A stretch of DNA of 64,000 nt from Formosa agariphila KMM 3901. Lineage in GTDB: Bacteria; Bacteroidota; Bacteroidia; Flavobacteriales; Flavobacteriaceae. The notes beneath the pieces were generated by a model. It was not told the DNA's origin, searched no databases, and saw only the letters and a list, made by a program, of their open reading frames with translations. This document shows, in pieces, positions 1 to 64,000 of this stretch. Position 1 is the first letter of the stretch, and each line of letters opens with the position of its first letter. Position numbers and translations under genes: made by a program. The DNA lies in NCBI RefSeq assembly GCF_000723205.1, contig NZ_HG315671.1, positions 1,771,351-1,835,350 on the forward strand. The letters are read 5' to 3'.

Positions 1-5
1 TGATA

Positions 6-176
6 TTAATAGAATAAGTTAACTGTTTGTTTTTCTAAAGGTGGCCTATTTGCTAAATCCAAAAAATGAACATTTTCAAATTCGCTACACGACCAAACTT
101 TTTCTTTGTGTGCCGTTAAAACACATGTTTTAAAATGCACGCAATCCGGACAAATATTTAATTCAGTTGTTTTCAT
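6..176 (-). CDS. small Cys-rich hypothetical protein (56 aa)
   Basis: This is a complete 56-residue reading frame with an ATG at 176 and TAA at 6-8. Cysteines at residues 9, 12, 18 and 30 (a CPDC pair, then two single Cys) suggest a small metal-binding or zinc-ribbon-like fold. I do not recognise a named family; short cytosolic proteins of this pattern occur in flavobacteria. It follows the NtrC-like regulator gene on the same strand after a gap of about 195 bases that holds a possible hairpin terminator. The function is unknown. Confidence 0.6.
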   Translation of the reverse strand: MKTTELNICPDCVHFKTCVLTAHKEKVWSCSEFENVHFLDLANRPPLEKQTVNLFY

Positions 177-253
177 ACGTATATATTTCTATTTACAACA
201 TATATAAGACAAGTCTTATGCCAATAGAATTCTAGGTGTGCGTGGAAATATAG

Positions 254-288
254 AAACCCCTTTAAAACACTTGATTTTAAAGAGGTTT
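254..288 (-). terminator. possible hairpin terminator
   Basis: A 14-bp stem with one mismatch (arms 254-267 and 275-288, 7-nt loop) lies downstream of the NtrC-like regulator gene on the minus strand. The T-tract after it is poor, so the terminator call is tentative. Confidence 0.35.
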
Positions 289-370
289 ATGTGAAATTAA
301 TTTTGAAAGTAGATAATTAGGTATCGGTACAAAATCACCCAGTAGGTACAAAATTACTCAGTAAACGATA

Positions 371-1696
371 TCAATCTTTTAGTTTTTCGCGTAAGGTTTT
401 TCTATTAATTTGAAGAATTTCTGAAGCTTTAGTTTTATTGTTGTCGCACGCATGCAGAACTTTTAAAATGTATTGTTTTTCCATGGCTTTCAATGATATA
501 AAGTTGTCGTCAGAAAAGTTTATATCGTATTTTAAAGATTCAGGTAGCGATTCTACGGTAACCGTATTGTCGCTTAAAATAATGGCACGTTGAAGAATGT
601 TTTCTAATTCTCGAATATTTCCAGGCCATGTATAACGCTCTAGAATTTTAAGTGCAGCTGGATCTATTTTTATAAACTTATCTTTATATTCCAATCCATA
701 TTTAAATAAAAATTTATCGACCAATAACGGGATATCTTCAGAGCGTTCTCTAAGTGGTGGTACATTTATTTCTACTACCGTAAGGCGATAATATAAATCT
801 TCTCGGAAGGTTTTATTTTTTATCATCTCTTTAAGATTACTATTGGTGGCAGTAATAATTCTTAAATCCATTTTTTCAGATTTTTGGGCACCTACTTTTA
901 CGACTTCTTTTTCTTGAAGTACACGTAGTAATCGCGATTGTACTGCTAAAGAAGCGTTGCCAATTTCATCTAAAAAAATAGTTCCACCATTGGCCGCTTG
1001 AAAGAATCCATTTCTATTGGTATCTGCACCTGTAAATGCGCCCTTAACATAACCAAATAGCTCTGCTTCTAATAAGTTTTCTGGAATGCCTCCGCAATTT
1101 ACAGCTATAAAAGGTTGTTTAGAAAATTGTCCCTGATAATGAATTGAACGCGCAACCAACTCTTTCCCTGTGCCGCTTTCACCAGAAATAAATACAGTGG
1201 CTTTATTGTTTTTTACACGCTCTATAAGCTGAATAACATGCTTGATGCCTTTCGACTTACCTATAATTTCACCATACTTTTCGCGATTTAAATCAGAGCT
1301 GTTTTCCGATTTAGAGGGTTTAGTATTTTGCGCTAAAGTTTTGTTTAATGCTTCTATTAACTCATTCCTTGTAAAAGGTTTTCTTAAATATTCTACTACT
1401 CCAGATTTTATTACCGCTAAAGAATCCTGAATAGAAGGGAAGCCTGTAATAACCAATTTTGACATATTAGGGTAATGTTCCGAGGCAAATTTTAAAAGCT
1501 CAAAACCATCAATTTCTGGCATTTTTAAATCTGTAATTAACACATCTATTTTAGTGTCTTTTAAGATGGTAACTGCCTCACGAACAGAAATAGCTTTAAA
1601 TGTATGGTAATTTAAAGATTGTAAATGACGTTGTAACAGTTCTAAAATATGTACATCATCGTCTACAATTAATATATTTTCTTTTAATAAAGACAT
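371..1696 (-). CDS. sigma-54-dependent response regulator, NtrC family
   Basis: This 441-residue protein has the full NtrC layout. The receiver domain occupies about residues 7-120, with acidic D12-D14, phospho-acceptor D56 and K106. The AAA+ domain covers about 143-375, with Walker A GESGTGKE at 172-179, the sigma-54 contact loop GAFTGA at 219-224 and Walker B LDE at 242-244. A short Fis-type helix-turn-helix ends the protein. It should activate sigma-54 promoters when phosphorylated. It lies immediately downstream of the histidine kinase fragments (2-bp gap), so the pair forms one two-component operon. The target genes cannot be told from the window. Confidence 0.95.
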   Translation of the reverse strand: MSLLKENILIVDDDVHILELLQRHLQSLNYHTFKAISVREAVTILKDTKIDVLITDLKMPEIDGFELLKFASEHYPNMSKLVITGFPSIQDSLAVIKSGVVEYLRKPFTRNELIEALNKTLAQNTKPSKSENSSDLNREKYGEIIGKSKGIKHVIQLIERVKNNKATVFISGESGTGKELVARSIHYQGQFSKQPFIAVNCGGIPENLLEAELFGYVKGAFTGADTNRNGFFQAANGGTIFLDEIGNASLAVQSRLLRVLQEKEVVKVGAQKSEKMDLRIITATNSNLKEMIKNKTFREDLYYRLTVVEINVPPLRERSEDIPLLVDKFLFKYGLEYKDKFIKIDPAALKILERYTWPGNIRELENILQRAIILSDNTVTVESLPESLKYDINFSDDNFISLKAMEKQYILKVLHACDNNKTKASEILQINRKTLREKLKD

Positions 1697-1698
1697 GC

Positions 1699-2157
1699 TT
1701 AAAGTTTAGGTAAATTAATAATAAATGTAGCGCCTTGGGGTGTATTATTTTCTACAGTAATACTTCCTTTATGACTCGTAACAATACCATGTACAACACT
1801 CAAACCTAAACCAGAACCTTCACCAACGGGTTTTGTAGTAAAAAAAGGTTGAAAAACCTTGTCAATGTTTTCGGCAGGTACACCTTCACCTTGATCACTA
1901 ATTTTTAAACACATATTGTGTTCTGTTTCTGTAAGTTCAATAACAATAAGGTCGTTAGGTTTAGAGTAATATATGGCATTAATAATTAAATTGAATATAA
2001 TTTGAGTAAGCTGTATATTATCTGCTTTAAGATGTAACGTTTCACTATCTATTTTGGCGATATATTTTACTTGATGCTTTTTAAAACTTGGCTCTAATAA
2101 ACTTATGGCATTTTTAATAAGAGGTATAATATTTACGGTCTTCATTTCTTGGGGCAT
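1699..2157 (-). CDS. histidine kinase, C-terminal ATPase part (frame broken)
   Basis: This 152-residue frame is a HATPase_c domain with the N box NLIINAIYYS, the G1 box DQGEGVP and the G2 box GSGLGLS. It has no dimerisation domain of its own. It overlaps the end of the upstream frame, which supplies GAF-like and HisKA parts. Adding one T to the T5 run (A run at 2167-2171 on the plus strand) would join the two into one kinase of about 365 residues, reading through MFFA and EMPQEM. The ATG at 2157 is therefore probably internal to the ancestral gene. A true pseudogene, a sequencing error or a slippage site are all possible. Confidence 0.75.
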   Translation of the reverse strand: MPQEMKTVNIIPLIKNAISLLEPSFKKHQVKYIAKIDSETLHLKADNIQLTQIIFNLIINAIYYSKPNDLIVIELTETEHNMCLKISDQGEGVPAENIDKVFQPFFTTKPVGEGSGLGLSVVHGIVTSHKGSITVENNTPQGATFIINLPKL

Positions 2158-2786
2158 TTCGCACGCAAAAACATAAGCTTTTTAACCACCTCACGGGAGT
2201 AAATGGCATTACTTAAAATTTTATCTAAGTCGTTTAATTCATCTTTGCTCGTAATTTTTTCTTGAAGTAACTCCGCAAAACCAAGGATGTTTGCTAAAGG
2301 TGTATTGAGTTCGTGAGCGATTCCTGCAGTAATTTCTCCAAGAATATTTAACCGGTCATTACGTTCCATCTGTCGTTTTAAAGACGCTTCGTTTTTAATA
2401 ATTTGAAAACGCTCTAATAGACTTCCAACCTTTAATGCAACATTTTTTAGAAGCGTTTGTTCTTCATCTAAAAAGGGTTCATGAACTATTTCTGCTGAAG
2501 AATAACACGCCTTAATATAGCCGTTTTTAATATTAAACAATTTTATTGGCCCAAAAATACAAGGTGAATTTTTATCTGCTTTTCCTGTTTTAACTGTAAT
2601 GTCGTTATTATGAATACAAATTTCTGTGTGATCCGGATACTGAAAAGCTTTTTTTAAACTATAAGAAATAGCATGGAACATATCCTCAACTTGCTCGTAA
2701 TTGGCATTCACAATAATAGACGAAACTTCATAAAGACAAGTCAATTCTTTTATACGTTCTTTTAAAGCGTGTTCAGTAGTATTCAT
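2142..2786 (-). CDS. histidine kinase, N-terminal GAF-like/HisKA part (frame broken)
   Basis: This 214-residue frame starts with a short coiled stretch and a GAF-like sensor region (about residues 15-130). A HisKA domain follows, with the H box IAHELNTPL and phospho-histidine H158. It lacks transmembrane segments, so it is probably a cytosolic sensor kinase. It ends prematurely after LMFLRAKCPKK, while the ATPase domain continues in another frame from 2157. The partner regulator is the NtrC-like gene downstream. The gene is divergent from the DMT transporter gene with a 264-bp region between. I infer one kinase interrupted by a 1-nt deletion. Confidence 0.8.
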   Translation of the reverse strand: MNTTEHALKERIKELTCLYEVSSIIVNANYEQVEDMFHAISYSLKKAFQYPDHTEICIHNNDITVKTGKADKNSPCIFGPIKLFNIKNGYIKACYSSAEIVHEPFLDEEQTLLKNVALKVGSLLERFQIIKNEASLKRQMERNDRLNILGEITAGIAHELNTPLANILGFAELLQEKITSKDELNDLDKILSNAIYSREVVKKLMFLRAKCPKK

Positions 2787-2979
2787 AAAATTTTAATTAA
2801 TCTATAAATTTATACAAATATTACACCATTATTTTAGTTATATGAAGATTTTTTGAGCTTTTATTGATGATTACATTTTAGTTTATGACCTTAATTCTGA
2901 AGTTACAATCACACTTTAATTCTGCTGATATTCAGGTAGATACAGTTTTTAAAATTATATGGTTATTTTAAGCAAAGAC

Positions 2980-3012
2980 TTGAATCAAGCTTAAATTTAT
3001 TTCCTAGTTTTG
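2980..3012 (+). promoter_or_regulatory. flavobacterial-type promoter for the DMT transporter
   Basis: A TTG at 2980-2982 and a TAGTTTTG box at 3005-3012 are 22 nt apart and match the Bacteroidota -33/-7 pattern (TTG, TAnnTTTG). The -7 box covers the GTG at 3012, which argues that the transporter starts at the ATG at 3051. Confidence 0.45.
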
Positions 3013-3050
3013 TGAATCCTAATTATATTAATCATTTCATCAAATTAATT

Positions 3051-3980
3051 ATGAGTAAACCCAAAAAAGGTATTTTAATTATACTTTCGTTTTTCGCCAT
3101 TTATGTGATTTGGGGTTCTACATATTTAATGAATAAAATTGTGGTGACCGAAGTTGCTCCCTTTTTATTGGCAGCCATTCGCTTTTTAAGTGCAGGAACT
3201 TTAATCATGATTATATCGAAAATTTTAAAGTTACCTTTACGCATAACAAGAGCGCAATTTTTTAATTGTGTTATTGCTGGATTTCTATTCCTATTTTATG
3301 GAAATGGTATTTTTGTTTGGGCACTAAAGTATGTCGATAGTGGCTTTGCTGCGTTAATTGTAGCCACACAACCTTTGTTTGTGATTTTCCTTATGCGAAT
3401 CCTCCAAGGCAAGAAAATTAAACCAAAATCTTTAGTAGGTGTTGGTTTAGGTTTGGTGGGGATGTATTTATTAATTAGTCAAGATACCCTAAATCTATCT
3501 AGAGAAAGTAGCATTGGAATTGCGGTTATATTTACCTGTGTTTTAGGGGTGAGTTTTGCTAGTATTTTTGTGTCTAAAGCCGATTTACCGTCTCACTTTT
3601 TTGTTACGACTGGCTATCAAATGTTAACTGCAGGAACGCTTTTAATAATTGGGAGTTTAGTGTTGGGAGAAACGTGGACTAGTCCGTTAGATTGGAGTTT
3701 AAAGGCGCAAGGCGCTATGGTTTTACTTATTCTTTTTGGGAGTATCGTCGCGTTTACAGCCTTCAATTTTTTATTAAAAGAAGTATCTACAGAGAAAGTA
3801 GCAACCTCAGCTTATGTAAATCCTGTAATTGCTTTACTATTAGGATGGTATTTCTTGGACGAAAACATCAGTCAGCAGTCTATTGTTGCTGGATGTGTTT
3901 TGTTAACGGGTGTTTACTTTATAAATTCTAAGAAAAAGTTTGTGATGTTTTCTAGATTCAAAAAGAATCTGAAAGTTTAA
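3051..3980 (+). CDS. EamA/DMT family transporter
   Basis: This is a 309-residue integral membrane protein with about ten hydrophobic helices arranged as two EamA repeats. The family marker is seen in IYVIWGSTYLMNK near the N-terminus and in the PVIALLLGW stretch near the C-terminus. Members export amino acids or other small metabolites; the substrate here is unknown. An in-frame GTG exists at 3012 but lies in a likely -7 promoter box, so the ATG at 3051 is preferred. The 3' end overlaps the convergent LytTR gene by 4 bp. Confidence 0.9.
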   Translation: MSKPKKGILIILSFFAIYVIWGSTYLMNKIVVTEVAPFLLAAIRFLSAGTLIMIISKILKLPLRITRAQFFNCVIAGFLFLFYGNGIFVWALKYVDSGFAALIVATQPLFVIFLMRILQGKKIKPKSLVGVGLGLVGMYLLISQDTLNLSRESSIGIAVIFTCVLGVSFASIFVSKADLPSHFFVTTGYQMLTAGTLLIIGSLVLGETWTSPLDWSLKAQGAMVLLILFGSIVAFTAFNFLLKEVSTEKVATSAYVNPVIALLLGWYFLDENISQQSIVAGCVLLTGVYFINSKKKFVMFSRFKKNLKV

Positions 3981-4648
3981 AACAAGGTACTTTTTACAGT
4001 ATCGTAATACGAATCACTTACCGGAATAGTTACTGTATCTAAAATTAAATCACGCCCTTTTAGACCTGTAACGTGCTGCTTGTTTACAATATAAGAACGA
4101 TGTACTCTTATAAAAAGGGCTTCAGGTAAGGATTTTTCTAATGATTTTAGCGTCTGATAACTCATAATTTTTCTGTTATCTAAATGAAACACCACATACT
4201 CGCTATCACTTTCAATATAATTAATATCGGCTAGTTTTATTTTGTGTAAATCGTAACCCGATTTAACGGTAATGGATTCACTTTTTGGAATTTCAACAAC
4301 ATCAGCCTTCAACTTATTCACAGCTTTTAAAAACCGCTCGAACGTGATAGGTTTCAGTAAATAGTCTAAAGCATTAAGTTCAAAACCTTGAATAGCATAT
4401 TCAGAATAGGCTGTGGTAAAAATCACTTTGGTTTCTGCGGGAATAAGTTTTGCAAAATCAGTTCCTTTTAAGTCAGGCATTTGTATATCTAGAAAAATAA
4501 GGTCGATGTGTTCTGTTTTTAGAAGCTTTAACGCGTCTAACGGATTTTCGAAACTGCCTTTTAATTCTAAAAAATCAAGCTTTTTTACATAAGTTTCTAG
4601 CAAAGTTCTAGCCAATTCTTCATCGTCTATTATGATACATTTATACAT
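3977..4648 (-). CDS. LytTR-family response regulator
   Basis: This 223-residue protein has a receiver domain with D8/D9, phospho-acceptor D54 (FLDIQMPD) and K102 in the LLKPIT motif. A C-terminal LytTR DNA-binding domain follows from about residue 125, with the INYIESDSEYVVFH and FIRVHRSYIVN signatures. It overlaps the upstream LytS-type kinase gene by 8 bp, so the two are translationally coupled and act as a pair. The target is not evident; the EF-hand gene divergent from this operon is a possible candidate. Confidence 0.95.
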   Translation of the reverse strand: MYKCIIIDDEELARTLLETYVKKLDFLELKGSFENPLDALKLLKTEHIDLIFLDIQMPDLKGTDFAKLIPAETKVIFTTAYSEYAIQGFELNALDYLLKPITFERFLKAVNKLKADVVEIPKSESITVKSGYDLHKIKLADINYIESDSEYVVFHLDNRKIMSYQTLKSLEKSLPEALFIRVHRSYIVNKQHVTGLKGRDLILDTVTIPVSDSYYDTVKSTLF

Positions 4649-5666
4649 GTTGTTCTAATTTTAAAGACACACTAAATATATTATTTACTGTTGTAATTTG
4701 TAAACTGTGGGTGTTGGGATATAAAATAGATAAACGCTTTTTTACATTTTCTAAGCCAATACCGCCCATAGCATCTTTACTTAAAGGCGTGTCTGGAATA
4801 CTGTTTTCAATTTTAAAACGGATAGTCTGATCCGTAGTCTCTATGTTTATCGTTATAAATGTATCGGTAATTTTTTCAATATTCGAATGTTTAAAGGCAT
4901 TTTCCACAAACGGAATTAAAAGCATAGGGGATAACATGATGTTGGGATTGCTTACCTTAAAATCTGTAGAAATCGGATAGGTTTTGCTGCTTTTTAAACG
5001 GAACAATTTGATGTAATTATCGATGTAATCCATCTCTTTTTGTAGGGATACTAAAGGCTGTTCACATTCGTAAAGCACATAACGCAGCATATCCGATAAG
5101 TAACTAATACTCTGCTGGGTTTTAGCGGTATCTATGCCCGATAATGCGTAGATATTGTTTAAAGCATTAAATAAGAAATGCGGATTAATCTGAGATTTTA
5201 AGAGTTTCAGTTCTGTATTTAAAGTTTCCGCTTGACTCTTAATTAAGGCTTCTTCATTTTTCTGATTATGAAAAACAACTTCAACCACTATCGCTAAAAT
5301 ATAAGCAAGCGCTATTAGTAAACCCTGCGTAAGAAACATAGATGGAGGTCTTCGCGGAAGAATATTAGGTCCGCCGCCATGTGGTCGTGGTAAAGGCATC
5401 AAACTTTGCGGTGTAAAGAAGGAACCTGCAATTGTAATTATTCCCAATGCCAGTATAGAAATTCCAATAAACAATACGTATTTTTTACTGAATAAAAACT
5501 TAGGAGCAGCATAGTAAATAAGAAAGAATATCAGAATTATCTGAGCGACAAAAGCAGAGAGATTTTCCATAAAAAAATGGTTCACCCAATTTTGTCCAGA
5601 CCATAACACAAGCCATATTATAATTAGTAATCCTACTTGAAAACTAAAGCGTTTCAATTTGTTCAT
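4641..5666 (-). CDS. LytS-type sensor histidine kinase
   Basis: This 341-residue protein has about four membrane segments in residues 12-135, a Pro/Gly-rich loop between segments three and four, then a His_kinase domain with QINPHFLFNALNN (H163). A HATPase region with PFVENAFKHS and GGIGLENVKKRL follows. It should autophosphorylate and pass phosphate to the LytTR regulator encoded downstream. The signal it senses is unknown. It is divergent from the EF-hand protein gene with about 200 bp between. Confidence 0.93.
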   Translation of the reverse strand: MNKLKRFSFQVGLLIIIWLVLWSGQNWVNHFFMENLSAFVAQIILIFFLIYYAAPKFLFSKKYVLFIGISILALGIITIAGSFFTPQSLMPLPRPHGGGPNILPRRPPSMFLTQGLLIALAYILAIVVEVVFHNQKNEEALIKSQAETLNTELKLLKSQINPHFLFNALNNIYALSGIDTAKTQQSISYLSDMLRYVLYECEQPLVSLQKEMDYIDNYIKLFRLKSSKTYPISTDFKVSNPNIMLSPMLLIPFVENAFKHSNIEKITDTFITINIETTDQTIRFKIENSIPDTPLSKDAMGGIGLENVKKRLSILYPNTHSLQITTVNNIFSVSLKLEQHV

Positions 5667-5868
5667 GTCTTATTTACTTCTTTAATACACTACAAATTAA
5701 AGTAATTAAAAATGAATGCAATGCTTATTTGCTACAGATTCTGGGTATAGAAATAGGGATTTACTTATGTTAATATGCCGTTCACTTAAAAGTACATGCT
5801 ATTGGTTGATTACTTTAAAATGATATCTAACTAATGTAGAACTTTGTCATATAAAATCTATAATAATT

Positions 5869-6153
5869 ATGAAATCACAAGTTTTAAAAACCGTACTAGG
5901 AATCGCATTAGTCACTGTTTGTAGCGTTCAATCTATGAATGCGCAATCTAAAGGAGAACGTAAAGAACCGCCTTCAGCTGAAGAAATGATGAAGAAAATG
6001 GATGCTGATGAAGATGGTCAGCTTTCTGCAGAAGAAGTAAAAGGCCCTTTAAAAGATAGTTTTGCAGATATAGATACAGACGAAAATGGCTTTATCTCTT
6101 TAGAAGAATTAGAAAAGGCGCCTAAACCAAAAGGAAGACCGTCTAGAGATTAA
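5869..6153 (+). CDS. secreted EF-hand protein
   Basis: This 94-residue protein has an N-terminal signal peptide ending near MNAQS (about residue 27). Two EF-hand loops follow: D45-x-D47-x-D49-G-Q-L-S-x-x-E56 and D69-x-D71-x-N73-G-F-I-S-x-x-E80. It should bind calcium in the periplasm or outside the cell. The C-terminal tail is Pro/Lys/Arg-rich. It stands alone, followed by a strong terminator at 6192, and is divergent from the LytS/LytTR operon. Small exported EF-hand proteins next to LytTR systems are common in flavobacteria, but regulation is only inferred. Confidence 0.9.
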   Translation: MKSQVLKTVLGIALVTVCSVQSMNAQSKGERKEPPSAEEMMKKMDADEDGQLSAEEVKGPLKDSFADIDTDENGFISLEELEKAPKPKGRPSRD

Positions 6154-6191
6154 ATACAACTTCCCCCTAATAATTACATTAAATAGTGCTG

Positions 6192-6232
6192 ATGCTAGGT
6201 TTGTTAAGAGCTAAACAAACCTAGCATTTTTT
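6192..6232 (+). terminator. rho-independent terminator
   Basis: A perfect 14-bp stem (6192-6205 with 6214-6227) is followed by a T-run. It ends the EF-hand transcript. Confidence 0.85.
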
Positions 6233-6295
6233 ATATCTAGACAGCAGGAAATCCGAATAAATTAGAATTGCAAGCATTCCTGAGAAAAGTGTCAT

Positions 6296-6303
6296 TATCT
6301 TTG
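6296..6303 (+). promoter_or_regulatory. TAnnTTTG -7 box before helicase gene
   Basis: TATCTTTG lies 14 bp before the helicase ATG at 6318. A TTG lies 25 nt upstream, slightly farther than usual, so the assignment is tentative. Confidence 0.35.
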
Positions 6304-6317
6304 CCGAAAATTACATT

Positions 6318-7703
6318 ATGTCAAAATCCTTTTCTGAATTAGGAATACAAGAAACTTTGTTACAAAGTTTAACCGATTTAAAGATTACTGTACCTACAGA
6401 TATCCAAACCAAAACCATTCCTTTAATTTTAAATGAAACTAAAGACCTAGTAGCTTTAGCGAAAACAGGAACAGGGAAAACCGCAGCTTTCGGACTGCCT
6501 TTACTTCAGCTTATTAATACAAAAGAAGAATCTATTCAAGCGTTAATCTTAGCGCCTACACGTGAATTAGGTCAGCAGATATTTTCAAATTTAACAGATT
6601 TGGCAGCTTATAATCCTGAAATTTCTATCGCTTCAGTATGCGGAGGAATTCCTATAAAACCTCAAATAGAGCGATTAAAAACGGCCACACAAATCGTTAT
6701 TGCAACTCCTGGTCGTTTAGTCGATTTGGTAAATCGTAACGCCATAGATATAAAATCCATTTCATATTTCATTTTAGATGAAGCCGATGAAATGGTAAGT
6801 GCACTTAAAGAGGATTTGGACCATATTATTAAAGAAATTCCGAAATCACGTCGTACGTTATTATTCACTGCGACTATGCCTGGAACCATAAAGCAACTCA
6901 TTCAGAATTATATGTCTAAACATGTGGTTCAGGTAGAAGCAGATATGGAAACGGTTGGTCATCAAGGTATCGACCACCAATATATTGTGGTAGAGCCTAT
7001 CGAGAAACTAGAGGTTTTATTACATTTCTTAAAATCTAAAGAAGGACAACGCGGTATTATTTTCTGTAAAACAAAAGCAGCAGTAAATAAATTAGCTAAG
7101 AACTTGGCAATTAATAAATTTTCATCTGGAGCCATTCATGGGAGTTTAACACAAGGGATTCGCGACCGTGTGATGGGACAATTTAGAGAAGGGTATATCG
7201 ATCTTTTAGTTGCAACGGATTTAGCAGCACGAGGAATTGATGTAAAAGATGTCGCATTCGTTATTAATTATCATTTACCAGATGTTTACGATACCTATGT
7301 ACACCGTAGCGGAAGAACGGCTAGAGCAGGAGCAAAGGGATTGTCGTTAACGATAATTCAGGAAGAAGAAGTACAAGATATAGCTGATTTTGAAAATGAA
7401 TTAGGGATCACATTTTCAGAATTAAAGAAAGCGGACGAACAAACAATTGAAGAAAACAATGCCTTAATTTGGGCGAATAAGATCTTTAAAACAAAGCCGA
7501 ATCGTGAGGTGTCTGAAACGTTTAGAAATAAAATTCACACCACATTTCATCATTTAACTAAAGATGAATTGGTCGATAAAATATTGGCGCAATACATTAC
7601 CGAACATACAGCAGTAGTTCCAAAACAAGTGACTTCTAAAAAGAAAAAAATAAATAGTTGCAATGGCAAACATATTAAAAGCACAGCAGGATATTTTAAA
7701 TAA
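6318..7703 (+). CDS. DEAD-box ATP-dependent RNA helicase
   Basis: This 461-residue protein carries the helicase motifs in order: motif I AKTGTGKT (48-55), PTRELGQQ, TPGRLVD, motif II DEAD (154-157), motif III TAT (184-186), and motif VI HRSGRTAR (329-336). It should unwind RNA duplexes in ribosome assembly or mRNA turnover. The last 17 residues after SKKKK look unrelated to the family and overlap the next gene by 41 bp. One A fewer in the A7 run at 7644-7650 would end the protein right after SKKKK. The tail may therefore come from a homopolymer length change or error. Confidence 0.95.
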   Translation: MSKSFSELGIQETLLQSLTDLKITVPTDIQTKTIPLILNETKDLVALAKTGTGKTAAFGLPLLQLINTKEESIQALILAPTRELGQQIFSNLTDLAAYNPEISIASVCGGIPIKPQIERLKTATQIVIATPGRLVDLVNRNAIDIKSISYFILDEADEMVSALKEDLDHIIKEIPKSRRTLLFTATMPGTIKQLIQNYMSKHVVQVEADMETVGHQGIDHQYIVVEPIEKLEVLLHFLKSKEGQRGIIFCKTKAAVNKLAKNLAINKFSSGAIHGSLTQGIRDRVMGQFREGYIDLLVATDLAARGIDVKDVAFVINYHLPDVYDTYVHRSGRTARAGAKGLSLTIIQEEEVQDIADFENELGITFSELKKADEQTIEENNALIWANKIFKTKPNREVSETFRNKIHTTFHHLTKDELVDKILAQYITEHTAVVPKQVTSKKKKINSCNGKHIKSTAGYFK

Positions 7704-8976
7704 ACTGAATATCAAAAGGTTAAATCCAATGCAGGAGGAAGCCCTTTTAGCTATAGAAAATGCAACAAACACCGTAATTCTTTCGCCTACCGGAACAGGG
7801 AAAACCTTAGCATTTTTATTACCTATACTAAAAATGCTAGACCCAGAAGTCGACGAAGTTCAAGCATTAATAGTGGTACCTACACGTGAATTGGCGATTC
7901 AGATCGAACAAGTAGTTCGCGAAATGGGAACCGGATTTAAAGTGAATGCTGTGTATGGCGGACGCCCAATGTCTAAGGATAAAATAGAACTTAAACACAC
8001 ACCAGCCATTCTTATTGGAACGCCTGGACGTATTTTAGATCACTTTAGCGCTAATCGTTTTCCTAGGGAATCTATTTTAAATCTTATTTTAGATGAATTC
8101 GATAAATCCTTAGAACAAGGTTTTGAAGAGGAAATGCGAGGCATTTTAACACAGTTGCCAAATATTGAGAGGCGCGTATTAACCTCAGCGACGCAAGGAG
8201 TTAAAATACCGAATTTCGTACATCTACATCAACCGGTGGTTATCGATTTTCTAGATGCAAAAACACCTTCAAAATTAGCAATTAAAACGGTGGTGTCTCC
8301 AACGCAGGATAAAGAACAAACGCTTATCGATTTAATTTTACATATCGGAAATAAGCAAGGGATTATTTTCTGTAATTTAAGAGATAGTATCGAAAACGTC
8401 AGTGAAGCTTTAAGAAAAAAGAGAATCAGTCATTCTTGTTTTTCGGGTGGTATGGAACAAAAAGATCGTGAGCGTGCTTTAATAACGTTTAGAAATGGAA
8501 CCAGTCAAGTATTATTGGCAACAGATTTGGCTGCTCGTGGTATTGATATTCCAGAACTAAATTTTATCATTCATTACGAATTACCACATGCGGTAGAGGA
8601 GTTTACGCATAGAAATGGAAGAACAGCTCGTGTAAATGCCAAGGGAACAGCTTACATTTTAAAATGGGCTCAGGAGCAACTGCCTGAATTTATAGAGAAA
8701 GATAAAGCCATAGACATTTCTAAAAAAGTACCGTATAAACCTCAGTTTTGGGAAACGTTGTTTATTTCTGGCGGACGAAAAGATAAAATATCTAAAGGGG
8801 ATATTGCCGGATTATTCTTTAAACAAGGAGGACTAACAAAAGATCAATTGGGAGCTATAGAACTTAAACAAGACTGTGCTTTCGTAGCTGTGCCTAAAAG
8901 TATGGCAGATAAGTTAGTATCGGATTTAAATAATTCGCGACTTAAAAAGAAGAAAGTTCGTATTTATATATTGTAG
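7663..8976 (+). CDS. DEAD-box-like RNA helicase with DEFD motif II
   Basis: This 437-residue helicase has motif I SPTGTGKT (41-48), PTRELAIQ, TPGRILD, motif II DEFD (144-147) instead of DEAD, motif III SAT (175-177) and motif VI HRNGRTAR. The last about 75 residues resemble a small RNA-binding (DbpA-like) domain. The DEFD form keeps both acidic residues needed for ATP hydrolysis. The start codon lies inside the 3' end of the preceding helicase gene, so the two are co-transcribed and perhaps came from an old duplication. Confidence 0.93.
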   Translation: MANILKAQQDILNKLNIKRLNPMQEEALLAIENATNTVILSPTGTGKTLAFLLPILKMLDPEVDEVQALIVVPTRELAIQIEQVVREMGTGFKVNAVYGGRPMSKDKIELKHTPAILIGTPGRILDHFSANRFPRESILNLILDEFDKSLEQGFEEEMRGILTQLPNIERRVLTSATQGVKIPNFVHLHQPVVIDFLDAKTPSKLAIKTVVSPTQDKEQTLIDLILHIGNKQGIIFCNLRDSIENVSEALRKKRISHSCFSGGMEQKDRERALITFRNGTSQVLLATDLAARGIDIPELNFIIHYELPHAVEEFTHRNGRTARVNAKGTAYILKWAQEQLPEFIEKDKAIDISKKVPYKPQFWETLFISGGRKDKISKGDIAGLFFKQGGLTKDQLGAIELKQDCAFVAVPKSMADKLVSDLNNSRLKKKKVRIYIL

Positions 8977-9049
8977 GTTAGATTTATAAATGTTTATAAA
9001 GATAATAAGGCGCTGAACTAAATTCATGGTGATGTTTAGATGAAGTGTA

Positions 9050-9076
9050 CGTCATGCTGAACTCGTTTCAGCGTCG
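9050..9076 (+). repeat. intergenic repeat-like sequence, copy 1
   Basis: The stretch beginning GTCATGCTGAACTCGTTTCA matches 20 of 26 bases of the reverse complement of 11175-11205. Similar sequences are common in flavobacterial intergenic DNA, as I recall. The role is unknown. Confidence 0.4.
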
Positions 9077-9288
9077 CACAAACAGCATAAGTATTCATGA
9101 TATTGGGTGCTTGAGTGGAATCAAAAGCCTTTTCAACTGTATCTCGACTCCGCTCGATATACCTTAAACCCAATATAATCCCCGTAAACTAATCACAAAA
9201 TTTAATCACAATATAATATTAATCTAACGTATTGATTTTTAGTTGTTTTTTATTTGAAAAAGATGATGTTTACTAAAATATTTAAATG

Positions 9289-9296
9289 TATTTTTG
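9289..9296 (+). promoter_or_regulatory. TAnnTTTG -7 box before J-domain gene
   Basis: TATTTTTG lies 22 bp before the ATG at 9319. No clear -33 box is seen. Confidence 0.3.
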
Positions 9297-9318
9297 CGCC
9301 TTCAAAAAATAATTGAAT

Positions 9319-9765
9319 ATGAAACGCATAACGGAATACAGAAAACTTTTTGAAGTTGATAAAGACGTAGATTTAAAGACTTTAAAAAAGCAGTATCGTA
9401 GCCTTGCTAAAGAATGGCATCCAGATAAATTTCAAGCAGGAGATCCGTTAGTGGAAGAAGCTGAAGCTAAAACACGTAAAATTACAGATGGTTATCATTT
9501 TTTAGTAAGCATTGCTCCTGAAACTAGAGAAGCTAATAAAGAGGTGTATAATGAAACTATTAATTCTGGTGTAGCTGATTTTCAGTGGAATAATTTAGTT
9601 TTAGAAATTACTTTTGCAGATGGTTCGACTTACGAATATTTTGGAGTTACAAAACCTGTGTATATAAAAATGATTAATAGTGATAAAGTGAGTCGTTTTG
9701 CAAAACGTAACATTTTTCCTAAATACATTTACAGAAAATCTAAACGTATTGTTGAAACAGCTTAA
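9319..9765 (+). CDS. J-domain and KTSC-domain protein
   Basis: This 148-residue protein starts with a DnaJ-type J domain (about residues 5-65) that carries the HPD tripeptide (WHPDKF). A short KTSC domain (about 85-130) follows, with the ITFADGSTYEYFGV strand pattern. J domains stimulate Hsp70 ATPase; the KTSC part is thought to bind nucleic acid or protein. A TTG two codons upstream (9313) is in frame, but the ATG at 9319 is the better start. The gene stands alone and ends at a bidirectional terminator. Confidence 0.88.
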   Translation: MKRITEYRKLFEVDKDVDLKTLKKQYRSLAKEWHPDKFQAGDPLVEEAEAKTRKITDGYHFLVSIAPETREANKEVYNETINSGVADFQWNNLVLEITFADGSTYEYFGVTKPVYIKMINSDKVSRFAKRNIFPKYIYRKSKRIVETA

Positions 9766-9795
9766 TACGCTTGTTTTTTACGTAATTGATGATAT

Positions 9796-9833
9796 AAAAA
9801 AGCACGAACCTCAACTGAGATTCGTGCTTTTTA
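9796..9833. terminator. bidirectional rho-independent terminator
   Basis: A 12-bp perfect stem including A and T tracts (9797-9808 with 9821-9832) lies between the convergent J-domain gene and the mannonate dehydratase operon. Confidence 0.85.
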
Positions 9834-9844
9834 ATGCTTATAAT

Positions 9845-11062
9845 TTACCAATTCCATAAGGTGCCATCTTTTAAACGGCTTACAGGTAAATAAGATCTTT
9901 TATAAGGATATTGCTCGGCGGCCTTTTCATCAAATTCAACACCCAATCCAGGTGTGTCGTTCACCAGTAAATGTCCGTCTTCAAAAGTCAATGGATATTT
10001 AAAAACACGGTTTAAAGCTTCACCTCCAAACCCAATAAACTCTTGAATTCCAAAGTTTGGTGTCCATGAATTTAAATGAGCATGAGCGGCATGACCAATA
10101 GGTGAAATATCTGGCGGTCCATGTGGTGCTGTTCTTACGTGGTAAAGCGATGCAAAATCTGCCATTCTTCGCATTGGTGTAATACCACCAGCATGTGTTG
10201 CCGCCGTTCGTAAATAATCTATCCACTGATTTTCTATGAGTTCTTTAGCATCCCATATGGAATTAAAGATTTCACCTACGGCAAGTGGAGTGGTGGTGTG
10301 TTCACGAACATATTTATACCCCGACTGGTTTTCGGCTGTAACGCTATCTTCTAAAAATAAGAGATTATAAGGTTCAAGAATTTTACCTAGTCTAGCGGCT
10401 TCAATAGGCGTTAAACGGCTATGAGTATCGTGTAGCAAGTCGACACTATTACCATATTTTTCTCTGGCTTTCTTAAATAATTCAGGAACGAAATCTAAAT
10501 ATGCTTTTGTATCCCACAGTTGTTCTGGAGGTAAAGGCCTATCGCTTTGTAATTCAAAATAATCCTTTTTACCTGCTAAAGTTCCATAAGTACCTTCTAG
10601 CCCAGGAATGGCACATTGTAACCTCACAGCATTATAACCTTCAGAAATTAAATGATCTAAATGATGTAAGGTATCGTCTATATCTTGACCATTTGCATGA
10701 CCGTAGACTCTAATTTTTTCTCGGCTTTTACCACCTAATAATTCATATACAGGTAAACCTGCAACTTTACCCTTAATGTCCCATAACGCCATGTCTATAC
10801 CAGCAATTGCAGTCATGGTTATAGGGCCTCGTCTCCAATAACATCCCTTGTATAAATATTGCCAAATATCTTCAATCTTATGTGGGTCTCTTCCAATTAG
10901 ACAAGGTCTAATATGCTCTTCTAAATAAGCAACTACAGCGAGTTCTCTACCATTTAAAGTCGAGTCTCCCAAACCAAAAACACCTTCATCTGTCTCTATT
11001 TTTACAGTAACGAAATTTCGTCCAGGGTTACTGACAAATATTTTTATATCAACTATTTTCAT
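9845..11062 (-). CDS. manD: D-mannonate dehydratase, enolase superfamily
   Basis: This 405-residue enzyme matches the ManD/RspA type of the enolase superfamily. R147 and Y159 lie on the capping and acid/base loop, metal ligands D212, E238 and E264 sit on barrel strands (LLHDTHSRL, FLEDS, AVGEIFN), and H214 and H314 (TAPHGPPD) complete the site. The C-terminal LPVSRLKDGTLWNW is characteristic of the family. ManD dehydrates D-mannonate to 2-keto-3-deoxygluconate in glucuronate breakdown. It is the last gene of an operon with a symporter and an oxidoreductase, consistent with uronate use. Some family members act weakly on gluconate or are inactive, so specificity needs testing. Confidence 0.9.
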   Translation of the reverse strand: MKIVDIKIFVSNPGRNFVTVKIETDEGVFGLGDSTLNGRELAVVAYLEEHIRPCLIGRDPHKIEDIWQYLYKGCYWRRGPITMTAIAGIDMALWDIKGKVAGLPVYELLGGKSREKIRVYGHANGQDIDDTLHHLDHLISEGYNAVRLQCAIPGLEGTYGTLAGKKDYFELQSDRPLPPEQLWDTKAYLDFVPELFKKAREKYGNSVDLLHDTHSRLTPIEAARLGKILEPYNLLFLEDSVTAENQSGYKYVREHTTTPLAVGEIFNSIWDAKELIENQWIDYLRTAATHAGGITPMRRMADFASLYHVRTAPHGPPDISPIGHAAHAHLNSWTPNFGIQEFIGFGGEALNRVFKYPLTFEDGHLLVNDTPGLGVEFDEKAAEQYPYKRSYLPVSRLKDGTLWNW

Positions 11063-11174
11063 GTGTATAAATTCTTTTTAGAGTTTCATACATGGCTTAT
11101 TAAGTAGATTGATTTTTCAGAACTAAATCCTAAATGTTTAGTGACTTTATGTTTAAACCAAAACGTAAAACGTA

Positions 11175-11205
11175 ATGAGATGTTGAAGCAAGTTCTGCAT
11201 GACAT
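11175..11205 (-). repeat. intergenic repeat-like sequence, copy 2
   Basis: On the minus strand this reads GTCATGCAGAACTTGCTTCA and matches copy 1 at 9050-9076 in 20 of 26 positions. It lies in the 288-bp gap between the symporter and manD genes, where no other feature is seen. Confidence 0.4.
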
Positions 11206-11350
11206 TTCAAAAAACGATTTGGGTGTTAAACGGATAATCAATCTCTACAAATATAAACGACCAAGTATTTAAAATTATATTATTTTTTTAATGTTTTGTT
11301 CATTATTTCACTAATTCAATATGTAATAAATAGAGCACATTCGCGTAAAC

Positions 11351-13108
11351 TTAAGTGATTTTTGAGCTTCGTTTTAAAACATAACCTATTCCTGAAATTA
11401 TAATCGAACAGATTGCAAATATGAGTCGTCCCCAAAACGGATTTGGAATGAGTATCATTAAGAAAATACCTGCGCCCATAATCATTACCATTGTACCTAA
11501 CTTTTTTCTTTGCTGTTGGTCGAATGTGTCTTGATCGTTTGCGGCTATTACAGGAGTTTCAAACAATTCAAAAAAGTGTTCTGTTTCTAATTTATTATCA
11601 TCTTTAGCTTCTTTATAGAATAATGAGGTTAAGCAGAAAAAGCCTCCCGTAAAAAATACGTGTGCACCTAGTGTTAGTATTAAATTCATATCTGTAGCTT
11701 CTCTAGCTGTAAAATCAGGGATTCCAATCCAACCTGCAAAGACATTTGGCGTAATAACACTTGTCATTAACCACGATATAAATAGTCCAAGTACTACAGT
11801 CGCCCAAGGGGCCCATTTAGGTGTTTTCTTTATAAAAAGCCCAAGAAGAAGTGGTATCAATAACGGTACTTGAATCATAGCTGAAAGCGACATCATTAAA
11901 TCGAAAAGACTATGTTCTTTAAGCGATTTAAAGAATAAAGCCATTGCAATAACTAAAATACCACTAATAAAACTCAATACCATACTCAGTTTTAATAGTT
12001 TTTTATCGTCTACTTCCTTTCCTCTTTTTTTTAGAAAAGGTTGATAAATACTACGGACAAGTATTCCGGTGTTTTTGTTTAAGGCCGAATCCATAGATGA
12101 CATTGTTGCCGCAAATAATCCCGCAAGTAATAATCCTACAGTTCCTACAGGCATAACATTACGCGTAAATATTAAGTAAATAGCATCTCCGGCTTTACTT
12201 CCTAATTCAGGATAGGCAGATGCGGCATCTGGATATAAAATAGCAGATGCCCATGGTGGTATAAACCAAATTATGCTACCAAGTCCCATAAGAATCATGG
12301 CTAATAAAGATGCTTTTTTAGCATTTTTTGAATCCTTAGCATTTAAAAAACGAAATGCATCATGCATATTCATGATAGTAATTAATTGTTTGGCTAAGAA
12401 GAATACAAAAGTTCCTACCAATATAAGTCCGTAGTTCATATCTGGACCCATAATAAAATCTGAAGGGTACTTAGAGATTAATTCTACTGGTCCGCCTACT
12501 TTAACTAAGGCGACTACCGCACAAGCTATGGAAATTACAGCTACGACTAAGGTTTGCATAAAATCTGAAGCCACAACACCCCACGCACCAGATAATACAG
12601 AAACGAAAACTACTGTTAATCCTGTAACTATTATTGTGGTACCAATATCTGCATCGAAAACGGCACTGGTAAATACACCAAGTGCGTTAAGCCATATTCC
12701 TGCGTTAATTAAAGTGAACACAATAAGGGCCCAAGAGAAAAATTTCTCATTTTGCTGACCAAATCTACCTTTTATAGCTTCGGTAGGAGTATCGACGCGC
12801 ATTTGCCTAAACCGTTGGGCGAAATAGGCCCAACCACAGAAATAGGCAAAAGTATTGGCTAAAAAGACTAAACAAACCGTAAAGCCATCTGTAAATGCTT
12901 TTCCTGCAGCACCTGTAAACGTCCATGCAGAGAATTGCATCATAAAGGCTGTAGAACCTACCATCCACCAAAGCATTTTTCCGCCTCCACGAAAGTAATC
13001 ACTCGTAGATTTACTAGCCATATTTTTAAAGACAAACCCAATTCCAATGATGAGCAAAAAGTACCCAGCAATTACCAAGTACTCGTAAGTCATAGCATTA
13101 TTTTCCAT
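11351..13108 (-). CDS. sodium:solute symporter (SSS family)
   Basis: This 585-residue protein has about 14 hydrophobic helices and SSS signatures such as DYFRGGGKMLWWMVGSTAFM near the N-terminus and LLLAGLFAATMSSMDSALN in the middle. It should couple sodium entry to uptake of an organic solute. Its place between a Gfo/Idh/MocA oxidoreductase and mannonate dehydratase suggests a hexuronate or related sugar acid as substrate (inference). The upstream gene ends 8 bp away, so the two are co-transcribed. A gap of 288 bp separates it from manD. Confidence 0.92.
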   Translation of the reverse strand: MENNAMTYEYLVIAGYFLLIIGIGFVFKNMASKSTSDYFRGGGKMLWWMVGSTAFMMQFSAWTFTGAAGKAFTDGFTVCLVFLANTFAYFCGWAYFAQRFRQMRVDTPTEAIKGRFGQQNEKFFSWALIVFTLINAGIWLNALGVFTSAVFDADIGTTIIVTGLTVVFVSVLSGAWGVVASDFMQTLVVAVISIACAVVALVKVGGPVELISKYPSDFIMGPDMNYGLILVGTFVFFLAKQLITIMNMHDAFRFLNAKDSKNAKKASLLAMILMGLGSIIWFIPPWASAILYPDAASAYPELGSKAGDAIYLIFTRNVMPVGTVGLLLAGLFAATMSSMDSALNKNTGILVRSIYQPFLKKRGKEVDDKKLLKLSMVLSFISGILVIAMALFFKSLKEHSLFDLMMSLSAMIQVPLLIPLLLGLFIKKTPKWAPWATVVLGLFISWLMTSVITPNVFAGWIGIPDFTAREATDMNLILTLGAHVFFTGGFFCLTSLFYKEAKDDNKLETEHFFELFETPVIAANDQDTFDQQQRKKLGTMVMIMGAGIFLMILIPNPFWGRLIFAICSIIISGIGYVLKRSSKIT

Positions 13109-13116
13109 AGTTTATC

Positions 13117-14256
13117 TTATTGAAGTTGGCTTACATCTGTCCAATTGTTATTTTCTCTAATTAAATCGATAAGTTGTTGGTATAGACTTCCTTCTTTAAA
13201 GGATTGATAATACGTAAAATCTTCTCCTTTAATATCTTTAGTGAACTCTCTTGCTAAGTATTGCCAATTGCGTTCTGTATCGCCTTCCACTTTGGGTTGA
13301 TCATCTATTATTGCTTGAGGTAAAGGCAATGCTTTCCATGTTTTATCAGCGTCCCAAATATAAAGTGGTCCCATGCCATAATGTCCCTTAATATAAATAG
13401 CGCCTTTAGTGCCGTAAAACACTATGTGATCTTCATTAAACCTAGGGTTAAGTCCACCGTGTTTAAATAACACAGAAACTGGTTTTGTTGCAAAAGCACT
13501 TTCTAGTTTAGCCATTACGGTATACGACCATTCTACATTACTTTCTCCCCATTTTAAATTCGGGTCGTTTAGGTCTTTAGGAATGTGGTCTCTTCTGGTT
13601 TTAAAATTGTGTACACCTTCAACAATTGGAGCTTTTCCAAGGTCGTCGCGTACTTCCCCGATTAATTGTAAGATGTTTTCTCCAATTACAGAGGTTGCAA
13701 TAGACATCATATGGGTAAAATTGTTGTTTAAACGTCCGCCACCATCTTCTTTTCTATGCGACCAACCAAAAGGAATTTCACGTTCTAGATTAAAATGAGA
13801 TATAAATTCGGCTTCAGTAGGTTCGCCAATTGCTCCTTCTGCAACTAATTGTTTTGCATGTATAATACATGGCATATAACGGAAACTTGATGCAAATGCT
13901 GTTTTTACATTTTTTTGTATGGCAAGGTTGTATAATGTTTTGGCTGAATCGCCGTCTATAGTTAAAGGTTTATCGCTAAAAACATGACAACCAAATTCAA
14001 TAGCTTGTATTATGGTGTCGTAGTGTGCTCCTCCAGGCGTAGCAATGGATACAATATCTGGTTGACAATCGTTTAGAGCTTGTTTCCAATCTGTACCGTA
14101 GTAGGGGATATCCATTTTCTTAGCGACTTGTTTTACAACGCTTGGTGTTCTCCCAACAATTCCTACAACTTCGGCACCCACAGCTCGAAAGGCATCAGTG
14201 TGGCCTTGTCCAGCAAATCCGGTACCAGAGACTAAAACTTTTAATGTATTACTCAT
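13117..14256 (-). CDS. Gfo/Idh/MocA family oxidoreductase
   Basis: This 379-residue enzyme starts with a Rossmann fold (SGTGFAGQGHTDAFRA, residues 10-25) and has the DKPLTIDG motif, a variant of the EKP catalytic motif. The C-terminal alpha/beta domain contains GGGRLNNNFTHM. Such enzymes oxidise or reduce sugars and sugar acids with NAD(P). As the first gene of the operon with the SSS symporter and manD it probably feeds a uronate or polyol into the mannonate pathway. The exact substrate is not known. Confidence 0.9.
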   Translation of the reverse strand: MSNTLKVLVSGTGFAGQGHTDAFRAVGAEVVGIVGRTPSVVKQVAKKMDIPYYGTDWKQALNDCQPDIVSIATPGGAHYDTIIQAIEFGCHVFSDKPLTIDGDSAKTLYNLAIQKNVKTAFASSFRYMPCIIHAKQLVAEGAIGEPTEAEFISHFNLEREIPFGWSHRKEDGGGRLNNNFTHMMSIATSVIGENILQLIGEVRDDLGKAPIVEGVHNFKTRRDHIPKDLNDPNLKWGESNVEWSYTVMAKLESAFATKPVSVLFKHGGLNPRFNEDHIVFYGTKGAIYIKGHYGMGPLYIWDADKTWKALPLPQAIIDDQPKVEGDTERNWQYLAREFTKDIKGEDFTYYQSFKEGSLYQQLIDLIRENNNWTDVSQLQ

Positions 14257-14556
14257 ATGTTTAGTTGATGTTAATTAGCAAATTTGTTATTATCATTAAA
14301 AAAATCGGTTAAAATTTTTTAAATCTTATAAAGTGTTAATTTAAGAAAAAACAATCTGGTAAACCAATTTTATAGGTTAACATTCTAAATGATTTTCAGA
14401 GTGGAATTCTTGTTTTTTTAATCACCTATATGACACGCAATGCAACATGGTTTTTAGTGATAAAGTCTAATTTTTTTAATAGAAAAGATTGAGAATCTGG
14501 ATGATTTGTGTGATAGTCTATCCAAATTACTATTTTTACTTTAAATACATTCAAGT
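14257..14556. other. intergenic region between divergent operons
   Basis: This 300-bp region separates the minus-strand uronate operon from the plus-strand BCCT gene. It must hold promoters for both, but I see no clear operator, repeat or small gene. Confidence 0.5.
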
Positions 14557-16062
14557 TTGATATTTAAAGCACTTCAGAAACACACCGTTTTAATCGCATC
14601 CATAAGCATAATCTTTATATGTACCTTAATGGTATTCTTTGCCACCGAATCTAGTTATAACAATATTGAACAAGCCTCTTTATGGGTTAGGAACTACTTC
14701 GGTTATTTTTATTTATATCTGGGTTTAGGCTGTGTACTTCTCTTATTGGGTGTCGCCTTATCGCCACTTGGCACCATAAAACTAGGCAAACCAGATGCTA
14801 AACCAGAGCATTCTCTCTGGGCATGGACAGCCATGTTGTACAGTGCTGGTATGGGCTCAGGTATTTTATTACGTGCTGTTCAGGAACCTGTGTTTATGCA
14901 ACAGCATCCGCCGTATACCTCAGCATTGCCTGCAGAAACCTTAGCATTAGAATATACCTTTTATCAATGGGGTTTAACCGCTTGGGCGTTTTACGGACTC
15001 TTCGCTATGGTTGTAGGATACGCCCTTTATGTAAAACGTAAACATGTGCGTATTAGTGCAACGGTAGAAGACGAAATACAAAGCGAGACGATTAGAAAAT
15101 CTGTAGATGTTATTACAATTATCACCACTGTTTTCGGACTCGTAGCTGCTATTGGATTGGGAACCACTCAGATTAAAGGGGGCTTAAATCATGTTTTTAA
15201 AGCAGAATTAGGAATGACTACAATCCTTGTTTTATGTGTAGGGATTTCGTGTATTGCTTGTTATTCTGCTTGGCAAGGTGTAAATAAAGGCATCAAATTG
15301 TTTTCTAAATTAAACATCATAATCACGCTATTCATTCTGCTCTTTATATTTGTTACAAGCGATATGTTGGCCATTCTGAATGCGTTTGCACAAAGTACCT
15401 TTCACTACATTATCGATTTTATTCCTATGAGTTTAACACTAGGCGATTATAATCCGGGAATGGCTTTCTTAACCGATTGGACGTTTTATTATTGGGCATT
15501 TTGGCTAGCTTGGGCACCTTTTACAGGCATCTTTATTGCACGCATTTCTAAAGGACGCACGTTGCGACAATTACTTTTAGGTGTTTTAATGATTCCATCT
15601 TTGGGAACGTTCTTTTGGTTTTCAGTATTTGGAACTTCAGCTTTTCAGCTTATAGAAGGCATGGAAACGTATTCTAACGAATTTGGAAATGTATTCTCAT
15701 CCATATTTGTATTCTTTCAGCATTATCCAATGGCATCAGTCCTGAATTTAACAACCATTTTATTACTCGTTAGTTTTTTAGTCACTTCTGTAGATTCGGC
15801 TGTATTTGTCTTAAGTATGTTTACCGATAAAGGATCTAAAGATCCAAATAAAAAACATCGTGTAATCTGGTCTGTATTTATTTTACTTGCCACCATAGCC
15901 CTAGTTCTTTTGGGTAATGTAAAACCGGATATTGATGTATTAGGAACGGTTTCAAAATTGTTGATTATAACGTCTTTGCCATTTGCGTTTTTCATCTTAA
16001 TCATGATTGCAATTTTCTTAAAGGATGTTGTGAAATTCAAGAAATCCATACCAAAGCGATAA
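14557..16062 (+). CDS. BCCT family transporter (betaine/choline/carnitine type)
   Basis: This 501-residue protein has about 12 membrane helices. The family signature is clear in FLTDWTFYYWAFWLAWAPFT followed by GIFIARISKGRTLRQ. The first binding-site segment reads AMLYSAGMGSGILLRAVQEP, which differs from the usual GxGxxFWGVAEP, so the substrate may not be a classical betaine. BCCT carriers import quaternary-ammonium osmolytes or exchange related compounds. The start is TTG; no ATG precedes the first helix, so the exact start is uncertain. Confidence 0.88.
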   Translation: MIFKALQKHTVLIASISIIFICTLMVFFATESSYNNIEQASLWVRNYFGYFYLYLGLGCVLLLLGVALSPLGTIKLGKPDAKPEHSLWAWTAMLYSAGMGSGILLRAVQEPVFMQQHPPYTSALPAETLALEYTFYQWGLTAWAFYGLFAMVVGYALYVKRKHVRISATVEDEIQSETIRKSVDVITIITTVFGLVAAIGLGTTQIKGGLNHVFKAELGMTTILVLCVGISCIACYSAWQGVNKGIKLFSKLNIIITLFILLFIFVTSDMLAILNAFAQSTFHYIIDFIPMSLTLGDYNPGMAFLTDWTFYYWAFWLAWAPFTGIFIARISKGRTLRQLLLGVLMIPSLGTFFWFSVFGTSAFQLIEGMETYSNEFGNVFSSIFVFFQHYPMASVLNLTTILLLVSFLVTSVDSAVFVLSMFTDKGSKDPNKKHRVIWSVFILLATIALVLLGNVKPDIDVLGTVSKLLIITSLPFAFFILIMIAIFLKDVVKFKKSIPKR

Positions 16063-16254
16063 AATTTTAAGACCGATTTAAGTTTTAAAAGGTACGGTGT
16101 GGCTGAAATTACTCGTAAATTTATAGCTATAAAATATAGGTTATTGTGTGCTTTCTTTTAAAAAAGGCTATAATCGATTTGGTTATAAAGGATTAGCAGT
16201 TTGCATTTAAAATATAAAACACCTTAAGACCATAGCATTTTAAAATATATAATC

Positions 16255-16548
16255 ATGAAGAATCAATTAACAATAGTCGCTACAATTGTGGCGAAAATAG
16301 AACATACTGAATTTGTAAAGGCAGCACTTCTAAAATTAGTAGAAGCTTCTTTAAACGATACAGGTTGTATAAATTACAATTTACTTCAAGACAACACCGA
16401 TTTAAATAATTTTGTGGTGTACGAGAACTGGGCGAACGAAGAGGCTCTTAACGGGCATTTAAACACAGCTCATTTTACTGCATTTACAGAAGCTACCGAA
16501 GGTAAACTTAATGCCTTTACAGTGAAAAAAATGACGATGCTTTCTTAA
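16255..16548 (+). CDS. antibiotic biosynthesis monooxygenase (ABM) family protein
   Basis: This 97-residue protein has the ABM ferredoxin-like fold pattern: an N-terminal strand LTIVATIVAKIEH, a helix with VKAALLKLVEAS, the segment GCINYNLLQDNTDLNNFVVYENWAN and then HLNTAHFTAF. Small ABM proteins are cofactor-free quinol monooxygenases or stress-related proteins. It is followed after 29 bp by an SDR gene and then an MDR reductase, which suggests one redox operon, perhaps for quinones or reactive carbonyls (inference). Confidence 0.88.
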   Translation: MKNQLTIVATIVAKIEHTEFVKAALLKLVEASLNDTGCINYNLLQDNTDLNNFVVYENWANEEALNGHLNTAHFTAFTEATEGKLNAFTVKKMTMLS

Positions 16549-16577
16549 AATAGAATACACATTTAAAAATAGGAATT

Positions 16578-17372
16578 ATGGATTTAAAACTTAAAGATAA
16601 AGTTGTATTTATAAGCGGATCTACGGCGGGAATTGGATTTGCAACGGCAGAGCGATTTTTAACTGAAGGCGCTACTGTTGTAATTAATGGTAGAGACCAA
16701 AATCGTGTAGATGATGCCGTTAATAGTCTGAAATCTAATATAGAAGACGCAAAAGTGTCTGGAATTGCGGCAGATTTTTCTAAATCCGATGAAATTGATG
16801 CGTTACTAGAAAAACTGCCAGAGGTAGACATCCTAATTAATAACACTGGTATTTTCGAACCTATGGCTTTTGAAGACATTAGCGATGCAGATTGGTTACG
16901 CTTTTTTGAAGTCAATGTAATGAGTGGTATACGTTTGTCAAGACATTATTTCCCTAAAATGTTAGCCAAAAACTGGGGACGAGTTATTTTTATATCTAGC
17001 GAATCCGCTGTGTTTATTCCCGAAGAAATGATTCATTACGGGATGACAAAAACAGCACAATTGGCGGTGAGTAGAGGTTTAGCCGAATTAACCAAAGGGA
17101 CTCAAGTTACCGTAAATTCAATTCTGCCAGGACCAACAAAATCTAAAGGTGTGGGGCAGTTTATTGAGGATTTATCGAAATCTGAAAATAAATCTATGGA
17201 TGAAGTTGAAAAAGATTTCTTTAAAAAACAGCGACCTACCTCGCTGATTGGTCGTTTTGCCGATGTAGAAGAAGTCGCTAATACTATTGTCTATTATTCT
17301 AGTCCGCTAGCATCTGCCACTAATGGTGCATCTATTCGTGTAGAAGGTGGATTGATCAAATCTATTTTATAA
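16578..17372 (+). CDS. SDR family oxidoreductase
   Basis: This 264-residue protein is a classical short-chain dehydrogenase. It has the cofactor motif GSTAGIGFA near the N-terminus, NNTG in the middle, catalytic Ser in FISSESA and YGMTK for the Tyr-Lys pair. It ends with the usual IRVEGG segment. The substrate is unknown. It lies in a three-gene run with an ABM protein and an MDR oxidoreductase, with 17 bp to the latter. Confidence 0.92.
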   Translation: MDLKLKDKVVFISGSTAGIGFATAERFLTEGATVVINGRDQNRVDDAVNSLKSNIEDAKVSGIAADFSKSDEIDALLEKLPEVDILINNTGIFEPMAFEDISDADWLRFFEVNVMSGIRLSRHYFPKMLAKNWGRVIFISSESAVFIPEEMIHYGMTKTAQLAVSRGLAELTKGTQVTVNSILPGPTKSKGVGQFIEDLSKSENKSMDEVEKDFFKKQRPTSLIGRFADVEEVANTIVYYSSPLASATNGASIRVEGGLIKSIL

Positions 17373-17389
17373 CAAGTAATTTAAGACGT

Positions 17390-18409
17390 ATGAAAATGAA
17401 AGCCATCGGATTTAAACAATCATTACCCATAACAGAAGCAGATAGTTTTATCGCTTTCGACACGGAAAAGCCAACACCAGAAGGATACGAATTATTAGTA
17501 AAAATAGAAGCGATTTCAGTAAATCCAGTCGATTTTAAAGTGAGACATAATGCCGCAAAAGATACGATTCTCGACACGCCGAAAATCATTGGATGGGATG
17601 CTTCTGGTACTGTAGAAGCTGTAGGCGATAAAACGTCTAAATTCAAGGTTGGCGATCAGGTATATTATGCTGGCGATATTACTAAAGCTGGCTGTAATGC
17701 AGAATATCAGGTAATCGATGAACGTATTGTTGGAAAGAAACCAGAGTCGCTAACTCATGCACAAGCGGCCGCCATGCCACTGACTACTTTAACGGCTTAC
17801 GAATCGCTTTTCGATCGCATAAAAGTAAATGCTGAAACAGATAATGGTAAATCCGTTTTAATCCTTGCTGGAGCGGGAGGTGTAGGGTCAATAGCGATTC
17901 AATTGGCTAAAAAGTTAACCAATCTTACGGTAATTGCCACGGCATCTCGAGAAGATTCTGCACAATGGTGCAAAGATCTAGGGGCAGATTTTGTGGTTAA
18001 TCATCATCACCTTAAATCAGAATTAGAAACAATAGGTCATCCCGAAGTCCACTACATATTAGATTTCGTCGATTTAGAAGGGTATTGGGAATTAGCAACC
18101 GATATCGTAAAACCTCAAGGACATATCGTATCTATTACGGGAAGCTCTAAACCCTTAGATTTAAATCTGCTAAAGAATAAAAGTGTTTCCTTATCTTACG
18201 AATATATGTACACACGCTCGATGTATACCACAGAAGATATGGAACGTCAGCACGACATATTAAATAAAATAGCCGAGTTGTTAGACGCCGGAACTTTAAA
18301 ATCTACATTAACAACAACCCTTAAAGGATTTACTGTAGCCAATTTAAAGGATGCGCATCGCTTACAAGAATCTGGAAAAAGTATCGGTAAAACGGTGATT
18401 GAGTTTTAA
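17390..18409 (+). CDS. zinc-type alcohol dehydrogenase-like / quinone oxidoreductase (MDR family)
   Basis: This 339-residue enzyme has the MDR two-domain layout. A GroES-like part has VKIEAISVNPVDFKVR and GWDASGTVEAVG, and a Rossmann part has LILAGAGGVGSIAIQLAKK. The Cys and His zinc ligands of true alcohol dehydrogenases are not in the usual places, so it is probably a zinc-free NADPH quinone or enone reductase. It is the last gene of the ABM-SDR-MDR run and ends at a strong terminator. Confidence 0.92.
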   Translation: MKMKAIGFKQSLPITEADSFIAFDTEKPTPEGYELLVKIEAISVNPVDFKVRHNAAKDTILDTPKIIGWDASGTVEAVGDKTSKFKVGDQVYYAGDITKAGCNAEYQVIDERIVGKKPESLTHAQAAAMPLTTLTAYESLFDRIKVNAETDNGKSVLILAGAGGVGSIAIQLAKKLTNLTVIATASREDSAQWCKDLGADFVVNHHHLKSELETIGHPEVHYILDFVDLEGYWELATDIVKPQGHIVSITGSSKPLDLNLLKNKSVSLSYEYMYTRSMYTTEDMERQHDILNKIAELLDAGTLKSTLTTTLKGFTVANLKDAHRLQESGKSIGKTVIEF

Positions 18410-18423
18410 ACATATTAAAAAAA

Positions 18424-18509
18424 TGGCTGTCTTGAAAGTTAGATTTTCCTCAATCTAAATCACATTTAGAATGACCGATTTCAATACTTTCTAGACAGCC
18501 TCTTTTTTT
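18424..18509. terminator. long bidirectional hairpin terminator
   Basis: Arms at 18425-18438 and 18487-18500 pair over 14 bp with one mismatch. A smaller inner hairpin sits in the loop, and a T-run follows. The structure lies between convergent genes and can serve both. Confidence 0.8.
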
Positions 18510-18514
18510 AGCAT

Positions 18515-20968
18515 TTATTCTATTACAATTTTAGAAGTCGCAATTAAATTTTGGTTGTTATCTTTTAAATGTAACATATAAAGTCCAGAAGATAATTTAC
18601 TCACATCAACATTATTTATCCTATTACTTTTTAAAACTAAATGACCTTTAACATCAAATAGCAGTAATGATAGGTTGTTTATTTTATCAGTTTTAACAGT
18701 GAAGCTATCATTCGTGGGATTTGGATATACTATAACAGTTTTGTTTTTTGAAGATTCAGGAATAGACAAGGTTTCGGTTTCAATAGTTGTAGCCCAAGTA
18801 CCTCTTCCATATGTAAATATAAACAGCCTGTTATCTGATTCTCTAAATTTTAAATCGGTTATTTGTGTAAATGGAATGTCTTCATTTAAAATCCAATTTT
18901 TACCTTGATCTTCAGAATAAAAAAGTCCTATGTTGGTACCTGCAAATAGTAAATCGGGTTCCTTTTTAATACCAATTACGGTATTAAAGTGAACATCGGA
19001 TATATCTCCTCTAACAGATTCCATTATAATATTTGAATTTTCAAAACCTGAAAATCTATAAGCATCACCACCGGCAAATGTTACATACACTGCATTATTG
19101 TTATTTGGGTCAATATTTATATGATCAGGAGTTCCTGTTCCTAAATTACTGTCTGAATATTGTATTGATTTAGCAACAGCATTTGTAGCTGAATTCGTTA
19201 TACGAAATCCTTTTGGTTTGTAATTATCATTTTCATCTAAACCAATGGAATAAACAACAGGGTCTAATGCGTTTTCTACCGTAGTTATACTTCTAATTAA
19301 ATCATCGCTAGCAATTGTTGTAAATGAATTTCCCCCATCTAAAGATCTTGCAATACCTGTATCTAGAGGAAGATAAAGCTGATTACCATCGGCATTATTT
19401 CCTGAAAATTGAGTGATAAATCTACCACTTTTACCAGGAATGTTGGATATTTGGGTGTAAGATCCATAATTTGGAACTAATGCATCCTCTGTTTTACTTA
19501 AGTTCATATACTGAGTAGAAGCAATGGCTTTGTTGGGGTCTTGCTTATTTACAAATACAGAACCGCCATCCCCAACTTTAATTCGTTTCTCAACACCGTT
19601 CACTTGAGCAAAACATCCACCATCTTGTTGTCCGAAAATTTGAGCATCTCCATAGGCTTCGGGAAAATAATCGCCATAATAAATTTGACTTGTATTAAAA
19701 CCAGGTTTTTTACCAAGTTCAAGTTGTTCGGGTTGAGATACAGTAATGTATCCAGCTCCGTTCCAAACTAAATAATCTTTATAATTATCAAAATCTACTC
19801 TACCAATACCTTGATCATATCCAACATAAGCTACATCTGGATTTGAAGGATGAAAATGAACATCATGATAATCGACTTCTAAATCAGCACCTGAACTCCA
19901 AGTGGAACCACCATCGGTAGTGTATCCCCAACCCACACTACCTGCAATAACAATATCAGGATTTGTAGGATGAATACCTATGGTTAAACAAAACCAGGCT
20001 TGAGCAATATAGAAACCAGGCCTTGTTACTTTTGTCCAAGTTGTTCCATTATTAGTTGTTTTATATATGTCTGCTTCATCATTATTTTGAACAAAAATGG
20101 CGTAGGCTATTGACCTGTCTGCATGATTAGTGGCTAGTGCTAATCCTTGTATTACTAAACTATTTGCATTAGCATCATAAGGAACATTATTTGTTAAGGC
20201 AGTAAATGTATTTAAATCTCCAGAAGGCGATTTGTATATCCCTTCAAGATCTGCAGCAATTAGAATACTGTTACCTTCACCAAATTCTAAAGATCTAATA
20301 GCTCTAGTACTATTAAAAACGAGATTCCAACTCTCCCCAGAATCTACAGATTTGTACACTCTATTGTACGCTGCCATGTAAATTATATTTGAAGCTTCCG
20401 GAGAAATCTTTATAAATCTTATAAATTGAAAATAACCATTATTTATTGGGTTTGTCGATTCTAATGGAGCAAATGTCTGCCCACCATCTGTCGATTTAAA
20501 AACCCCATTACCAGCAGTCCCATGTTTTTCATCTCCAGTAGCAAACAAAATTGTATTTGGATTTTTTGGATCTTGTGTTATGTATGTAATTGGCATAAAA
20601 GAACCAAAATCATCCAAAGGATTGAAATACGAGCCAGCTTCAGCATCAAATCTCCAAATTCCACCACCTGAAGGAGCAACAAGAGCAATATCATTATCGG
20701 TATCTACTAACGACGATCTAACACGACCACCTATAATTGGCATATCTATTTCTTTTGTATTTTTAAAGAGCGGAGACGATCGCTTGGTTACGTTCCATGC
20801 TTTAGTACGTATAAATGAAAGATAATCGGTAGATTGGGTTTTAAATTGTTCGGAGATTTTTTCTTGCTTTTCTCCAGAGTCTATCATCTCTTGTCTAAAA
20901 TTCTTTTCCTGAGCCTTAACACTAGTAAAGAGTAATAGTGTTAAGATTAAAATAATGTTTTTCTTCAT
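18515..20968 (-). CDS. secreted BNR/sortilin-like beta-propeller protein with T9SS sorting domain
   Basis: This 817-residue protein has a signal peptide (MKKNIILILTLLLFTSVKAQ). Repeated Asp-box style motifs such as STDGGQTF, SVDSGESW, TTNNGTTW, TTDGGSTW and SLDGGNSF predict a beta-propeller of the sialidase/VPS10 type. The C-terminal about 75 residues (VYPNPTNDSF to the end) are a Por secretion type A sorting domain. It should therefore be exported by the type IX system and anchored or released at the surface. An upstream in-frame ATG at 21007 would place residues before the signal peptide, so the ATG at 20968 is chosen. Its ligand is unknown. Confidence 0.92.
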   Translation of the reverse strand: MKKNIILILTLLLFTSVKAQEKNFRQEMIDSGEKQEKISEQFKTQSTDYLSFIRTKAWNVTKRSSPLFKNTKEIDMPIIGGRVRSSLVDTDNDIALVAPSGGGIWRFDAEAGSYFNPLDDFGSFMPITYITQDPKNPNTILFATGDEKHGTAGNGVFKSTDGGQTFAPLESTNPINNGYFQFIRFIKISPEASNIIYMAAYNRVYKSVDSGESWNLVFNSTRAIRSLEFGEGNSILIAADLEGIYKSPSGDLNTFTALTNNVPYDANANSLVIQGLALATNHADRSIAYAIFVQNNDEADIYKTTNNGTTWTKVTRPGFYIAQAWFCLTIGIHPTNPDIVIAGSVGWGYTTDGGSTWSSGADLEVDYHDVHFHPSNPDVAYVGYDQGIGRVDFDNYKDYLVWNGAGYITVSQPEQLELGKKPGFNTSQIYYGDYFPEAYGDAQIFGQQDGGCFAQVNGVEKRIKVGDGGSVFVNKQDPNKAIASTQYMNLSKTEDALVPNYGSYTQISNIPGKSGRFITQFSGNNADGNQLYLPLDTGIARSLDGGNSFTTIASDDLIRSITTVENALDPVVYSIGLDENDNYKPKGFRITNSATNAVAKSIQYSDSNLGTGTPDHINIDPNNNNAVYVTFAGGDAYRFSGFENSNIIMESVRGDISDVHFNTVIGIKKEPDLLFAGTNIGLFYSEDQGKNWILNEDIPFTQITDLKFRESDNRLFIFTYGRGTWATTIETETLSIPESSKNKTVIVYPNPTNDSFTVKTDKINNLSLLLFDVKGHLVLKSNRINNVDVSKLSSGLYMLHLKDNNQNLIATSKIVIE

Positions 20969-21317
20969 GTTTACAACGTTTAAATAATTAGTATAACTAG
21001 TAATCATCCGTTTTCTAAAAAATGAAAATGGTGCACTAGGACGTTGCTATCAAAAAAAGTATTTAGAGAAATTAAGTATTTAAATATAACAAAAATAACA
21101 ACATCAAACTAACTGATAATTAGGGGTTAAGGGGCTGTTTATTGATTTTTTATTTTTACTAAAAGAATTAATAATGAAACATTCGGTGTTTTCTAAAAAA
21201 TCTCATCGTTAAAATTGTCGAGTTCGTATAGAGAAAAGGGGCAAACTTCTATTGCCTTTTATATATAGAGGATATAATCACACTTTTGAAGTGTTAATTG
21301 TAAACACTTTCAAAATA
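20969..21317. other. intergenic region
   Basis: This 349-bp divergent region lies between the T9SS cargo gene and the TolC-type operon. No small gene, repeat or clear operator is seen in it. Confidence 0.5.
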
Positions 21318-22649
21318 ATGAAAATAATATCACATATATTTTGCTTTTTCTTTGTGATTGTAGCATCGGCACAAACCAGCGATTCTATAGCTAAACCCAA
21401 AGTATGGTCGTTAGAAGATTGCATTACGTACGCTGTAGAAAATAACATCACCGTTAAAGATGCTGGCTTAGGTAAAGATATCTCCGAAGTAAACTACAGC
21501 CGTGCAAAATCTGCCCGATTACCTGATTTATTTGGTAGTGCAACTCAGAATTTCTCTAATGGTAATACCATTGATCCCATTACAAGCGATTATGTAACCG
21601 ATCAGATTTACTCATCCAATGTTGGAGTTTCAAGTGCGATGACGTTGTATCAAGGGAGTCAGTTAAAAAATCAGATTGCCCAGAATAAATTACTGGTAGA
21701 TCAAAATGAATTTTTGATTGAAGAAGCTAAAAACAATATCATTGTTAGTATTCTAGAGAATTACCTTCAAATTTTATATACCAAAGAAGACATCATTATA
21801 GCTCAGAATAATCTTGAAGCTTCAGAGAAAGAAGTCATTCGATCTAAAGCACGTTTAGATGCTGGTACCATTGCACTTAACGACTATACCGAAGCGCAAT
21901 CGCAAGCGGCTACCAATAAGTACAGTGTGATTACCGCAAAAAATAATTATCAGCAATATATAATTACACTAAAGCAATTGTTAGAATTAGGGCCGTTAGA
22001 TACAATTGAAGTAGAAGCTATTGCAGACGATATAGACCTGATTAATCTTGAAATGGATAAAATGAATATCTATTACAAAGCATTAAATGTGTTACCAGAA
22101 ATGAGTGCAAGTGATTTAGATATTGCCATCAACGAAAAAGAACTGGATATTGCTAAAGGCGGATATATGCCAACCTTATCCTTAATTGGAAGTGTGGGCT
22201 CAGGATACACAAGTATTTCTGATATCAATTTTTCAGACCAATTGAATGTGAATTTTAATCAGAAAATAGGAGTGAATTTAACTATTCCGATTTTCAATAG
22301 AAATGAAACTAAAAATGCAGTAAAAACAGCAAAGATAAATATTGAACGGGCTCAAATTCAGAAGCAATCTACAGAAAAAGAAATCTTTAAAAAAGTAGAA
22401 ACAGCGTATCAAAATGCATTATCGGCTCAAGAACAACTTATAGCCGCAGAAGCCTCGCAAGAAGCAGCATTACAATCGTACAATTTAGCGAAAACAAAAT
22501 ACGAGTTAGGCGATTTAAGTACTACCGATTTAATTATAAATCAGAATACATACACCACCGCCCAGCAGAATTACATTCAAGCTAAATATTTAAACATTTT
22601 ATACCACCAATTACTTCAATTTTATCAAGGAAACGACATTAAACTATAA
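21318..22649 (+). CDS. TolC family outer-membrane efflux protein
   Basis: This 443-residue protein has a signal peptide ending near VASAQ and two long helical OEP repeats, with WSLEDCITYAVENN at the start and YNLAKTKYELGDLSTTDLI near the end, as in TolC. It should form the outer-membrane channel of the exporter encoded by the next three genes. An in-frame TTG at 21252 would add residues before the signal peptide, so the ATG at 21318 is preferred. The gap to the adaptor gene is 5 bp, so the four genes form one operon. Confidence 0.93.
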   Translation: MKIISHIFCFFFVIVASAQTSDSIAKPKVWSLEDCITYAVENNITVKDAGLGKDISEVNYSRAKSARLPDLFGSATQNFSNGNTIDPITSDYVTDQIYSSNVGVSSAMTLYQGSQLKNQIAQNKLLVDQNEFLIEEAKNNIIVSILENYLQILYTKEDIIIAQNNLEASEKEVIRSKARLDAGTIALNDYTEAQSQAATNKYSVITAKNNYQQYIITLKQLLELGPLDTIEVEAIADDIDLINLEMDKMNIYYKALNVLPEMSASDLDIAINEKELDIAKGGYMPTLSLIGSVGSGYTSISDINFSDQLNVNFNQKIGVNLTIPIFNRNETKNAVKTAKINIERAQIQKQSTEKEIFKKVETAYQNALSAQEQLIAAEASQEAALQSYNLAKTKYELGDLSTTDLIINQNTYTTAQQNYIQAKYLNILYHQLLQFYQGNDIKL

Positions 22650-22654
22650 TCAAC

Positions 22655-23869
22655 ATGAAAACGAAAAAAAATATCATTATAATCAGTATTGTCGCAATTG
22701 CATTAGCAGTGGTAGCCTATTCTTTTATGGGTAAAGAAGATACTAACGTTATCGCAGCACAAACAATTGCTGTACAAAAAGGAAGTGTAACGACTATGGT
22801 TACTGCAACGGGAACCATAGAGCCTATTACACAAGTAGAAGTGGGAACGCAAGTTTCTGGTGTTGTAGAACGCATTTATGTAGATTATAATAGCGAAGTT
22901 AAAGAAGGACAACTTATAGCAGAATTGGATAAAACCAATTTAAAAGCAGAAACAACACAAGCACAAGCGGCCTATGACAATGCTGTTAGTCAGCGTAACT
23001 ATATGAAAACCATTTTTGACAGACAAAATACTTTGTATTTTAAGCAAGTTATTAGTAAATCCGATTACGACGATGCCGTTTTTAATTACGAAACAGCTAA
23101 GAGCACGGCTATTCAGCGTTTATCAGATTTACAAAAGTCTAGAACAAATTTAGAATATGCCAATATTTACTCGCCTATAGATGGTGTGGTACTATCTCGT
23201 GATATAGACGAAGGACAAACGGTTGCGGCCAGTTTAAGTACACCAACCTTATTCACCATTGCAAAAGATTTAAAAGAAATGCAGGTAGAAGCCGATGTCG
23301 ATGAAGCCGATATAGGTGAAGTAAAAGAAGGACAACGCGTTACGTTTACGGTAGATGCTTACATAGGTGAAACTTTTGAAGGGGTAGTAACACAAGTTCG
23401 TTTGGCACCTACGGTAACCTCTAATGTAGTAACATATACGGTAGTAATAAAAGCCGATAATCCAGATTTAAAATTAAAACCAGGATTAACAGCAACCATT
23501 TCTATTTACACTTTAGAATTGAATGACGTTTTAACTACCGAAGCTAAAGGGATAAACTTTTATCCAGAATTGGCCGTTTTGGAAGCCTATAATACACAAT
23601 ATAATTTTACTGATACAAAATCAAATACTAGCGAAAGACAAAACACTAATAAAGAAAAAGCAACTAAAGTTTGGGTAGAATCTCCAGACGGCTCAATACA
23701 TCCACAGTCTGTAACAATTGGAGCTAGCGATGGTGTAAATGTGCAAATATTAAGTGGTCTTAAAGAAGGGGATAATGTGGTATATGCTTTAAAAGCTAAT
23801 GCTGGTGTAAAATCATCTGGAGGTACAGGCGATAGTCCGTTTATGCCATCACGACCAGGAAAAAAATAA
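22655..23869 (+). CDS. HlyD/MacA-type periplasmic adaptor
   Basis: This 404-residue protein has one N-terminal membrane anchor (residues 7-25) and the membrane-fusion-protein layout: a barrel/lipoyl half VEVGTQVSGVVERIYVDYNSEV, an alpha-hairpin, the second lipoyl half IYSPIDGVVLSRDIDEGQTV, a beta-barrel and a C-terminal membrane-proximal domain. It should bridge the MacB-type inner-membrane complex and the TolC-like channel. The C-terminal tail is Gly/Ser/Pro-rich. Confidence 0.94.
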   Translation: MKTKKNIIIISIVAIALAVVAYSFMGKEDTNVIAAQTIAVQKGSVTTMVTATGTIEPITQVEVGTQVSGVVERIYVDYNSEVKEGQLIAELDKTNLKAETTQAQAAYDNAVSQRNYMKTIFDRQNTLYFKQVISKSDYDDAVFNYETAKSTAIQRLSDLQKSRTNLEYANIYSPIDGVVLSRDIDEGQTVAASLSTPTLFTIAKDLKEMQVEADVDEADIGEVKEGQRVTFTVDAYIGETFEGVVTQVRLAPTVTSNVVTYTVVIKADNPDLKLKPGLTATISIYTLELNDVLTTEAKGINFYPELAVLEAYNTQYNFTDTKSNTSERQNTNKEKATKVWVESPDGSIHPQSVTIGASDGVNVQILSGLKEGDNVVYALKANAGVKSSGGTGDSPFMPSRPGKK

Positions 23870-23886
23870 TAAAACCCGAAAGCATC

Positions 23887-24633
23887 ATGACAAAAGACAT
23901 CATAAAAATTGAAGATTTAAAGCGTGAGTTTACCATGGGAAACGAAACGGTTCATGCTTTAAAAGGAATTTCATTTACCATTAAAGAAGGGGAGTTTGTG
24001 ACTATAATGGGATCTAGTGGATCGGGAAAAAGTACGATGCTAAATATTTTAGGCTGTTTAGATCAGCCATCTTCTGGTGGCTATGAAATTGATAGCGTAA
24101 AAGTAAAAGACCTATCTAGAAATGAATTGGCAACGATTAGAAACGAGAAAATTGGTTTTATTTTTCAATCTTATAACTTATTAGCGCGTACTTCGGCTAT
24201 AGAAAACGTAGAGTTACCTCTATTATACAACAGTAAAGTGTCGAATAGCGAACGCCGAGAACGTGCTATAAAAGCACTCGAAATGGTTGGCTTAGGTGAA
24301 CGTTTACACCATACACCATCGCAACTTTCTGGAGGACAACAACAGCGTGTGGCTATTGCAAGAGCGCTTGTAAATAACCCTGTAATGATTCTAGCCGATG
24401 AAGCTACAGGAAATCTAGATACGAGAACCTCTTACGAGATTATGTCTCTATTTCAGGAGTTAAATAAAACACAAGGTATTACAATAACCTTCGTAACTCA
24501 CGAACCCGATATCGCTATGTTTAGTAGCAGAACCATTGTTTTAAAGGATGGCCATGTTATAAAAGACGAAAAAAATGATAGCATTTTATCTGCCGCGTCA
24601 GAATTAGCAAAATTACCTAAAGAAGATCATTAA
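23887..24633 (+). CDS. MacB-type ABC transporter ATPase
   Basis: This 248-residue ATPase has Walker [10 protein letters not shown], signature LSGGQQQR, Walker [14 protein letters not shown] and the H-loop THE. It matches the MacB/LolD subfamily, here as a separate protein rather than fused to the permease. With the following permease it forms the energising unit of a tripartite exporter. The gap to the permease gene is 2 bp. Confidence 0.95.
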
Positions 24634-24635
24634 TT

Positions 24636-25856
24636 ATGAGACTACTAAATCTATTAAAAATCGCATATAAGGCCATTGTTCTAAACAAAGTGAGAACCTT
24701 ATTAACCATGCTGGGTATTATAATTGGTGTGGCTTCGGTTATTGCAATGTTAGCCATTGGAGAAGGTTCTAAAGAAAGTATTAGAACGACAATTTCTGCC
24801 ATGGGATCGAATATGATAAATGTAAAACCGGGATCCGATAATCGTGGTGGGGTAAGACAAGATCCTAGTGCCATGGAAACCTTAACGCTTAAAGATTACT
24901 TGGCTATTAAAGAACAGGCTACCACCTTGAATTATATATCTCCGTTAGTGAATGGTGGCGGACAAGTTATTAACGGGTCTAATAACTGGCCATCCTCGAT
25001 TTATGGCGTTAATCCGGAGTATCTAGACATTAAAGTTGTGGGATTAAAAAGTGGAAGTATGTTTACCAATACAGAAGTACAATCCGCGGCAAAAGTCGCT
25101 GTTATTGGGCAAACTGTAGTAGACAATATATTTCCTGACGGTGAAAATCCCGTTGGTAAAATGATACGTTTTAATAGTATTCCGTTTAAAATTATTGGTG
25201 TTTTAGAAGAGAAAGGAACCAATACTTTTGGTCAAGATCAGGACGATGTGGTAATAGCACCATATACAACGGTTCAAAAACGAATCTTAGCAATCGATCA
25301 TTTAAATGAAATTGTAGCGTCTGCCATAAGTGAGGAAGATGCGCCACAAGCGGTAACAGAAGTCACGGCTATTTTGAGGTCTCAACATAAATTAACGACT
25401 AATGAAGACGATGATTTTCACGTGCGTTCCATGGAAGAATTAATCACTACCTTTAGTTCAACTAGTGATATGTTAACCGTACTTTTAGTGGCAGTTGCAG
25501 GAATTTCATTATTGATTGGAGGAATCGGAATTATGAATATTATGTACGTTTCGGTAAAAGAACGGACTAAAGAAATTGGGTTGCGTATGGCCGTTGGCGG
25601 AAAAGGCTCGGATATTTTGATGCAATTTTTAATTGAAGCCATTTTAATTAGTATCACCGGAGGGGTTTTAGGTGTAATCTTAGGACTAGGAGCAACCGTG
25701 TTTATTGAAAAATTCTTACATTGGCCTACAAGTGTGGCTATGTATTCTATAATTATATCCTTTGCAGTTTGTGCCGTAACAGGTATCTTTTTCGGATGGT
25801 ATCCTGCAAGAAAAGCATCAGCTTTAGAACCGATTACTGCATTGCGTTACGAATAG
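24636..25856 (+). CDS. MacB-type ABC transporter permease
   Basis: This 406-residue permease has one N-terminal membrane helix (LLTMLGIIIGVASVIAMLAI), a large periplasmic MacB_PCD domain and three C-terminal helices of the FtsX type, with MNIMYVSVKERTKEIGLRMA before the second. It is the last gene of the exporter operon. Substrates of such systems include macrolides, peptides and lipoproteins; the substrate here is unknown. The next three exported proteins lie just downstream and may depend on it (inference). Confidence 0.94.
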   Translation: MRLLNLLKIAYKAIVLNKVRTLLTMLGIIIGVASVIAMLAIGEGSKESIRTTISAMGSNMINVKPGSDNRGGVRQDPSAMETLTLKDYLAIKEQATTLNYISPLVNGGGQVINGSNNWPSSIYGVNPEYLDIKVVGLKSGSMFTNTEVQSAAKVAVIGQTVVDNIFPDGENPVGKMIRFNSIPFKIIGVLEEKGTNTFGQDQDDVVIAPYTTVQKRILAIDHLNEIVASAISEEDAPQAVTEVTAILRSQHKLTTNEDDDFHVRSMEELITTFSSTSDMLTVLLVAVAGISLLIGGIGIMNIMYVSVKERTKEIGLRMAVGGKGSDILMQFLIEAILISITGGVLGVILGLGATVFIEKFLHWPTSVAMYSIIISFAVCAVTGIFFGWYPARKASALEPITALRYE

Positions 25857-25899
25857 AATCGCATTTTACCGGTTACACCAAATACAAAATATTACGCTT

Positions 25900-26910
25900 A
25901 TGAAACATATATTCAGTTTAGTTATTGTGGCACTCCTAATGTTGGGTTGTGCCGATAACAAATCAAAATCTAAAGAAATAGCAAGTCGTTCAGAAGATTT
26001 TAAATTCAATGGCACGGCAAGTGTGACACAAGGCATTGCGACCACGACTGCAGAAGATATTTATTCGTGCGAACGCGGACGAAAAACCGATGTTGGAGAA
26101 ATTACCTCTACCGATGGTAAAACATGGACGGTGCCGGCATCAACACATTATACGAATGAAGACTTTCCGTTTTCAGAAGATTTGTTTAATTCTTGTGAAG
26201 GGAATACTTATGAAAGTGTAGACGAAGCCTTATCTCATTTCGACGATTCTAAAACCGTTGAAATAGATGAAGACGGCGAAGTGTTTACCGCCTTTATATT
26301 TGCAGATAATTATTTCGAAATGTATGTAAATGGTGTGCCTGTAGGAAAAGATAAGGTCCCATTTACGCAGTTTAATTCTAGTATCGTAAAGTTTAAAGTA
26401 GAGAAGCCTTTTACCATTGCCATGAAATTGGTAGATTGGGAAGAACATCTTGGTGTAGGTTCCGAAGCGAATAGAGGTAAGTCCTTTCATTCAGGAGATG
26501 GCGGTATGGTTGCTGTTGTTAAAGATGAACAAAATAATATTGTGGCAACCACGAATAAAACTTGGAAAGCACAGACATTTTATACGTCACCAATTAAGGA
26601 TTTAAGTTGTGTTTCGGAAGATGGAAACTACCGATATTCTACAAATTGCGATACCGATGGTGGTCAAGACGGAACGGGGTTTTATGCCTTACATTGGGAA
26701 TTACCTAATGCGTGGATGAATACGGATTTCGATGATTCTAATTGGCCAAATGCTTCAACATTTACTAACGACACTATTGGGGTAGATAATAAACCGTCGT
26801 ATACCAATTTCACCTCGCTTTTTGACGATGCAGAACATGATGCCGAGTTTATCTGGTCTACGAATGTGATTTTAGATAATGAAGTTTTAGTCCGTTATAC
26901 TGTTAATTAA
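25900..26910 (+). CDS. hypothetical lipoprotein
   Basis: This 336-residue protein has a lipoprotein signal with lipobox LMLGC (Cys about residue 17). The mature part has a beta-sandwich look, with FADNYFEMYVNGVPVG typical of galactose-binding-like folds, and a C-terminal segment WELPNAWMNTDFDDSNWPNAS. Six Cys in the mature part may form disulfides. I do not recognise a named family. It is followed directly by PEBP-like and YHYH-domain genes and a LytS/LytTR pair, so these probably work together at the cell envelope. Confidence 0.7.
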   Translation: MKHIFSLVIVALLMLGCADNKSKSKEIASRSEDFKFNGTASVTQGIATTTAEDIYSCERGRKTDVGEITSTDGKTWTVPASTHYTNEDFPFSEDLFNSCEGNTYESVDEALSHFDDSKTVEIDEDGEVFTAFIFADNYFEMYVNGVPVGKDKVPFTQFNSSIVKFKVEKPFTIAMKLVDWEEHLGVGSEANRGKSFHSGDGGMVAVVKDEQNNIVATTNKTWKAQTFYTSPIKDLSCVSEDGNYRYSTNCDTDGGQDGTGFYALHWELPNAWMNTDFDDSNWPNASTFTNDTIGVDNKPSYTNFTSLFDDAEHDAEFIWSTNVILDNEVLVRYTVN

Positions 26911-26945
26911 TGATGACTTTAACTTATAATAGAACATATTCTAAC

Positions 26946-27542
26946 ATGAAGACGAAAACAGTATTTGGAATAGCTCTACTGCTTTTATGTTTAGCTACGT
27001 CTTGTGCCAACAACGATACTTCAATTTATATGTACGATGATTTTAAAACCATCCATCCTAATTTTAAATTGACTAGCAAAGCGGTAGACGATGGCGAATT
27101 ATTAGATGCTTATAAATGTGAAGAGAAAGTAGATGATGTAGAAAATTCCATTCCACTATCTTGGTCTAACGTTCCTGAAGGCACAAAACCTTTAGCTGTA
27201 GTCATGTATCACTATCCGCATAAAGAGGATACATCCGAAATAAATTCGTATTTGCTTTTATGGGGAATTAATCCATCGGTTTCCGAAATTCCGTATAAAA
27301 TGGCAAACAATCCCAATTGGTATATGGGACCAAATAAAGATGGAACTGCTATTTCGTATACATCACCTTGTTCACGCGGACCAGGGAAACATGAATACAC
27401 CATTGCACTGTTCGCATTATCTGAAACGCCCAAGCTTCCAAAAGCTAATACACTTGATGTTGATTTAAATACATTTATGAAAGCTATTCCAGAAGATATT
27501 GTGATTGATAGAACCACTTTTAGTTTTATAGCCTCTAATTAA
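26946..27542 (+). CDS. PEBP-like (YbhB/YbcL) lipoprotein
   Basis: This 198-residue protein has a lipoprotein signal with the Cys in LATSC. It has a phosphatidylethanolamine-binding-protein fold, with IPLSWSNVPEGTKPLAVVMYH, WGINPSV and SPCSRGPGKHEYTIALFAL as the family motifs. PEBP proteins bind anionic ligands or lipids; the bacterial role is unclear. An upstream in-frame ATG at 26910 would overlap the previous stop and precede the signal peptide, so 26946 is the better start. Confidence 0.88.
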   Translation: MKTKTVFGIALLLLCLATSCANNDTSIYMYDDFKTIHPNFKLTSKAVDDGELLDAYKCEEKVDDVENSIPLSWSNVPEGTKPLAVVMYHYPHKEDTSEINSYLLLWGINPSVSEIPYKMANNPNWYMGPNKDGTAISYTSPCSRGPGKHEYTIALFALSETPKLPKANTLDVDLNTFMKAIPEDIVIDRTTFSFIASN

Positions 27543-27549
27543 TTTGTTC

Positions 27550-28851
27550 ATGAAAAAATATATAACCCTTATAACCATTCTATTTGTATGTCTTCAAGCT
27601 TTTGCTCACGAAGGCGGACACGGTTTACCCACCAAAATTTGGCATTTTACAAATGGTGAAAAGAACTTAAAGGGTGAATTTATTGAACGCATAGACGACA
27701 CGGTATATCTCATAAATGAGAATCACAAGGTTGTCTTTTTCGATATTTCAGAATTTACAACAGAAGAGCAAGAATATATCCTGAATACGAGCACGTGGAT
27801 TAGCAATAAAAACATTTCAGAGCCAACGCAATCTTTGGTTTCTATACCGTACGCTAATCTTTTTATATATTTAGGTGTAGCCTGGGTATTATTTTCATGC
27901 TTTAGATGTAGACAAAAACAAGACTCTAAAATAGTGGCTTTTAGCATCGTTGGAGTTGCTTTTATTATTGCGGGATGTAAAACAACTAGTACTTCTAAAG
28001 GCATTGTAATGGCGAAAAATGATGTGTCTTATTTAACGTCTATTTTTGGTGTTTTTGATAACGTGAATACACGTTTCGACAACAAATATTTCTACATAGA
28101 GTCTAACGGCATACCAGAACACGAAATGATGACAGGTATAACCAATTGGCAACAGCAGGTTCCTATTAAGCACGATTATTCGGGCACTAATGCGTGGGCG
28201 ATTCCGTTGCAACCGGAATTAGCTGAAAATCCGTTGTCTACCACAGATAATTTTATGAAAGGCGCCATTGCTATTGCCGCAAATGGTATCCCGATTTTTA
28301 ATCCGTTAAACAATCGAGGTGAAGATGCAAATGCCATTGGAGAATTAGACCAATGGGGCGGACATTGTGGTAGGGCAGACGACTATCATTACCATTTGCC
28401 ACCAACGCACTTGCAGGCTAAAGTAGGTCAAGGTAAACCCATTGCCTATGCTCTGGATGGTTTTCCAGTATATGGAGAAACGAATGAGACGTTAGATGAA
28501 AGTCTTGGACGTTTTACATCAGATAGTACTTACCAATATCACGCTGTAAAATACTATCCGTATTTAATTGCATCAATGAAGGGTAAAGTTGAAATTAATC
28601 CCAGAACTCAAGCGCCTGAAAACGAAATCATGCCACAAGCAAAAACAAAAGGTGTGCGACCAGATTTACAACCGTTACGTGGTGCTAAAATTATTGATTT
28701 TAAGCATCCTGAACCCAATCAGTATAGTTTAACTTATGAGTTGGAATCTGCTTTATATACTATAAATTACGGATGGGATACATCTGGAACGTATAAATAT
28801 GAATTTATAAATCCAGACGGAACCATTACAAATTCTGAATATAAAAGATAG
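27550..28851 (+). CDS. SHD1-like plus YHYH-domain exported protein
   Basis: This 433-residue protein has a signal peptide ending near AFAH. An SHD1-like module (about residues 30-80, KIWHFTNGEKNLKGEF) comes next, then a membrane segment (about 103-117) and a second hydrophobic stretch that ends in a lipobox-like IIAGC (C143). The main part is a YHYH domain with GGHCGRADDYHYH (279-282). The internal lipobox suggests a fusion of two once-separate exported proteins. The YHYH domain is of unknown function and is often found near PEBP or metal-linked genes. A TTG two codons upstream is in frame. Confidence 0.85.
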   Translation: MKKYITLITILFVCLQAFAHEGGHGLPTKIWHFTNGEKNLKGEFIERIDDTVYLINENHKVVFFDISEFTTEEQEYILNTSTWISNKNISEPTQSLVSIPYANLFIYLGVAWVLFSCFRCRQKQDSKIVAFSIVGVAFIIAGCKTTSTSKGIVMAKNDVSYLTSIFGVFDNVNTRFDNKYFYIESNGIPEHEMMTGITNWQQQVPIKHDYSGTNAWAIPLQPELAENPLSTTDNFMKGAIAIAANGIPIFNPLNNRGEDANAIGELDQWGGHCGRADDYHYHLPPTHLQAKVGQGKPIAYALDGFPVYGETNETLDESLGRFTSDSTYQYHAVKYYPYLIASMKGKVEINPRTQAPENEIMPQAKTKGVRPDLQPLRGAKIIDFKHPEPNQYSLTYELESALYTINYGWDTSGTYKYEFINPDGTITNSEYKR

Positions 28852-28868
28852 AAAAAAGAATAAACCTA

Positions 28869-29900
28869 ATGCATAAAAATAAAAACATCATAATCTTCTC
28901 CCATATTCTAATTTGGTTGGTATTGTTTAGTCTGCCATATTTTTTATCGTACGGGCAAGAGCAAGATATAAATAGAATTATAGCACATTATTGGGTACCA
29001 GTAGCATTTTATACTATGATTTTTTATCTCAATTATTTTATAGTTATCGATAAATTTTTATTCAATAAAAAAACGGTTCAATTTATTCTTGTAAACCTTG
29101 TACTTATAATTGTCTTTTTAACCTTAAAGGAACAAATAGAAGCTACATTTTTTGAAGGTTTAAAGCGTAAAGAGGTCGGAGATTCAGCAAATAAGCCACC
29201 GTTACGGATGTTTATTTATATGCAAATGTTGTCTTATGTGGCACCCATATTGTTTTCTATTGCTTTAAAAACAACAAAACGTTGGGAAACTGCCGAAAAC
29301 GAACGTAAGGACGCCGCCAATGTAAAATTACATTCCGAATTACAGCATTTACGTTATCAGTTACAACCGCATTTCTTTTTCAATTCGCTAAATAATATTT
29401 ATTCATTAGTCGATATTTCACCTGAGCAAGCAAAATCTACCATCCACAGTTTAAGTAAATTGATGAGGTATTTGTTGTACGAAACGAATATTGAAGAGGT
29501 GCCTTTATCTAAAGAAATCGATTTTATGAAGAAATATCTGGAACTTATGAAATTGCGTATCTCCGATAAAACCCAGGTAATTTCTCAATTTCCTTCAGAA
29601 GCTACGTCCATAAAAATCGCACCACTTTTGTTTATTTCTTTAATTGAAAATGCCTTTAAGCATGGTGTGTCGGCGAATAAAGACAGTGATATTAAAATCA
29701 ATTTGTCTACAGAAGGACGTACGGTACAGTTTAAAATTGAAAATGCGAATTTCCCTAAGCAAACAGATGATAAAAGTGGTTCGGGTATTGGATTACAAAA
29801 CCTAAAAAAGCGCTTAGATTTGTTATATCCGAATAAATACATGTTTAAAACGGAAATTGATGAAGGTCGATTTTTAGTACATTTACAAATAGAAACATAA
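28869..29900 (+). CDS. LytS-type sensor histidine kinase
   Basis: This 343-residue protein has four membrane segments in the first about 145 residues. The His_kinase segment LQPHFFFNSLNNIYSL follows, then an ATPase part with ISLIENAFKHG and GSGIGLQNLKKRL. It lies 4 bp before a LytTR regulator gene and 17 bp after the YHYH gene, so it probably senses or controls the state of the exported proteins encoded upstream (inference). Confidence 0.93.
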   Translation: MHKNKNIIIFSHILIWLVLFSLPYFLSYGQEQDINRIIAHYWVPVAFYTMIFYLNYFIVIDKFLFNKKTVQFILVNLVLIIVFLTLKEQIEATFFEGLKRKEVGDSANKPPLRMFIYMQMLSYVAPILFSIALKTTKRWETAENERKDAANVKLHSELQHLRYQLQPHFFFNSLNNIYSLVDISPEQAKSTIHSLSKLMRYLLYETNIEEVPLSKEIDFMKKYLELMKLRISDKTQVISQFPSEATSIKIAPLLFISLIENAFKHGVSANKDSDIKINLSTEGRTVQFKIENANFPKQTDDKSGSGIGLQNLKKRLDLLYPNKYMFKTEIDEGRFLVHLQIET

Positions 29901-29904
29901 ATCT

Positions 29905-30642
29905 ATGAACACTTTAAAACTGAATTGTATTATTGTTGATGACGAGCCTATGGCTTTAAATCTAGTAGAAAGTTATGTAGAGAAAACACCTTTCTTAAAT
30001 CTCAAGAAAAAGTGTAGTAGTGCGATTGAAGCATTAGAGTATGTAAATTCTGAATCGGTTGATTTACTGTTTCTAGACATACAAATGCCAGATTTGTCAG
30101 GGTTAGAGTTTTCTAAAATGTTACCAAAAGGTACTCGCGTTATTTTCACCACGGCTTTCGATGAGTATGCGTTGGAAGGCTTTAAAGTAGAGGCTATAGA
30201 CTATTTATTAAAACCTTTCGATTATGCCGAATTTCTGACTGCCGCCAATAAAGCCAAAGCTTGGTTCGATTTGGTAAAAGGGAATAATACCAAAGCTTCA
30301 ACCGTTATTTCTGAAGAAAAAGAGTTTCTTTTTGTAAAGTCCGAATACAAACAATTACGCATTAAATTAGCCGATGTGTTGTATTTTGAAGGCTTAAAAG
30401 ATTATATCAAGATTTGGTTAAAAGATAATCCAAAGGCGGTATTAACAATTATGAGTTTAAAGTCGTTAGAGGAAGAACTTCCTAAAACGGACTTTATGCG
30501 CGTGCATCGGTCTTTTATTGTGTCTTTAAAAAATATAGAAGTTGTAGAGCGAAGTCAGATTATTATCAATAATCAGCGTATCACAGTTTCCGAACAATAC
30601 AAACCACAGTTTCTAGAGTATATCAACAAGAATTCCTTGTAA
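29905..30642 (+). CDS. LytTR-family response regulator
   Basis: This 245-residue protein has a receiver domain with VDDEP near the N-terminus, LFLDIQMPDLSG for the phospho-acceptor Asp and LLKPFD for the Lys. A LytTR domain follows, with LYFEGLKDYIKIW and FMRVHRSFIVSL. It pairs with the LytS-type kinase just upstream. Likely targets are the PEBP/YHYH lipoprotein genes in the same run, but no binding site was identified. Confidence 0.95.
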   Translation: MNTLKLNCIIVDDEPMALNLVESYVEKTPFLNLKKKCSSAIEALEYVNSESVDLLFLDIQMPDLSGLEFSKMLPKGTRVIFTTAFDEYALEGFKVEAIDYLLKPFDYAEFLTAANKAKAWFDLVKGNNTKASTVISEEKEFLFVKSEYKQLRIKLADVLYFEGLKDYIKIWLKDNPKAVLTIMSLKSLEEELPKTDFMRVHRSFIVSLKNIEVVERSQIIINNQRITVSEQYKPQFLEYINKNSL

Positions 30643-30787
30643 ATACAATTTATGTTTTCACTTTAAATCCCTAAAATCCCTGTGTTTATAGATCGGATTA
30701 CGGGATTGGTATATCTCCTTTTTTAGTATTCAGAAAGTAGTTTACATTTAAATCTTATTAAAAAATAATGACACTTAATATTAAACG

Positions 30788-31534
30788 ATGAAATTACTTC
30801 GAAAGATTAGAATGCAATTAATAGCTTCAGGAAAAGTGAAATCTTATATGGTCTATGCTTTAGGAGAAATTGTACTTATTGTTATCGGTATTTCTATAGC
30901 TTGGAAAATCAATGAATGGAATGATATTAGAAAGAATAACATTTCGGAACAAAAAATATATTCGAATCTGAATGAAGAGTTACATACTAACTTCGGAATT
31001 TTAAATGGTCTAATAGACGAGTATCCTCAAACCATAACCTATTTAGAAAACACATTAAATTATGTTGGTCAAAATCCAGAAACGCTATCGGAAGGGGCAA
31101 AGGATACCATAGTAAATCTGGCAAATAAAAAAGTAAATCTGTTAGATGGTGTTATAAACTCTATTGTAAATACCAATAAGTTCGAATTTATGGAAAACGA
31201 TAACCTTAAGGATTTAATCATCACGTTTCCCAATAAGATTACTGAGTTTAAAGAACAGGAAGCTAAAATTAAAATGATTGTCGAAAATAAATTAAAGCCT
31301 GTGTTAGAATCGCATGTTTCGTTGCTCGATAAGTTTTCACCAAGTACTTCAAAGTTTACCCAATTACAAACGTCTAGAAATAGATCAGATTATGGTGCAT
31401 TATTAGCGAGTAGAATATATCAGAATGGTTTGGTTGACCGCTTGATGCAAACTAAAATTCAGCTCGATAATGCGAAACGATTACGAAGTAAAACAAAATT
31501 ACTGATTAAGAGTTTAGAAGACGAATTAGATTAA
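30788..31534 (+). CDS. DUF6090 family membrane protein
   Basis: This 248-residue protein starts with a basic segment MKLLRKIRMQL, then one membrane helix GEIVLIVIGISIAW with the INEWND motif. A long mostly helical outer part follows. This layout is typical of DUF6090 proteins, which are abundant and often tandem in flavobacteria and have no known function. Its stop codon lies inside the 8-bp target duplication of the IS256 element, but the insertion left the reading frame unchanged. Here only one copy is present. Confidence 0.85.
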   Translation: MKLLRKIRMQLIASGKVKSYMVYALGEIVLIVIGISIAWKINEWNDIRKNNISEQKIYSNLNEELHTNFGILNGLIDEYPQTITYLENTLNYVGQNPETLSEGAKDTIVNLANKKVNLLDGVINSIVNTNKFEFMENDNLKDLIITFPNKITEFKEQEAKIKMIVENKLKPVLESHVSLLDKFSPSTSKFTQLQTSRNRSDYGALLASRIYQNGLVDRLMQTKIQLDNAKRLRSKTKLLIKSLEDELD

Positions 31535-32885
31535 TAACGGCAGTATCTCATAAACTGTGTAAGTTTTAAAATCTCAGGTTAAATATTAATCTGAGATTTT
31601 TTTATTCATTAATTTTAACTTTTACACACTTATGAAACCAGAAGATTTATTAAACGAAGACTTTTTAAAACAATTCAAGAATGCACCAGAGCTAACATCC
31701 TTTTTAGAACAGTTGCACAAACGTGGTATTGAGAAGTTACTAGAAGGGGAACTAGATGCCCATTTAGACTACGATAAGCACAAAAAAAGTAAAGCAGCCA
31801 ACCTTCGAAATGGTTACACTAAAAAGAAATTAAAATCCGTTTTAGGAGAAACAGAGATTCAAGTTCCTCGAGACCGTGATAGTTCTTTTAATCCTTTAAT
31901 TGTAAAGAAAAGAGAAAGTACAACAGAAGGCATCGAAAATATTATTATATCGCTTTATGCCAAAGGCATGAGTAACAGTGATATTGAAGAACAAATACGT
32001 GAGCTGTACGATTTTAATATTTCTACATCCACTATTTCAAGGATTACAGATAAGATTACAGAAGATGTTATTGCTTGGCGGAACAGGCCTTTGGAGGCCA
32101 CTTACCTAATTGTTTGGATGGATGGCATCGTATTTAAAGTTAGGGAAAACTCTAAAGTCATAAACAAGACTATTTATATTGCAGTAGGCCTGAGAACAGA
32201 TGGCAAAAAGGAAGTCCTAGGATTATGGTTAGGTAAAAATGAATCTTCAGCCTTTTGGATGAGTGTTTTAACCGATATTAAAGCTCGAGGAACTCAAGAT
32301 ATACTTATCACAGCTACCGATAATTTAAATGGATTTACGGATACTATTAAAACTATTTTTCCGAAATCAACGACTCAAATTTGTGTTGTGCATCAAATAA
32401 GAAATTCGTGTCGTTACGTGGTCTGGAAGGACAAAAAGGAATTTACTCGTGACATGAAGCAAATCTATACTGCTCCTACAAAAGAAGCTGCCAAAGCTGC
32501 TTTAAATGACTTCAAAACTAAATGGGATTCTAAATATTCTTACGCCATTAAAAGTTGGGAAAATAATTGGGATGAGCTTACAGTATTCTTTGATTTTCCT
32601 ATTGAAATAAGAACCATAATCTACACCACAAATCTTATAGAAAACCTAAATGGAAAGATACGGAAATACACAAAAAACAAACTCTCGTTTCCAACCGATG
32701 AAGCAGTTATGAAATCCGTGTTTTTAGCTTTGAGAGAAAGCACTAAAAAATGGACCATGCCAATCAGAAATTGGGGAGTGATACTAAATCAATTTTTAGC
32801 TATATTTGAAAACAGGATTAAGTTATAAATAACCTAACCCTGAAATTTTGAACTTACACACTTTTTAGGATAGTGTCTTAATAAC
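31531..32885 (+). mobile_element. IS256-family insertion sequence with 8-bp target duplication
   Basis: The element spans about 31539-32877 (1339 bp). Imperfect inverted ends of about 25 bp match at 19 positions and share the inner block TGTGTAAG. The direct repeat TTAATAAC occurs at 31531-31538 and 32878-32885 (extended to nine bases if the next G is counted). A full transposase gene lies inside. The intact ends, gene and duplication suggest a recent insertion. Confidence 0.92.
31632..32828 (+). CDS. IS256-family transposase
   Basis: This 398-residue transposase is of the mutator (IS256) type. The family features are [14 protein letters not shown] near the N-terminus, [11 protein letters not shown], the DDE residues in [12 protein letters not shown] and ATDNLNGF, the CVVHQIRNS motif and the final Glu in [17 protein letters not shown]. 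The length is normal for the family. It catalyses copy-and-paste transposition through a circular intermediate. No frameshift or stop is present, so it should be active. Confidence 0.96.
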
Positions 32886-33016
32886 GCTACGTTTAAAAAT
32901 AATTCATCTTTATATAATTCAATTTTATAGAAAGATTTATCGTGTTTGTCTATCGTATTTTCAGATTCGTAAGAATCCCAATACTTTTATCTTTTCATAT
33001 TTAAATTTATAGTATC

Positions 33017-33799
33017 ATGAAATCAATCCTGTGTGCGTTCTTTCTAAGTTTTTTTACGTTTTCTGCTACTGCAAATTCAGAAGACGGTAGTCTAAAGTCT
33101 GATACAATTTCGGGAACTAGCAAAGCAGTCGATTATAAAGTCACCCAAACTCAAGGGAATATTATGGTGCAACTAGTTACGCGCGATAATAAAACAATGA
33201 TGGGTATGTTGAGACACGGCGTTACTGTGTTTTTTGATTTAAAAGGGAAAGAGAAGGAAGATATTGCAATGACGTACCCTATTATAGAGCCTATAAGAAT
33301 GTCTATGCAACCTGAAGCTGATCGCGGAAATGGGCGTGAGGCTAGCTTTCAATCGGAAGCAGATATAAAACAAATGAAAGCACAAATAAACACTTTAGTG
33401 ACTACAGATTTTCCTGAAGAAGCGTTATTTAAATTAAACGATTCTAAACAAAACTTTAATGTACTGTTAAATGGTATAGGTATTTCTGCAACGTACAGTT
33501 ACAATCAAGAAGAAAATATATTAACATATAAATTAAGTATACCTAAGGCAAAACTTAAAACTAAAGCTAAAGACGATTTTTCTAAATTAATGATTGGTGT
33601 ACAAACTGCGAAACCAGAGCAATCTAAAAGAAATGAAAATACAACTATGGGTAACGAAATGGGGTCTCGTGGTGGAGGTCGAGGCAACCGACAAGCTGGT
33701 GGAGGAAGAGGAGGTTCGCGTGGCGGTGGACAAAGACCTGGAGGAGATTCTGAAAGAAAACCCCAAGGTATTGACTTTTGGTTTGAAGCACATTTGTAA
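33017..33799 (+). CDS. hypothetical exported protein with Gly/Arg-rich tail
   Basis: This 260-residue protein has a signal peptide ending near SATAN. A middle part (about residues 35-195) has no recognised domain and includes MMGMLRHGVTVFFDLKGKEK. A low-complexity segment of Gly, Arg and Gln (about 215-245) resembles RGG repeats, and a short end DFWFEAHL follows. It stands alone between the IS256 element and a convergent LuxR-type regulator gene. The role is unknown; the RGG-like tail may mediate binding to polyanions (inference). Confidence 0.7.
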   Translation: MKSILCAFFLSFFTFSATANSEDGSLKSDTISGTSKAVDYKVTQTQGNIMVQLVTRDNKTMMGMLRHGVTVFFDLKGKEKEDIAMTYPIIEPIRMSMQPEADRGNGREASFQSEADIKQMKAQINTLVTTDFPEEALFKLNDSKQNFNVLLNGIGISATYSYNQEENILTYKLSIPKAKLKTKAKDDFSKLMIGVQTAKPEQSKRNENTTMGNEMGSRGGGRGNRQAGGGRGGSRGGGQRPGGDSERKPQGIDFWFEAHL

Positions 33800-33852
33800 A
33801 CCAAACCGTTATTAAAATTTGATTATAGGTTTAAACCGGATTTAGAAACGTT

Positions 33853-35055
33853 CTACAGTTCTGAACGATTATTAATATTTAAAGCTTCGTAAATAATTTT
33901 TAGATGATACTTCACCGTATTTACCGAAATGAATAAATCTTCCCCAATTTCTTTATTCGATTTTCCTTGTTTTACTAAATCAATAATCTGAAGTTGTCTT
34001 TCGGTTAGATTATAAGCATTCAAGTCTAATTTAGTATGTCCAGACTCGTTTAATTCTTGGGTAACACGTTCCAATTCATTACGCATATTGTTGGTTTCAA
34101 GCTCAGCTATAATACGCTTCTGTTTTGCAGATTTAAAGAAATAGAACAACAGCAGAAGTATAATAATAAGTACTCCCGTAAGTGTTATTAAATAATTCCG
34201 GTTACGTTTTTCATTTTCAACTTCTAGTTCTTTACGTTTTTGAAGTAGATTTTTTTCTAATAGCTGTAGTTTACTACTTCTGTTATGGCCATTAAATTCG
34301 GTAGCTAAATTGTTAACCTTAGTTGCGGCTATATGTGCATTTTTATAATCGCCAACTTCAGCATAATAAACAGAAATATCGTCGTACATCGCAATAATAT
34401 AAATGTCTGTTTCGTATTGTTCTGCATAGTACAATCCTTTCTCAAAGCTTTCTATAACCTTGTCGTGATTGCCTTGTTCTCTATACATCCCTAGTTTTTT
34501 TCGGTAAATTAGAGGCAAGTGTTCTGGTGCACTTTTTTCTAATATAACTAAAGCTTCATTTAAATACGTGTCGGCAATGTCGTAGTTTTTCTTTCGAATT
34601 TCTAAAACGGCTAGAACAGAGTAATAAAACCCTTGAGTTTTCTCATCTAAAAAAGCCAAATCAGTTTTGGAAATAGTTGGAGCAATCTCATTAACCTTAT
34701 CAAAGTCGAGTAAATCGAAATACACAAATAAGCGTTCTACTTTAATCTGTATTTTTATTTTGTCTTTATCTTGAGTTAAAACTCCTTCTTTTAGTGCTAA
34801 ATCTAAATTGTTTAATGCTTGGGTGTAATTAAAAACGCTTTTGTAAACGTCATATTTCTGAAGATATGCACGGTATAAATCTGAATGCGAAGATTCAGGA
34901 TCCAAGATAATATTTTCAAGTTTTAGAATTCTCTGTTCTAGTTCTGTATTGTCTTTTGTTAAGTTTTTATCGTCTTGCAGAACAACATTTATGTTATTAC
35001 TTGTAGCAATTAATGAGATAAATAAACAAAATATAAGTAAGGTATTTCGTAACAA
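33853..35055 (-). CDS. TPR-containing membrane-anchored LuxR-type regulator
   Basis: This 400-residue protein has a signal-like N-terminus, about five TPR-like helical repeats in the periplasmic part (residues 40-265), one membrane helix (about 288-306), a coiled linker and a LuxR/GerE helix-turn-helix at the end (LTERQLQIIDLVKQGKSNKE). This layout is common in Bacteroidota regulators. The C-terminus stops at NNRSEL, a few residues shorter than I would expect. Targets are unknown. Confidence 0.88.
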   Translation of the reverse strand: MLRNTLLIFCLFISLIATSNNINVVLQDDKNLTKDNTELEQRILKLENIILDPESSHSDLYRAYLQKYDVYKSVFNYTQALNNLDLALKEGVLTQDKDKIKIQIKVERLFVYFDLLDFDKVNEIAPTISKTDLAFLDEKTQGFYYSVLAVLEIRKKNYDIADTYLNEALVILEKSAPEHLPLIYRKKLGMYREQGNHDKVIESFEKGLYYAEQYETDIYIIAMYDDISVYYAEVGDYKNAHIAATKVNNLATEFNGHNRSSKLQLLEKNLLQKRKELEVENEKRNRNYLITLTGVLIIILLLLFYFFKSAKQKRIIAELETNNMRNELERVTQELNESGHTKLDLNAYNLTERQLQIIDLVKQGKSNKEIGEDLFISVNTVKYHLKIIYEALNINNRSEL

Positions 35056-35277
35056 AATAATAGGTTAATTAGGGCTAAATCAAATATATAACCTTCTTTT
35101 AAAAAAACAAGCATTAATGAACACAATAAAAGGTAGAACATGCTTCGTTTTATATGTCGTTTTAGAACGTTTTTCTAAAATTTAAAAGTATTCAGTTTAA
35201 GTCCTGGTCACGAGCGCGTAAAAAATCACTTTATCAATTTTTAATATAAATACATTGTTATCAATTGTTTAGGTGTT

Positions 35278-35296
35278 GACTACCCACTAGGTAGTC
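35278..35296. promoter_or_regulatory. perfect inverted repeat, possible operator
   Basis: GACTACC and GGTAGTC are separated by five bases. The element lies 11 bp before a TAACTTTA stretch that could be a -7 box. The size and symmetry fit a dimeric repressor site, but no cognate regulator is identified. Confidence 0.4.
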
Positions 35297-35340
35297 GCTG
35301 TTATTTAGTAACTTTAGCCAAAACTACTCTTTAACTACCT

Positions 35341-35361
35341 AACCAAACCTTGGTTTTTTTT
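35341..35361 (+). terminator. short terminator-like hairpin (possible attenuator)
   Basis: AACCAA, a three-base loop and TTGGTT are followed by a T-run. It lies between a possible promoter and the next gene, so it could attenuate transcription. The stem is only six base pairs. Confidence 0.4.
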
Positions 35362-35550
35362 CTAAACTTAATCACATTTGAAAACCGACAATAAGGATTA
35401 AAAAAAATGCTTTAATTTTTAGTTGTTGGTTACTTAACTAACCTAACCTACGTTTTATGATGATTAAAAAAACACTTTCGAGTATTCGGCAGTACTGCCT
35501 AAAAATGCAATTTCATGTAGTATTAACTCATAACTCCAATCGTGTTTAAT

Positions 35551-35901
35551 ATGGATTACGTAATTGAAATATATACTTTAGTGCTCCTTCTAAGTATTGG
35601 ATTATTATATGGTTTTTATAAATTAACGATATATGCGTTTTGGTGTAATCAATTATGGATTGGTATTGTTTTAACACTGATTTATATTATAGATAGTGCA
35701 AGTATTCCATTTATATCGGCTTTAATCTATTTCGGCTATACGTTAATTCTATTTAATATCATGGGCTTTGTATTTTTTCAAAAGAAAGAATTTACTAGAC
35801 TAGAAGACCATAACAGTCTAAATACTCCAGACTATAACATAAAACCAGAGGCATCTAATACGCAAAGTGGTTTCTATTATAATACAACTAAGATGCATTA
35901 A
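35551..35901 (+). CDS. hypothetical membrane protein
   Basis: This 116-residue protein has three hydrophobic helices in residues 5-85 (YTLVLLLSIGLLYGFY, then LWIGIVLTLIYII, then a third to MGFVFF) and a polar C-terminal tail. No family is recognised. The ATG at 35551 is chosen over a GTG three codons upstream. It is followed after 51 bp by a metal-dependent hydrolase gene on the same strand. Confidence 0.6.
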   Translation: MDYVIEIYTLVLLLSIGLLYGFYKLTIYAFWCNQLWIGIVLTLIYIIDSASIPFISALIYFGYTLILFNIMGFVFFQKKEFTRLEDHNSLNTPDYNIKPEASNTQSGFYYNTTKMH

Positions 35902-35952
35902 TTTGTGATTAATTGTGGTGATATCCCGAACTTCAATTAAGTTTGTAGTCTT

Positions 35953-36951
35953 ATGGACTCACTTACTCAAATTGTATTAGGAGCAGCAGTTGGCGAAGCT
36001 GTACTCGGAAGAAAAATTGGAAATAAAGCCATGCTTTACGGTGCTATTGCTGGTACCATTCCAGATTTAGATGTTCTGGCATCTCATGTTACAGATACGG
36101 TGACTGCTTTAGAAATCCATAGAGGGTTTACACATTCCATAGTGTTTTCGGTAGTATTTGCACCTATCTTTGGCTGGTTGGTCACGCAATACGATAGTTA
36201 TAAAAGTGTAAAAGACTGGTCGTGGTTGTTTTTTTGGGCGTTTATAACACATCCGCTTTTAGATGCACATACCACTTGGGGAACGCAATTGTTTTGGCCT
36301 TTAGATTTAAGAATAGCTTACAAGAATATTTTTGTAATCGATCCTTTATATACCGTTCCTTTTATAGTATTTTTAATATTAGCCATGCGTCGAAAACGCA
36401 CTGATGCTAAACGAAGAACTTATAATAATATAGGACTTATATTCAGTTCATCGTACTTGGTGCTAAGCTTAATTTTAAAAGGAGTAGCATTCACTAAATT
36501 TGAATCAGCTTTACGACAACAGTATATAACGTATTCCGATTTAGACACGCGTCCAGCACCCTTAAACACGGTGTTATGGACTGCAAATGTAGATACTAAA
36601 GACGCCTATTTGGTAGGCGATTATTCGTTTTTCGACACAAAACCCATCACATTTCATAAGTATTTAAAGCAACATGAATTAATTGCCGATTTAAAATCGA
36701 ATGAAAAAATGCAGCGCATGATTCATATTTCTAAAGGCTGGTATACCATTTCAAAACAAGACGATACATTATACTTTAATGATCTTCGTTTTGGTACTTT
36801 AAGCATGGGGCCAAATGCCGATAATTTTGTGTTTCAATACGAAATAGTACACGACGAAAACGGTGAAATTTACTTTAAAGAAACACCTAAAAATCCTGAA
36901 GATGCCAAAGGGTTATTACAAGAACTTTGGCTGAGAATTAAAGGGAATTAG
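35953..36951 (+). CDS. membrane-bound metal-dependent hydrolase (YdjM/DUF457 family)
   Basis: This 332-residue protein starts with MDSLTQIVLGAAVGEAVLG and has the family metal-site motifs IPDLDVL, HRGFTHS and HPLLDAHTTWG. Four to five membrane helices occupy the first half and a soluble domain the second. Members are predicted membrane-bound hydrolases related to E. coli YdjM; the substrate is not known. It is preceded by a small membrane protein gene in the same direction. Confidence 0.9.
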   Translation: MDSLTQIVLGAAVGEAVLGRKIGNKAMLYGAIAGTIPDLDVLASHVTDTVTALEIHRGFTHSIVFSVVFAPIFGWLVTQYDSYKSVKDWSWLFFWAFITHPLLDAHTTWGTQLFWPLDLRIAYKNIFVIDPLYTVPFIVFLILAMRRKRTDAKRRTYNNIGLIFSSSYLVLSLILKGVAFTKFESALRQQYITYSDLDTRPAPLNTVLWTANVDTKDAYLVGDYSFFDTKPITFHKYLKQHELIADLKSNEKMQRMIHISKGWYTISKQDDTLYFNDLRFGTLSMGPNADNFVFQYEIVHDENGEIYFKETPKNPEDAKGLLQELWLRIKGN

Positions 36952-37085
36952 TTAACACTTAATGTCGTTTAAAGACTATAATTCCTGTTTCACAGAAAAG
37001 TTGCTGTACTTCGTTGAATCTTCAATTTTACCATTCAATTTTACTTCATATTTGATATACGATAACAACTAAAAAGTATTCAATA

Positions 37086-38510
37086 ATGAAAAAAGTAAGT
37101 ATAGTATTGGTCTTAGCCATGCAACTGGTTTTTATGTATTCGTGTTCAGACGATACCACTTCTACAAACACAGATACGGAGATTGATGACACCGATGACA
37201 TCGAAGTTGTCTTTGATGATACCGATTTTGAAGCCACAGATTGGACAACAGAAACGCATAGTAAAGATGCCGATCCCGATTTTGAAGAAGTTTTTGAAGA
37301 TGACGCAGTAAAGCGTCTGGATATTATAATTACCGAGGACCGTTGGAATAGTATGCTAACAGATATGACCACATTATATGGCACATTTGGTTCGCATTCT
37401 GGAGGTAACGGTTTAATTGACTCCGACGAAGATCCCATTTTTGTGCCTGGCGAAGTGTTTTACGAAGGTAAAGAGTGGTATCGCGTAGGGATTCGTTTTA
37501 AAGGAAATTCTAGTTTACAATCGAGTTGGTCGGCTGGAATTTTAAAATTATCATTCAAACTAGATTTTGATGAGTTTGAAGATGAATATCCGCAAATTGA
37601 TAATCAGCGTTTTTACGGATTTAAGAAATTGAGTTTAAAAAACAACTATAACGACAAATCGATGTTACGCGAAAAAGTCGCTGCCGATGTGTTTAGAGAT
37701 GCTGGTTTAGCCGTGTCGCATACTGCTTTTTACACCGTTTATGTGGATCATGGTGACGGACCAGAATATTTTGGTGTCTATACTATGGTAGAAGAAGTAG
37801 ACGATACCGTAATCGATACGCAGTTTTCTGATAATGATGGAAACCTGTACAAGCCAGATGGTGATAGTGCAAGTTTTGCTGAGGGGTCTTTTTCCGAAGA
37901 TGACTTTGTTAAAAAAACCAATGAAGATGATGCGGATTTTAGCGATATAGAAGAATTATTTGCCGCATTACATGCTTCTAACAGAACTACAGATCCAGAA
38001 GCTTGGCGTGCAGAATTAGAGTCAATTTTAGATACCAATACCTTCTTGAAATATTTAGCGGTAAATACCGTAATTCAGAATTGGGATACATATGGACGTA
38101 TGACTCACAATTATTTTTTATACAACAATCCTGATGATGATAAACTAAGTTGGATTCCGTGGGACAATAATGAAGCCTTACAGAATGGTAATGCTCAAGG
38201 TGCAGTAGCTATAGATTTTTCAGATGTTAGTTCGTCTAGTTGGCCTTTAATTGGGTATTTGTATGCAGACGAAACTTATAAAGCTACTTACGATGCCTAT
38301 GTGCAAGAAACCATAGACAATGCTTTTAATACCAGTAGTATTCAGGCTAAATATGCTACATATGCCGCTTTAGTAGAACCTTATGCTACTACAGAAGTTA
38401 GCGGATATACGTTCTTAAATTCGAGTTCAGATTTTCAAACGGCAATAAACACATTAAATAGTCATGTGGTACAGCGTACTTCGGTAGCAACTACCTATTT
38501 AAATCAATAA
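37086..38510 (+). CDS. CotH-family lipoprotein
   Basis: This 474-residue protein has a lipoprotein signal (MYSCSDD) followed by a very acidic linker (residues 20-75). The CotH domain shows VGIRFKGNSSLQSSW, LSLKNNYNDKSMLREKVA, YFGVYTMVEEVDD and NTVIQNWDTYGRMTHNYFLY. CotH proteins are atypical kinases, first described in spore coats, that phosphorylate secreted proteins; surface versions are frequent in Bacteroidota. The gene ends at a terminator at 38540. Confidence 0.9.
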   Translation: MKKVSIVLVLAMQLVFMYSCSDDTTSTNTDTEIDDTDDIEVVFDDTDFEATDWTTETHSKDADPDFEEVFEDDAVKRLDIIITEDRWNSMLTDMTTLYGTFGSHSGGNGLIDSDEDPIFVPGEVFYEGKEWYRVGIRFKGNSSLQSSWSAGILKLSFKLDFDEFEDEYPQIDNQRFYGFKKLSLKNNYNDKSMLREKVAADVFRDAGLAVSHTAFYTVYVDHGDGPEYFGVYTMVEEVDDTVIDTQFSDNDGNLYKPDGDSASFAEGSFSEDDFVKKTNEDDADFSDIEELFAALHASNRTTDPEAWRAELESILDTNTFLKYLAVNTVIQNWDTYGRMTHNYFLYNNPDDDKLSWIPWDNNEALQNGNAQGAVAIDFSDVSSSSWPLIGYLYADETYKATYDAYVQETIDNAFNTSSIQAKYATYAALVEPYATTEVSGYTFLNSSSDFQTAINTLNSHVVQRTSVATTYLNQ

Positions 38511-38539
38511 TATAAATCCGTTGTTCAATTAAATCCGTT

Positions 38540-38571
38540 AAAGCCAGTTATATTATTATAGCTGGCTTTTT
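38540..38571 (+). terminator. rho-independent terminator
   Basis: AAAGCCAG at 38540-38547 pairs with CTGGCTTT at 38562-38569 and is followed by T residues. It ends the CotH gene. Confidence 0.7.
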
Positions 38572-38618
38572 CATGTTCTAATCTCCTTACTTTATTTAGA
38601 AGGCATTATTATGGTAGT

Positions 38619-39518
38619 TTAAGAATATAAAATCAAGAACACACCTAACATAATGCCGGCTAGAGGCACCAATTTCTTTCGTTTGTTTTGTTCTTTAAAA
38701 ATAAGACCTCCAATAACTACTGCAATTATAATCTGACTGCGTTTAATGGCAGATAATAACATGATTAGTGCTTCGGGGTCTTGTAACGCTTTAAAGTAAA
38801 AGTAGTCGGCTGTTTGTAACAACACCCCAACTGCAGGAATTGACCAACGCCATTTAAATGCTTTTCTTTTTTCGGGTTTAGAAAACCATGTAAAAGACAT
38901 AATAATAAGCAATATAAGTACGGTGTAAAAACAAAACCAGAATTGAAGGGTTTGCGGATTCAATGTTAGATTCTGAATTAAAAATTTATCGTATAAACCA
39001 CTAGAGGCACCCAAAAAGGTGGCGGCTATAATAGCAAAAATCCATTTATTGCGGGTAAAGACAATTCCTTCTTTTTTACCAATCTTAGAGTAGAGTATAA
39101 CGGATCCAATAATTAAAAAGAAACCAATCCATTGTAATAGATTTGGGCGCTCTTGATAAATAAAAATGGCACCTATAAAGGTGAAAAATGGACCAGCAGA
39201 ACGAATAGGCGTGACAATAGTAATCGGCAAATGCTTTAATGCTTGGTACGCCAAAACCCAAGAGGCCGCCATTATACCCGATTTAATAAAAATAAATCCA
39301 TGTTTTTTTAAGGGGATATCTTCAATATAAAACCCCAACGATTTCATATATTCTGGGTCATACTGTGATCCTAAATAAAACGGTAAAATCAATAAAAACC
39401 CTGAAGTTATAGTCCCTAACAGTACAGGGAAAACTTCGTTTCCTTGTACTGCATGTTTTTTACATAAATTATGTAACCCTAAAAATACAGCCGATAATAG
39501 GCCTAAATACATCCACAT
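38619..39518 (-). CDS. DMT superfamily (EamA-like) transporter
   Basis: This 299-residue protein has about ten hydrophobic helices, and two halves with the DMT pattern are visible, such as TIVTPIRSAGPFFTFIGAIF in the first half and LIMLLSAIKRSQIIIAVVIG in the second. Both keep the helix packing of EamA repeats. It is probably a small-molecule exporter of unknown specificity. It stands alone and is divergent from the FKBP gene. Confidence 0.85.
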   Translation of the reverse strand: MWMYLGLLSAVFLGLHNLCKKHAVQGNEVFPVLLGTITSGFLLILPFYLGSQYDPEYMKSLGFYIEDIPLKKHGFIFIKSGIMAASWVLAYQALKHLPITIVTPIRSAGPFFTFIGAIFIYQERPNLLQWIGFFLIIGSVILYSKIGKKEGIVFTRNKWIFAIIAATFLGASSGLYDKFLIQNLTLNPQTLQFWFCFYTVLILLIIMSFTWFSKPEKRKAFKWRWSIPAVGVLLQTADYFYFKALQDPEALIMLLSAIKRSQIIIAVVIGGLIFKEQNKRKKLVPLAGIMLGVFLILYS

Positions 39519-39726
39519 GGGCGCAAATATAGGGGTTTAGTCCTTTTTTAAGCTTTTGTTTTTATTTCATTTTTAATCAATAATTTCAAACCTTTCATTT
39601 TAACAAAAAACTTATGTTTTTACTTGCTTTTCCTTGTTTTTATTGATGAATTTTAAGATTATAGTAAAGTTATTTTAACGTTAAATGTTTTAACATTTTC
39701 GACAATGTGTTACTACTTCAATTCTC

Positions 39727-39734
39727 TACTTTTG
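39727..39734 (+). promoter_or_regulatory. TAnnTTTG -7 box before FKBP gene
   Basis: TACTTTTG lies 22 bp before the ATG at 39757. The -33 box is not clear. Confidence 0.35.
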
Positions 39735-39756
39735 TGCCTAAATAAAAAAATAAAAT

Positions 39757-40575
39757 ATGAAATCAGTATGTATGGCACTTTTAGTAGTGTTTTTTGTCTC
39801 TTGTAGCTCAGACGATTCAATTAAAGATTATTCTCTTGAAAATGAACAAGAAATTGAAGCCTATATTGCAGCAAACAATTTAGATGCAATTGGGACAGGA
39901 TCAGGTTTATATTATGTTATTGATGAAGTAGGTTCTGGTGCTGAAATTACAGCAACATCAGACATTACTGTAACGTATGTTGGAATGTATACCGATGGAA
40001 CTGTTTTTGAAACACAAGACACCCCCGTTTCTTTTAATTTACAACAAGTGATTCCAGGTTGGCAAGAAGGGCTTCCTTATTTTAATGAAGGTGGAAGCGG
40101 ACAACTAATTATTCCAGCACATTTGGCGTATGGAAGTAATGATTATAATGGTATTCCTGGCGGTTCTGTTTTAGTATTCGATATTGAAATTGTTGACTAT
40201 GTTGCTGAAAATGAACAAGAAATTGTAGACTATATTGAAGCAAACAATTTAAACGCACAACCTACTGGTTCTGGTTTGTATTATGTAATAGATGAACAAG
40301 GTGATGGTGAAAAACCAACGGCAGACTCTAATGTTACTGTAACCTATAAAGGGTATTTTACAGATGGTGAAGTATTTGATGAAAGTCCTTCAGAAATTTC
40401 ATTTTATTTAAATAATGTTATTGAAGGCTGGCAAGAAGGTATTCAATTATTTAATGAAGGTGGAAGCGGAACATTATTAATTCCATCTCATTTGGGGTAC
40501 GGACGTTACGGTGCTAGCATTATCCCTGGTGGTTCTGTATTAATTTTCGATGTAAATTTAATTTCGGTGAATTAA
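39757..40575 (+). CDS. lipoprotein with two tandem FKBP-type peptidyl-prolyl isomerase domains
   Basis: This 272-residue protein has a lipoprotein signal (VFFVSCSSDDS) and two similar halves. Each half starts with ENEQEIxxYIxANNL, then TGSGLYYVIDE and ends in an FKBP core: VIPGWQEGLPYFNEGGSG in the first and VIEGWQEGIQLFNEGGSG in the second. Both keep the PGGSVLxFD end. It should assist proline isomerisation of exported proteins in the periplasm. The two halves are clearly an internal duplication. Confidence 0.93.
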   Translation: MKSVCMALLVVFFVSCSSDDSIKDYSLENEQEIEAYIAANNLDAIGTGSGLYYVIDEVGSGAEITATSDITVTYVGMYTDGTVFETQDTPVSFNLQQVIPGWQEGLPYFNEGGSGQLIIPAHLAYGSNDYNGIPGGSVLVFDIEIVDYVAENEQEIVDYIEANNLNAQPTGSGLYYVIDEQGDGEKPTADSNVTVTYKGYFTDGEVFDESPSEISFYLNNVIEGWQEGIQLFNEGGSGTLLIPSHLGYGRYGASIIPGGSVLIFDVNLISVN

Positions 40576-40599
40576 CACCTTTTTAAAATACTAATAACT

Positions 40600-40630
40600 A
40601 AACATCCCATCTTTATAAGATGGGATGTTT
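40600..40630 (+). terminator. rho-independent terminator
   Basis: A perfect 14-bp stem (40600-40613 with 40617-40630) with a three-base loop follows the FKBP gene. Confidence 0.75.
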
Positions 40631-40712
40631 GCGTTTAAGGGTTTTATTTATCATCATAAATATTGGTTCAAGCACTGATTTTTAGATTCATTATTAATCA
40701 AAGATTATAAAG

Positions 40713-40720
40713 TATATTTG
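40713..40720 (+). promoter_or_regulatory. TAnnTTTG -7 box before SDR-like gene
   Basis: TATATTTG lies 18 bp before the ATG at 40739. The -33 box is not evident. Confidence 0.35.
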
Positions 40721-40738
40721 CAGCTTAAATACTAAGAT

Positions 40739-42292
40739 ATGCAAGCAAAGAGTGAAGGAGACGTTGAGAATAAGTTGAGTGAAAAACAAATAGACGAGTG
40801 CTTGTCTGTTTTAGAACAATTAAATACCAATACCAACCTGATTTTCGATATTCCAAAGGAAAAAAGGATTGCTTTAATAAAAGCTACTGGGCAGTTTTCT
40901 AGACCGAGTCGCGAGGAGTTTGCTAAACGTAAGAAAGACGCAAAGAAGAACGCTAAGCGTAAAAAGGAAGTTCAAGATCGTGTGGCACGTAAAATTACTG
41001 GGATTAGAAATGCGCGAGAAACGCCTATATTTTTGGCTCCTAAATTATTAGCTGCTGCAGATATTAGTAATAAAAAAACCATAGAGTTAGAAACGCCACG
41101 CAACTGTTATGTGTGTAAAACACCGTTTACTAAAATGCATCACTTTTACGATACCATGTGTACCGATTGTGGCGATTTTAACTATGCGAAGCGTTTTCAA
41201 ACTGCCGATGTAAATGGGCAAGTTGCTGTTATTACGGGGTCGCGATTAAAAATTGGATATCACATTACTTTAATGTTATTACGTGGTGGAGCAACAGTGG
41301 TGGCAACCACACGCTTTCCAATCGATTCTGCCATACGTTTTTCTAAAGAAGATGATTTTAACACTTGGAAAGACCGTTTACATATTCATGGTTTAGATTT
41401 ACGACACATTCCTAGTGTTGAAATATTTTGTAACTATATCGAACAAAAATATGAGCGTTTAGATATTTTAATTAATAATGCCGCACAAACTGTAAGGCGT
41501 CCTGCTGGTTTCTACGCCCATTTAATGGAGAAAGAAGAGTCAGATATTGAAACTTTACCACAGGCTGTTCAGGATATGTTATCCGATCATACAAACTGTT
41601 TAAGTGAATTAAAATCACTAACCTCAGGAGCGTCATCTAATAAAAATATGCCCGTAACATGGCATGGACCAGAACCAGGAATCGGATTAAGAGCTTCTGC
41701 TAAACTGTCTCAAATACCGTATAGTTTTGATAACTCGTTGGTCGCAGACGAGGTTTTTCCTGAAGGTGAACTTGATGCCGATTTACAACAAGTCGATTTA
41801 CGAAAATCCAATAGCTGGCGATTAAAATTAGGTGCAATAGAAACCACAGAAATGATAGAAGTACAGTTGGTAAATGCTGTAGCGCCATTCGTTCTATGTA
41901 ATCGCTTATCCGAACTAATGAAAAAAGAAAACACAGGGCAAAAACATATTATTAATGTAACGGCTATGGAAGGGAAATTCCATCGTGTGTTTAAAGAATC
42001 GCGTCACCCTCATACCAATATGGCAAAAGCGGCTCTTAATATGTTAACACATACAGCTTCTGGAGAATTAGCTAAAAGTGGGATTTTTATGAATGCGGTA
42101 GATACGGGTTGGGTGACAGACGAAGACCCTGCCGAATTAGCAAAAATGAAACAAGAGGTTTACGACTTTCAGCCGCCTTTAGATATCGTAGATGGTGCTG
42201 CCCGTGTAATGGATCCTTTATTAGATGGTATTAATACAGGTAAACATTGGTGTGGAAAATTCCTTAAAGATTATAGGCCTATAGAGTGGTAG
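40739..42292 (+). CDS. SDR-like protein with N-terminal extension and zinc-ribbon motif
   Basis: This 517-residue protein is about twice the length of a usual SDR. The first 120 residues contain a very basic helix (residues 60-85). Then come two CxxC pairs (C123/C126 and C141/C144), a likely zinc knuckle. A Rossmann fold starts at TGSRLKIG (166-173), with NNA at 246-248. A Thr (426) sits where the catalytic Tyr of YxxxK is expected, while Lys430 is kept. The usual dehydrogenase reaction is therefore doubtful. A long insertion lies at 255-365. It may be a regulatory or binding protein rather than an enzyme. Confidence 0.85.
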
Positions 42293-42466
42293 GTTTCTAA
42301 AGGTTCAATCTCAACCGTACAGTTTACGTATCATAGCTGTTATTTATTTACTTATACATCATCTTAATTTAAAGATGTTTCCGCGATAACGAATTGCGTT
42401 AGTTTTATATGTTTTCAAGTCAAATAATTCTTTAAATAATGAAGAACTTGCAGCAAAACATAAATC

Positions 42467-43096
42467 ATGGAAAACGTATTAGTAGTTGGTGCCACAGGCA
42501 CCACTGGACATAAAGTAGTAAATCATTTAAAAACATCGCAAGATTTTGAACCTATTGCTATGGTAAGAACTGCCGAGCAAGAACAAAACTTTAAAGCACA
42601 AAATATTAGAACGGTTCACGGCGATTTAGAACAAGATGTTTCTCATACGGTTGTAGAAGCAACACATGTTATTTTCGCAGCAGGTTCTGGCGGTAAAAAA
42701 GTAGAAGCTGTAGACCAAGATGGGGCTATAAAAATGATTAAAGCTTCAGAAACCGGAAATATCAAGAAATTTATTATGTTAAGTTCTATGGGTGCAGACA
42801 ACCCAAAACAGAGCGAAAAACTTCAAGACTATTTACAGGCAAAACACAATGCCGATGTCTTCTTAAAAGATTCTAAACTCAATTATACCATTGTAAGACC
42901 TGGTACACTTAATAATAACGCTGGGCAAGGCCGTATTCAATTGGCTAAATCCTTATCTAAACAAGGCGAGATTAGTCGCGATGATGTGGCACAAACACTT
43001 ATTCAGGCTTTACGCGACCATACTACAAATACCACAACATTCGAAATTCTAGAAGGAGAAACTCCAATAGAAGAAGCCTTACAAAACATTCAATAA
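42467..43096 (+). CDS. NAD(P)-binding atypical SDR (NmrA/YwnB type)
   Basis: This 209-residue protein has the Rossmann motif VVGATGTTGHKVV at the N-terminus and the segments VIFAAGSGG, KKFIMLSSMGAD and YTIVRPGTL that mark the NAD(P)H-binding atypical SDR group. Such proteins act as reductases or redox sensors. It is followed after 52 bp by a peroxiredoxin-like gene in the same direction, which suggests a redox-related pair. Confidence 0.9.
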   Translation: MENVLVVGATGTTGHKVVNHLKTSQDFEPIAMVRTAEQEQNFKAQNIRTVHGDLEQDVSHTVVEATHVIFAAGSGGKKVEAVDQDGAIKMIKASETGNIKKFIMLSSMGADNPKQSEKLQDYLQAKHNADVFLKDSKLNYTIVRPGTLNNNAGQGRIQLAKSLSKQGEISRDDVAQTLIQALRDHTTNTTTFEILEGETPIEEALQNIQ

Positions 43097-43148
43097 ATTA
43101 TTTTTAGAGTAACCACATATTATAAATTAAATTAAAAAATTACGTATT

Positions 43149-43655
43149 ATGATTAAACCAAGAACAAAAACACCCGATTTAACAATAGATTTAGTAGACG
43201 GAAAAACATGGACACTTAGTGAACAAGATCCAGAACATTTTACAATGATTATTGTGTACAGAGGAAAACATTGTCCTGTTTGTAAAACATATTTAAAAAC
43301 CCTTGAAAAGCATATGCAAGACTTTAAAGATAAAGGGGTAAGTGTTATAGCCATTAGTGCGAATACTAAAGAATTGGCCACAGCTTCTGTAAAAGAATGG
43401 GACATTCCAAACGTACCTGTAGGTTATAATTTTTCTATTGAAGAAGCAAGAACATGGGGATTATTTATTTCTGAAGGAATAAAAGATGAACCTAAAGTGT
43501 TTGTTGAACCAGGATTATATTTAATCCGACCAGATAGAACGCTTTACGCATCATCAATTCAAACCATGCCATTTGCTAGACCAAGTTTAGAAGATTTATT
43601 AAAGTCATTAGACTTTGTTATAGATAAAGATTATCCGGCAAGAGGAGAAGCTTAA
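43149..43655 (+). CDS. AhpC/TSA-type peroxiredoxin-like protein
   Basis: This 168-residue protein has a thioredoxin-like fold with the motif YRGKHCPVCKTYL (CPVC), then KDKGVSVIAISANT. The CxxC instead of the usual TxxC and the length put it in the peroxiredoxin-like group rather than classical AhpC. It probably reduces peroxides or protein disulfides in the cytosol. It is separated from the convergent aldehyde dehydrogenase gene by a bidirectional terminator. Confidence 0.88.
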   Translation: MIKPRTKTPDLTIDLVDGKTWTLSEQDPEHFTMIIVYRGKHCPVCKTYLKTLEKHMQDFKDKGVSVIAISANTKELATASVKEWDIPNVPVGYNFSIEEARTWGLFISEGIKDEPKVFVEPGLYLIRPDRTLYASSIQTMPFARPSLEDLLKSLDFVIDKDYPARGEA

Positions 43656-43680
43656 GATAGAGAAAAGTAGATTGATATAA

Positions 43681-43715
43681 AAAAATCCCCTAAACAATGT
43701 TTAGGGGATTTTTTA
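43681..43715. terminator. bidirectional rho-independent terminator
   Basis: An A-tract, the stem ATCCCCTAAAC / GTTTAGGGGAT with a three-base loop and a T-tract lie between two convergent genes. Confidence 0.9.
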
Positions 43716-43735
43716 GGTTTAATATTAATTATAAT

Positions 43736-45136
43736 CTATGAGGCGTTTTGAATAACAATAGATTTTATATTTACAAATTCCTTCATTCCAAAACCACCAT
43801 GCTCTCTACCAAATCCTGAATCTTTTACTCCTCCAAATGGCATGTTAGGATGCGCAAGTCCGAAAGAGTTAATAAACACCATTCCGGTGTCAAAATGCTT
43901 TTCTGCCAATTGGGTTGCACGCTCAATATCTTTAGAGAAGATACCACCACCAAGTCCAAAGCGACTATCGTTAGCAATTCTAAAAGCATCTTCTTCATCT
44001 TTAGCCTTAATTAATGCTGCTACAGGTCCAAATAATTCGTCATCGTAAGCAGGTTGTCCAGGTTTCACATTTTCTAAAACGGTAGCTGGATAATAATACC
44101 CCGCTCCAGTTTCCGGACTTCCGCCGCATAATACTGTTGCGCCTTTATCTACACTTTCAGTCAGTTGTTCATGTAATTTCTCACGTAAATCTTTACGCGC
44201 CATAGGTCCTAATTCAGAATCTTTTGCCTTTGGGTCTCCAAGTTTTAATTCGGACATTGCTTTTACAAATGCCGATTTAAATGTATCGTAGACAGCATCA
44301 ACTGCTATAAAACGTTTTGCTGCAATACACGTTTCACCATTGTTGTAAATTCTACCTTTTACAGATTCTTCTACAGCTTTTTCAATATCTGCATCTTCTA
44401 AAATTAAATAAGCATCGTTACTTCCTAATTCTAATACCGATTTTTTAATTTCTGCACCTGCTTTTTCTCCGATGTTTTTACCCGCTTCGGGACTTCCTGT
44501 TAAGGTAATACCACGTACCAATTTATGTTTAATAATAGCATCCGATTGCTCATGGTTGATAACTAAAACAGAGAATAATCCGTCTGGTAATCCTGCCGTC
44601 TTAAATATAGATTCTAATAATTTAGCTGTTCCTGTAACGTTAGAGGCGTGTTTTAGCAATACACTATTTCCTGCCATTAAATTGGTAATAGCATAACGAA
44701 TTACCTGATAAGAAGGATAATTCCAAGGCTGAATACCATATATAATTCCTGTAGGCGAGTAGGTTACTATGCCTGTGCCTCCAGTGGCAAGTTCTCTTTT
44801 TTCATTTTTTAAGATGTCGGCAGCGTGCGTCGCAGCATAATCACAAATTGCAGTACACGTGTCTACTTCCTGCTCACTTTGAGTGAGGAGTTTTCCCATC
44901 TCGTCGGTCATGAGTTCTGCAAGTTCCGTTTTGTAATTCTGAAGTTCTTCACCAATGGCTGTGATAATTTTAGCTCGCTCTTCGAACGATTTAAAACGCC
45001 AGTCTAAAAATGCTTCATGTGCGTGTTCTATTGTTTTTTCTACTGTAGAATCATCCATATATGTGTAAGTCGATAACGTCTTACCGTTTGCTGGATTTAT
45101 AGTTTTAAATGTATCTTTTTTTGTTTGAGTTTCCAT
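43736..45136 (-). CDS. gabD: NAD(P)-dependent succinate-semialdehyde dehydrogenase
   Basis: This 466-residue protein is an aldehyde dehydrogenase with the catalytic Glu in VLELGSNDAYL and the catalytic Cys in NNGETCIAAKRF. The N-terminal part TINPANGKTLSTYTYMDD and the C-terminal NMPFGGVKDSGFGREHG fit the succinate-semialdehyde dehydrogenase branch. It should oxidise succinate semialdehyde to succinate in the GABA shunt. No GABA transaminase is next to it, so the exact aldehyde is not proven. Confidence 0.88.
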   Translation of the reverse strand: METQTKKDTFKTINPANGKTLSTYTYMDDSTVEKTIEHAHEAFLDWRFKSFEERAKIITAIGEELQNYKTELAELMTDEMGKLLTQSEQEVDTCTAICDYAATHAADILKNEKRELATGGTGIVTYSPTGIIYGIQPWNYPSYQVIRYAITNLMAGNSVLLKHASNVTGTAKLLESIFKTAGLPDGLFSVLVINHEQSDAIIKHKLVRGITLTGSPEAGKNIGEKAGAEIKKSVLELGSNDAYLILEDADIEKAVEESVKGRIYNNGETCIAAKRFIAVDAVYDTFKSAFVKAMSELKLGDPKAKDSELGPMARKDLREKLHEQLTESVDKGATVLCGGSPETGAGYYYPATVLENVKPGQPAYDDELFGPVAALIKAKDEEDAFRIANDSRFGLGGGIFSKDIERATQLAEKHFDTGMVFINSFGLAHPNMPFGGVKDSGFGREHGGFGMKEFVNIKSIVIQNAS

Positions 45137-45375
45137 AATCTGTTTTTTGTTTTTAAGACAAATAACGCGCTGTTATCTCTCGTTTTTGGTAAAGGTAGTC
45201 CCGAGAAGTGCCTATTCTTAGCTCTATTATAATAGATGTTAACCCATTCGATGGCAGACACAAATTGTTTCAAAATTTTATCTTATTATTAACTGTTTAA
45301 ATGATTTGAAACCTCGTTTTTAGTTCATATAAACACCCATTTAACAGCATTTAAATATTTTAAAAAATCAAAATC

Positions 45376-45546
45376 ATGATACACAGATGCATTACATTAT
45401 TTGCTCAGTTACCATTAGGAACCCCTAATCCAGATGACAATGAACCTTTAGATTTTTCAGACCCATTTAATATTGTGGTTTTTATCATTTTACCTATCGT
45501 AGCCGTAATTCTTTATATGGTTTGGCGAAAAAACCGAAGAAAATAA
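45376..45546 (+). CDS. small single-pass membrane protein (56 aa)
   Basis: This complete 56-residue frame has a polar Asn/Pro/Asp-rich stretch LPLGTPNPDDNEPLDF, then a membrane helix VVFIILPIVAVILYMVW and a basic end RKNRRK. I recall similar small proteins from many flavobacteria, sometimes mislabelled as adenylosuccinate synthetase. The sequence pattern and position make it a real gene. The function is unknown. The guanine deaminase gene follows after 83 bp. Confidence 0.8.
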   Translation: MIHRCITLFAQLPLGTPNPDDNEPLDFSDPFNIVVFIILPIVAVILYMVWRKNRRK

Positions 45547-45629
45547 TACGCGCATTAATCTGTTATTACAGACTATCATTCGTATTTTAGAGGATTACAA
45601 AAGACATTTTTAAGATAATTAGGAAGAAC

Positions 45630-46100
45630 ATGTGCAAAGAAAAATTTATGCAGGAAGCTGTAGCTGCAGCGCTTAGAGGAATGAATAATAATGAAGGTGG
45701 CCCTTTTGGCTGTGTAATTGTTAAAGATGGAAAAATTGTAGGACGTGGTAATAATAAAGTCACTTCTACTAATGACCCAACAGCGCATGCAGAAGTGACA
45801 GCCATACGTGATGCGTGTAAAAACTTAGGTGCGTTTCAATTAGACGGTTGCGAAATTTACACCTCTTGCGAACCCTGTCCAATGTGTCTAGGCGCTATTT
45901 ATTGGGCAAGACCAGATAAAGTGTACTACGGAAGCAATCAAGAGGATGCTGCACACATTGGTTTCGACGATGCGTTTATCTATAAGGAAATTCCATTACC
46001 CTACGAGAAACGAAGTATTCCGTTTGAACAACTTGCACGCGATATGGCCTTAGAACCTTTTCAAGAGTGGACTAAAAAAGTTGATAAAACGGCGTATTAG
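45630..46100 (+). CDS. guaD: guanine deaminase (nucleoside deaminase family)
   Basis: This 156-residue protein has the cytidine-deaminase-fold zinc motifs TAHAEVTAI (HAE) and TSCEPCPMCLGA (PCxxC). The end region YWARPDKVYYGSNQEDAAHI with FDDAFIYKE and the length fit bacterial guanine deaminase rather than tRNA adenosine deaminase. It should convert guanine to xanthine in purine salvage or breakdown. Confidence 0.88.
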   Translation: MCKEKFMQEAVAAALRGMNNNEGGPFGCVIVKDGKIVGRGNNKVTSTNDPTAHAEVTAIRDACKNLGAFQLDGCEIYTSCEPCPMCLGAIYWARPDKVYYGSNQEDAAHIGFDDAFIYKEIPLPYEKRSIPFEQLARDMALEPFQEWTKKVDKTAY

Positions 46101-46236
46101 ATTTTCGGATTGAGGTCTGAAATTAAAATAATAATGTATGTGTAGTCTGTTTTAAATGTGTTTTTATCGATTATTTAATATCAACAATCAGTATATAACA
46201 AGTTAAAACCTAACATCAATTATAATACATAACATA

Positions 46237-47334
46237 ATGAGTAAACAACACCTATTAACACCATATAATAAAAATATAAAACTAAATAACCGCATTGTAA
46301 TGGCACCCATGACGAGAAGTCGCGCCGACAATGAGGGCAAAGAACCTACAGATGAGTTACACGCATTATATTACGAGCAACGTGCTTCCGCAGGGTTAAT
46401 TATTACAGAAGGCTCTCAAGTATCTCGAGAAGCTACAGGCTATATTAATACACCCGGAATTTATACAGAAGCACAAGTTGAAGGTTGGAAAAAAGTAACT
46501 AAACGTGTTCACGATAAAGGCGGAACTATCTTTATTCAGTTATGGCATGTGGGACGTATTTCGCATCCCGATTTTCATGATGGTGATTTACCTGTGTCGG
46601 CTTCAGCCATAAATCCCGAAGCAAAATCTTTTACACCAGAAGGGTTTAAAGATACCGTGACTCCAAAAGCAATGACTGTTGCAGAAATTAAACGCACAGT
46701 TAAAGACTTTCAAAATGCCGCCATAAATGCGGTTGAAGCAGGTTTTGATGGTGTAGAGATTCATTCATCTAACGGGTATTTATTTCAACAATTTTTCAAT
46801 AACTGCTCTAATACTAGAACAGATGATTATGGCGGAAGTAAAGAAAATAATTCACGTTTCTTTTTCGAGGTCTTAGATGCTATAAAAGAAGTGATTCCAC
46901 AAGAAAAAATAGGTGCACGTTTTAATCCGTCACTTCACGGAATGTCTGGAATTACTGTAGATGAAGAAACTATTCCAACTTTTGAATACATTATAAAACG
47001 ATTGAATGACTATAATTTAGCCTATGTACATTTATCGGAACCATTTACAGATGTGTCCGATGTTCCATTTGCTGTCACAGAAGTTGCTAAACATTTTCGT
47101 CCGTTATACAATGGCACATTAATGATAAACAATGGTTTCGACAAAGCACAAGGAAACAACGTGATTGAAGCAGGAGATGCCGATTTAGTGGCGTATGGAA
47201 AGTTATATATTTCGAATCCTGATTTAGTTGAACGTTTCGAAAATGATTTAGATTTAGCTGAATGGGATAAAGATACTTTCTACACCACTGGAGAAAAAGG
47301 ATATACAGATTATCCAAAAGCATCGCAATCTTAG
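46237..47334 (+). CDS. old yellow enzyme family alkene reductase
   Basis: This 365-residue FMN enzyme has VMAPMTRSRADNEG, LWHVGRISHPDF, the substrate-binding HSSNGYLFQQF and RTDDYGGSKENNSRF. It matches the NemA/OYE group that reduces activated alkenes and nitro compounds with NAD(P)H. It stands alone and ends at a strong terminator. The physiological substrate is unknown. Confidence 0.94.
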   Translation: MSKQHLLTPYNKNIKLNNRIVMAPMTRSRADNEGKEPTDELHALYYEQRASAGLIITEGSQVSREATGYINTPGIYTEAQVEGWKKVTKRVHDKGGTIFIQLWHVGRISHPDFHDGDLPVSASAINPEAKSFTPEGFKDTVTPKAMTVAEIKRTVKDFQNAAINAVEAGFDGVEIHSSNGYLFQQFFNNCSNTRTDDYGGSKENNSRFFFEVLDAIKEVIPQEKIGARFNPSLHGMSGITVDEETIPTFEYIIKRLNDYNLAYVHLSEPFTDVSDVPFAVTEVAKHFRPLYNGTLMINNGFDKAQGNNVIEAGDADLVAYGKLYISNPDLVERFENDLDLAEWDKDTFYTTGEKGYTDYPKASQS

Positions 47335-47372
47335 AGTAGAACCGATTAGTAATTGGAACTTAAAAACAATAG

Positions 47373-47406
47373 AACAGCATCCTCGACGGGGATGCTGTTT
47401 CATTTT
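47373..47406 (+). terminator. rho-independent terminator
   Basis: A 10-bp perfect stem (AACAGCATCC with GGATGCTGTT) with a seven-base loop is followed by Ts. Confidence 0.8.
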
Positions 47407-47517
47407 AATAGCTTTATAATTTTTAATACACGGTACTATTGAAATACAAAATGAAACGTTAAACGCGATAGTGTCAAAACTTTTAAGATACGGATTAAAG
47501 TACCGCCCGATTATTAC

Positions 47518-47525
47518 TAAATTTG
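47518..47525 (+). promoter_or_regulatory. TAnnTTTG -7 box
   Basis: TAAATTTG lies 78 bp before the phospholipase gene. No -33 box is clear. Confidence 0.3.
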
Positions 47526-47602
47526 CAGGACTTTACCTGAATACACTTGGGTAATTCGGGTTACACGATAACCGCCATAATTCAAAAAATTATAAACACT
47601 TT

Positions 47603-48436
47603 ATGAGAAAGCAATTTCTAATACTGGGACTATTTTTTATAGTCTCACACGTATTTTCGCAAACCTATACCCGTGAAGAAGTTAATAGGTCGCTTAACGA
47701 AGATGCTCGATTTTCAATACACGAAGATAATTACATCATTACAGGGATCCCGACCAACAAGCATGTGGATTCTGAAACCGCAGATATTAAATATCAAATT
47801 AGTTTTAAGCAATTGCTGAGTCGGAATCCAATAGTTTGGGATTCTTATTTGTATGTAACCTATACACAAAAAGCGTTTTGGAATATTTATGAATTTTCTA
47901 GTCCGTTTGAAGAGATAAATTTTAATCCTTCTGTGGGATTAAGCAAAGTGGTTTACAATAATAATGATGAGGCTAAAGCTATTGTTTCGTTAATGTTAAA
48001 TCATGAATCGAACGGACGAGATAGCATTTATTCTAGAAGTTGGAATAGTATAAACTTAAAATATTCTACAGCCTTAAGTAAGAAAAGTATTTTAAGTGTA
48101 GAGTTGTGGGCTCCTTTTGTAGATAAAGTAAACAATCCCGATTTGATAGATTATATCGGAATATCTAAATTTACGTATTCTTACGATATTATCCCTGAAA
48201 AGCTTAATGCCGAAATCGCTTTAAAAAAGGGTTTGGAGTGGGATTGGAAAGGCTCGATACGCACCCGATTATATTATAATCCGTTTAAATCAACCAATCA
48301 ATATTTCATGTTAGAGTATTTTGCGGGATATGGCGAAAGCCTAATAAATTACGAACAATTTAATAGCATGGTCAGGCTTGGCTTTGTTATTAAAACCAAC
48401 GAATTAGAATTTTTAAAGTATAGAATACAAGAATAA
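47603..48436 (+). CDS. pldA: outer-membrane phospholipase A
   Basis: This 277-residue protein has a signal peptide (SHVFSQT) and the OMPLA beta-barrel pattern. The catalytic residues are visible in LNHESNGRDS (His and Ser) and SRSWNSINL (Asn). It should hydrolyse phospholipids in the outer membrane when the membrane is disturbed. It is monocistronic with a terminator at 48440. Confidence 0.9.
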   Translation: MRKQFLILGLFFIVSHVFSQTYTREEVNRSLNEDARFSIHEDNYIITGIPTNKHVDSETADIKYQISFKQLLSRNPIVWDSYLYVTYTQKAFWNIYEFSSPFEEINFNPSVGLSKVVYNNNDEAKAIVSLMLNHESNGRDSIYSRSWNSINLKYSTALSKKSILSVELWAPFVDKVNNPDLIDYIGISKFTYSYDIIPEKLNAEIALKKGLEWDWKGSIRTRLYYNPFKSTNQYFMLEYFAGYGESLINYEQFNSMVRLGFVIKTNELEFLKYRIQE

Positions 48437-48439
48437 ACA

Positions 48440-48475
48440 AAAAGCACTACATAATTTATGTAGTGCTTTTCTGTT
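48440..48475 (+). terminator. rho-independent terminator
   Basis: The stem AAAAGCACTACATA / TATGTAGTGCTTTT with a four-base loop follows the phospholipase gene and faces a convergent gene. Confidence 0.85.
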
Positions 48476-48505
48476 TTAAACGATTCAATTTATAATTAAA
48501 ACGCT

Positions 48506-48802
48506 TTATTCTCTCTCCGATTTTGTGATAGGCCGTTCAGTATTTTCATTATGTTCGGTTCCTAAACCGTGATGTTCATTTTCTTCATCACGGGGTGGTT
48601 TTCCGTTAGTTAATGGTCGTGCCGGACTCGCACCTGGAATGTCTAAGTTATTAGCAGCAAAATCAGGTTCGTGTCTACGTTTCTTAAGTAACTGATCATC
48701 GCCACCATCTTGTCTTAAATTTCCAGACTTATCGCCTAAAATGGATTGGTCTTCTTTTGTAATTTCCGGATTATAATCTGTGTTCTTTTTATCTTTCTTC
48801 AT
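48506..48802 (-). CDS. small hydrophilic hypothetical protein
   Basis: This 98-residue protein is rich in Asp, Glu, Asn, Lys and Gly with no hydrophobic core, so it is probably disordered. No known motif is seen. The neighbouring upstream gene encodes a YqaE/Pmp3 membrane protein in the same direction, 8 bp away, so they are likely co-transcribed. The pair may relate to membrane or salt stress (inference). Confidence 0.65.
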   Translation of the reverse strand: MKKDKKNTDYNPEITKEDQSILGDKSGNLRQDGGDDQLLKKRRHEPDFAANNLDIPGASPARPLTNGKPPRDEENEHHGLGTEHNENTERPITKSERE

Positions 48803-48810
48803 AATATCAA

Positions 48811-48966
48811 TTATTTACTGTTAACATAAAAGGCATGAATTACTCCTGGTAACCATCCTAAAAGGGTTAGCAAAATACTTACTAATAAGGTTGTTCCAAT
48901 ACCGTGCTTTAAAAATACAGCTACTGGTGGTAATAATATACTTAATATAATTGTGAGTAATGACAT
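48811..48966 (-). CDS. YqaE/Pmp3 family membrane protein (51 aa)
   Basis: This 51-residue protein has two membrane helices and the Pmp3 pattern: ILSILLPPVAVFLKHGIG, then ILLTLLGWLPGVIHAFYV. Proteins of this family are small stress-induced membrane proteins in bacteria, plants and yeast, linked to salt and cold. The exact role is unknown. It starts with ATG at 48966 and lies upstream of the hydrophilic protein gene. Confidence 0.9.
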   Translation of the reverse strand: MSLLTIILSILLPPVAVFLKHGIGTTLLVSILLTLLGWLPGVIHAFYVNSK

Positions 48967-49247
48967 GCTTTTAATTTTTGGTTATACCCAAATGTAAGGC
49001 CTATATGTTGGGTTGTTTGACTCAAATCATTAAAGTTTGAATGCATTTACTTGAAACGTTTTAATAGCACTCTAAAATAATTTCAATTTATTTATAGAGT
49101 GCTATTCATAAACCATTTTAAATTTATAACTTGTTTACACTAAGTTTTTTAGAACTTATGTTTTAAGACAGGATGAATTAATTAACCATTAATTATAACC
49201 ACATCTTGTGTATATAACAATAAAAACAAACTAACTCGACCTACGGT

Positions 49248-50789
49248 ATGTCAGCTTTAGAGACAAACACCGCGATTAATATGAAATTAATAATCGTGGG
49301 ATTACTTATATTTTTCAGCATTATTTTCTTTGTTGAATTACAACCTGGGAAACCCGAAGTAACCTATACAGCAGCCATTGCTTTTTTAATGGCGTTTTGG
49401 TGGGTTACAGAAGCTTTACCAATTGGTATCACTTCTTTTCTTCCTATAATTTTATTTCCTGTGTTAGGCGTCTTAGATGGTAAAGATATTTCTGATGCCT
49501 ATATAAATTATGTCATTTTTCTATTTATCGGGGGGGTTATTATGGCTTTGGCTATGGAAAAATGGGACCTGCATAAACGGATTGCTTTAAAGATTTTGTC
49601 TGTAGTAGGAGGGAGTCCGTTTCGGATTATGTTAGGCTTTATGCTCGCGTCTTCATTTTTATCGATGTGGATGTCTAATACTGCTACGGCCATGATGATG
49701 TTACCCATTGCGTTTTCGGTAACATCTGCTTTAGAGGACGTTTATGGCGAAGGAAAAATCAGTGCGTTTGCTGCAGGTTTACTCTTATCTATTGCCCATG
49801 CCTGTTCTATTGGAGGTATAGCAACGCTAGTGGGAACGCCTCCAAATTTATCGTTCTTACGCATATTTGAAATTATTTATCCCAATGCGCCAGAGATTTC
49901 TTTCGGACAATGGATTACGTTTGCGTTTCCCATTACGGTTATGATTTTTCTGTTCTCGTTGTCTTTATTATACATCTCTTATAAACCTAAAGGCAAAATA
50001 GAAACTTTAGATGCATCATTTTTTAAGGATAAATATAAGGCGCTTGGTGTTGTAAGTGCCGAACAAAAACGGGTATTTGTATTGTTTGTTTCTTTGGCCT
50101 TGTTGTGGGTGTTTCGTTCTGATTTAAATCTCGGATTTATACGCATTCCGGGGTGGAGCACTTGGTTTAAAAATCCTAAGTTTTTAAATGATGGTACGGT
50201 TGCTATTTTTATAGCCATGTTATTATTTATTGTGCCTTCAACCAAAAAGAATGAAGCTTTAGTAAGTTGGAAAATCATGGCGAAATTACCTTGGCATATC
50301 GTCTTTTTATTTGGTGGTGGCTTTGCTTTAGCAAAAGGATTTATCGATTCTGGATTGTCTATGTATGTAGGCGGACTCTTAACGAGTACAGGGAATATGT
50401 CTGCTATTAACTTGGTGGGGACGCTTACAGCATTAATGTCTGTGCTTACAGAATTTACGTCTAATACAGCAACTACAGAAATGCTATTACCTATTGTTTC
50501 GGGATTGGCAACAGAAATTCAGGTGAATCCGTTACTTATTATGATACCGGTGACTTTAGCGGCATCAATGGCCTTTATGTTACCCATTGCCACACCTCCA
50601 AATGCGATTGTTTTTGGAACGGGAAAACTAAAAATGATTCAAATGATAAAAACTGGACTCATAATCGACATATTTGCCACTATTGTTATCGTACTTATGA
50701 CGCTGTTTTGGGGCACGATTATATTCGACATCGACCCCAATGTGTTTCCAGAATGGGCGGAGCAATCGGCAAAAGTGATTACGCATTAA
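49248..50789 (+). CDS. SLC13/DASS-family sodium-dependent dicarboxylate carrier
   Basis: This 513-residue protein has about 11-12 membrane helices and both DASS substrate-site repeats: MWMSNTATAMMMLPIAF in the first half and EFTSNTATTEMLLPIV in the second. It should import dicarboxylates such as succinate, or possibly sulfate, with sodium. It stands alone and is convergent with the isomerase-like gene downstream. Confidence 0.93.
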   Translation: MSALETNTAINMKLIIVGLLIFFSIIFFVELQPGKPEVTYTAAIAFLMAFWWVTEALPIGITSFLPIILFPVLGVLDGKDISDAYINYVIFLFIGGVIMALAMEKWDLHKRIALKILSVVGGSPFRIMLGFMLASSFLSMWMSNTATAMMMLPIAFSVTSALEDVYGEGKISAFAAGLLLSIAHACSIGGIATLVGTPPNLSFLRIFEIIYPNAPEISFGQWITFAFPITVMIFLFSLSLLYISYKPKGKIETLDASFFKDKYKALGVVSAEQKRVFVLFVSLALLWVFRSDLNLGFIRIPGWSTWFKNPKFLNDGTVAIFIAMLLFIVPSTKKNEALVSWKIMAKLPWHIVFLFGGGFALAKGFIDSGLSMYVGGLLTSTGNMSAINLVGTLTALMSVLTEFTSNTATTEMLLPIVSGLATEIQVNPLLIMIPVTLAASMAFMLPIATPPNAIVFGTGKLKMIQMIKTGLIIDIFATIVIVLMTLFWGTIIFDIDPNVFPEWAEQSAKVITH

Positions 50790-50823
50790 ATAGGTTTAAG
50801 AATGTACGTAATTATATTACATA

Positions 50824-51789
50824 CTAAGCGTCTTTCCAAGCCTGTCTTAAGTATATTAAGTCTTTGGTAATACGGCTTAGTACTTCTTGCCTAGGCATGC
50901 TAATCGTGTTCAAACCACGTTCTGCACCTCCCAAATCGTATTCAACATGTAACGACACGGGTACTTGAATGTTATACTGTTTTAATAAAGAAAAATAACG
51001 TTTAAAATCGACCATACCTTCACCTAATGGGACGTTTATAAGTTCCCAACTACCATTTACAAGTCCCCATTTTACATCTTTTATAACAATGGTATTAATA
51101 TACGGTTTTATGCGTCTTAATCCGAGTTCCCAGCTTTTAGCTCCTTCAACAACGGCATGTCTAATATCGTATTGGCATCCTAAATGTGTGCCTTTCAGGT
51201 CTTTTAAAATTGTATCTAAATCCCAAATAGCTGCTCCTACATGATTTCCTGCATGGTTCTGATATCCACCAATTAAATTCAATTCTGCGTTAAGCAATTC
51301 TAAAGCATTGGCTTGTTTAGCATATAACTTTAAACTGTCGTCTAAAGATCGGTCCTCAGGATAACTTAACCAATTGGTACGGTAGTGTGTAAATCCCAAT
51401 TGACTAGCCGTTTCTAATACCGTTTTTTCTGAAGTCTTGCTAATGTCCCACACAGCGGTAGACATCAATTTTGTTTTAAGTCCTTGTGCTTTCATTGCAG
51501 TAACCGCTTTTGGTAAGTCTACAGTAACGCGTTCTGGCAAAACATGACCTTTTGGTCTTACGGTTAAATCAAGGCCGTCAAAGCCCATCTGAGCTGCAGC
51601 TTCAGACATGGCGTTGTAGTCTAAAAACTGTAAATGTTTCGAAAATAAATGCACTTCAAGTTCGTCTGCAGCATTAAAATTGCGATGTTCTAATCCCGAT
51701 TGAAACGAATACAACGGAATACTACCTAATCCTAAAGCTGTTAGTTTTGCAAAATCTCGTCTCGAATATGTATTTGGTCGCTTATCCAT
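50824..51789 (-). CDS. sugar phosphate isomerase/epimerase-like protein with Tat signal
   Basis: This 321-residue protein has a twin-arginine signal (SRRDFAKLTALGLGSIPL) and a TIM-barrel of the xylose-isomerase-like (AP endonuclease 2) superfamily. Visible segments are GFDGLDLTVRPKGHVLPE, LNLIGGYQNHAG, CQYDIRHAVVEG and HVEYDLGGAERG. Tat export suggests it works in the periplasm, perhaps on carbohydrate. The ATG at 51789 is preferred to a GTG two codons upstream. The substrate is unknown. Confidence 0.9.
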   Translation of the reverse strand: MDKRPNTYSRRDFAKLTALGLGSIPLYSFQSGLEHRNFNAADELEVHLFSKHLQFLDYNAMSEAAAQMGFDGLDLTVRPKGHVLPERVTVDLPKAVTAMKAQGLKTKLMSTAVWDISKTSEKTVLETASQLGFTHYRTNWLSYPEDRSLDDSLKLYAKQANALELLNAELNLIGGYQNHAGNHVGAAIWDLDTILKDLKGTHLGCQYDIRHAVVEGAKSWELGLRRIKPYINTIVIKDVKWGLVNGSWELINVPLGEGMVDFKRYFSLLKQYNIQVPVSLHVEYDLGGAERGLNTISMPRQEVLSRITKDLIYLRQAWKDA

Positions 51790-51976
51790 GGGCACTTTTA
51801 GTTTTATGTTAGTAAGATAATATTTTTAAAGGAAACATAGGAGGATAGATTGCATCGTCTTTAACAACTACTAATGTGCTGAGCGATTTAAAAGCCTTGA
51901 CTAGTTAAAACATACACCTTAATTATTTGCTGATTTTTTTTGATACCTGCCTGATATGTTCAATAAAAAAATATCC

Positions 51977-51984
51977 TATGTTTG
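51977..51984 (+). promoter_or_regulatory. TAnnTTTG -7 box before AraC gene
   Basis: TATGTTTG lies 25 bp before the GTG start of the AraC-type gene. No -33 box is clear. Confidence 0.35.
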
Positions 51985-52009
51985 CGCTTTCTAAATAAGG
52001 TGCTTTTCA

Positions 52010-52879
52010 GTGATATCAGATATTAAAAAATATTGGTTTAAAACAGGCGTACTCCACGAGTTTGAAGTCGTAAATTTAAAGGATTTGTATGCCAAATCTT
52101 TTGATGAACTCACGGTACCACACCGCACAGAATTTTATCAAATTATCTGGTTTAAAAAAGGCAGTCCCAAACATATGGTCGACTTTAATCCCATAGACAT
52201 TAAACCCAATTCCCTTTTATTTGTCGATAAAAATAGTGTGCAGCGTTATGATGACACCGAATACATAGACGGGGAAGTTTTAATGTTTAGCGATAATTTT
52301 TTCTGTAAAACAGAAGTCGATACTAAGTTTTTAAGAAGTTGTATGTTGTTTAACGATCTACATGCAGTGTCTAATATTACCTTAAATACGGGATTAACTA
52401 AAATATTTAATAGCTCGTTTCAGCTGATTAAAACCGAATTAAAAACTAACGCTGATACATTTCAGTCGGATATTCTCCGAAATTATCTTCAGAACATTCT
52501 TGTAATTTCCGAACGCGCACGTCAGAATATTAGAACTACAAAATTAAACAAAGGTCCAGATTTAGAGTGTGTTATCAGGTTTAGAGATGTGTTAGACAAG
52601 CAGTTTCATATGCTTAAGTCGGTGAGTAAATATGCCTTGCAATTGGGAGTTACTGAAAAACGCCTTAATGCGGCCACATTAAAAATCATGGCGCAATCTC
52701 CAAAACAAATGATAGATTCTAGAATAATATTAGAAGCAAAACGTTTGTTGGTACACACTACAGATAGTGTTAAAGAAATTGCGTATACACTTGGTTTTGA
52801 AGAACCTACAAACTTTGTAAAATACTTCAAGAAGCACCAGCAGGTAACGCCTTTAGAGTTTAGAAATCGTTTTAAATAG
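52010..52879 (+). CDS. AraC-family transcriptional regulator
   Basis: This 289-residue protein has an N-terminal cupin-like sensor part and a C-terminal AraC double helix-turn-helix (about 190-287). The end LVHTTDSVKEIAYTLGFEE and PTNFVKYFKKHQQVTPLEFR carries the signature. The start is GTG; no upstream ATG fits. The ligand and targets are unknown. It lies between the isomerase-like gene (divergent) and a small membrane protein gene. Confidence 0.92.
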   Translation: MISDIKKYWFKTGVLHEFEVVNLKDLYAKSFDELTVPHRTEFYQIIWFKKGSPKHMVDFNPIDIKPNSLLFVDKNSVQRYDDTEYIDGEVLMFSDNFFCKTEVDTKFLRSCMLFNDLHAVSNITLNTGLTKIFNSSFQLIKTELKTNADTFQSDILRNYLQNILVISERARQNIRTTKLNKGPDLECVIRFRDVLDKQFHMLKSVSKYALQLGVTEKRLNAATLKIMAQSPKQMIDSRIILEAKRLLVHTTDSVKEIAYTLGFEEPTNFVKYFKKHQQVTPLEFRNRFK

Positions 52880-52999
52880 ATTTTTTTAAAATGGCGTAAA
52901 TTTACCATTTTTAGCGCCTTTTATATCATTTAAAATAAGTCCTCTTACAAGACATTTGCACTTTAATTTAACTACAAAAACAGAATCAAATTTAGTGAA

Positions 53000-53269
53000 A
53001 TGAAATTGTTAATAGATGTATTAGGGTGGTCAGGATCTGGCTTATTAGTTCTAGCATATGGACTAACCCTTATAGAAAACAATAAGTACGTAAACTACTC
53101 GAAGTACTTAAATCTTTTTGGTGCAATTATAATAGCAATAAACTGTTATTATTATAATGCATTACCATCTTTTGTTGCCAATTTAATTTGGAGTGTTATG
53201 GCCACTTTAACCTTGTATAAAACCAAGAAAAAAGAAGGCTTTTTTATGAAACCAAAGCTTAAAGTTTAG
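53000..53269 (+). CDS. CBU_0592-family small membrane protein
   Basis: This 89-residue protein has three hydrophobic helices (LGWSGSGLLVLAYGLTLI, LNLFGAIIIAINCYYYNA and FVANLIWSVMATLTLY), the pattern of the CBU_0592-like family. A short basic tail follows. The function is unknown. It ends near a strong terminator. Confidence 0.8.
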   Translation: MKLLIDVLGWSGSGLLVLAYGLTLIENNKYVNYSKYLNLFGAIIIAINCYYYNALPSFVANLIWSVMATLTLYKTKKKEGFFMKPKLKV

Positions 53270-53361
53270 GGTTTTAATTACGGTGAAATTTACCATGTAG
53301 TGGATTATTTTTATCATTTAAAACTATAAGCACTCTAGTTTTCACATGTACAGAATTAGTA

Positions 53362-53405
53362 TAAAACAGCAGCAGGTTACCATGAGTAACCTGCTGCTGT
53401 TTTTG
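53362..53405. terminator. bidirectional rho-independent terminator
   Basis: A perfect stem of 16-18 bp built on AACAGCAGCAGGTTAC and its complement, with a five-base loop and T-tract, lies between convergent genes. Confidence 0.92.
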
Positions 53406-53460
53406 TTAAAATGGTAATCTAACTAAAGTGCTTTAAATTGTTAAAGAGCATATAATTAAG

Positions 53461-54204
53461 TTACATAACCAAAGGCCCTAAAACATCCCAAACGGTATTG
53501 GCTACTAATTTATGCCCTTTAACATTAGGATGAATACCATCGCCTTGATTAAGGCTGGCAATACCACCCACATCTTCTAAAATAAAAGGAATAAAAGCAA
53601 TGTTGTTTTCGGTCGCTAAATCTGAAAATACAGTTTTAAATTCGGTTGTATATGTTGCACCCATATTTGGTGGTAATTGCATGCCGGCAAGTACAATTTT
53701 TGTCTCTGGGCTTTTAGTTTTTACCACATTAATAATGGCTTGTAAATTGGCACGTGTTTCTGATACTGGTACGCCACGTAAGCCATCATTGGCTCCTAGC
53801 TCTAACAAGAATACAGTTGGTTTTTGCTTAATTACCCAATCAATCCGGCTTTTTCCACCAGCAGTGGTTTCTCCACTCACACCAGAGTTAATTACGGTAT
53901 AGCCTAAATTTAAAGAATCTATAGTCTGTTGTAAAATCCCTGGATAAGCATCGTTTGTATCGTCTAAACCATATCCTGCGGTAATACTATCTCCAAAACA
54001 TAAAATGGTTTTGTCTTTTGTTTCTGGTGCCGTTGTGGTTTCTGTTTGATTATCAGTAGTCTGTGTTTTTGTGGTGTTGTCAGTCTTCGCATCTCCACAA
54101 GAATAGAGTAGGAGTGCCGTAATAATATAACAAAACTTTATGAGTTTCGGAATGCCGAAAGATGGTAGATGTGAATGCAATTTGTTATTTTGAGCAGCGT
54201 ACAT
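53461..54204 (-). CDS. tesA: arylesterase / lysophospholipase-like SGNH hydrolase lipoprotein
   Basis: This 247-residue protein has a lipoprotein-type signal (LLLYSCGD) and a Thr-rich linker. The SGNH hydrolase blocks follow: CFGDSITAGYG with the catalytic Ser, GxxG in SGVSGET, GANDGLRG and DGIHPN with Asp and His. It resembles TesA, a periplasmic thioesterase/lysophospholipase. It is divergent from ybbA-ybbP, the same arrangement as the E. coli tesA locus. The region before the signal is long for a lipoprotein, so the true start could be internal. Confidence 0.9.
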   Translation of the reverse strand: MYAAQNNKLHSHLPSFGIPKLIKFCYIITALLLYSCGDAKTDNTTKTQTTDNQTETTTAPETKDKTILCFGDSITAGYGLDDTNDAYPGILQQTIDSLNLGYTVINSGVSGETTAGGKSRIDWVIKQKPTVFLLELGANDGLRGVPVSETRANLQAIINVVKTKSPETKIVLAGMQLPPNMGATYTTEFKTVFSDLATENNIAFIPFILEDVGGIASLNQGDGIHPNVKGHKLVANTVWDVLGPLVM

Positions 54205-54232
54205 AAAAAGAGATTTAAATAGATAAGATTAT

Positions 54233-54922
54233 ATGCCAAAGATATTAAAGATTACTGGCTTAGAAAAGACATATACAAGCGGTAACAAACAATTAACGGT
54301 ATTGCATGACATCGCGTTCGATGTCGAGCAAGGCCAAATATTTTCAATCGTTGGGCCATCGGGAAGTGGGAAAACCACATTACTAGGGTTATGCGCTGGA
54401 TTAGATCAGCCCAATGCAGGAACAGTAGAATTATGTGGTGTCGATTTAAACGCTTTAAATGAAGATGAACGTGCCCAATTGCGAAATGAAAAGGTGGGAT
54501 TTATTTTTCAGAATTTTCAATTACTTCCAACCTTAACTGCTTTAGAAAATGTAAGTGTACCTCTAGAATTACAAGGTGCTAAAAATGCTACTGAAAAAAG
54601 TTTAGAGTTATTAGACAAAGTAGGTTTAAAAGACCGTGTACATCATTATCCGTCTCAACTTTCTGGAGGCGAACAACAACGTGTGGCCTTAGCGCGGGCG
54701 TTTGTAAATGCACCAACTATTTTGTTTGCCGATGAGCCTACTGGGAATTTAGATGAAGATACTGGAGAGAAAGTTATTCAATTACTATTGGAACTGAATA
54801 AAGCCCATGGCACTACTTTGGTAATTATTACGCACGATTTAGAATTGGCCAACCGCACGCAACACATCTTAAAATTAAAAGGTGGAAAAATAATCACGAA
54901 CGAACCTACAGCAACACTTTGA
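54233..54922 (+). CDS. ybbA: ABC transporter ATPase, YbbA type
   Basis: This 229-residue ATPase has Walker [10 protein letters not shown], the signature [14 protein letters not shown], Walker [15 protein letters not shown] and the H-loop ITHD. It belongs to the LolD/MacB-like subfamily. It is followed by a large permease gene with a 4-bp overlap, and divergent from tesA, as in E. coli ybbA-ybbP. The complex is thought to extract lipophilic molecules from the membrane, working with TesA. Confidence 0.94.
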
Positions 54923-57465
54923 GTCACTTTAACACCTTCAAAAAATTAAACTTTTCTTGGCTTTTTAAAATGGCTTGGCGCGATGCCAAAGCGAGTAAAG
55001 TCCGTTTATTACTTTTTATGGCGTCCATTATTTTGGGGATTGCCGCAGTAGTTTCAATTCAACTGTTCAGCTCTAATTTAAAAGATAATTTACAAAGTCA
55101 GTCTAAAGTTTTAATGGGCGCCGATTATATTATCGATTCCAAACAAGAACCCACGGCTCGTGCACAAGCGATAATTGATTCTTTACAACCAGACGCTTCC
55201 GAAGTTAATTTTGTGTCTATGATTGCGTTCCCCAAAAATGGCGGTACAAAATTAGTAAAGGTTCAAGGTCTTGAAGGAGGCTTTCCATTTTACGGTAGTA
55301 TAGAAACTACGCCTGCTTCGGCAGCTACAGATTATCAGCGTTCTGGTGGTGCTTTAGTAGATGCCACCTTAATGTTGCAGTTTGATGCTAAACCAGGTGA
55401 TTCTGTAAAAATTGGAGAGCTAACCTTACCTATTGTTGGGGCTTTAAAATCTATGCCCGGAAATTCTGCCGTGTCGAGTTCTGTTGCGCCACCAGTGGTT
55501 ATTCCGCGGCGGTTTGTCGATGCCACAGCACTGTTGCAGTTTGGTAGTCGTAAAGAATTTCAGTATTTCTTTAAAGCTTCCGATACGTTAAATTTAAAAC
55601 GATTAGAAACCGATTTAGAACCTAAATTAGAATTCGAAAAAGCCGACTTAGACACGCACACCAGCACGTCTAAACGTTTGGGTAGACGCTACGACAATGT
55701 TGGGAAGTTTCTAAATCTAGCCGCCTTTATAGCCTTATTGCTAGGGTGTATTGGTATTGCGAGCTCGGTACATATTTATATTAAAGAAAAATTAAAAGCC
55801 ATAGCCGTGCTAAAATGTATGGGCGCCTCTAGACTTCAAAGTTTCCTGATTTTCCTGATTCAAATTGCAGGAATCGGAATTTTAGGCGGTGCCATAGGAG
55901 CGTTAATAGGTGTAGGTCTTCAACTCATATTTCCATACCTCTTACAAGAGTTTTTACCATTTACTTTAGACATTTCTATTTCAGCACAACCGCTTTTTAT
56001 AGGCGTGTTACTCGGGTTATTCATGTCGGTTTTATTCGCCCTTTTACCATTACTTCGTACGTGGTATGTTTCGCCTTTAGAGGTGTTACGGGTCAATGAA
56101 GACGGAATCCAAGAACCTAAGTCCGTACGCTTTTTACTTTTTGGAGCCATTTTAGTTTTCCTATTTTTATTCTCGTTTTGGTTAATTAAAGATGCTAAAT
56201 ATGCCTTGTTTTTTGTGGGCGCTACAGTCATAACCTTTACATTATTGGCATTGGTAGCTTTAGGGTTTATAAAGACCATTAAACGTTATTTTCCAAAACA
56301 TTGGAGCTTTACAGCCCGACAGAGTTTATTAAATTTATTCAGACCCAACAATCAAACCGTGGTTTTAGTGGTAGCTATTGGGTTAGGAACGTTTTTAATA
56401 AGCACCTTGTATTTTACCAAAGCTGTATTATTAGCTAAAACAGAAGTCGGTCAGCATACCGAAGACGCTAATATTATTATTTTAGATGTACAGCCGGAGC
56501 AGCGCGAAGCCGTATCGCAGCGTATTATGTCTAAGAATTTACCCGTATTAAGTAATATTCCGTTAGTTACTATGCGTATGCAACAAATTAATGGAGATTT
56601 GGTAAACACCATTCGCCAAGATAGTACACGACAAATTCGCAGATGGGTGTTAAATCATGAGTTTAGAACCACGTATCGCGATACGTTAATCGATTCAGAA
56701 CACATAATAGCAGGCGAGTGGATACCCGAATTACAAGCGGGCGACCCGATACAAATTTCAATTTCAGATAATCTCGCAGAAGATGCCAAATTAAGTGTAG
56801 GCGATTCGGTAGTGTTTAATGTGCAAGGGGTACTTATGGAAACTACGGTAGGAAGTATACGGGAAGTCGATTGGTCTCAGGTACAACTTAATTTTACTGT
56901 GGTGTTTCCAAAAGGCGTGTTAGAAGATGCCCCGCAATTTAATGTGTTAACCACCATAGTAAAAGATGAAAGCAGTTCGGCAGCCCTACAACAAGATTTG
57001 GTAAAACGTTTTCCAAACGTGTCTATTATAGACTTAAGACAAGTGTTTAGCTTGGTAGAATCGATTTTAGAGAAAGTGTCTTGGGTGATTAATTTTATGG
57101 CGTTCTTCAGCATTTTTACTGGAATAATAGTTTTAATTGGTTCGATTAGAACCAGTAAATATCAACGGATAAAAGAGCAAGTGTTGTTACGTACACTAGG
57201 AGCCAAAAACAAACAAATCTTACAAATTTCTGCTTTTGAATATCTCTTCTTAGGCCTTTTAGGAAGTTTGGTTGGTGTACTATTGGCTTTAATAGCAAGT
57301 TTATGTTTAGCTGTATTTGTGTTTAAAGAAGCCTTTATACCCTCAGGAATTCCGTTTTTTGTTATTTTACCTGGCATTACTCTATTGGTACTTGGTATTG
57401 GATTAAGTAATATTCAATCGGTGTTACAACGATCCCCGTTAGAAGTCTTGCGAAAAGAAGGTTAA
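54919..57465 (+). CDS. ybbP: ABC transporter permease, YbbP type
   Basis: This 848-residue permease has the FtsX-type layout with ten membrane helices: one N-terminal, a periplasmic domain, three helices, two central helices, a second periplasmic domain and three C-terminal helices (TGIIVLIGSIRTSKYQRIKE before the last pair). The start is a TTG that overlaps the ybbA stop; an alternative is the ATG at 54970 (MAWRDAKASK). Together with YbbA and TesA it probably handles lipids or hydrophobic compounds. Confidence 0.92.
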   Translation: MSHFNTFKKLNFSWLFKMAWRDAKASKVRLLLFMASIILGIAAVVSIQLFSSNLKDNLQSQSKVLMGADYIIDSKQEPTARAQAIIDSLQPDASEVNFVSMIAFPKNGGTKLVKVQGLEGGFPFYGSIETTPASAATDYQRSGGALVDATLMLQFDAKPGDSVKIGELTLPIVGALKSMPGNSAVSSSVAPPVVIPRRFVDATALLQFGSRKEFQYFFKASDTLNLKRLETDLEPKLEFEKADLDTHTSTSKRLGRRYDNVGKFLNLAAFIALLLGCIGIASSVHIYIKEKLKAIAVLKCMGASRLQSFLIFLIQIAGIGILGGAIGALIGVGLQLIFPYLLQEFLPFTLDISISAQPLFIGVLLGLFMSVLFALLPLLRTWYVSPLEVLRVNEDGIQEPKSVRFLLFGAILVFLFLFSFWLIKDAKYALFFVGATVITFTLLALVALGFIKTIKRYFPKHWSFTARQSLLNLFRPNNQTVVLVVAIGLGTFLISTLYFTKAVLLAKTEVGQHTEDANIIILDVQPEQREAVSQRIMSKNLPVLSNIPLVTMRMQQINGDLVNTIRQDSTRQIRRWVLNHEFRTTYRDTLIDSEHIIAGEWIPELQAGDPIQISISDNLAEDAKLSVGDSVVFNVQGVLMETTVGSIREVDWSQVQLNFTVVFPKGVLEDAPQFNVLTTIVKDESSSAALQQDLVKRFPNVSIIDLRQVFSLVESILEKVSWVINFMAFFSIFTGIIVLIGSIRTSKYQRIKEQVLLRTLGAKNKQILQISAFEYLFLGLLGSLVGVLLALIASLCLAVFVFKEAFIPSGIPFFVILPGITLLVLGIGLSNIQSVLQRSPLEVLRKEG

Positions 57466-57818
57466 GGCTTGTGTACACGTCTTGATATAACTTAAAACAC
57501 ATCATATATTTTACCCCTTACAATCCAGATTCTAGAATTTAATTTACAGCTCTAAAATCTGGATTCTTTTTTTGAAATCCCACCGATTCCCATCGGAAAT
57601 TTGAGTCCGATTATAATTCAACCGCATGTTTTTATAGGATATTAAGAATTTTAATGTGTAAAAACCAACAATCTAGTGCTTACGCAGTAAGACTACTATT
57701 ATACGCTTTTTAGAACTCATTTTATATTTTAGTAATGCGTACATAAAAAACGTATCGTATTTGTGCACTATATATCTTATATTTGAGTATATAAGCACTT
57801 ATGTGATATATACAAACG
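57466..57818. other. intergenic region before the cassette array
   Basis: This 353-bp stretch holds the ybbP terminator and then AT-rich DNA without a supported gene. A weak inverted repeat TATATATC / GATATATA precedes the first cassette boundary. No integrase gene or clear attI site is visible. Confidence 0.5.
57520..57575 (+). terminator. terminator after ybbP
   Basis: AATCCAGATT at 57522-57531 pairs with AATCTGGATT at 57556-57565 and is followed by a T-run. Confidence 0.75.
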
Positions 57819-57840
57819 TTGTACAACATTTGACCAAACA

Positions 57841-58473
57841 ATGAAAATCACAGTTTTAACGATATTGTTTTTAGTTTTTTTAAGTTGCAAAAATGCGACT
57901 GAAAAGGGAACTGAACAAACCCAAATCGTTGTTGATTCGACTGGATTAAAAATAGAAAAAGCTGAAAAGCCGACCGAAAACTCAAAACTGATTTCCTTTC
58001 TTGAAAACCCAATTGACTTACAGAAATTCAAGTCAAAGAATAACGGAAATGTAACAACGAGTGTAAATAACGGATTGAAATATCAATATCATCCTGCAAT
58101 CAATGATTCAATATTTTATGGTTACAATTTTATAACTGACAGCATTGGACCAAAAGGAATAAACGAAATTGTAGTTTTTAAATACGGAGAAAACAAACAT
58201 AGATTTGAAGACGAAACTGAAATTCTAATAGAAATGAGGATTTTTAATAAAGATTCGGATTTGGGAAAAGCAAATCTAATCGGACTTTCTAAAAAGGAAT
58301 TGGAATCTGAATTCGGAAATCACTATCTGACTTTCGACAATGGAATTGCTTACTCGAATAAAAATAAAGTGTTGATACTTGAACTTGAAAACTCAAAAAT
58401 CAAATCTTATAATTATATAAAATTAAGTACTGAAAAAATCGATATTGATTTAATCAGAAAAATAGCGGAATAA
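57841..58473 (+). CDS. hypothetical lipoprotein, cassette 1
   Basis: This 210-residue protein has a lipoprotein signal (VFLSCKN) and no recognised domain. Residues 45-200 are mixed alpha/beta, with NEIVVFKYGENKHRFEDE in the middle. It lies between a GTTGTAC box at 57818 and its complement at 58483, which mark it as a cassette gene. Lys and Asn content is high, as in the other cassette genes. The function is unknown. Confidence 0.7.
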   Translation: MKITVLTILFLVFLSCKNATEKGTEQTQIVVDSTGLKIEKAEKPTENSKLISFLENPIDLQKFKSKNNGNVTTSVNNGLKYQYHPAINDSIFYGYNFITDSIGPKGINEIVVFKYGENKHRFEDETEILIEMRIFNKDSDLGKANLIGLSKKELESEFGNHYLTFDNGIAYSNKNKVLILELENSKIKSYNYIKLSTEKIDIDLIRKIAE

Positions 58474-58482
58474 AAAAACGTT

Positions 58483-58614
58483 GTACAACAACGTATAAAA
58501 ATAATTGCTATTTTGTGCTTAAATAAAGGTAGTTGCGTATTTGCTACATCTGAATTTCCTTCGGAAATTCCTCGCACGCAAACACGCAACTATTCTTATA
58601 CAAAACCGTTAGGC
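58483..58614 (+). repeat. attC-like site A (132 bp)
   Basis: The site runs from GTACAAC to GTTAGGC. The outer arms TATAAAAATAATTGC and GCAACTATTCTTATA pair with mismatches, leaving 4 nt unpaired on the left and 7 on the right. Inner arms near 58531 and 58583 pair over 13 of 14 bases, and a perfect 8-bp hairpin GAATTTCC / GGAAATTC (58552-58570) forms the tip. Confidence 0.75.
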
Positions 58615-58637
58615 ATAATTTAAAAAACACGAACTAA

Positions 58638-59690
58638 ATGACAATAGACTGGAGTCGAATTTCACCTGATAGATTTGAACAATTATGTACTGATATAATA
58701 AGAAGTGAAGGCTTTTACAACATCCGTAGAATGGGAGGTTCTGGAGATAGAGGTCGAGATATTATAGCTCAAAAACAAACGCAATTATTTTTCGGCTCGA
58801 AAGAAACCCAAAATTGGATAGTTCAATGTAAAAGATTAGTAAAAACAAACCTCTCAATAGATGATTTGAGTTCTGAATTGAACAAAGTTAGAATGCATCA
58901 GATAGATTATTATTTGGTAATCTTATCAAATACTTTGAAGCCAAATCTAGTTGACTGGATTGACGGAATAAGCAAAGATTATCCATTCAAAATAATAATT
59001 AATGATATCGATTGGCTTGAAAGTCAATTAAAAAGAGAGCCAAGTCTTTATAAACATTACTTCGAAAATGATGATAGAAACGAGCAAATCTATTCGTTAA
59101 AAAACTCAACTGATTTACAAATCTATACCGCAGGAAAAATGCCGAGTATTGCACTGAGAGGACAAATCACAAAGTGGCGTAATGATTTAGAAATAAGTTC
59201 TTCAAAGCTCAAAAACAAAATTGGCTTTTACCATCCAGAGTTTGCTGGTTGCGACCACACAGGAATTTATTTATCCGAAACTGTACAATCTGATTTTAGA
59301 ATGATATCTCAATCGAACCTTCTGATTGCCTATTTAGAAGATAATGAACAATTTGGTACAATTTCAGAGATTATGATAGCGTATTCAATGAACAAACAAA
59401 TAGCAATATTCATTGACGAGAAAATCAAGAAAGAAATTACAGTTCCTGAATTAGAAAGTGAACACTCAGTAAATCCAGAATATTACGAACAGGTTTATGA
59501 AAAAGTATTTAAAACGAATCACTCGTGTCCTTGCGACTTGATGAATGAATTACAACCCATTCATTTAAATGAATATTGGTTTATGATAGAATTTTTAAGG
59601 TTAAGACAACCAGACACATTTATCAAAATGACCAATTCTGAAAATTTAAACAAGGACATTATTGGATATTTAAAAGAATTTGAAAAATAA
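58638..59690 (+). CDS. Mrr-like nuclease fused to nucleoside deoxyribosyltransferase-like domain
   Basis: This 350-residue protein has two parts. Residues 8-135 look like a PD-(D/E)xK restriction-type nuclease: E14 (RFEQLC), GGSGDRGRD with D41, and VQCKR with Q63 and K65. Residues 160-262 look like the nucleoside 2-deoxyribosyltransferase family: IYTAGKMPS at the start, then DFRMISQSNLLIAYL and FGTISEIMIAYSMNKQIAIFI, where E244 is at the place of the catalytic Glu. The two together suggest nucleic acid recognition coupled to nucleotide or NAD cleavage, as in some anti-phage effectors (inference). It is a single-gene cassette flanked by GTTAGGC boxes. Confidence 0.75.
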   Translation: MTIDWSRISPDRFEQLCTDIIRSEGFYNIRRMGGSGDRGRDIIAQKQTQLFFGSKETQNWIVQCKRLVKTNLSIDDLSSELNKVRMHQIDYYLVILSNTLKPNLVDWIDGISKDYPFKIIINDIDWLESQLKREPSLYKHYFENDDRNEQIYSLKNSTDLQIYTAGKMPSIALRGQITKWRNDLEISSSKLKNKIGFYHPEFAGCDHTGIYLSETVQSDFRMISQSNLLIAYLEDNEQFGTISEIMIAYSMNKQIAIFIDEKIKKEITVPELESEHSVNPEYYEQVYEKVFKTNHSCPCDLMNELQPIHLNEYWFMIEFLRLRQPDTFIKMTNSENLNKDIIGYLKEFEK

Positions 59691-59698
59691 AAACTATG

Positions 59699-59832
59699 CC
59701 TAACAACATATATAATTTATTGCTAGTTCTAGCCTACTTACGAAAATCCTCGCGGATTTTCTTGGTTTGTGTTTTATTTACTAAATTCAGTGCTTAAAAC
59801 ACGCAACAAACCATATATAAACACGTTGTGTG
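59699..59832 (+). repeat. attC-like site B (134 bp)
   Basis: The site runs from GCCTAAC to GTTGTGT. Arms ATATATAATTTATTGC and GCAACAAACCATATAT pair with few mismatches, leaving 3 nt unpaired on the left and 6 on the right. A perfect 8-bp hairpin GAAAATCC / GGATTTTC with loop TCGC (59743-59762) lies inside. Confidence 0.75.
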
Positions 59833-59853
59833 TAAGCTGGAAGAACTGTACAA

Positions 59854-60375
59854 ATGAGAGTAATCTTAGAAACAAATCGACTTTTATTAAGAGAATTTAA
59901 TCTTCATGATGCTGAAAACTTTTATAACCTAAACCGAAATCCAAACGTCATAAAATATACTGGAAATTCTGCCTTCAAAAGTATTGAAGAAGCAAAAATA
60001 TTTCTAGAAAATTACCAAGACTACAAATTAAATGGATATGGAAGATGGGCTGTAATAAATAAAGAAAATAATAATTTTATCGGTTGGTGCGGACTGAAAT
60101 TAGGAGAAATAGAAAATGAAACTGATATCGGATTTCGATTTTTTGAAAAAGTTTGGAATAAAGGCTATGCGACAGAAAGTGCTAAAGCTTGCTTACATTA
60201 TGGATTTGAAAAACTAAATCTGACACGAATTATTGGAAGAGCAATGAATGAAAATATTGGTTCAATTAAAGTTTTGGAAAAAATTGGACTTGAATTTGAG
60301 CAAAACACAAACTTTCAAGGACAAGATGCCGTAATATATAAAATCGAAAAAAAGCCTACACACAACAATGTATAA
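59854..60375 (+). CDS. GNAT N-acetyltransferase (RimJ/RimL type), cassette 3
   Basis: This 173-residue protein has the GNAT pattern: LETNRLLLREFNLHDAENFY at the start, a central FIGWCGLKLGEIENETDIGF and the acetyl-CoA segment KVWNKGYATESAKACLHYGF. It should acetylate a small molecule or protein amino group; the substrate is unknown. The last residues THNNV and the stop lie within the following attC-like site, whose ACACAAC box starts at 60360. GNAT genes are frequent cassette cargo. Confidence 0.9.
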   Translation: MRVILETNRLLLREFNLHDAENFYNLNRNPNVIKYTGNSAFKSIEEAKIFLENYQDYKLNGYGRWAVINKENNNFIGWCGLKLGEIENETDIGFRFFEKVWNKGYATESAKACLHYGFEKLNLTRIIGRAMNENIGSIKVLEKIGLEFEQNTNFQGQDAVIYKIEKKPTHNNV

Positions 60376-60493
60376 CCGCAATTACGGCGGATTCGACTAC
60401 GTCCGAATCCACTCGGAATTGCTAACGTCAGTGCTAAACCGAAAATAATCGCTAATTTAACCCGTAACTGACGGTTATACGAGACCGTTGTGT
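60360..60493 (+). repeat. attC-like site C (134 bp)
   Basis: The site runs from ACACAAC to GTTGTGT. The arms GTATAACCG and CGGTTATAC pair perfectly and extend further with mismatches, leaving AAT unpaired on the left and GAGACC on the right. The inner hairpin GGATTCG / CGAATCC (60389-60410) lies at one side of the tip. The site overlaps the end of the acetyltransferase gene. Confidence 0.8.
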
Positions 60494-60598
60494 GTAATTA
60501 CCACTCAAACCAAAAAGTATCCAATATTTGAAAATCCGTATAAGAAGTTAAGACTACTTCTACTCGACCTTTGTCTTATAATTTTAATCTTTAAAAAT

Positions 60599-61558
60599 AT
60601 GGACAAAATGAATACAAACCAATTTGGGAATAAAGGTTGGACACCTGATAGAATCGGAAACTTAAAAGGCAAAATATATGTCCTAACAGGAACTACAAGC
60701 GGAACAGGATTTGAAGCAGCGAAAATATTGCTATCAAAAGGAGCAAAAGTTGTAATGCTTAATAGAAACCCAAAGAAAGCAGAAGACACCATTAAAACTT
60801 TAAAGCAAGAACTTGGAAATCATATAAACGTTGTAGCTATAAAAATGGATTTGGCTGTACAAGATTCAGTAAAAAAAGCAGCAGAAGAAGTTATAAAAAC
60901 AGTACCACAAATTGATGCACTTATCTGTAATGCAGCAATTGCCCAAGTACCTAAACAGACGCTAACTACAGATGGTTGGGAAAGTCAAATGGGAACGAAT
61001 TATTATGGAAATTTTACGCTTCAAGCATTATTGTTCCCACTTATTGAAAAATCCAAAGGTCGAATTGTAACAGTAGGAAGTTTGGGATATGATATGGGAA
61101 TTAAAACCATCAAATTTGATGATTTGAATTGGGATAAAGATTACACGCCTAATAATGCATATAGTCAAAGTAAACTGGCGCAGATACTGTCTATGTACGA
61201 ATTACAAGATAGATTAAAAGAAGCTGGGAAAACAGATGTTAAAGCTTACGCTTGTCATCCTGGTTCTTCAAGAACCAACTTAATAAATTCAAGTGGTAGT
61301 TTTATGATGAAATTCATCTTTAATCTAATGAAATTATCACCATTAACACAATCAGCTGAAAAAGGTGCTTACCCACAATTGATGTGTGCTACAGAACCTA
61401 ATTTAGACCAAAGTAGTTTTTATGGTCCAACGGGAAGAAATAATTGGACTGGTCCTGTTGGAGCACATAAATTAGAATCACACGCAAAAGATAAGGTCGT
61501 ATCAAATAAATTATGGGAACTTTCGGAGAAAGAAACAGGTATAAAATGGAATATATAA
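60599..61558 (+). CDS. SDR family oxidoreductase, cassette 4
   Basis: This 319-residue protein has the SDR motifs LTGTTSGTGFEAAKIL, CNAAIA, the Ser region TVGSLGYD and the catalytic pair in NAYSQSKLAQ. The layout resembles light-dependent protochlorophyllide reductase and retinol dehydrogenase-like SDRs. An upstream in-frame TTG starts inside the attC box, so the ATG at 60599 is preferred; MDKMN offers a second ATG at 60608. The next gene, an AraC-type regulator, starts 10 bp after it, so the two form an operon in one cassette. Confidence 0.9.
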   Translation: MDKMNTNQFGNKGWTPDRIGNLKGKIYVLTGTTSGTGFEAAKILLSKGAKVVMLNRNPKKAEDTIKTLKQELGNHINVVAIKMDLAVQDSVKKAAEEVIKTVPQIDALICNAAIAQVPKQTLTTDGWESQMGTNYYGNFTLQALLFPLIEKSKGRIVTVGSLGYDMGIKTIKFDDLNWDKDYTPNNAYSQSKLAQILSMYELQDRLKEAGKTDVKAYACHPGSSRTNLINSSGSFMMKFIFNLMKLSPLTQSAEKGAYPQLMCATEPNLDQSSFYGPTGRNNWTGPVGAHKLESHAKDKVVSNKLWELSEKETGIKWNI

Positions 61559-61567
61559 ATTTGTATA

Positions 61568-62479
61568 ATGGAGCACTTTAAAACATTATCTACTTATCTA
61601 GATTATTTAGAACTACCGAGGCCTGAACATCCAATGTTGAGTGTTTTCAACTCAAAAGGCGATGGTTATTTACCTTGTCCGAAAGAAAGTTCGCCACCAA
61701 TTACAAACGATTGCTATTCCATCAGCTTAAAGAAATTTGTAAAAGGTAACTTAAACTACGGACGAACAAAATATGATTTTACCAATGGAGCTTTAATTTT
61801 CATTGCGCCAAGACAAATTCTACAATGGGATAGTAGCGTGTTTTTTGAGCGAAAAGGCTTTTCAATAAACTTTCACGAAGATTTTTTGAAAGGAACAGAT
61901 TTAGCACAACAAATAAAAAGATATGGTTTCTTTTCCTATTCAGTAAATGAAGCATTACATCTTTCGCCAAAAGAAGAAAAGCAAATAGAATTGATAGTTG
62001 AAAATATTGAAATAGAATATCAGAACAACCAAGATGAGTTTAGCAAAGAAATTATCATTTCTCAATTAGGCACGTTATTCAAATATGCCAATCGTTTCTA
62101 TGAAAGACAGTTTTTGAATAGAAAAGAATTATCAAATAACTTGTTGGAACGATTTAATCTACAATTGTCTGAATATTTTGAATTAGGAAAGCTACAAGAA
62201 AAAGGTATTCCGAGTATAGAACGAATAGCAAATAAAATGTCCGTTTCTCAACGTTATTTAAGTGATACACTAAAAAAAGAAACAGGAAAAACGACTACCG
62301 AACATTTACACTTGCGTTTAATCGATGAAGCAAAGAATATTTTATTAAAACCTAATAAAAGTATTTCGGAAGTAGCTTATGAGTTGGGATTTGAATATCC
62401 GCAATATTTTTCAAGATTATTTAAAAAGAAAGAAGGTATAAGTCCAACGGAATACAGAGAAAAATATAAACTAAACTAA
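61568..62479 (+). CDS. AraC-family regulator, cassette 4
   Basis: This 303-residue protein has an N-terminal cupin-like sensor domain and a C-terminal AraC helix-turn-helix pair. The first has SIERIANKMSVSQRYLSDTL, and the second SISEVAYELGFEYPQYFSRL with KKKEGISPTEYRE. It lies between the SDR gene and a membrane protein gene (1 bp to the latter), so it likely controls this cassette operon, perhaps in response to the SDR substrate (inference). Confidence 0.92.
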   Translation: MEHFKTLSTYLDYLELPRPEHPMLSVFNSKGDGYLPCPKESSPPITNDCYSISLKKFVKGNLNYGRTKYDFTNGALIFIAPRQILQWDSSVFFERKGFSINFHEDFLKGTDLAQQIKRYGFFSYSVNEALHLSPKEEKQIELIVENIEIEYQNNQDEFSKEIIISQLGTLFKYANRFYERQFLNRKELSNNLLERFNLQLSEYFELGKLQEKGIPSIERIANKMSVSQRYLSDTLKKETGKTTTEHLHLRLIDEAKNILLKPNKSISEVAYELGFEYPQYFSRLFKKKEGISPTEYREKYKLN

Positions 62480-62480
62480 A

Positions 62481-62996
62481 ATGGAACTATTAAAATTAGC
62501 CATAGAGTGGGCAAAAGCTGAAGTATTCTCAACACGTTTCTTCATCTTTTTTGCAATTTTATTTTTAATCGCAAGTGTTGGATTTTGGCAGTTGGGAAAA
62601 ACGGATTTAGCAAAGGCTTATATCATTCCAACTTTAGTCGCAGGCATATTACTTTTGATAATTGGTAGCGGTCTTAATTACACAAACATTCAAAGAGTTA
62701 ATCAATTTGAAAAGGATTTTAATTCTGATGTATCTACTTTTTACCAATCTGAAATTGAACGTTCAGAAAGCACTTTAAAGGAATATTCAGTTGTATTTAA
62801 AGTAATTCCATTTTTAATAATCATAGCGGCATTATTAATTCTGTTTGTTAATACACCAACTTGGAGAGCAATTAGTATTACAACCATTGCAATGCTAATA
62901 GTCATTTTATTAGTTGACGGAACTGCACACTCAAGAATAGAAAGCTACCACAAAGAATTGAAGTTAGTGGATATTCACAATGAAATTAAAAAATAA
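62481..62996 (+). CDS. hypothetical four-helix membrane protein, cassette 4
   Basis: This 171-residue protein has four hydrophobic helices: FFIFFAILFLIASVGFW, AYIIPTLVAGILLLIIG, VIPFLIIIAALLILFV and AISITTIAMLIVILLV. A polar loop lies between the second and third. No family is recognised. It starts 1 bp after the AraC gene, so it is co-translated with it. The cassette ends shortly after its stop. Confidence 0.7.
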   Translation: MELLKLAIEWAKAEVFSTRFFIFFAILFLIASVGFWQLGKTDLAKAYIIPTLVAGILLLIIGSGLNYTNIQRVNQFEKDFNSDVSTFYQSEIERSESTLKEYSVVFKVIPFLIIIAALLILFVNTPTWRAISITTIAMLIVILLVDGTAHSRIESYHKELKLVDIHNEIKK

Positions 62997-63000
62997 CTAC

Positions 63001-63132
63001 ACACAACAATGTGTATAAGCAATAGCGGTTTGAGTGTTAACTCGAACCGTTTTTCCGTATAATTTAAGTATATTTCAATCCGAAAAGTAGTCGCTTAAAA
63101 TCCGCTGCTGCTCATACACGAGACCGTTAGCA
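63001..63132 (+). repeat. attC-like site D (132 bp)
   Basis: The site runs from ACACAAC to GTTAGCA. The arms GTGTATAAGCAATAGC and GCTGCTGCTCATACAC pair with mismatches and the same AAT/GAGACC asymmetry as site C. The inner hairpin CGGTTTGAGT / ACTCGAACCG (63026-63049) has one G-U pair and loop GTTA. Confidence 0.8.
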
Positions 63133-63168
63133 ATAATTAAACGAGCAACTTCAAACAGAACCATCTAA

Positions 63169-63612
63169 ATGAAAGAATTTAAGAAATTGAATATTATTAT
63201 ATCGATTTTATTCATAGGATTATCACTATCGTGTACTGATAAAAGTCAAACGAACGAAAACCAAGAGAATATATTATGGAATTTGGAAGAAGAATATATA
63301 AAAGCTCATAAAGATGCTGACCACTCAAAAATCTTATCAATGTGGGACGAAAATTTTCTAGGTTGGCCTAGTCGTTTAGAAAATTCTGCGCAAAAGAATT
63401 CTGGTTCGGATTATTTGGAAAAATACTTTTCGAAACCAATGCCAACAGAAACAAAATTCCGAATTGAAAAACAAGGAATTCATATTGAAAATAATATTGC
63501 AATTCTACATTACCGCTTTCTTCTATTTGAAAGTAGCACCAGAATAACACACACGTGGATAAAAAGAGGAAATAAATGGTATATCCTTGGAGGAATGGAT
63601 TGGAATGAATAA
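63169..63612 (+). CDS. NTF2-like (SnoaL/DUF4440-type) lipoprotein, cassette 5
   Basis: This 147-residue protein has a lipoprotein signal (LSLSCTD) and an NTF2-like fold pattern: WNLEEEYIKAHKDADHSKIL with MWDENFLGWPS at the start and ITHTWIKRGNKWYILGGMDW at the end. Members bind small ligands or have varied enzyme roles. It is preceded by a GTTAGCA box and followed by the complementary TGCTAAC box at 63631, after which the IS110-family sequence begins. Confidence 0.8.
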   Translation: MKEFKKLNIIISILFIGLSLSCTDKSQTNENQENILWNLEEEYIKAHKDADHSKILSMWDENFLGWPSRLENSAQKNSGSDYLEKYFSKPMPTETKFRIEKQGIHIENNIAILHYRFLLFESSTRITHTWIKRGNKWYILGGMDWNE

Positions 63613-63630
63613 ACCGAATTAAAAAACTAT

Positions 63631-63637
63631 TGCTAAC
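63631..63637 (+). repeat. interrupted attC-like half-site
   Basis: TGCTAAC followed by AA is the expected first box of the attC-like site of cassette 5. The rest of the site is replaced by IS110-family sequence, so the second half is outside the window or lost. Confidence 0.65.
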
Positions 63638-63670
63638 AAAGTACTGTGGTAAAAAACAAGTAAAAAAGCA

Positions 63671-64000
63671 TTAACTTTTCACTAAAGTACTTCGATAAGA
63701 ATCATCATATATTAAACCAGATTTTGCGATAGCAAAAGCCTGTTTTAGAAGCTTATTACACACAGCTATTAAAGCTAGTTTTTTACTCTTCCCTTTTGCT
63801 ACAATTCGTTCATAAATATCTCTGCATGCTTTGTTGTATTTACAGGCATTAAAACTGCACATAAATAATAAATTACGAAGCTTTTGATTTCCTATTTTAC
63901 TTATTCTACTACGTCCATTTACACTGCTACCACTCTTTCTAACTACAGGAGTTAATCCAGCATAACTGCAGAGTTCACTACCGCTTGTAAAACGCTCAAA
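63671..64000 (-). CDS. IS110-family transposase, C-terminal part (partial)
   Basis: This frame is open to the window edge and encodes the last 109 residues of a transposase on the minus strand. The Transposase_20 signature is seen: SELCSYAGLTPVVRKSGSSV, then NGRSRISKIGNQKLRNLLFM. The DEDD catalytic N-terminus would lie beyond 64000. Its stop is only about 35 bp from the cassette half-site, so the element's end lies in 63640-63670. The IS110 family has no long inverted repeats, so the exact edge cannot be set. Confidence 0.9.
   Translation of the reverse strand, partial: FERFTSGSELCSYAGLTPVVRKSGSSVNGRSRISKIGNQKLRNLLFMCSFNACKYNKACRDIYERIVAKGKSKKLALIAVCNKLLKQAFAIAKSGLIYDDSYRSTLVKS

Follow-up and report, generated by a model that had tools for sequence, protein, structure and literature searches.

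In canonical integrons, the R box of the attC site follows the consensus RYYYAAC / GTTRRRY, and the integrase, IntI, is usually transcribed opposite to the cassettes, with exceptions; pdif modules are cassettes of another kind, built on Xer sites. By the definition given in PMC9668308, an integron has an IntI-family integrase with an IntI-specific domain near patch III, and reviews count Bacteroidota among the integron-bearing phyla (PMC8618304, PMC9668308). For Bacteroidetes proper, the IntegronFinder 2.0 paper names a single complete integron, that of Salinibacter ruber, and states that the earlier survey by its authors had yielded only lone integrases there (PMC9024848). Within the open-licence PMC literature, judged by titles and the starts of abstracts, we found no paper on flavobacterial arrays of the kind described here.

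The locus studied here is very probably part of an integron-like cassette platform of Bacteroidia, in which it would be a satellite array with an attI at its head, dependent on a recombinase encoded ~219 kb away. The platform works like an integron, insofar as its recombination can be read from sequence comparison, yet falls outside the formal IntI definition.

The cassette array in the window

Five plus-strand units span positions 57818-63637 of the window (the whole 64,000-nucleotide stretch of the Formosa agariphila KMM 3901 chromosome that was analysed) and, as the first-pass annotation had read, every one of them opens with a GTTnnnn box and closes with its exact reverse complement (5/5). 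Its further statement, that the box changes from unit to unit, stands for four different boxes but not for units 3 and 4, which carry the same one. Unit 1 (57818-58489; GTTGTAC / GTACAAC) contains an open reading frame (ORF) of 210 aa with no Pfam match (57841-58473), unit 2 (58608-59704; GTTAGGC / GCCTAAC) one with an Mrr-type restriction endonuclease domain (58638-59690; PADLOC PDC-M58A), and unit 3 (59825-60366; GTTGTGT / ACACAAC) a GNAT acetyltransferase (59854-60375). Unit 4 (60487-63007; GTTGTGT / ACACAAC) holds three ORFs, for an SDR oxidoreductase (60590-61558), an AraC regulator (61568-62479) and a membrane-like protein (62481-62996), and unit 5 (63126-63637; GTTAGCA / TGCTAAC) a DUF4440 protein (63169-63612). 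The cargo thus consists of accessory genes: a restriction-like nuclease, an acetyltransferase, a regulator and proteins of no known function.

The units are joined by four plus-strand hairpin sites, at 58483-58614 (132 bp), 59698-59831 (134 bp), 60360-60493 (134 bp) and 63001-63132 (132 bp), exactly the lengths given before; they score 121.8, 124.5, 115.4 and 105.2 bits, respectively, against a model of which they are themselves founding members. The asymmetric fold described earlier is also borne out: inward of the AAC/GTT ends the left side has ~3 unpaired nucleotides and the right side ~6, and stems of 6 bp and 4 bp come next. Immediately ahead of unit 1 lies an attI-like site (57768-57817, plus strand), an 86% copy (85.7% identity over 56 nt, E 2.9e-11) of a site at the recombinase locus described below. 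A search for a recombinase remnant just upstream of the array (57301-57900) found none, and a decayed recombinase there was rejected because the best tblastn match reached only E 0.054. 'Integrase-less', the annotation's term for the array, is accurate within the window but misleading for the genome: the gene for a likely recombinase lies ~219 kb away, accompanied by an attI and an array of its own, and it is this attI that is copied ahead of unit 1.

Unit ends and hairpin sites

The box pattern extends far beyond chance: in the pooled arrays 168 of 208 units match at all six variable box bases, compared with 3.6 expected by permutation, and 55 of 61 units near divergent recombinases match at at least five of the six. 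Sixteen of the 208 match at two or fewer; many of these are long, and a missed site or an insertion likely explains them. Complementarity between unit ends also runs longer than had been reported, covering ~10 nt in the pooled arrays and, past a position 11 that hardly ever pairs (0.01), another 3 nt.

Identical cassettes are bounded G^TT to G^TT: we found cassette pairs that are 100% identical over full lengths of 555 and 637 bp, whereas identity in their 60-nt flanks is only 37-53%. Unit 5 recurs at 97% identity in another genus (G184), beginning exactly at GTT and with an unrelated left flank; unit 3 (window 59832-60373) recurs at 89% identity in G155, where identity stops 7 nt inside the site; and site 3 has stretches up to 99% identical in other genera. 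The annotation had held that a lack of strain-to-strain gain or loss of units at the GTT boundaries, together with spacers matching a known non-integron repeat family, would speak against it; the data did not go that way, the evidence here being copies within arrays and between genera. Comparison thus supports a cut at G^TT, with units apparently copied between such points, and cassette ends that would once have been joined in a circle, as in canonical integrons, whose cassettes have the same G^TT bounds and the same complementary ends.

Of 267 sites matched across 42 loci, the best 150 (147 of them distinct) went into an alignment fitted to the structure, on which the fold was evaluated. In this set 98.3% of cells pair, as against 87.2% in shuffles, and there are 183 double-change cells as against 49.9. 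Of 166 sites in circle form, 164 fold more stably as the bottom strand; as imperfect hairpins that contain R and L boxes and an unpaired spacer, the sites have the anatomy and the strand preference of attC. They depart from it in the R-box consensus: GTTRRRY fits 13 of 246 sites and RYYYAAC likewise 13 of 246, so that 233 fail the usual form, while the AAC/GTT core itself is conserved. Near-identical hairpins stand behind different genes in 578 of 588 pairs (ungapped comparison), and hairpin and gene are separable nearly to the base, which would make these arrays a test case for how cassettes form. Of 145 ORF-bearing cassettes, 123 have their longest ORF on the array strand and 22 on the opposite one; 31 of 176 cassettes have no ORF of 60 aa by the rule used, and the cassette gene starts ~25 nt past the cut point.

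The linked recombinase and its distribution

A 376-aa tyrosine recombinase is encoded at 1608638-1609768 of the chromosome carrying the window array (G000:C1), and its gene is followed by an attI-like inverted repeat (the original of the window copy, between the stop codon and the first cassette at ~1608.6 kb) and then by a second array. Further attI copies stand ahead of sites in two other loci (L078 and L079). Among 34 loci of close homologues, 29 of which have sites, all 236 sites lie downstream of the recombinase on its strand, in a set whose upstream DNA is mostly ~1-4 kb (10 kb in L009); the five loci with no sites have less than 1 kb of contig remaining. With even flanks (80 loci, up to 10 kb on each side) the same holds for 38 of 38 sites. 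The first cassette begins 39-107 nt past the recombinase stop codon in 23 of the 29 loci, and in the other six the first site found is 0.9-3.8 kb away. Divergent loci are less uniform: in three of the 17 that contain sites, the array is on the opposite side and strand, and a single site is upstream. The largest array has 26 sites in 17 kb (L089). A model-free search of 84 loci for unit chains yielded lengths of 26, 16, 10, 8 and 7; because its shuffled null reached 4 in seven loci and 5 in one, chains of up to 5 carry no weight as evidence. A dedicated recombinase is thus linked to the array in relatives, though not within the window, and the attI beside its gene is recognized by anatomy (an inverted repeat plus GTT).

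Residues R235, K260, H324, R327, H350 and Y359, whose roles we take to be catalytic, are invariant in 22 of 22 recombinases. The protein scores 199.7 bits against TIGR02249, below the cut-off of 265, and in the own-genome search it matches profile positions 7-179 and 239-314 only. Where IntI4 (2a3v) has 67 residues it has 24, and so it is without the IntI-specific segment by which the IntI family is defined; it also has ~105 extra N-terminal residues relative to IntI. The best curated model is NF040815 ('site-specific tyrosine recombinase/integron integrase'; 227 bits, cut-off 220), and the best PDB matches are XerC-like and XerA. In our tree, in which 17 of 72 inner branches are open and which does not place the clade as ancestral to IntI or convergent with it, the recombinases form their own clade with 100/100 support, to which neither of the two Xer rows belongs, and the 14 IntI rows form a separate 100/100 clade.

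Sites of this type occur in 261 of 299 genomes of Flavobacteriaceae, and canonical IntI exceeds its cut-off in one of 198 genomes of the class Bacteroidia. In eight genomes with canonical IntI, site model R2 matched nothing at E<=1e-5 and gave two weaker matches. The window array is not shared at this place by a genome of the same genus (G014), in which ybbP is 82% identical and the 20-kb tesA-ybbA-ybbP stretch contains no site and none of the genes downstream of the window array, a comparison that gave no clean empty site. Some array genes match models of known or candidate phage-defence proteins.

Alternative explanations and relation to known systems

The array could be an ordinary CALIN, that is, canonical-integron cassettes left behind without IntI in a genome that once bore IntI or received them from one that did. 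The attC-like anatomy of the sites (AAC/GTT core, asymmetric spacer, L stem), their 132-134 bp, within the 57-141 bp that PMC5371416 quotes for attC, and the lack of any recombinase trace just upstream of the array all suit such an origin. We nevertheless consider it very unlikely, given how rarely the sites fit GTTRRRY, the result with model R2 in IntI-bearing genomes, a linked recombinase outside the IntI clade, and the disproportion between canonical IntI in the class and these sites in the family, where 29 of 34 loci have them behind a recombinase of their own. In anatomy the window array resembles a CALIN (at least two attC within 4 kb with no integrase), in that it lacks a recombinase and its four sites, as recognized by purpose-built models, include several spaced no more than 4 kb apart; unlike a CALIN, it is headed by an attI copy, has a likely recombinase on the same chromosome and has sites that deviate from the canonical consensus.

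That host XerC/XerD move the units instead of the linked recombinase, as in Xer-dependent mobile elements, is highly improbable. Xer-like proteins are present in this genome, and the linked recombinase itself resembles XerA, XerC and XerD in its catalytic part, by its best NCBIfam and PDB matches. If Xer did the work, however, there would be no obvious reason for the strict linkage (236/236 and 38/38 sites) or for the inverted repeat right behind the gene, and the recombinase differs from Xer in its separate clade, array linkage and N-terminal addition. The chance that the hairpins belong to a non-integron repeat family (MITE-like or REP-like) scattered between genes, with units apparent by accident, is close to negligible: hairpins are many and near-identical ones do follow different genes, but Rfam has no match in the window, the variable box at the start of a unit predicts that at its end, duplications take in gene and hairpin together from G^TT to G^TT, and the sites are clustered, co-oriented and recombinase-linked. 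The integron-like cassette array first proposed draws strong support from the complementary boxes, the covariation of the hairpins, whole-cassette copies at G^TT and the recombinase linked to such arrays in relatives.

In the integron-like platform that we propose, each unit would be a mobile cassette composed of a gene and an attC-like hairpin at its end. The 376-aa recombinase would recognize attC as a folded bottom strand, release cassettes through attC x attC recombination and insert them at attI, directly behind its own gene and, at the copy, in front of the window array; its action in trans there is suggested by the shared attI and site type, in a genome that has other tyrosine recombinases as well (11 matched stretches). 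In many respects the system resembles the sedentary chromosomal integrons of Vibrio and Xanthomonas, with mostly co-oriented cassettes, little sequence upstream of the gene, large arrays, an attI close to the recombinase gene, a G^TT cut (AAC on the bottom strand) and hairpins with R and L boxes, an unpaired spacer and a more stable bottom strand. Unlike theirs, the flavobacterial recombinase is not a member of the IntI clade; it has no IntI-specific segment but carries the added N-terminal residues. It is usually transcribed toward its cassettes, unlike IntI, and the system includes attI-headed arrays without a recombinase; its R complementarity extends over ~14 nt, of which position 11 is a fixed A/C, compared with the 7-bp R box of IntI integrons (PMC5371416).

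On balance we lean toward a second integron lineage in Bacteroidia, separately evolved or ancestral, whose recombinase would never have had the IntI-specific domain, the part regarded as adapting IntI to attC folded as a single strand. The lineage would employ a different site code (14-nt box pairing, unbroken only on the bottom strand through the fixed G.T/A.C position), act in trans on several attI-headed arrays and share a common hairpin module among different genes across genera. The platform itself would amount to a major means of gene exchange among common environmental bacteria, and gene shuffling by this widespread route may have escaped notice. It would also allow the need for the I2/IntI-specific domain in the recombination of folded single strands, which PMC4792948 raises as a question, to be tested in nature's own material.

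The right end of the window array is interrupted by an IS110-family insertion that splits site 5. The left end of the site (63631-63639, plus strand) is broken off 2 bases after AAC, the element follows on the minus strand (63640-64000; transposase 63671-64000, continuing to L010 13992; PF02371, 1.8e-15), and the right half of the site lies beyond it (L010 ~14215-14337), followed by a sixth unit outside the window. In the array stretches of this genome that were searched, AAC directly precedes the element end at all 8 places; the pattern used for the whole-genome search itself contained AAC. IS1111-attC insertion sequences are IS110-type elements that target attC (PMC11187229), and the element is like them in having an IS110-family transposase inside a hairpin site, 2 bases behind AAC; it is unlike them in that host and sites are flavobacterial.

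Units, boxes and cargo of the arrays

The array at window 57818-63637 (the window being C1:1771351-1835350 of the single 4.23-Mb contig of this genome) consists of five plus-strand units lying 3' of genes resembling tesA, ybbA and ybbP, names that come from the first-pass annotation; two of these genes encode GDSL lipase and FtsX/MacB domains. Each unit opens with a GTTnnnn box and closes with its exact reverse complement, and the four hairpin spacers joining the units measure 132, 134, 134 and 132 bp, both as that annotation had described. Its statement that the box changes from unit to unit holds in part: the plus-strand boxes of units 1 to 5 (GTTGTAC, GTTAGGC, GTTGTGT, GTTGTGT and GTTAGCA) comprise four distinct sequences, but GTTGTGT occurs twice in succession. 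Site 5 (a site being the attC-like hairpin behind a unit) is split by an IS110-family insertion two bases after AAC, and just beyond the window edge come its other half and then a sixth unit, which contains an insertion that we take to be of IS3 type. This unit (14331-16548 of L010, the stretch just outside the window) opens with GTTGGCA and closes with GCATAAC; with its mismatched ends and presumed IS3-type insertion, it is a composite or deleted cassette.

We built a covariance model, R1, from seven sites (four of them from the window), which gave 267 matches at E ≤ 0.01 across the own-genome arrays and 34 loci of the close recombinase group. Using 265 of the 267 matches, we compared the two ends of 208 units lying between consecutive sites (19 sites are without AAC or GTT where expected). 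Start and end match at all six variable bases in 168 of the 208 units and at five in 14, with 16 units matching at two or fewer; when ends are permuted, 3.6 of 208 units reach a full match, and the top permuted mean is 2.54, compared with 5.45 observed. The two box arms of one site, R'' and R', match at near-chance level (mean about 2.5, compared with 2.2 permuted). Thirteen cassette pairs reach 80% identity or more across no less than 85% of their length. In two of them, each a pair of single cassettes, the full 637 and 555 bp are 100% identical, with identities of 0.48/0.37 and 0.53/0.37 in the 60-nt flanks. Another five, which are multi-cassette blocks, have one or both flanks wholly in common, and the remaining six are copies at 89-99% identity. 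Window unit 5 recurs in another genome, G184, at 97% identity beginning at GTT, with unrelated sequence to its left. Judged by these sequence comparisons, the array units appear to behave as cassettes.

The gene of unit 3 (window 59832-60373) is 89% identical in locus L285 of genome G155, the identity stopping 7 nt into the site; R2, a second covariance model built from 150 sites, finds no site behind this homologue in L285.

In 176 cassettes of up to 2 kb (out of 199), the longest ORF lies on the array strand in 123 and on the other strand in 22, and 31 have no ORF of at least 60 aa (ORFs had to begin with ATG on the array strand, whereas every start was accepted on the other). The cassette ORF starts at a median of 25 nt past the cut point. 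Of the 123 cassette ORFs we scanned 97, omitting the shortest and some copies; these matched 65 Pfam families, the commonest with three members, and 56 PADLOC models, some overlapping in one protein. Window unit 2 encodes an Mrr-type nuclease domain; among the scanned window ORFs and that of unit 6, the only other PADLOC match is a NucC-like nuclease in the unit 6 ORF, outside the window.

A tyrosine recombinase and its linkage to the sites

The best match to the integron integrase model in the genome, at C1 1608641-1609435, is under the curated cut-off. This locus (about 1608.6 kb; L009) encodes a 376-aa tyrosine recombinase. Behind its gene, and on that gene's strand, come an AT-rich inverted repeat and then a second array, whose boxes are of the kind seen in the window: GTTGTAA/TTACAAC, GTTACCA/TGGTAAC, GTTGCCACCA/TGGTGGCAAC and GTTGTACATA/TATGTACAAC. 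The window array had been called integrase-less; we found no recombinase trace upstream of it at window 57301-57900, but the genome carries this tyrosine recombinase, with an array, elsewhere. Window 57768-57822, where unit 1 starts, matches the stretch from the recombinase stop codon to the first cassette behind it with 86% identity over 56 nt, and similar copies of this stretch precede sites in L078 and L079, two further own-genome array stretches (in L079, one lone site). Across the genome, R1 detects 29 sites at E < 1e-3, spread over five regions plus two singles. One unit of the second array (L009 6260-7290, minus strand) contains two genes with a site between them that has lost its left half; the boxes at the two ends of the unit, GTTGCCACCA/TGGTGGCAAC, agree over 10 nt, and it is a fused two-gene cassette.

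Among the 299 Flavobacteriaceae genomes sampled, 56 matches to the recombinase at E ≤ 1e-120 fall in 50 genomes (a hand count of the matches listed); outside F. agariphila itself these are 52-75% identical, and they are followed by partial copies and distant homologues, mostly below 50%. For the close group we took 34 loci, L009 among them; most carry 1-4 kb of upstream DNA, and the downstream DNA extends to at most 17 kb. All 236 sites in these loci are found downstream of, and on the same strand as, the recombinase, the upstream DNA being so short that absence there says little. Sites occur in 29 of the 34 loci, and the other five have less than 1 kb of contig remaining. In each of the 29, a box fits R'' of the first site, 39-107 nt past the stop codon in 23 and 0.9-3.8 kb past it in six. 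The draft close-clade loci L099, L100, L102, L108 and L109 have contigs that stop less than 1 kb past the recombinase gene, which would be expected if assemblies break at repeated sites.

When 80 named loci were searched with up to 10 kb on each side (R1, E ≤ 0.05), all 38 matches, in 12 loci, were downstream and on the recombinase's strand; nine of the 12 have recombinase homologues that are only 35-49% identical. Sites are also present in 17 of 20 divergent loci (35-47% identity), a set chosen after sites nearby had already been seen in some of these genomes, and in the other three loci the contig ends 0.2-1 kb downstream. Of the divergent-set sites, 72 share the recombinase's strand and lie downstream of it, 10 (in three loci) are upstream and on the opposite strand, and one is upstream but on the same strand. 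An array upstream of the integrase on the opposite strand is the usual integron arrangement, and the three loci with an array so placed are L233, L236 and L245. In G014, a genome of the same genus, locus L252 (G014:C1:2220001-2240000) carries 23 sites in 20 kb on one strand, at another place than the window array; a search of G014 gave no close-clade recombinase match (best E 4.4e-60).

Hairpin fold, strand bias and modularity

We evaluated the fold on 147 distinct, best-scoring sites, in an alignment fitted to the structure, which favours the result: 98.3% of cells in three named helices are paired (87.2% when shuffled), with 183 double-change cells (49.9 shuffled) and a covariation score of 0.274 (0.078 shuffled, 0 of 500 shuffles as high, and at most 0.074 with the partner shifted by 1-3 columns). 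Complementarity of the unit ends runs for about 10 nt, fails nearly always at position 11 and then resumes for 3 nt. Among 166 units with a 5/6 or 6/6 end match and a site of up to about 160 nt, 152 carry A at position 11 of the unit start and C at the matching position of the unit end, a pair that forms an A.C mismatch in the top-strand hairpin and a G.T wobble in the bottom-strand hairpin. The bottom strand is stabler in 164 of the 166 in the circle form (mean -28.0 versus -23.7 kcal/mol) and in 152 in the integrated form. Bottom-strand recombination is described for integrons in excerpts of PMC4792948 and PMC5454043; the fold and strand bias fit recombination of this kind, and we infer the strand used here.

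Hairpins at least 93% identical form 588 pairs among 225 sites, and gene bodies differ in 578 of these by ungapped comparison, an overcount that includes bodies with small insertions (the L112 pair at least). All six box bases are common to 2 of the best 40 hairpin-sharing, body-differing pairs, and therefore the variable box mostly travels with the gene, not the hairpin. Among the 225 sites, different genes can be followed by hairpins that are as much as 99% identical, the adjoining variable box being mostly different; hairpin and gene thus behave as separate modules, a point that bears on cassette genesis.

In our search of the own-genome array stretches, the same IS110-family end occurs at eight places (L010 12987 and 16542; L009 6263 and 3963; L077 2553; L078 12487 and 3029; L079 5966), each time immediately after AAC; the pattern used for the whole genome itself included AAC, so copies away from AAC may exist. 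At L010 16542, the AAC does not fit its unit's opening box.

Relation to integrons and distribution

The system appears, by its anatomy, to work like an integron. Under the integron definition in an excerpt of PMC9668308, the recombinase falls outside the IntI-defined family: it scores 199.7 bits against TIGR02249 (cut-off 265), and its best curated model is NF040815. IntI4 (2a3v) has 67 residues where the flavobacterial recombinase has 24. In a tree in which many deep forks are open, the close recombinases and the 14 canonical IntI rows each group as one clade at 100/100, with other recombinases between them. The GTTRRRY consensus does not fit 233 of 246 sites. Given integron-like anatomy, a recombinase outside the IntI family and this departure from GTTRRRY, we place the system as a variant of integrons, which may be either convergent with IntI integrons or ancestral to them.

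At E ≤ 1e-5 (at most 11 candidates scored per family genome), R2 detects sites in 261 of 299 family genomes (212 of 236 genera). In a sample of 198 genomes of the class Bacteroidia, 35 have sites at this threshold, 21 of them with one match only. R2 gave no match at E ≤ 0.01 in 12 genomes outside the phylum Bacteroidota, several of them presumably G+C-rich, and none at E ≤ 1e-5 in eight canonical-IntI genomes, which gave two weaker matches. An excerpt of PMC2426708 already records intI genes for the Bacteroidetes/Chlorobi group; canonical IntI is above cut-off in one of the 198 class genomes versus 84 of 296 sampled across the phylum. One of those 84 carries the label 'same class'. The close recombinase group (E ≤ 1e-90) occurs in 5 of 395 phylum genomes, all five from the same family. 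Hosts of close homologues among the matches listed include Winogradskyella ursingii, Seonamhaeicola aphaedonensis and a Saprospiraceae MAG, and sites stand behind more distant recombinases too in Algibacter onchidii and two Flavobacterium species.
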